Assembly: GCA_022571575.1 (NCBI GenBank)
Contig: JACZXN010000010.1
Location: 1 to 15,732, forward strand
Direction: 5' to 3'
DNA from: Chloroflexota bacterium
GTDB lineage: Bacteria > Chloroflexota > Dehalococcoidia > UBA3495
DNA: 15,732 nucleotides
Position 1 is the stretch's first letter. Each line of letters opens with the position of its first letter. The notes beneath the pieces are model-generated. The model made no database searches and was not told the origin of the DNA. It was given only the letters and a program-made list of their open reading frames with translations. Of this stretch, positions 1-15,732 are shown piece by piece. A program made the position numbers and the translations under genes.

Positions 1-35
1 CGCCACCGGTAGATCTCAGGAAATGAGGGGGCAAA

Positions 36-1715
36 ATGGCTAAACACCGACTATTCCGAGTTCCGTTTCTCATCGCTGTCGTAGCGGCAATGACGCTCAT
101 CGTGGCGGTTGCCTGCGGCTCTTCCGCAGAGCCGACCGCCGCGCCGCTAGCGCCCAGCAGCGGGTCATCATCGACCAGCGTACCGGCGCCCACGGCCGTT
201 CCGGATACCTCGGTGCCGGCGGCGCCTACACAACAAGCCAAGCTGACCATCGCCATCACAGACATGGGCAACGAGACCCCAAGCGTGTGGCAGGAATTCG
301 CCTTCGGAAAGGCGTACATGCGCTTCCTCTACGACGCGTTGACCGGCACCAATGATGCGGGTGAAGTGGACAAAAACAACGGCGCTGCCAAAGAGTGGTT
401 CATGTCTCCCGACGCCAGGGATTGGACCTTCATCTTGAGGGACAACATCAAGTTCCATAACGGCGACACGCTCACCGCCGAAGACGCCAAATTCTCGATC
501 GCCTTGACTAGCAGCGAGGATTCGACCGCCTCGTATGCAGGCACCATCCGAGCCGCCATCGCCGATCCATCCCAAATCACCGTGGTTTCTCCAACCGAAT
601 TGCATATTCGCACCTCCACGGCTTCAGGGTTCTTGAACTGGTTTATCTCGGACATTCAGGGTGTCGAGGGCTTGATTCAACCCAAGAACTACACAGAGTC
701 CGTAGGCAACGACGAATTCGCCAAGAATCCCGTCGGCAGCGGTCCCTATAAATGGGTGGACCAGCGGAAGGGCGACTTCATGGAGATGGAGGCGGTTGAG
801 GACCATTGGAGAGATGGAACTTCCAAATTCAAGACCGTCCTCTGGCGCATCATCCCGGAAGAGAGCACCCGGATAGCAGCCCTCAAGGCTGGCGAGGTGG
901 ACGTCATATCCGTCTCCCGCGAGCGGGCGCCCCAATTGAGAGCTGATGGTCTCAACATCTTCAGCAAGGAAGGCGCCAGCGTAAACGGCCTCTATTTCCA
1001 CGAGCAATGGCGTGACAATTCAATCTGGAAGGACATCAATGTCAGAGAAGCCTTTAACCTGGCCATAAACCGCGAAGAGATCTGCGAATTCGTTTTCGCT
1101 GGACAATGCACCCCTGCTGCGGTCTATCCTTGGCCGGACATCGCCCCCGGCACCGACAATTCTCTGAAGGCCTTGCCGTTCGATCCGGAAAGAGCCAAGC
1201 AGCTACTGGATGCGTCGGACTACGCTGGGGAAGAGGTAGCCATCCGGTCGTACCCCAGGGCTGACGTACCCGAGGGACCCCGGTTCATCGAGGCCGTCGC
1301 CGCTTATCTGACCGATATCGGCGTCAACGTGAAGATAATCCCCACCGAGTACGCGTCCTACCGGCAGGAAAGGCTGGCCCACACTCTGGATAACGGAAGT
1401 GGCTACCTGGCGGCCCCCAACCGGCCGTTGGCGGGCTTCGTGGGGCTGATGCGGGTGCTGAACCATACCGAGGGCGCATTCACCTCCACCAATGACCCGG
1501 AGATCGACCGCCTCATCGAAGCCATGGAGGCGGCGATAGCGCCGGCCGACGTGGAGCAAGCCAGCATCAAGCTGACTCGGTACATGTACGACCAATACTC
1601 GCATCTCACCTGCTGCAACATGAACATATCCTACGCGACCAACGACAGGATCGAGGCCTGGGACCTGGGTAAGAGGGTCTGGGACGACGGCTTCACCAAT
1701 CTGTTCCAGCGCTAA
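36..1715 (+). CDS. ABC transporter substrate-binding lipoprotein, family 5 (peptide/nickel/opine type)
   Basis: Extracytoplasmic solute-binding protein (559 aa) that would capture a substrate and deliver it to the two permeases encoded downstream. Residues 1-27 form a lipoprotein signal: basic start, hydrophobic core and lipobox ending A-V-A-C27. A Ser/Thr/Pro/Ala-rich linker runs from about 28 to 68, as is common in Chloroflexota lipoproteins, so the protein is probably membrane-anchored by lipid. The family-5 signature WTFILRDNIKFHNGD lies at about 130-144 and the binding fold extends to the C-terminus. The ATG at 36 is preceded by a purine-rich AGGAAATGAGGGGG stretch. Family-5 proteins bind oligopeptides, nickel, opines, glutathione and other compounds, so the substrate cannot be read from sequence. 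Family assignment is firm and substrate unknown. The promoter lies left of the window. Confidence 0.93.
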   Translation: MAKHRLFRVPFLIAVVAAMTLIVAVACGSSAEPTAAPLAPSSGSSSTSVPAPTAVPDTSVPAAPTQQAKLTIAITDMGNETPSVWQEFAFGKAYMRFLYDALTGTNDAGEVDKNNGAAKEWFMSPDARDWTFILRDNIKFHNGDTLTAEDAKFSIALTSSEDSTASYAGTIRAAIADPSQITVVSPTELHIRTSTASGFLNWFISDIQGVEGLIQPKNYTESVGNDEFAKNPVGSGPYKWVDQRKGDFMEMEAVEDHWRDGTSKFKTVLWRIIPEESTRIAALKAGEVDVISVSRERAPQLRADGLNIFSKEGASVNGLYFHEQWRDNSIWKDINVREAFNLAINREEICEFVFAGQCTPAAVYPWPDIAPGTDNSLKALPFDPERAKQLLDASDYAGEEVAIRSYPRADVPEGPRFIEAVAAYLTDIGVNVKIIPTEYASYRQERLAHTLDNGSGYLAAPNRPLAGFVGLMRVLNHTEGAFTSTNDPEIDRLIEAMEAAIAPADVEQASIKLTRYMYDQYSHLTCCNMNISYATNDRIEAWDLGKRVWDDGFTNLFQR

Positions 1716-1723
1716 ACCGATTC

Positions 1724-1768
1724 AACCTCCCTGGGAGCCGGTCTTTCCCCGGACTTTCCAGGGAGGTT
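1724..1768 (+). promoter_or_regulatory. Intercistronic hairpin between binding-protein and permease genes
   Basis: Perfect 11-bp inverted repeat: AACCTCCCTGG at 1724-1734 pairs with CCAGGGAGGTT at 1758-1768 around a 23-nt loop. It starts 9 nt after the binding-protein stop and ends 42 nt before the permease start. No T-run follows, so a simple intrinsic terminator is unlikely. In comparable operons such hairpins stabilise the upstream message or attenuate readthrough, giving excess binding protein over permease. The structure is seen directly; the role is inferred. Confidence 0.6.
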
Positions 1769-1810
1769 GTGGCATCTAGGGCGCCAGGACCACAAGGGTC
1801 ACGGTAGGCG

Positions 1811-2728
1811 ATGCAGAGATACATAATAAGACGGGTTGGAGAGGCGGTACTGGCCCTCTTCGTGCTCTCCATAATCATCTTTCTCATGGTGCGTCTCACC
1901 GGAGACCCGGCGCTTTTGATGTTGCCGCCCGACGCCGGATTGGATGCCCTGGAGGACCTGAGACGTTCCATGGGCGTGGATAAGCCCCTGATCGTTCAAT
2001 ACGGACGGTTCATTGGGGACTACGCCAGGGGAAGTTTCGGAGAGTCCCTCAGGAGCAAGACTCCGGTCTCAGACCTGGTCAAGGACCGGCTCCCCAACTC
2101 CATCAAGCTGATCGGAGCGGCGTTCCTGATAGTGGTGCTGATCTCAATACCCCTGGGTGTATTGTCGGCGGTCTACAAAGGAACGTGGATCGATACCGTG
2201 AGCACCGGCATAGCGGTATTGGGCCAGGCCATTCCCGTGTTCTGGCTGGGAATGCTGCTGATACAACTGTTTACGGTCCAATTGGGCTGGCTGCCCAGTT
2301 CGGGCATGGGCGGCATCAAGCACTACATCATGCCCGCGTTCAGCTTGGGTTTCTTCACCGTGGCGGCCATCACCCGGTTGCTGCGTTCCAGTTTGCTCGA
2401 GGCGTTGGACAGCGAATACATCAAGCTGGCCCGGATCAAGGGCATCTCCGAGTTCAAAGTGGTCTGGAAACACGGCTTGAGGAACTCCCTGATCAGCGTG
2501 ATCACCCTGGGCGGGATCTACATCGCCATATTGATCACCCTGGGCATCCTGGTGGAGGTCGTGTTCGCCTGGCCCGGGATGGGCCGGCTATTGTTCCAGG
2601 GAATCGTTTTCAGGGATTTCCCGGTGGTCCAAGCAGTGGTGATGATATCGGCTGGCATCGTGATCACCACCAGCTTGCTGGTCGACATCACCTACGCTTA
2701 CCTAGACCCCCGGATCAGGCTTCAGTAG
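1811..2728 (+). CDS. ABC transporter permease, DppB/OppB type
   Basis: Inner-membrane permease subunit (305 aa) that pairs with the next gene to form the channel of a peptide/nickel-class importer. It begins with the typical MQRYIIRRVGEAVLALF first helix. A periplasmic segment follows with GDP at 31-33 and the family hallmark GSFGESL at 74-80. Several hydrophobic helices follow from about 97. The EAA loop that contacts the ATPase is at about 202-226 (EYIKLARIKG, then HGLRNSL). It ends with YAYLDPRIRLQ, the usual C-terminus of this family. Length is normal. The Shine-Dalgarno site is weak (GTAGG before the ATG). The stop is 6 nt before the next start, so the two permeases are translationally linked. 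Confidence 0.95.
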   Translation: MQRYIIRRVGEAVLALFVLSIIIFLMVRLTGDPALLMLPPDAGLDALEDLRRSMGVDKPLIVQYGRFIGDYARGSFGESLRSKTPVSDLVKDRLPNSIKLIGAAFLIVVLISIPLGVLSAVYKGTWIDTVSTGIAVLGQAIPVFWLGMLLIQLFTVQLGWLPSSGMGGIKHYIMPAFSLGFFTVAAITRLLRSSLLEALDSEYIKLARIKGISEFKVVWKHGLRNSLISVITLGGIYIAILITLGILVEVVFAWPGMGRLLFQGIVFRDFPVVQAVVMISAGIVITTSLLVDITYAYLDPRIRLQ

Positions 2729-2734
2729 GAAGAT

Positions 2735-3631
2735 ATGGCTCAAGCGGTAGAAAACGCGGCGATACAACCGGTAAAGGTCAGCCTTTGGCCCAAGGTGCGG
2801 GGCGCCTTCAAAGGCGCGCCGGTGATTCCTCTGACCATCATCGCCGTGTTCATCTTGGCCGCCGCGCTTGCAGACCTGGTCACCGTGCATGACCCATATG
2901 CGGTCAAACTGCCGGACCGTCTGATTCCCCCCTTCTGGTCGGATGGAGGCTCGTTGTCCCATCCATTTGGGACCGACCCTCTGGGCCGCGACATACTCAC
3001 CAGGGTCATCTACGGGGCCCGGGTCTCCATCATCATCTCCGCCATCGCATTGGCCGTCGGTGGTGGTTTCGGGACCCTGATCGGGCTGACATCCGGATAT
3101 TACGGCGGCAAAGTCGATACGCTCCTGATGCGGATGGCCGATATCACTTTGGCCTTTCCGTTGATCTTGTTCGCCATTCTGTTGGTGATGGTGCTGGGCC
3201 CCAGCATGATGAACGTCGTCGTGGCGATATCCTTGGTGCTTTGGGCCCGTTATGCCCGGGTCATCCGGGGGGAGGTCCTAGCCTTGATGCAGCAGGACTT
3301 TATCGGCCGGGCCCGAGTCTCCGGAGCCTCTGATATACGGATCATGTACCGGCATCTTTTACCCAACGTGATGCCCACCCTCATAGTCCTGCTCACGCTG
3401 CAAGTGGGATGGGTCATCATAGTCGAGGCCTCGTTGAGCTTCTTGGGCGCCGGCATCCCGCCCCCCACGCCGGCGTGGGGATCCATGTTGGCGGACGGCC
3501 GGGAGTACGTTTCCACCGCCTGGTGGGTCACCACGGCGCCGGGCGTGGCGATAATGCTGGTGGTCTTGGCCTTCAACCTCTGCGGCGACTGGATGAGGGA
3601 ACGTCTGGACCCCAAACAGCGCAGCATCTAA
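2735..3631 (+). CDS. ABC transporter permease, DppC/OppC type
   Basis: Second permease subunit (298 aa) of the same importer. A cytoplasmic N-terminus of about 28 residues precedes the first helix (about 29-48). The periplasmic loop carries the diagnostic HPFGTDPLGRDILTR at 76-90, and YGARVS follows at 93-98. The EAA coupling loop is at about 188-211 (DFIGRARVSGASD, then RHLLPN). It ends at WMRERLDPKQRSI, typical of the family. The ribosome site TAGGA sits just before the ATG and overlaps the previous gene's stop. No DppD/DppF-type ATPase genes follow: the next genes are on the other strand. The importer must therefore use ATPases encoded elsewhere. Family assignment is firm and substrate unknown. 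Confidence 0.95.
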   Translation: MAQAVENAAIQPVKVSLWPKVRGAFKGAPVIPLTIIAVFILAAALADLVTVHDPYAVKLPDRLIPPFWSDGGSLSHPFGTDPLGRDILTRVIYGARVSIIISAIALAVGGGFGTLIGLTSGYYGGKVDTLLMRMADITLAFPLILFAILLVMVLGPSMMNVVVAISLVLWARYARVIRGEVLALMQQDFIGRARVSGASDIRIMYRHLLPNVMPTLIVLLTLQVGWVIIVEASLSFLGAGIPPPTPAWGSMLADGREYVSTAWWVTTAPGVAIMLVVLAFNLCGDWMRERLDPKQRSI

Positions 3632-3638
3632 CCCTCCA

Positions 3639-3682
3639 GGCCAACCCGCGCCATGAGTTGGTTTCTTCAGGGCCGGTTGGCC
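3639..3682 (+). terminator. Possible stem-loop after the permease operon
   Basis: GGCCAACC at 3639-3646 pairs with GGTTGGCC at 3675-3682 (8 bp, 28-nt loop), starting 7 nt after the permease stop. No T-run follows and the loop is long, so it is at best a weak or Rho-assisted end signal in this convergent region. Confidence 0.3.
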
Positions 3683-3717
3683 GGTCAATGTTGGGTTGGT
3701 GTACACCAGGAGATGAT

Positions 3718-3750
3718 CGTCTTTCCGGCGAAGGCCGGAATCCAGAGACG
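3718..3750. repeat. Palindromic intergenic element (TTCCGGC-GAAG-GCCGGAA)
   Basis: A 7-bp perfect stem (TTCCGGC 3723-3729, GCCGGAA 3734-3740) with loop GAAG is enclosed by a second stem, CGTCT 3718-3722 with AGACG 3746-3750. The core GCCGGAATCCAG resembles dispersed intergenic palindromes of the general form attCC(G/C)GCgaagGC(C/G)GGaat seen in many bacterial genomes. Only one copy is in this window, so repeat status is inferred. It could also help terminate the convergent transcripts. Confidence 0.45.
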
Positions 3751-3821
3751 TGGTTCTCGGAACCCCTACGAATAACCAGGCAGATAACCAGTGGGACGGT
3801 CTCCCATTGTTGCGGGCTCCC

Positions 3822-4394
3822 TCAGGGGCCAGTCAAACCCTGCAGGTGCCGGGCGAACTGGAAGCGGTTCTCCAGCAGGTTGATATCCATGGCGAAGGAG
3901 GGAGGCCCCACCGCCTCGACCTTGGAGACGATGACCGACAGGCCCTCCCGCTCCGATGCCTCGGCGAAAGCCTGTTCAGCGGCCTCAACGGTGTCGGCCC
4001 GGACCACGTGTTCCGCTCCGGCCTTCTCGGCGATTCCGGCCAGGTCGGTGCCCGCGCCGGTGGCCGTGGGGAACCCGCCAACGGACAGCAGGCTCTCGTT
4101 GTCGAAGATCCAATGGATCAGGTTGGGCGGCCGGTAGCGGGCCAGGGTGCTGAGCGACCCCAGGTTCATCAGCACCGAGCCGTCACCGTCCAGCACGGTG
4201 ACCTTCTCTTTGGGCAGGGACACGGCCAGCCCCAGTCCCAGGGACGACGCCAGGCCCATGCCGTGTTCCAGGTAAAAGAAGTTGGGCTGGTGGCCCAGGT
4301 TGTACAGCTCCACCGCCACGGCCCCCATGATGGTCACCACCACCTGTTCTTTCAACCGGGGATAGACCGCCTTCAGCACTTCGGCCCGCAGCAT
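3822..4394 (-). CDS. Thiamine-diphosphate decarboxylase, beta subunit (sulfopyruvate/phosphonopyruvate decarboxylase-like)
   Basis: C-terminal, cofactor-binding half (190 aa) of a split 2-oxoacid decarboxylase, resembling ComE of archaeal sulfopyruvate decarboxylase and the C-terminal half of phosphonopyruvate decarboxylase. The diphosphate/Mg binding motif is GDGS at 70-73, followed 25 residues after GDG by D98-N99, matching the GDG-X(24-27)-N(N) pattern with D replacing the first N. G-A-V at 24-26 and EHGMGLASS at 43-51 are typical of the TPP-binding domain. The start ATG (4394-4392) shares one base with the TGA of the alpha gene (4396-4394). It is preceded by GGGAGGAG inside the alpha coding end, which decides this start and implies coupled, stoichiometric translation. 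The true 2-oxoacid substrate cannot be deduced. Confidence 0.85.
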   Translation of the reverse strand: MLRAEVLKAVYPRLKEQVVVTIMGAVAVELYNLGHQPNFFYLEHGMGLASSLGLGLAVSLPKEKVTVLDGDGSVLMNLGSLSTLARYRPPNLIHWIFDNESLLSVGGFPTATGAGTDLAGIAEKAGAEHVVRADTVEAAEQAFAEASEREGLSVIVSKVEAVGPPSFAMDINLLENRFQFARHLQGLTGP

Positions 4395-4906
4395 CACTCC
4401 TCCCACATCAGCTCCCGGGTGAGCAACAGGGCCACGGGACGCAGCGAACTCTCGGCCAGGGTCTGGGCCTGCTCTACCTCGTACGCCACGGTGGCCGGGT
4501 CGGACAGCTTCCGGTAGATGATGCCCAGGGACTGCAGCAGCGGCTCGGTGACGCGGCCGCCCTCGGTCTGCCACGGGTCCCTTTCGCCCATCTCGCCCCG
4601 GTAGCTGATGACCATCAGCAGGGGGATGCGGTAGAGCTGGGCCACGGAGACGATCCCGTTCACCGAGGTGAGCAGGCCGTGGTTCTGCATCAACATGGCC
4701 GACTTCCGCCCGGCAAAATGGGCGCCGGCCGAGATGCCCACCCCCTCCTCTTCCTTGTTGAGCCGGATCAGGGTCATATCGGGGTCGTCTTCGGCCATCT
4801 GCATGACGTGGACCAGCCAGGTCTCGGGCAAGGCCGATATCAGGCTGATGCCCGCCGATTTCAGGGCCGCGAAAAGAATCTCAGAGTTTTTGAGCGAAAC
4901 GGGCAA
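4394..4906 (-). CDS. Thiamine-diphosphate decarboxylase, alpha subunit (sulfopyruvate decarboxylase ComD-like)
   Basis: N-terminal (pyrimidine-binding) half of the split decarboxylase, about 170 aa. The chain begins with SEILFAALKSAGISLISALPE. It carries NKEEEGVGISAGAHFAG at about 50-66, where a glutamate should activate the thiamine ring, and MQNHGLLTSVNG, matching the MQN(S)G..N segment of ComD proteins. I chose the TTG start at 4906, with GGAGG (4921-4917) 10 nt upstream. A longer frame from TTG 4936 would begin inside the -10 box of the promoter at 4936-4964, and its extra residues look unlike the family. It pairs with the beta gene by a one-base overlap. The genes run divergently from an aryl-CoA ligase, hinting at a 2-oxoacid feeding a CoA-linked pathway; that link is inference. 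Confidence 0.83.
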   Translation of the reverse strand: MPVSLKNSEILFAALKSAGISLISALPETWLVHVMQMAEDDPDMTLIRLNKEEEGVGISAGAHFAGRKSAMLMQNHGLLTSVNGIVSVAQLYRIPLLMVISYRGEMGERDPWQTEGGRVTEPLLQSLGIIYRKLSDPATVAYEVEQAQTLAESSLRPVALLLTRELMWEE

Positions 4907-4916
4907 TGACGGAGCA

Positions 4917-4921
4917 CCTCC
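4917..4921 (-). promoter_or_regulatory. Ribosome binding site deciding the TTG start of the decarboxylase alpha gene
   Basis: GGAGG on the minus strand, 10 nt upstream of the TTG at 4906. No other in-frame start between here and the predicted transcription start has a comparable site. Confidence 0.6.
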
Positions 4922-4935
4922 AGGCAAGTGGGCCA

Positions 4936-4964
4936 ATTGTATGCGCCGGTGCGGGGCCGGTCAA
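4936..4964 (-). promoter_or_regulatory. Sigma-70-like promoter for the decarboxylase genes
   Basis: Minus strand TTGACC (4964-4959), 17-nt spacer, TACAAT (4941-4936). Predicted transcription starts near 4929, giving a short leader of roughly 23 nt to TTG 4906 that contains the GGAGG site. The same hexamer pattern and spacing occur before the luciferase-like gene at 11699-11727. Confidence 0.65.
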
Positions 4965-4999
4965 CGGATGAGAAAGTCCGTTATTGCCGGGCCGATCGA

Positions 5000-5029
5000 T
5001 TGCCCGCCCCGCGCTCGTGCCGATATACT
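5000..5029 (+). promoter_or_regulatory. Possible promoter for the aryl-CoA ligase operon
   Basis: TTGCCC (5000-5005), 18-nt spacer, TATACT (5024-5029), 37 nt before the ligase ATG. The -10 hexamer is good and the -35 is partial. It lies back to back with the minus-strand promoter at 4936-4964, so both could be controlled from one short divergent region. Confidence 0.45.
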
Positions 5030-5066
5030 GCACCCACCAACCGCCTAACCAGCCTCGGGAGAAGCC

Positions 5067-6353
5067 ATGCAGCCAGCCGTTTGGGACCCCGTCGAGACCT
5101 TCTCCCGTGAGGAGATGGATCGGCGCCAAGTGGAGCGGCTGCGGAACTGCGTCCGGCGGGTCAAAGAACAGGTGCCCTTCTACCGCGAACGGCTGGCCGG
5201 CGTTGAGCCCGGCAGCATCCAGTCCCTGGCCGACCTGGCCCGCCTGCCCTTCACCAACAAGCAGGACCTGAGGGACAACTACCCCTTCGGCCTTTTCGCC
5301 GTTGCAATGGCCGACGTGGTGCGCATCCACGCCTCCAGTGGCACCACCGGCAAGCCCACGGTGGTCGGCTATACGGCCAACGATATCGAGATGTGGGCCG
5401 GCCTGGTGGCGCGGGCCCTCGCCCTGGCCGGCGTGACCAAGGATGACGTCGTCCAGAATTCCTACGGGTACGGCTTGTTCACCGGCGGGCTGGGCCTGCA
5501 TTACGGCGCGGAAAAACTGGGGGCGGCGGTGGTGCCTATCTCCTCCGGCAACACCGCGCGGCAGGTCATGCTGCTTCAGGATTTCGGCGCCACGGTGCTT
5601 TTCGCCACCCCATCCTACGCCCTGGTGCTGGCGGAGGCCGCCGACGAGGCGGGGTTCGACCTGCGTTCGGGGCCGCTGCGAGTGGGCATCTTCGGCGCGG
5701 AGCCCTGGTCGGAGCAGATGCGCGTTGAGATCGAGTCCCGCCTGGGGATCGCCGCCCTGGACATCTACGGCCTGTCCGAGGTCATCGGGCCCGCCGTGGC
5801 CATGGAGTGCCTCCATAAAACGGGGATGCACATCGCCGAGGACCACTTCATCCCCGAGATCATCGACCCCGACACCTCGGAGCCGTTGCCCTTGGGAACG
5901 CCCGGCGAACTGGTCTTCACCTGCGTCACCAAGGAAGCCCTGCCCCTGATCCGCTACCGCACTCACGACCTGGCCCGCCTCCTGCCCGGCGGCTGCCCCT
6001 GTGGCCGCACCACGGTCCGGATGGAGAAGGTGCTTGGCCGCAGCGACGATATGCTGATCATCCGGGGCGTAAACGTGTTCCCCTCTCAGATCGAGACGGT
6101 GCTTCTGGGCCTGGGCCAGGTTGAACCCCACTACCAGTTGGTGGTGGAACGGGGCGCCAACCACACCGACGACCTGGAGGTCCGGGTGGAGTCGGCGGGC
6201 GACCCAAGTCAACACGGTGATCTGGAGAGCAGGCTGAAGGCCAATCTGCGGAGCGCCCTGGGCATCGGCTGCACCGTTACCATACTTGGGCCCGGAGAGA
6301 TAGCCCGCAGTGAGGGCAAGGCGGTCCGGGTCATCGACAACCGCCGCATCTGA
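5067..6353 (+). CDS. paaK: Phenylacetate-CoA ligase family protein (aryl-acid:CoA ligase, AMP-forming)
   Basis: Adenylate-forming ligase (428 aa) that would activate an aromatic or related acid with ATP and CoA, in the cytoplasm. Length fits the compact PaaK branch. The phosphate-binding loop SSGTTGKP is at 90-97 and YGLSE, the adenine/ATP motif, at 234-238. RYRTHDL at 296-302 holds the ribose-binding Asp, and the C-P-C-G-R-T segment at 310-315 is typical of PaaK proteins. The hinge region GRSDDMLIIRGVNVFP is at 324-339. The C-terminal catalytic lysine is K418 in EGKAVRV. The start ATG follows GGGAGA. The crotonase-family gene lies 52 nt downstream on the same strand. No phenylacetyl-CoA epoxidase (paaABCDE) genes are in the window, so the natural substrate may differ from phenylacetate; the symbol denotes family, not proven substrate. 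Confidence 0.88.
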   Translation: MQPAVWDPVETFSREEMDRRQVERLRNCVRRVKEQVPFYRERLAGVEPGSIQSLADLARLPFTNKQDLRDNYPFGLFAVAMADVVRIHASSGTTGKPTVVGYTANDIEMWAGLVARALALAGVTKDDVVQNSYGYGLFTGGLGLHYGAEKLGAAVVPISSGNTARQVMLLQDFGATVLFATPSYALVLAEAADEAGFDLRSGPLRVGIFGAEPWSEQMRVEIESRLGIAALDIYGLSEVIGPAVAMECLHKTGMHIAEDHFIPEIIDPDTSEPLPLGTPGELVFTCVTKEALPLIRYRTHDLARLLPGGCPCGRTTVRMEKVLGRSDDMLIIRGVNVFPSQIETVLLGLGQVEPHYQLVVERGANHTDDLEVRVESAGDPSQHGDLESRLKANLRSALGIGCTVTILGPGEIARSEGKAVRVIDNRRI

Positions 6354-6405
6354 CCGCACGCGGTCAACCCGGGCACCGGCAACGGAAGGCAAACGGAGGC
6401 AAAAG

Positions 6406-7176
6406 ATGGAACTGGAAACCATGAGATATGAAGCGGACGGCGACCTCATCCGCCTGACGCTGGACCGGCCCCAGGTACTGAACGCCGTGAACTACCAGGC
6501 CACGCTGGAACTGCGCCAGGCGGCCCAGGCCATCCACGACGACCCCCACGCCAGAGCCGTGCTCATCCGGGGCGCCGGCCGGGCCTTCTGCACCGGCATC
6601 GACCTCAAGGAACTGGCGGCGGAGCAGACTCCACACGACTACTTTTACCAATGGGACCAGGCCCTGCGGCTGTTGGAACGGGCCGACAAGCTGATCATCT
6701 GCGCCATCCACGGGTTCGCCCTTGGCGGGGGGCTGCAGCTCCCCCTGGCCTGCGACATACGCATCGCCACCGAGGACGCCGTCCTGGGGCTGCCGGCGGC
6801 CAGGGAGGGGTTCATACCGGGACTGGGCACCTACCGCCTGCCCCGCTACATCGGCCTTGGCCGGGCCAAGCGCATGGCCATCTCCGGCGAGAACATCGAC
6901 GGACTGGAAGCGTTGCGCATCGGGCTGGTGGACTACGCCGTCAAACCCGAGGACTTCGACCGGGAGGTTGAATCTCTGACCCAGCGGTACCTGGCCCTAA
7001 GTTCCGAGGGCGCCCGGCAGACCAAGCTCATGCTTTCGGCCTACCAGGACCTGCCCCACGGCCAATTCTTTGAGGAGTACCTGCACCGCCAGTCCATCGC
7101 CATCGCTTCTCCCGACCACGACGAAGCCATGAACGCCTACCGGGAGCAACGGGACCCGGTGTACAAATCACGCTGA
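6406..7176 (+). CDS. Crotonase (enoyl-CoA hydratase/isomerase) family protein with altered catalytic positions
   Basis: Acyl-CoA-binding crotonase-fold protein (256 aa). The two oxyanion-hole segments are clear: AFCTGIDLKEL at 60-70 and HGFALGGGLQL at 102-112. ACDIRIA at 115-121 and the IPGLG turn at 137-141 follow as usual. Aligned by eye to mitochondrial crotonase, the first catalytic glutamate (PE motif) becomes A131 in GLPAAREG and the second falls on R156 in GRAKRMAISG. A plain hydratase mechanism is therefore doubtful. E134 is nearby and might substitute, or the protein may be an isomerase, hydrolase or thioesterase-like member. The ATG at 6406 has GGAGG 6 nt upstream; the frame is open further up but those residues lie over the ligase's end. 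It is probably cotranscribed with the ligase and acts on its CoA product. Confidence 0.88.
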   Translation: MELETMRYEADGDLIRLTLDRPQVLNAVNYQATLELRQAAQAIHDDPHARAVLIRGAGRAFCTGIDLKELAAEQTPHDYFYQWDQALRLLERADKLIICAIHGFALGGGLQLPLACDIRIATEDAVLGLPAAREGFIPGLGTYRLPRYIGLGRAKRMAISGENIDGLEALRIGLVDYAVKPEDFDREVESLTQRYLALSSEGARQTKLMLSAYQDLPHGQFFEEYLHRQSIAIASPDHDEAMNAYREQRDPVYKSR

Positions 7177-7206
7177 GCCCGGCGGCCCTTGGGCGGGTGA
7201 AGCGTA

Positions 7207-7220
7207 TCCCGTCAGCGGGA
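7207..7220. terminator. Small hairpin between convergent genes
   Basis: TCCCG (7207-7211), loop TCAG, CGGGA (7216-7220), in the 98-bp gap between the crotonase gene and the oppositely oriented kinase gene. No T-run is present. It is weak and listed only as the most hairpin-like element in this gap. Confidence 0.2.
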
Positions 7221-7274
7221 CCTGGGGCCCGGTGGCGAGGGGGTATCGGCGCCGGGAGTCCGGGCCGAGATCCG

Positions 7275-10200
7275 CTACCGCGGATTCTTCTCGGTCATCG
7301 TAAGAAACGCTCGCTCGAGGTCCCAGACGGAAATCGGTTTCTCAAGCACGAGATTCGACAAGGCGTTCAGGAAGGAACGGGTCCTGGCGTTCGCCAGGTC
7401 CCCGGTGATGAAAATGACCTTGTCCGCCAAGCTGGGGTAGGACGAACTGATTCGCTGGAAGAGTTCTTGGCCGTCTGTACCGGCCATTCTCAGGTCTAGC
7501 AAGACGCAATCGAAATGTTGGTCCTGTAGTTTTCGCCAGGCTTCTTCACCGTCGGCTGCCTGGTCAACTGTGTGATGGTTTCGCTGGAGAAGCCTGACCA
7601 AGATGTTTCGAAGGTCCGGCTCGTCGTCCACCACCAACACGTGTAAATGGGATCTAGACTCCCTCTCCGGTAGATCTTCGCCGTCCGCGGGTTCCGCGGT
7701 TCGGATGGCCGCCGCTGGTGGAACCTCGATGTGGAACGTGGCCCCCGTCAGGCCGTCGCTCTCCGCCCACAACTTGCCACCCAACTGGGCAATGATTCCG
7801 TAGGAAACACTCAGGCCCAAGCCGGTGCCCTCGCCCACGTCTTTCGTCGTGAAAAACGGGTCGAACACCTTCGACAGATTTTCAGCGGGGATCCCCGGCC
7901 CGTCATCGGAGATGCTGATCCGGGTCGAACCGTCAATCTCCCGGACCGTCACCGAGATGTGGCCACGTCCGTGGGCTGCAACGCAGGCCTGTTCGGCATT
8001 GTTTAGGATATTCACGATCACCTGGGTCATCAGTTGTTCGTCGATCTTGATCTCAGCAAGGTCAAATGGAACACTGGCCGAAGCCGAGATGTTGTTGATC
8101 CGGAAATCGTGGCTCTTGAGTTCCATACAACGTTCAACGAATTCTCTGGCGGACACCGTTGAAATCTCCGGGGAGGACTTCCTGGCGAATTGCAACAGGT
8201 TTCGTACTATGGCCGCGGCTCGTTTCGCCTGGTCTGAGATCACCTGTAGATCGGTGATTACCGAATCAGGAAGGTCTTGTCCCAGCAGCACTTCGGAATA
8301 GAGATTTATGCTTGCCAGTGGATTATTGATCTCATGGGCCACGCCAGAGGCCAATTCCCCGATGGAAAGCAGCCGTCCGGCTTCGGTGAACCTTTCTAAT
8401 TCCGACTTTCGATCGGTGATGTCCTCCGCGATCCCACTCATTCGGTACACGTTGCCATTGCCATCCCTGATTGGGAAGCCGCGGCTATGGATCCACCGCA
8501 CCAAGCCATCCCGCTTGACGATCCTATACTCAATATCAACCTCGCCCGTCTCGGACGATCGTGCGATGTCATGCCGGATACGGGGCCGGTCTTCCGGATG
8601 AATACGCTCCATCCACAGGCCGATGTCGTCGTAGACGTCAACGGCGGGGATATCCCAGATATCCTCAAATTTCGGACTGGCATAGATCAACCGGCGGGGC
8701 TCCAGCTCAATGAGCCAAAATACACCCCGGATGCTATCCGCGATCTGACGAAACCGCATCTCGCTTTCTGAGAGGGCCAACTGGGCCCGGTTCCTCTCGA
8801 GGGTTATCTTGAAGGTGGCGAGGGCGCCGGCCAGCAGATTCCCGATTCGGTCCGCCGTGACCATATCCTCGTTGCTGTATTCCCCTTCGAACCTGGTGAA
8901 GACAAGGGTGCCGATTATCGTCTCCTCGAACACCAGCGGCACGGCCATCGCCGACCGGTACCCTTGTTCAAACACCAATTTGGAGATTGGCAACTGGCCG
9001 GATACAAGCCGCGGATCGTCGAAATTTATTATCTGGCCTTTCCTAGACCGGATAACTTCCCCGGTGATCGACCCCGCATAGGGCTGTCCGGGATTTTTGG
9101 CGAACTGAAACTCCGGGTCGTGTAAGAATTCGTTGAATCCGTGGCTGAACGTCTCGCTTTCAAGGTCTACGGCCGTGAAACCAAGCCGGTCCAGAGGGAT
9201 GATGTTGGCAAGCGCTGATTTCAGCGCGGCGAGTGCATCGGCTCCGGCCATGGGCGAACTCAGGATACGTCCGATATTGGCTTCCGCTTCAAGGATGGCC
9301 CTATTCTTGTTCAGCTCCCGTTCGGCTTGGACCTTATATTCCTGTAAATTGAAATCCGCGAACGCACCGGCCACCAAACTCCCCAGCCGTTCGGCTTTGG
9401 TCAAGTCCTTCCGGGAAAAGGGGCGTGAACCCCGGTTAAATCCCATGGTGCCGATGACTTGGTCTCCAACGATCAGCGGTACCCCCAAGAAATACTGCTG
9501 TCCGGCGGAGATGAAGGGTCCCGCATGCGGGTACTTGGGCTCCATCCCATCACGGTCTTCCAGTAGAAAACGTTGGCCGGTCTGGGACCGGACAACCAAC
9601 TCGATGGCCGAGCCATCGATCTGCTGGATTTTCCCGATGGGATAATCGGGCACCGTTTGCCCAAAGAGAAATTCGGTCTTAAAGGTGTTCTCTTGAAGAT
9701 CGACGGAACCTAACGCCAGGCGTTCGAAATCAATTATCTTTGCCGCCTCCGCCGCAAACCTCTCAAAGACATCGGGGCCGACTAGGGGAGAGCTGACGAT
9801 ACGGCCGATGTTGGCTTCCACTTCATTTTCTTCTTGGAGTTCCGCGTTCGCTATCATCATCCCAACCACGGCTGCGATGGCGACCACCACCCGCACAGTA
9901 TCCTCTTGATAATGGCCCAGCAATTCGGAGGCGAAGCTGAGGGTACCCAGCATTTCTCCATCGACCAGGACCGGGAGGATTAAAGCGGACTTAACGCCCG
10001 AGTCCAGATACCCTTGAATCGGGGTTTCAGTGGCAGGATAGTCGTTGACTACGACGGGGGTTCCGGCATTGAGATCCCTGGCCGGCAGGGCGGCGCTTAC
10101 CGAGACGACGAGTTTGACCGATTCGGGCGGGACCAGGTGGTTGTGGGAAGCGACGAGGCCTAATGTGGAATTTTCCGAGTCCAATTCACGCAGAGTGACC

Positions 10201-10337
10201 AATTCCGAGCCGGTGAGATCAGCCAGCACCGCCAAGACCGAATCACATTTTTCCAGGAACGGGAGCCGCCCGGTTAGGATCTCAGTGATTGCGACCAGAG
10301 AGTTTAATTCTTCGGGCCGTTGCTGGGAGATGGACAT
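7275..10337 (-). CDS. Hybrid sensor histidine kinase, GAF-GAF-GAF-PAS-HisKA-HATPase-REC
   Basis: Large signalling kinase (1020 aa) with no obvious membrane helix, so probably cytoplasmic. Order: GAF 1 (about 10-165), GAF 2 (about 175-330), GAF 3 (about 350-510), PAS with a PAC tail (about 525-645, ending GIAEDITDRK). The dimerisation/phosphoacceptor helix has H668 in GVAHEINNPLASI. The ATPase domain has N-box NILNNAEQA (776-784), DDGPGIP (811-817), DPFFTTK (826-832) and GTGLGLS (837-843). The receiver domain (about 897-1015) has acidic D904/D905, phosphoacceptor D948, T978 and K1000, all intact. GAF 2 and GAF 3 open with nearly the same segment, EANIGRI(V/L)SSP, 178 residues apart, indicating duplication. 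The ligand is unknown. No separate response regulator is adjacent, so output goes through a distant protein. The Shine-Dalgarno site is weak. Confidence 0.93.
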   Translation of the reverse strand: MSISQQRPEELNSLVAITEILTGRLPFLEKCDSVLAVLADLTGSELVTLRELDSENSTLGLVASHNHLVPPESVKLVVSVSAALPARDLNAGTPVVVNDYPATETPIQGYLDSGVKSALILPVLVDGEMLGTLSFASELLGHYQEDTVRVVVAIAAVVGMMIANAELQEENEVEANIGRIVSSPLVGPDVFERFAAEAAKIIDFERLALGSVDLQENTFKTEFLFGQTVPDYPIGKIQQIDGSAIELVVRSQTGQRFLLEDRDGMEPKYPHAGPFISAGQQYFLGVPLIVGDQVIGTMGFNRGSRPFSRKDLTKAERLGSLVAGAFADFNLQEYKVQAERELNKNRAILEAEANIGRILSSPMAGADALAALKSALANIIPLDRLGFTAVDLESETFSHGFNEFLHDPEFQFAKNPGQPYAGSITGEVIRSRKGQIINFDDPRLVSGQLPISKLVFEQGYRSAMAVPLVFEETIIGTLVFTRFEGEYSNEDMVTADRIGNLLAGALATFKITLERNRAQLALSESEMRFRQIADSIRGVFWLIELEPRRLIYASPKFEDIWDIPAVDVYDDIGLWMERIHPEDRPRIRHDIARSSETGEVDIEYRIVKRDGLVRWIHSRGFPIRDGNGNVYRMSGIAEDITDRKSELERFTEAGRLLSIGELASGVAHEINNPLASINLYSEVLLGQDLPDSVITDLQVISDQAKRAAAIVRNLLQFARKSSPEISTVSAREFVERCMELKSHDFRINNISASASVPFDLAEIKIDEQLMTQVIVNILNNAEQACVAAHGRGHISVTVREIDGSTRISISDDGPGIPAENLSKVFDPFFTTKDVGEGTGLGLSVSYGIIAQLGGKLWAESDGLTGATFHIEVPPAAAIRTAEPADGEDLPERESRSHLHVLVVDDEPDLRNILVRLLQRNHHTVDQAADGEEAWRKLQDQHFDCVLLDLRMAGTDGQELFQRISSSYPSLADKVIFITGDLANARTRSFLNALSNLVLEKPISVWDLERAFLTMTEKNPR

Positions 10338-10450
10338 TGGGATAACTTCTGCGGAGGTTGGGATCTCTTATCGGTCCAGTGACCAAAAATGCGGCCTTGG
10401 ATCGGACAATCCTATGCGGTTACCTCAACAAGTTTAGGGTCTGTTTCCGT

Positions 10451-10479
10451 AAAATAATAGCGTATGACCCTTTATTCAA
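10451..10479 (-). promoter_or_regulatory. Weak candidate promoter for the histidine kinase gene
   Basis: Minus strand TTGAAT (10479-10474), 17-nt spacer, TATTTT (10456-10451), in the only A/T-rich patch upstream of the kinase. It would give a leader of about 105 nt. Match to consensus is modest, so confidence is low. Confidence 0.25.
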
Positions 10480-10598
10480 TCCCAATTCACCGCGAATACC
10501 TACAGGATTCAGGAATTGCGGTCTTGATACTACCCGGCTGGATCACGACTCTCCGGATGAGGGGGCCATTTAACGAGACGTGGGTTGACCTGGGCGCG

Positions 10599-10626
10599 GT
10601 GGGAACGGGCTTGAACCCTGTCCCAC
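10599..10626 (-). terminator. Possible stem-loop after the luciferase-like gene
   Basis: GTGGGA (10599-10604) pairs with TCCCAC (10621-10626), with a further GGG/CCC pairing inside after a two-base mismatch. It lies about 34 nt beyond the gene's stop on the minus strand. No T-run follows on that strand, so termination function is uncertain. Confidence 0.3.
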
Positions 10627-10659
10627 GCATCCGCGATGTTCTTGGGAGAGTTCGGCCCG

Positions 10660-11619
10660 CTATACCTTGGGCCAGACCTCCAAGGCCAGGACCTCTTGCA
10701 TGGCGATGATGCCGCTGGGGTCGCCTACCCTGGAGCTGGCCACGCCGCCCAAGTCGAAGATCAGGTTGGTGACGCCCAGGGCCTCGTAGGCGCGGATGTC
10801 CTCGGCAACCTTTTCGGGCGGGCCTGCGAAGGGAGTCCCGTCCGACCCGTCCGAGTCCGGATCGAAGGTGGACACCCGGAACGCAACCTCCACGTCCTTG
10901 GGGTCTCGTCCCTCGCGTTGGGTGCGGGCCGCCAGCCGGTCCATGGACGCCTTGAGCAGCTCCGGGGTTCCCAGCGGAAAATTGGGGTTGGTCCCCAGGG
11001 GATGCCAGGCGTTGCCCATGCGGGCGGCCCGCCTGATGGCCCGGTTGCTCTCGCCTCCCACCCAGATGGGGATGTGGGGCTTCTGCACCGGCTTGGGCAG
11101 GAAATGGATGTTGGAGAAATTAACGTACTTGCCCTCAAAGGAGGGGTTGTCCGACGTCCAAAGCTCGATGAACGCCCGGATATATTCGTCGGTCACCGCC
11201 CCCCTTTCGTCGAAGGAAGGCAGGTCCAGGGTCTCAAACTCCTCCCGCAGCCAGCCCGCCCCGACACCCAGAGTCACCCGCCCATTGGAAAGCACGTCCA
11301 GGGTGGCTAGGGCCTTGGCGGCGACGATGGGGTTGCGGTGGGGCACTATCATCACGCTGGTGCCCAGGCGCAGGCGGGTGGTCTGGCCCGCGATGAAGGC
11401 CAGCACCGTAAGCTGGTCAAGGCAGGCCCCGCCGATGGTGCCTGGGTGGACGGCCTGTTCGTTGTAGGGATAGGGCGAAGAGATGTCCCTGGGGAAGACG
11501 ATATGGTCAGGACAGACCACCATGTCGAATCCCAGGTCCTCACCCCGGCGGACCAGTGCCCGCATGGACTCGGGCGCCGCAAGCGGCCCGCTTCCCGGTA
11601 TGGTGAACCCGTATTTCAT
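10660..11619 (-). CDS. Luciferase-like monooxygenase family protein (probable F420- or FMN-dependent oxidoreductase)
   Basis: Bacterial-luciferase-fold flavin enzyme (319 aa), normal length for the F420-dependent LLM class. Diagnostic segments are the N-terminal strand MKYGFTIPGSGPL, EDLGFDMVVCPDHIVFP at 27-43, RLRLGTSVMIVPHRNP at 82-97, LDVLSNGRVTLGVGAGW at 107-123 and PIWVGGESNRAIRRAAR at 184-200. The ATG at 11619 is preceded by CGGAGAG; extending the frame further upstream would add 36 residues unlike the family and run through the promoter. It is divergent from boxC with 173 bp between the starts. The class includes hydride-transfer and monooxygenase enzymes with either flavin; sequence alone does not fix cofactor or substrate. 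Such genes are strongly expanded in SAR202 Chloroflexota, as known from published genome surveys. Confidence 0.88.
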   Translation of the reverse strand: MKYGFTIPGSGPLAAPESMRALVRRGEDLGFDMVVCPDHIVFPRDISSPYPYNEQAVHPGTIGGACLDQLTVLAFIAGQTTRLRLGTSVMIVPHRNPIVAAKALATLDVLSNGRVTLGVGAGWLREEFETLDLPSFDERGAVTDEYIRAFIELWTSDNPSFEGKYVNFSNIHFLPKPVQKPHIPIWVGGESNRAIRRAARMGNAWHPLGTNPNFPLGTPELLKASMDRLAARTQREGRDPKDVEVAFRVSTFDPDSDGSDGTPFAGPPEKVAEDIRAYEALGVTNLIFDLGGVASSRVGDPSGIIAMQEVLALEVWPKV

Positions 11620-11698
11620 GGCTGTGCTCTCCGTTGGTTCGGATCGGCCGCCAGCCCCTCTAGATCCAGGCAGGGCCGGTAGGCCAAGGGCCGGTGGA

Positions 11699-11727
11699 AT
11701 TGTATTGACGGTCCCCATGGCTGTCAA
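11699..11727 (-). promoter_or_regulatory. Strong sigma-70-like promoter for the luciferase-like gene
   Basis: Minus strand TTGACA (11727-11722, perfect consensus), 17-nt spacer, TACAAT (11704-11699). Transcription would start near 11692, with a leader of about 73 nt before the ATG at 11619. Confidence 0.7.
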
Positions 11728-11751
11728 CGCCGTCCGGCTTCTGCCCCGTTC

Positions 11752-11760
11752 TGATAAAAT
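11752..11760 (+). promoter_or_regulatory. Extended -10 promoter for the box operon
   Basis: TGATAAAAT fits the TGnTATAAT extended -10 form with one mismatch. No recognisable -35 hexamer lies at the right distance, as is usual for extended -10 promoters or ones needing an activator. Transcription would begin near 11767, about 26 nt before the boxC ATG. Confidence 0.45.
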
Positions 11761-11792
11761 TGACCAAACCGTTCCGCGGGGGACCGAACGAA

Positions 11793-13505
11793 ATGGCCGA
11801 CACAGAGACGGCGCCGGGTCAACCGACCGGCTTCCAGGCTGGGTTCATAGTGGATTTCGCCACCAGCCCCGCCCAGTACAAACACTGGCGGCTGAGTGTC
11901 GATGGCCGGGTGGCGCGGCTGAGTCTGGACGTCCAAGAAGACCAGCCGCTGGTCCCCGGTTATGAGCTCAAGCTCAATTCCTACGACCTGGGCGTGGACA
12001 TCGAGCTCTACGACGCGGTGCAGCGCCTGCGGTTCGAGCACCCGGAGGTCGGCGCGGTGGTGATCACCTCGGCCAAGGACCGGGTGTTCTGCGCCGGGGC
12101 CAACATCAAGATGCTGGGCCAGTCGGGCCACGGGTTCAAGGTGAATTTCTGCAAGTTCACCAACGAGACCCGGAACGCCATGGAAGACGCCTCGGCGAAC
12201 TCGGGCCAGACCTACATCTGCGCCGTCAACGGCCCGGCCGCGGGCGGCGGTTACGAGTTGGCCCTGGCCTGTGAACACATCATCTTGATCGACGACGGCT
12301 CCAGCACGGTCTCCCTTCCCGAGCTGCCCCTGCTGGCGGTGCTGCCCGGCACCGGCGGCCTGACCCGTCTGGTGGACAAACGCAACGTCCGCCACGACCA
12401 CGCCGACTTTCTCTGCACCACCTCGGAAGGGGTTCGGGGCAGCCGGGCCCTGAAGTGGCGGCTGGTGGATGAACTGGCGCCCCGCTCCAACTTCGAGCAG
12501 GCCGTCGCCGAGAGGGCGTCGGAGATCGCCCAGCGGTCCGACCGGCCCGTATCCGGCCGGGGCATTACCCTTACGCCCTTGAAACGCCAGATCGGCGCGG
12601 ACCTGGTCCGCTACGACAACATCCAGATCGACCTTGACCGGGAGCTTGGAGTGGCCAATATCCTGATCAAAGGCCCCTCTGAAGCCCCGCCGGCCGACGT
12701 TTCGGGCATCCACGCCGCCGGCGACTCGTTCTGGCCGTTGGCCCTGGCCCGTGAGTTGGACGACGCCATACTGCACCTGAGGCTCAACGAGAGCGAGGCC
12801 GGGACCTGGGTGTTCCGCACCCAGGGCGACAACAGCCTCGTGGCGGCCTATGACAAAAGCCTCTTGGACAATGCCTCCGACTGGCTGGTGAGGGAGATAA
12901 CCCTCTACCTGAAGCGCACGCTGAAACGCCTGGATGTAACCTCACGGTCGCTGGTTGCGCTGATCGAGCCTGGGAGTTGTTTCACTGGGACCCTGCTGGA
13001 ATTGGTCCTCGGCGCCGACCGGAGTTACATGCTGGATGGGACATTCGAGGACGACCCGGACTCACCCCATGTCCCGGCGGCGCTCCGGCCCACCGGCATG
13101 AACTTCGGCCCCCTGCCGATGGTCAACGGCCTCACCCGGTTGGAGGGCAGGTTCTTGGGTCAGCCCAGCGCGGTCGACAACCTTCGAGAAAAGACCGGGA
13201 CCGATCTGGACGCGCAAGCCGCGCTGGACCTGGGGCTGGTTACTTTCATCCCCGACGACATCGACTGGGAGGACGAGGTGCGCCTGGCCCTGGAAGAGCG
13301 GGCCAGCTTCTCACCCGACGCGCTAACCGGCATGGAGGCCAGCCTTCGGTTTGGCGGGCCCGAGACCATGGAGAGCAAGATCTTCGGCCGGCTTAGCGCC
13401 TGGCAGAACTGGATATTCCAGCGCCCAAACGCCTCCGGCGACCAGGGGGCGCTGCGGCTATACGGCACCGGCGCCAAGACTCGATTCGACAAGGGCCGGG
13501 TATGA
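11793..13505 (+). CDS. boxC: BoxC, 2,3-epoxybenzoyl-CoA dihydrolase (benzoyl-CoA-dihydrodiol lyase)
   Basis: Ring-opening enzyme of aerobic benzoate breakdown: it hydrolyses 2,3-epoxybenzoyl-CoA to 3,4-dehydroadipyl-CoA semialdehyde and formate. The 570 aa fit the characteristic double-length crotonase architecture of BoxC. The N-terminal half has DRVFCAGANIKMLG at 96-109 and NGPAAGGGYELALACEH at 146-162 (oxyanion hole). VSLPELPLLAVLPGTGG at 173-189 follows, with E177 at the usual crotonase glutamate position. The C-terminal half has ALIEPGSCFTGTLLELVLGADRS at 389-411 in two adjoining parts, a segment I recognise from BoxC proteins. I chose ATG 11793, 9 nt after GGGGGA; the frame is open back to TTG 11760 but that codon overlaps the -10 box. 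boxB follows 21 nt later. Identity is firm. Confidence 0.95.
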   Translation: MADTETAPGQPTGFQAGFIVDFATSPAQYKHWRLSVDGRVARLSLDVQEDQPLVPGYELKLNSYDLGVDIELYDAVQRLRFEHPEVGAVVITSAKDRVFCAGANIKMLGQSGHGFKVNFCKFTNETRNAMEDASANSGQTYICAVNGPAAGGGYELALACEHIILIDDGSSTVSLPELPLLAVLPGTGGLTRLVDKRNVRHDHADFLCTTSEGVRGSRALKWRLVDELAPRSNFEQAVAERASEIAQRSDRPVSGRGITLTPLKRQIGADLVRYDNIQIDLDRELGVANILIKGPSEAPPADVSGIHAAGDSFWPLALARELDDAILHLRLNESEAGTWVFRTQGDNSLVAAYDKSLLDNASDWLVREITLYLKRTLKRLDVTSRSLVALIEPGSCFTGTLLELVLGADRSYMLDGTFEDDPDSPHVPAALRPTGMNFGPLPMVNGLTRLEGRFLGQPSAVDNLREKTGTDLDAQAALDLGLVTFIPDDIDWEDEVRLALEERASFSPDALTGMEASLRFGGPETMESKIFGRLSAWQNWIFQRPNASGDQGALRLYGTGAKTRFDKGRV

Positions 13506-13526
13506 TCGATCGCCTGAGGGTAAAGC

Positions 13527-14966
13527 ATGACCATCGAACATTCCAACATCGACTACACAGACATCATCCCCAACAACGTGGGCCTGGCCGGCAACCGGCG
13601 TTTGCAACGGGCGTTGGAAGCCTGGCAGCCCAACTACATCAAGTGGTGGCGGGAACTGGGTCCCGACGGCAGTTCCGGTTTCGATGTCTACCTGCGGACG
13701 GCCATCAGTGTTGAGAGAGATGGTTGGGCCAATTTCGGCTTCGTCAAGATGCCGGATTACCGCTGGGGCATCTTCCTGGCCAAGCCCGACCCGGACCGCA
13801 GGATACCATTCGGCGACCACGAGGGTGAGCCGGTCTGGCAGGACGTGCCCGGCGAATACCGGGCCCCACTGCGCCGCCTGATCGTAACCCAAGGAGACAC
13901 CGAGCCGGCCTCGGTTGAGCAGCAGCGCCGCCTGGGCCTGACCTGTCCCTCACTCTACGACCTGCGCAACCTGTTCCAGATCAACGTCGAAGAGGGCCGC
14001 CACCTGTGGGCCATGGTCTACCTGCTCCACGCCTACTTCGGCCGGGACGGCCGGGAAGAGGCCGAGATGTTGTTGGAGCGCCATTCGGGGGACGCCGACA
14101 AGCCCCGGATACTGGGCGCCTTCAACGAGCCCACTCCCAACTGGCTTTCCTATCTGATGTTCACCTATTTCACCGACCGGGACGGCAAGTATCAATTGGC
14201 CGCCCTCGCCGAGTCGGGCTTCGACCCGCTGGCCCGCACCTGCCAGTTCATGCTCACCGAAGAGGCCCACCACATGTTCGTCGGCGAGACTGGCATCACG
14301 CGGGTGACCCAACGCACCTGCGAGGTGATGAAGGAGGTCCAGAGCGACGACCCCAAACGGGTCCGGGAGGGCGGGGCCATCGACTTGGACACCATCCAGA
14401 AATTCATAAATCACCATTACTCCCTTTCCGTGGACCTCTTCGGTCAGGAGATCTCCACCAACGCCGCCACCTATTTCAACTCCAGCCTGAAGGGCCGTTT
14501 CCAGGAAGCCCGGCTGGAGGGCGACCACCGCCTCACCGACAGCCTCTGGCCGGTGCACCTGGTCCAAGATGGGCGCATCGTCGTGGAAGACCGTCCCGCC
14601 CTGAGCGCGGTGAACGAGCGGTTGAGGGACGATTACATCAAGGACTCTCAACGGGGTGTTGACCGTTGGAACCAGGTGCTGGAGTCCCATGGGGTGGGAT
14701 TCCGGTTCATGCTGCCCCACCGGTTCTTCAACCGCCACATCGGAACATCCGCGGGCATCGACGTGACGCCCCAGGGCGAGGTCATAGCCGAGGCCGAGTG
14801 GCAGGCCAGGCGGGATGATTGGCTGCCCACCGGCGAAGACCAGTCGTTTGTCGCTTCGCTGATGCACCGGGTGGCCGAACCGGGGAAGATCGCCGCCTGG
14901 ATCGCCCCTCCGGTCCGGGGTATCAACGGCAAGCCCTGGGACTACGAATATGTCAGGTTTAACTAG
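13527..14966 (+). CDS. boxB: BoxB, benzoyl-CoA 2,3-epoxidase oxygenase component
   Basis: Diiron oxygenase (479 aa, normal length) that inserts one O2-derived oxygen atom into benzoyl-CoA to give the 2,3-epoxide, using electrons relayed by BoxA. Two E-x-x-H motifs are present: E156-G-R-H159 in NVEEGRHLWAM and E246-A-H-H249 in MLTEEAHHMF. E126 lies 30 residues before E156, and D217 in TYFTDRDG sits between the two motifs. This reproduces the ligand layout I know for BoxB (Glu, Glu-x-x-His, acidic residue, Glu-x-x-His), so the metal site looks complete. The start ATG has GAGGG upstream. The gene sits 21 nt after boxC and 27 nt before the ligase gene, clearly one operon. The electron-donating BoxA is not in this window. 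Confidence 0.95.
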   Translation: MTIEHSNIDYTDIIPNNVGLAGNRRLQRALEAWQPNYIKWWRELGPDGSSGFDVYLRTAISVERDGWANFGFVKMPDYRWGIFLAKPDPDRRIPFGDHEGEPVWQDVPGEYRAPLRRLIVTQGDTEPASVEQQRRLGLTCPSLYDLRNLFQINVEEGRHLWAMVYLLHAYFGRDGREEAEMLLERHSGDADKPRILGAFNEPTPNWLSYLMFTYFTDRDGKYQLAALAESGFDPLARTCQFMLTEEAHHMFVGETGITRVTQRTCEVMKEVQSDDPKRVREGGAIDLDTIQKFINHHYSLSVDLFGQEISTNAATYFNSSLKGRFQEARLEGDHRLTDSLWPVHLVQDGRIVVEDRPALSAVNERLRDDYIKDSQRGVDRWNQVLESHGVGFRFMLPHRFFNRHIGTSAGIDVTPQGEVIAEAEWQARRDDWLPTGEDQSFVASLMHRVAEPGKIAAWIAPPVRGINGKPWDYEYVRFN

Positions 14967-14993
14967 AATTCCTCCGGTCGAAGGAGCGATGCG

Positions 14994-15732
14994 ATGCCGG
15001 ACCACAGCGTAACCGTCGATTATTCGACCACCCCATCCCAGATCGAGTTCTCGCCGGTCTTCAACATCGCGGTCCACCTGATCGACCGTCACGTGGCGGA
15101 GGGACGGGGCTCCTACCCGGCAATCATTAACGCCGACGCCAGGGACGACGCCGGAGAGCAGGCCGAGAAACAGGTCACCTACCAGCAACTGGCCGAGCGG
15201 GTCAACCGGTGCGGGAACCTGCTCAGTTCCCTGGCGGCGGAACCCGGCGGCCGCATTCTGATGGTGGTTAAAGACTGTCCCGAGTTTTTCTACCTATTCT
15301 GGGGGGCCATCAAGGCGGGACTGGTGCCCGTGCCCTTGAACACGCTGCTCCGGGCCGACGACTACCGGTTCATGATTGAAGATTCGGCCTGCGTGGGACT
15401 GGTCTACTCCCCCGAATATCAAACTGAGGTGGCCCCAGCCGTGGCGGCCTCGGACCACCAGCCGGGGTTCATCCTCTGCACCGAGGGCCCCAGCGGGCTG
15501 GCCAACCTGATGGAGGGGTACGCCCCGATCCTGGAACCGGCCCCAGCCACGGCGGATTCGGAGTGCTTCTGGCTCTACTCCTCGGGCTCGACCGGCCGGC
15601 CCAAAGGCGCCGTGCACCGCCACCGGGACATCGCCGCCACCTGTGTCCACTACGCCGTGGACACCCTGGGAATGACCAAAGAGGACATCTGTTTCTCGGC
15701 CGCCAAGTTGTTCTTCGCCTACGGTCTGGGCA
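14994..15732 (+). CDS. bclA: Benzoate-CoA ligase (partial, C-terminus beyond the window)
   Basis: First 246 residues of an AMP-forming ligase that makes benzoyl-CoA from benzoate, ATP and CoA, supplying BoxB. The ATG at 14994 follows AAGGAG by 7 nt; another ATG 5 nt upstream is out of frame. The N-terminus (F-N-I-A-V-H-L-I-D-R-H at 23-33) is the benzoate-CoA ligase type. The phosphate-binding loop WLYSSGSTGRPKGAVHRHRD spans 193-212. CFSAAKLFFAYGLG at 233-246, just before the edge, is a segment characteristic of benzoate-CoA ligases rather than acyl-CoA synthetases in general. Reading continues open through base 15732, so the gene is cut by the window, not broken. It is the third gene of the box operon. 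Fluoro-, amino- or hydroxybenzoate preferences cannot be judged from this part. Confidence 0.93.
   Translation, partial: MPDHSVTVDYSTTPSQIEFSPVFNIAVHLIDRHVAEGRGSYPAIINADARDDAGEQAEKQVTYQQLAERVNRCGNLLSSLAAEPGGRILMVVKDCPEFFYLFWGAIKAGLVPVPLNTLLRADDYRFMIEDSACVGLVYSPEYQTEVAPAVAASDHQPGFILCTEGPSGLANLMEGYAPILEPAPATADSECFWLYSSGSTGRPKGAVHRHRDIAATCVHYAVDTLGMTKEDICFSAAKLFFAYGLG

Follow-up and report, generated by a model that had tools for sequence, protein, structure and literature searches.

Can a SAR202-type member of the Chloroflexota open benzoyl-CoA by aerobic epoxidation, and what would then reduce its BoxB? The question is posed by the window, meaning the whole stretch of 15,732 nucleotides analysed here, which ends in boxC, boxB and the start of a benzoate-CoA ligase gene and in which the named reductase is missing. 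The box reactions are established for characterised homologues. Going by the gene families present, in this host the ligase would convert benzoate to benzoyl-CoA, the diiron protein BoxB would combine benzoyl-CoA with O2 and two electrons to give 2,3-epoxybenzoyl-CoA, and BoxC would open the ring with loss of formate, yielding 3,4-dehydroadipyl-CoA semialdehyde. Our reading of the sequences is that a SAR202-type Chloroflexota (Dehalococcoidia) probably carries this aerobic box core and apparently runs it without the canonical BoxA and BoxD. The window contains the following genes:

36-3631, + strand: ABC importer, with substrate-binding protein (36-1715; PF00496, 220 bits) and permeases (1811-2728 and 2735-3631; named by reading the sequence, without a profile scan)
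3822-4574, - strand: TPP-dependent decarboxylase, beta-type subunit (TIGR03297, 130.7 bits, and TIGR03846, 124.6 bits, both under cut-off; PF02775)
4394-4936, - strand: TPP-dependent decarboxylase, alpha-type subunit (TIGR03845, 130.5 bits, under the cut-off of 147.95)
5067-6353, + strand: PaaK-like aryl-CoA ligase (TIGR02155, 557.3 bits, under the cut-off of 646.3)
6406-7176, + strand: enoyl-CoA hydratase/isomerase (PF00378, 157.5 bits), conserved in SAR202-order loci
7275-10337, between the hydratase and LLM genes: hybrid histidine kinase with three GAF stretches and a PAS domain
10660-11727, - strand: LLM-class (F420-type) oxidoreductase, divergent to boxC (TIGR03619, 254.5 bits, cut-off 166.9)
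11793-13505, + strand: boxC, 2,3-epoxybenzoyl-CoA dihydrolase, 570 aa (TIGR03222, 900.9 bits, cut-off 712.3)
13527-14966, + strand: boxB, benzoyl-CoA 2,3-epoxidase diiron subunit, 479 aa (TIGR03225, 823.6 bits, cut-off 499.1)
14994-15732, + strand: benzoate-CoA ligase family gene, cut by the contig end (TIGR02262, 200 bits, profile positions 3-219)

Scanning genomes with BoxB turned up 13 loci. Eight, at 79-92% identity, come from MAGs whose titles read Dehalococcoidia, Chloroflexi or SAR202 cluster, and two of these (L012 and L013) carry only part of BoxB; the remaining five, at 61-66%, belong to MAGs of Polyangiaceae, Gammaproteobacteria, Polarisedimenticola and Acidobacteria. The eight genomes share a single order, which comprises three further BoxB genomes and is referred to below as the SAR202 order after G002, titled SAR202 cluster bacterium.

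The identities of boxC, boxB and the benzoate-CoA ligase gene, read by the initial annotation from motifs and spacing, are confirmed as real at the level of sequence families. BoxC and BoxB exceed their curated NCBIfam cut-offs by wide margins, and the ligase fragment (14994-15731 matched), which scores under the full-length TIGR02262 cut-off of 375.25, is backed by full-length orthologues in L002, L006 and L101 with 608-614 bits on the same profile (all three scanned). The best solved match of BoxC is PDB 2w3p (697.5 bits, nearly full length), and its identity to the 11 other SAR202-order loci is 71-90% in ten and 64% in L107. BoxB aligns to PDB 3per without gaps over nearly its full length (725 bits) and keeps all six positions that we take to be the diiron ligands, E120, E150, H153, D211, E240 and H243 in 3per numbering, as E126, E156, H159, D217, E246 and H249 (an offset of +6). 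The genes are closely spaced, with 21 bases between boxC and boxB and 27 between boxB and the ligase gene. The ligase lies 3' of boxC-boxB in the window and in each of the nine other SAR202-order loci long enough to show it (L001-L006, L100, L101 and L107), with a gap of about 1.4 kb between boxB and the ligase in L006.

Compared with known systems, the window has BoxB, BoxC and a benzoate-CoA ligase family gene in common with the Azoarcus evansii/Burkholderia box set (BoxABC, BoxD and ligase). In Mycetohabitans, boxC likewise lies directly upstream of boxB, but boxA occupies the place where the window has the ligase. The phenylacetyl-CoA epoxidase PaaABCDE is a related family, to which the window BoxB has a weak match (PF05138, PaaA_PaaC, 29.7 bits); BoxB, however, is a longer single protein with an equivalog family of its own, and none of the ten window proteins scanned came out as PaaE.

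According to the initial annotation, boxA and boxD should lie beyond the right end of the window. The contig very likely stops where the window does, as the database copy of its kinase sits on a contig of exactly 15,732 bases. The expectation was not borne out in relatives: the Azoarcus evansii/Burkholderia set has both, whereas in the 11 BoxB genomes of the SAR202 order no protein scores over the cut-off of either family. For BoxA, tested with TIGR03224 (cut-off 459.2) in BoxB-bearing genomes, the count was zero in both subsets of the order (0/8 and 0/3) and in the window; the best score in the order was 26.4 bits, over only the first 73 profile positions, which are taken to be the ferredoxin part. 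BoxA was likewise not over the cut-off in the five other Chloroflexota or in the four Acidobacteria-type and Polyangiaceae MAGs, and was found in 4 of 17 Gammaproteobacteria-class BoxB genomes (0 of 1 plus 4 of 16); in one of them, G721, it lies on a different contig from the boxB found first. The scores are well separated, with the four positives at 537-740 bits and the next genome, G255, at 141.7. Overall, 4 of 37 BoxB genomes have BoxA, and its absence from the other 33, together with the reduced box set in SAR202, is the observation most worth keeping. We considered the missing BoxA as a mark of a Chloroflexota branch and rejected this, 12 of the 16 Gammaproteobacteria-class genomes also being without it. 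On the BoxB tree, BoxA presence requires five changes over 38 scored rows, five of which carry BoxA (one of them, Mycetohabitans, by annotation). Proteobacterial box clusters without BoxA have already been reported (PMC10803450). The G255 match is a BoxA-like protein in an acidobacterial BoxB genome (L043, G255:C56:12284-13114; 30% identity), far below the cut-off and possibly an alternative reductase.

For BoxD, tested with NF008868 (cut-off 444), the best score in the SAR202-order BoxB genomes was 145.9 bits, and G005 and G241 had no match at all. Seven of 24 genomes overall passed, including two other Chloroflexota (G413 and G561), with a cut-off that 2 of 14 control genomes also pass. Three of the eight places over this cut-off are open frames of 688-698 residues that could be PaaZ, and without such frames G837 and G767 would not be counted as BoxD-positive.

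What could then supply the electrons? A PF00175 reductase is present in all 11 SAR202-order BoxB genomes (13 matches, one each in nine genomes and two each in G004 and G241), a presence that says nothing specific because 10 of 14 control genomes also match. Open frames were read for eight of the 13 loci, and three were scanned with profiles. Two of the three are Fpr-like on NF008178, at 85.4 bits (G001) and 92.7 bits (G004), under the cut-off of 390; the second G004 copy resembles flavohaemoprotein and BenC reductase domains, and four more of the eight frames look Fpr-like by eye. As a positive control, the same search picked up the BoxA of G754 with 50.6 bits. None of the 11 genomes has a PF00175 reductase on the boxB contig except G003, where the two are 1.9 Mb apart. 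The six neighbours of boxB scanned in Gammaproteobacteria-class loci and one other-Chloroflexota locus included no named BoxA- or PaaE-type reductase at E <=1e-40, a threshold at which weak reductase matches would stay hidden. The same was true of ten ORFs of L002 and L006 at E <=1e-10; since the DNA is rich in GC, some of the scanned neighbour ORFs could be shadow frames. The most likely substitute for BoxA would be a separate ferredoxin with the Fpr-like ferredoxin-NADP reductase of the genome, and that for BoxD a general aldehyde dehydrogenase. We lean slightly towards a widespread box branch consisting of ligase, BoxB and BoxC only, in which BoxB would take electrons from another donor in SAR202 and in most sampled BoxB genomes, and in which, in SAR202, the semialdehyde would be handled by an enzyme other than BoxD.

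The alternative that survives best, which we consider unlikely, is that the substrate of the enzymes is a different aryl-CoA, for example 2-aminobenzoyl-CoA or a substituted benzoyl-CoA, and that different chemistry downstream accounts for the lack of BoxA and BoxD. The lack of both over cut-off in all 11 genomes would fit, as would the second, PaaK-like ligase in the cluster. The L002 ligase is also closest in the PDB to anthranilate-CoA ligase 4wv3, by the small margin of 437.5 bits against 434.8 for benzoate-CoA ligase, and the substrate may differ from benzoate because the ligase family also includes anthranilate-CoA ligases. However, BoxB and BoxC stand far above their equivalog cut-offs, the alignment of BoxB to 3per is free of gaps, and the absence of BoxA alone is no pointer to a changed substrate, since most of the Gammaproteobacteria-class BoxB genomes share it.

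We regard it as far less probable that BoxA and BoxD are present in the cells but lie in unassembled parts of the draft genomes. These genomes are MAGs whose completeness is not given, and because ten of the 11 are in many pieces the absence is firm only for G003, where the box genes lie on a 4.0-Mb contig with neither BoxA nor BoxD, the strongest single negative. Yet the count is zero of 11 for each protein, and the Mycetohabitans BoxA used as a query had no match in loci L001-L006. In L002 the place past the ligase is also taken by other genes, namely a TRAP binding protein, two TldD/PmbA-type proteases and an alcohol dehydrogenase, relatives of some of which occupy the same place in L001 and L005.

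That the box segment is a proteobacterial contaminant or chimera is scarcely credible: BoxB passes its cut-off in only 10 of 250 genomes of the SAR202 order (one more copy is cut by a contig end), but the idea is nearly refuted by Chloroflexota MAGs with separate titles in which the genes around box stand in the same order, and is opposed by supported SAR202-order clades in the BoxB and BoxC trees and by a window GC of 0.617, within the 0.579-0.628 of L002, L003, L006 and L012.

Judged by its genes, the contig belongs to a Chloroflexota host of the SAR202/Dehalococcoidia type, as the initial annotation had proposed. The compared order, comprising the ABC importer, the TPP pair, the PaaK-like ligase, the hydratase, the LLM gene, boxC, boxB and the ligase, recurs in L002, L003 and L012, with most genes at 80-97% identity and the importer order retained in all three; L012 stops inside boxB, with its ligase outside the view. 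Identity is lower for the binding protein of L002 (75%) and for the kinase in L003, a partial match at 59%. A search with kinase residues 1-500 gave 32 rows, one of them the protein of the window itself, and the six named rows were Chloroflexi bacterium (three), SAR202 cluster bacterium (two) and a weak Acidimicrobiia match (one, E 4.4e-4). Both the kinase and the synteny point to SAR202, so the host assignment does not depend on the box genes alone. The window yielded no tRNA and no Rfam match at the gathering score, and thus offers no RNA marker for taxonomy.

Seven SAR202-order loci (L002, L003, L006, L012, L013, L100 and L101) have the TPP pair, the PaaK-like ligase and the hydratase (3822-7176) grouped upstream of box. 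None of these genes meets a listed NCBIfam cut-off: the ligase gene fails that of the phenylacetate-CoA ligase PaaK equivalog, and the hydratase, possibly a lower-pathway hydratase, reaches that of none of the 25 listed families (of 73). The start of the hydratase is the ATG at 6406, while the profile scans and the synteny comparison used 6403. The kinase seems to be a variable insertion into a block that is conserved in other respects, because among the SAR202-order loci only L003 matches it, and only in part. The LLM gene lies beside box at 65-93% identity in seven of the nine other SAR202-order loci that show the position (L001, L002, L003, L004, L012, L013 and L101), the exceptions being L006, with no match, and L100, with a match of only 37%; L005 and L107 start too near boxC to be judged and are outside the nine. 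In view of these two exceptions, the LLM gene was set aside as an electron donor of BoxB.

Trees of BoxB and BoxC, a check proposed with the initial annotation, place the window within known Chloroflexota sequences. These are annotated rather than characterised, so the refuting outcome named with that annotation is reached only by half. In the BoxB tree (48 rows) the window belongs to a clade of 19 rows with support 99/94, made up of 11 SAR202-order rows including the window and eight proteins chosen from the best 120 database matches. The BoxC tree (40 rows) has a clade of 11 SAR202-order rows with support 98/96. Both trees are midpoint-rooted, and support at the deepest forks of BoxC is weak (45/28). 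Five BoxB proteins of other Chloroflexota (L102-L106) group with the actinobacterium Nonomuraea (99/94), and a BoxB tree joining them to the SAR202 clade is rejected (p-AU 2.7e-5); BoxC agrees in part, four of the five grouping with Nonomuraea (100/99) and L102 standing elsewhere on a weak branch. There are thus at least two BoxB lineages within the Chloroflexota, which suggests transfer. The earlier suggestion of gene transfer therefore gains some support at the phylum level, for transfer in either direction. Outside the SAR202 clade in both trees, and with the longest BoxB branch, lies L107 (G241:C194), a 4.6-kb boxC-boxB-ligase contig from a 1.7-Mb MAG of the SAR202 order, which may be a contaminant or a second transfer.

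The presence of BoxB in Chloroflexota, put forward earlier as possibly new, is already on record. The window BoxB has at least 8000 protein relatives, all at E <=1e-20, the total being a lower bound. Among the best 120 of these are BoxB proteins so named from Chloroflexi bacterium and Dehalococcoidia bacterium MAGs at 86-89% identity, in whose clade the window falls; the best named one, at 89%, is not the same strain. Two metagenome proteins in the same 120 are 99% identical to the window BoxB. Since Chloroflexota BoxB is already in the databases, nothing about the case is unusual in kind; the pathway is of a known type, and its host is one about which little has been described.

SAR202 is described as ubiquitous in the ocean, with a proposed gain of a wide range of oxidisable organic compounds (PMC10444878); passages of PMC9088039 and PMC6123686 cover benzoate and phthalate genes and ring dioxygenases of SAR202 and its kin without naming box. 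In Arctic Ocean metagenomes, BoxB (K15512) is one of the abundant markers of aromatic degradation (PMC9789639); section 9 of that paper names mainly Alphaproteobacteria as mid-depth carriers of aromatic genes, though its figure may show Chloroflexi for BoxB. In the literature passages searched, we found no description of box genes in SAR202. A CoA-dependent epoxidation would give SAR202 another entry for aromatic carbon.

Beyond the SAR202 order, BoxB passed its cut-off in 6 of 400 genomes drawn from the phylum (including G001 of the SAR202 order), with weaker matches below the cut-off in 27 more, and in 17 of 369 genomes of the class of the Gammaproteobacteria MAG G252, which was chosen because it bears BoxB and is counted among the 17. 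Two Gammaproteobacteria-class loci, L112 (G708) and L114 (G912), have the same boxC-boxB-ligase order, with BoxA not over cut-off. No match to BoxB was found in the viral contigs scanned, and the plasmid search returned only Mycetohabitans, Nonomuraea and Embleya, the first two of which were used as outgroups. The Nonomuraea record (L042, NZ_LT559118.1), which carries boxB and boxC, is labelled plasmid I; its size of 11.85 Mb suggests a chromosome.
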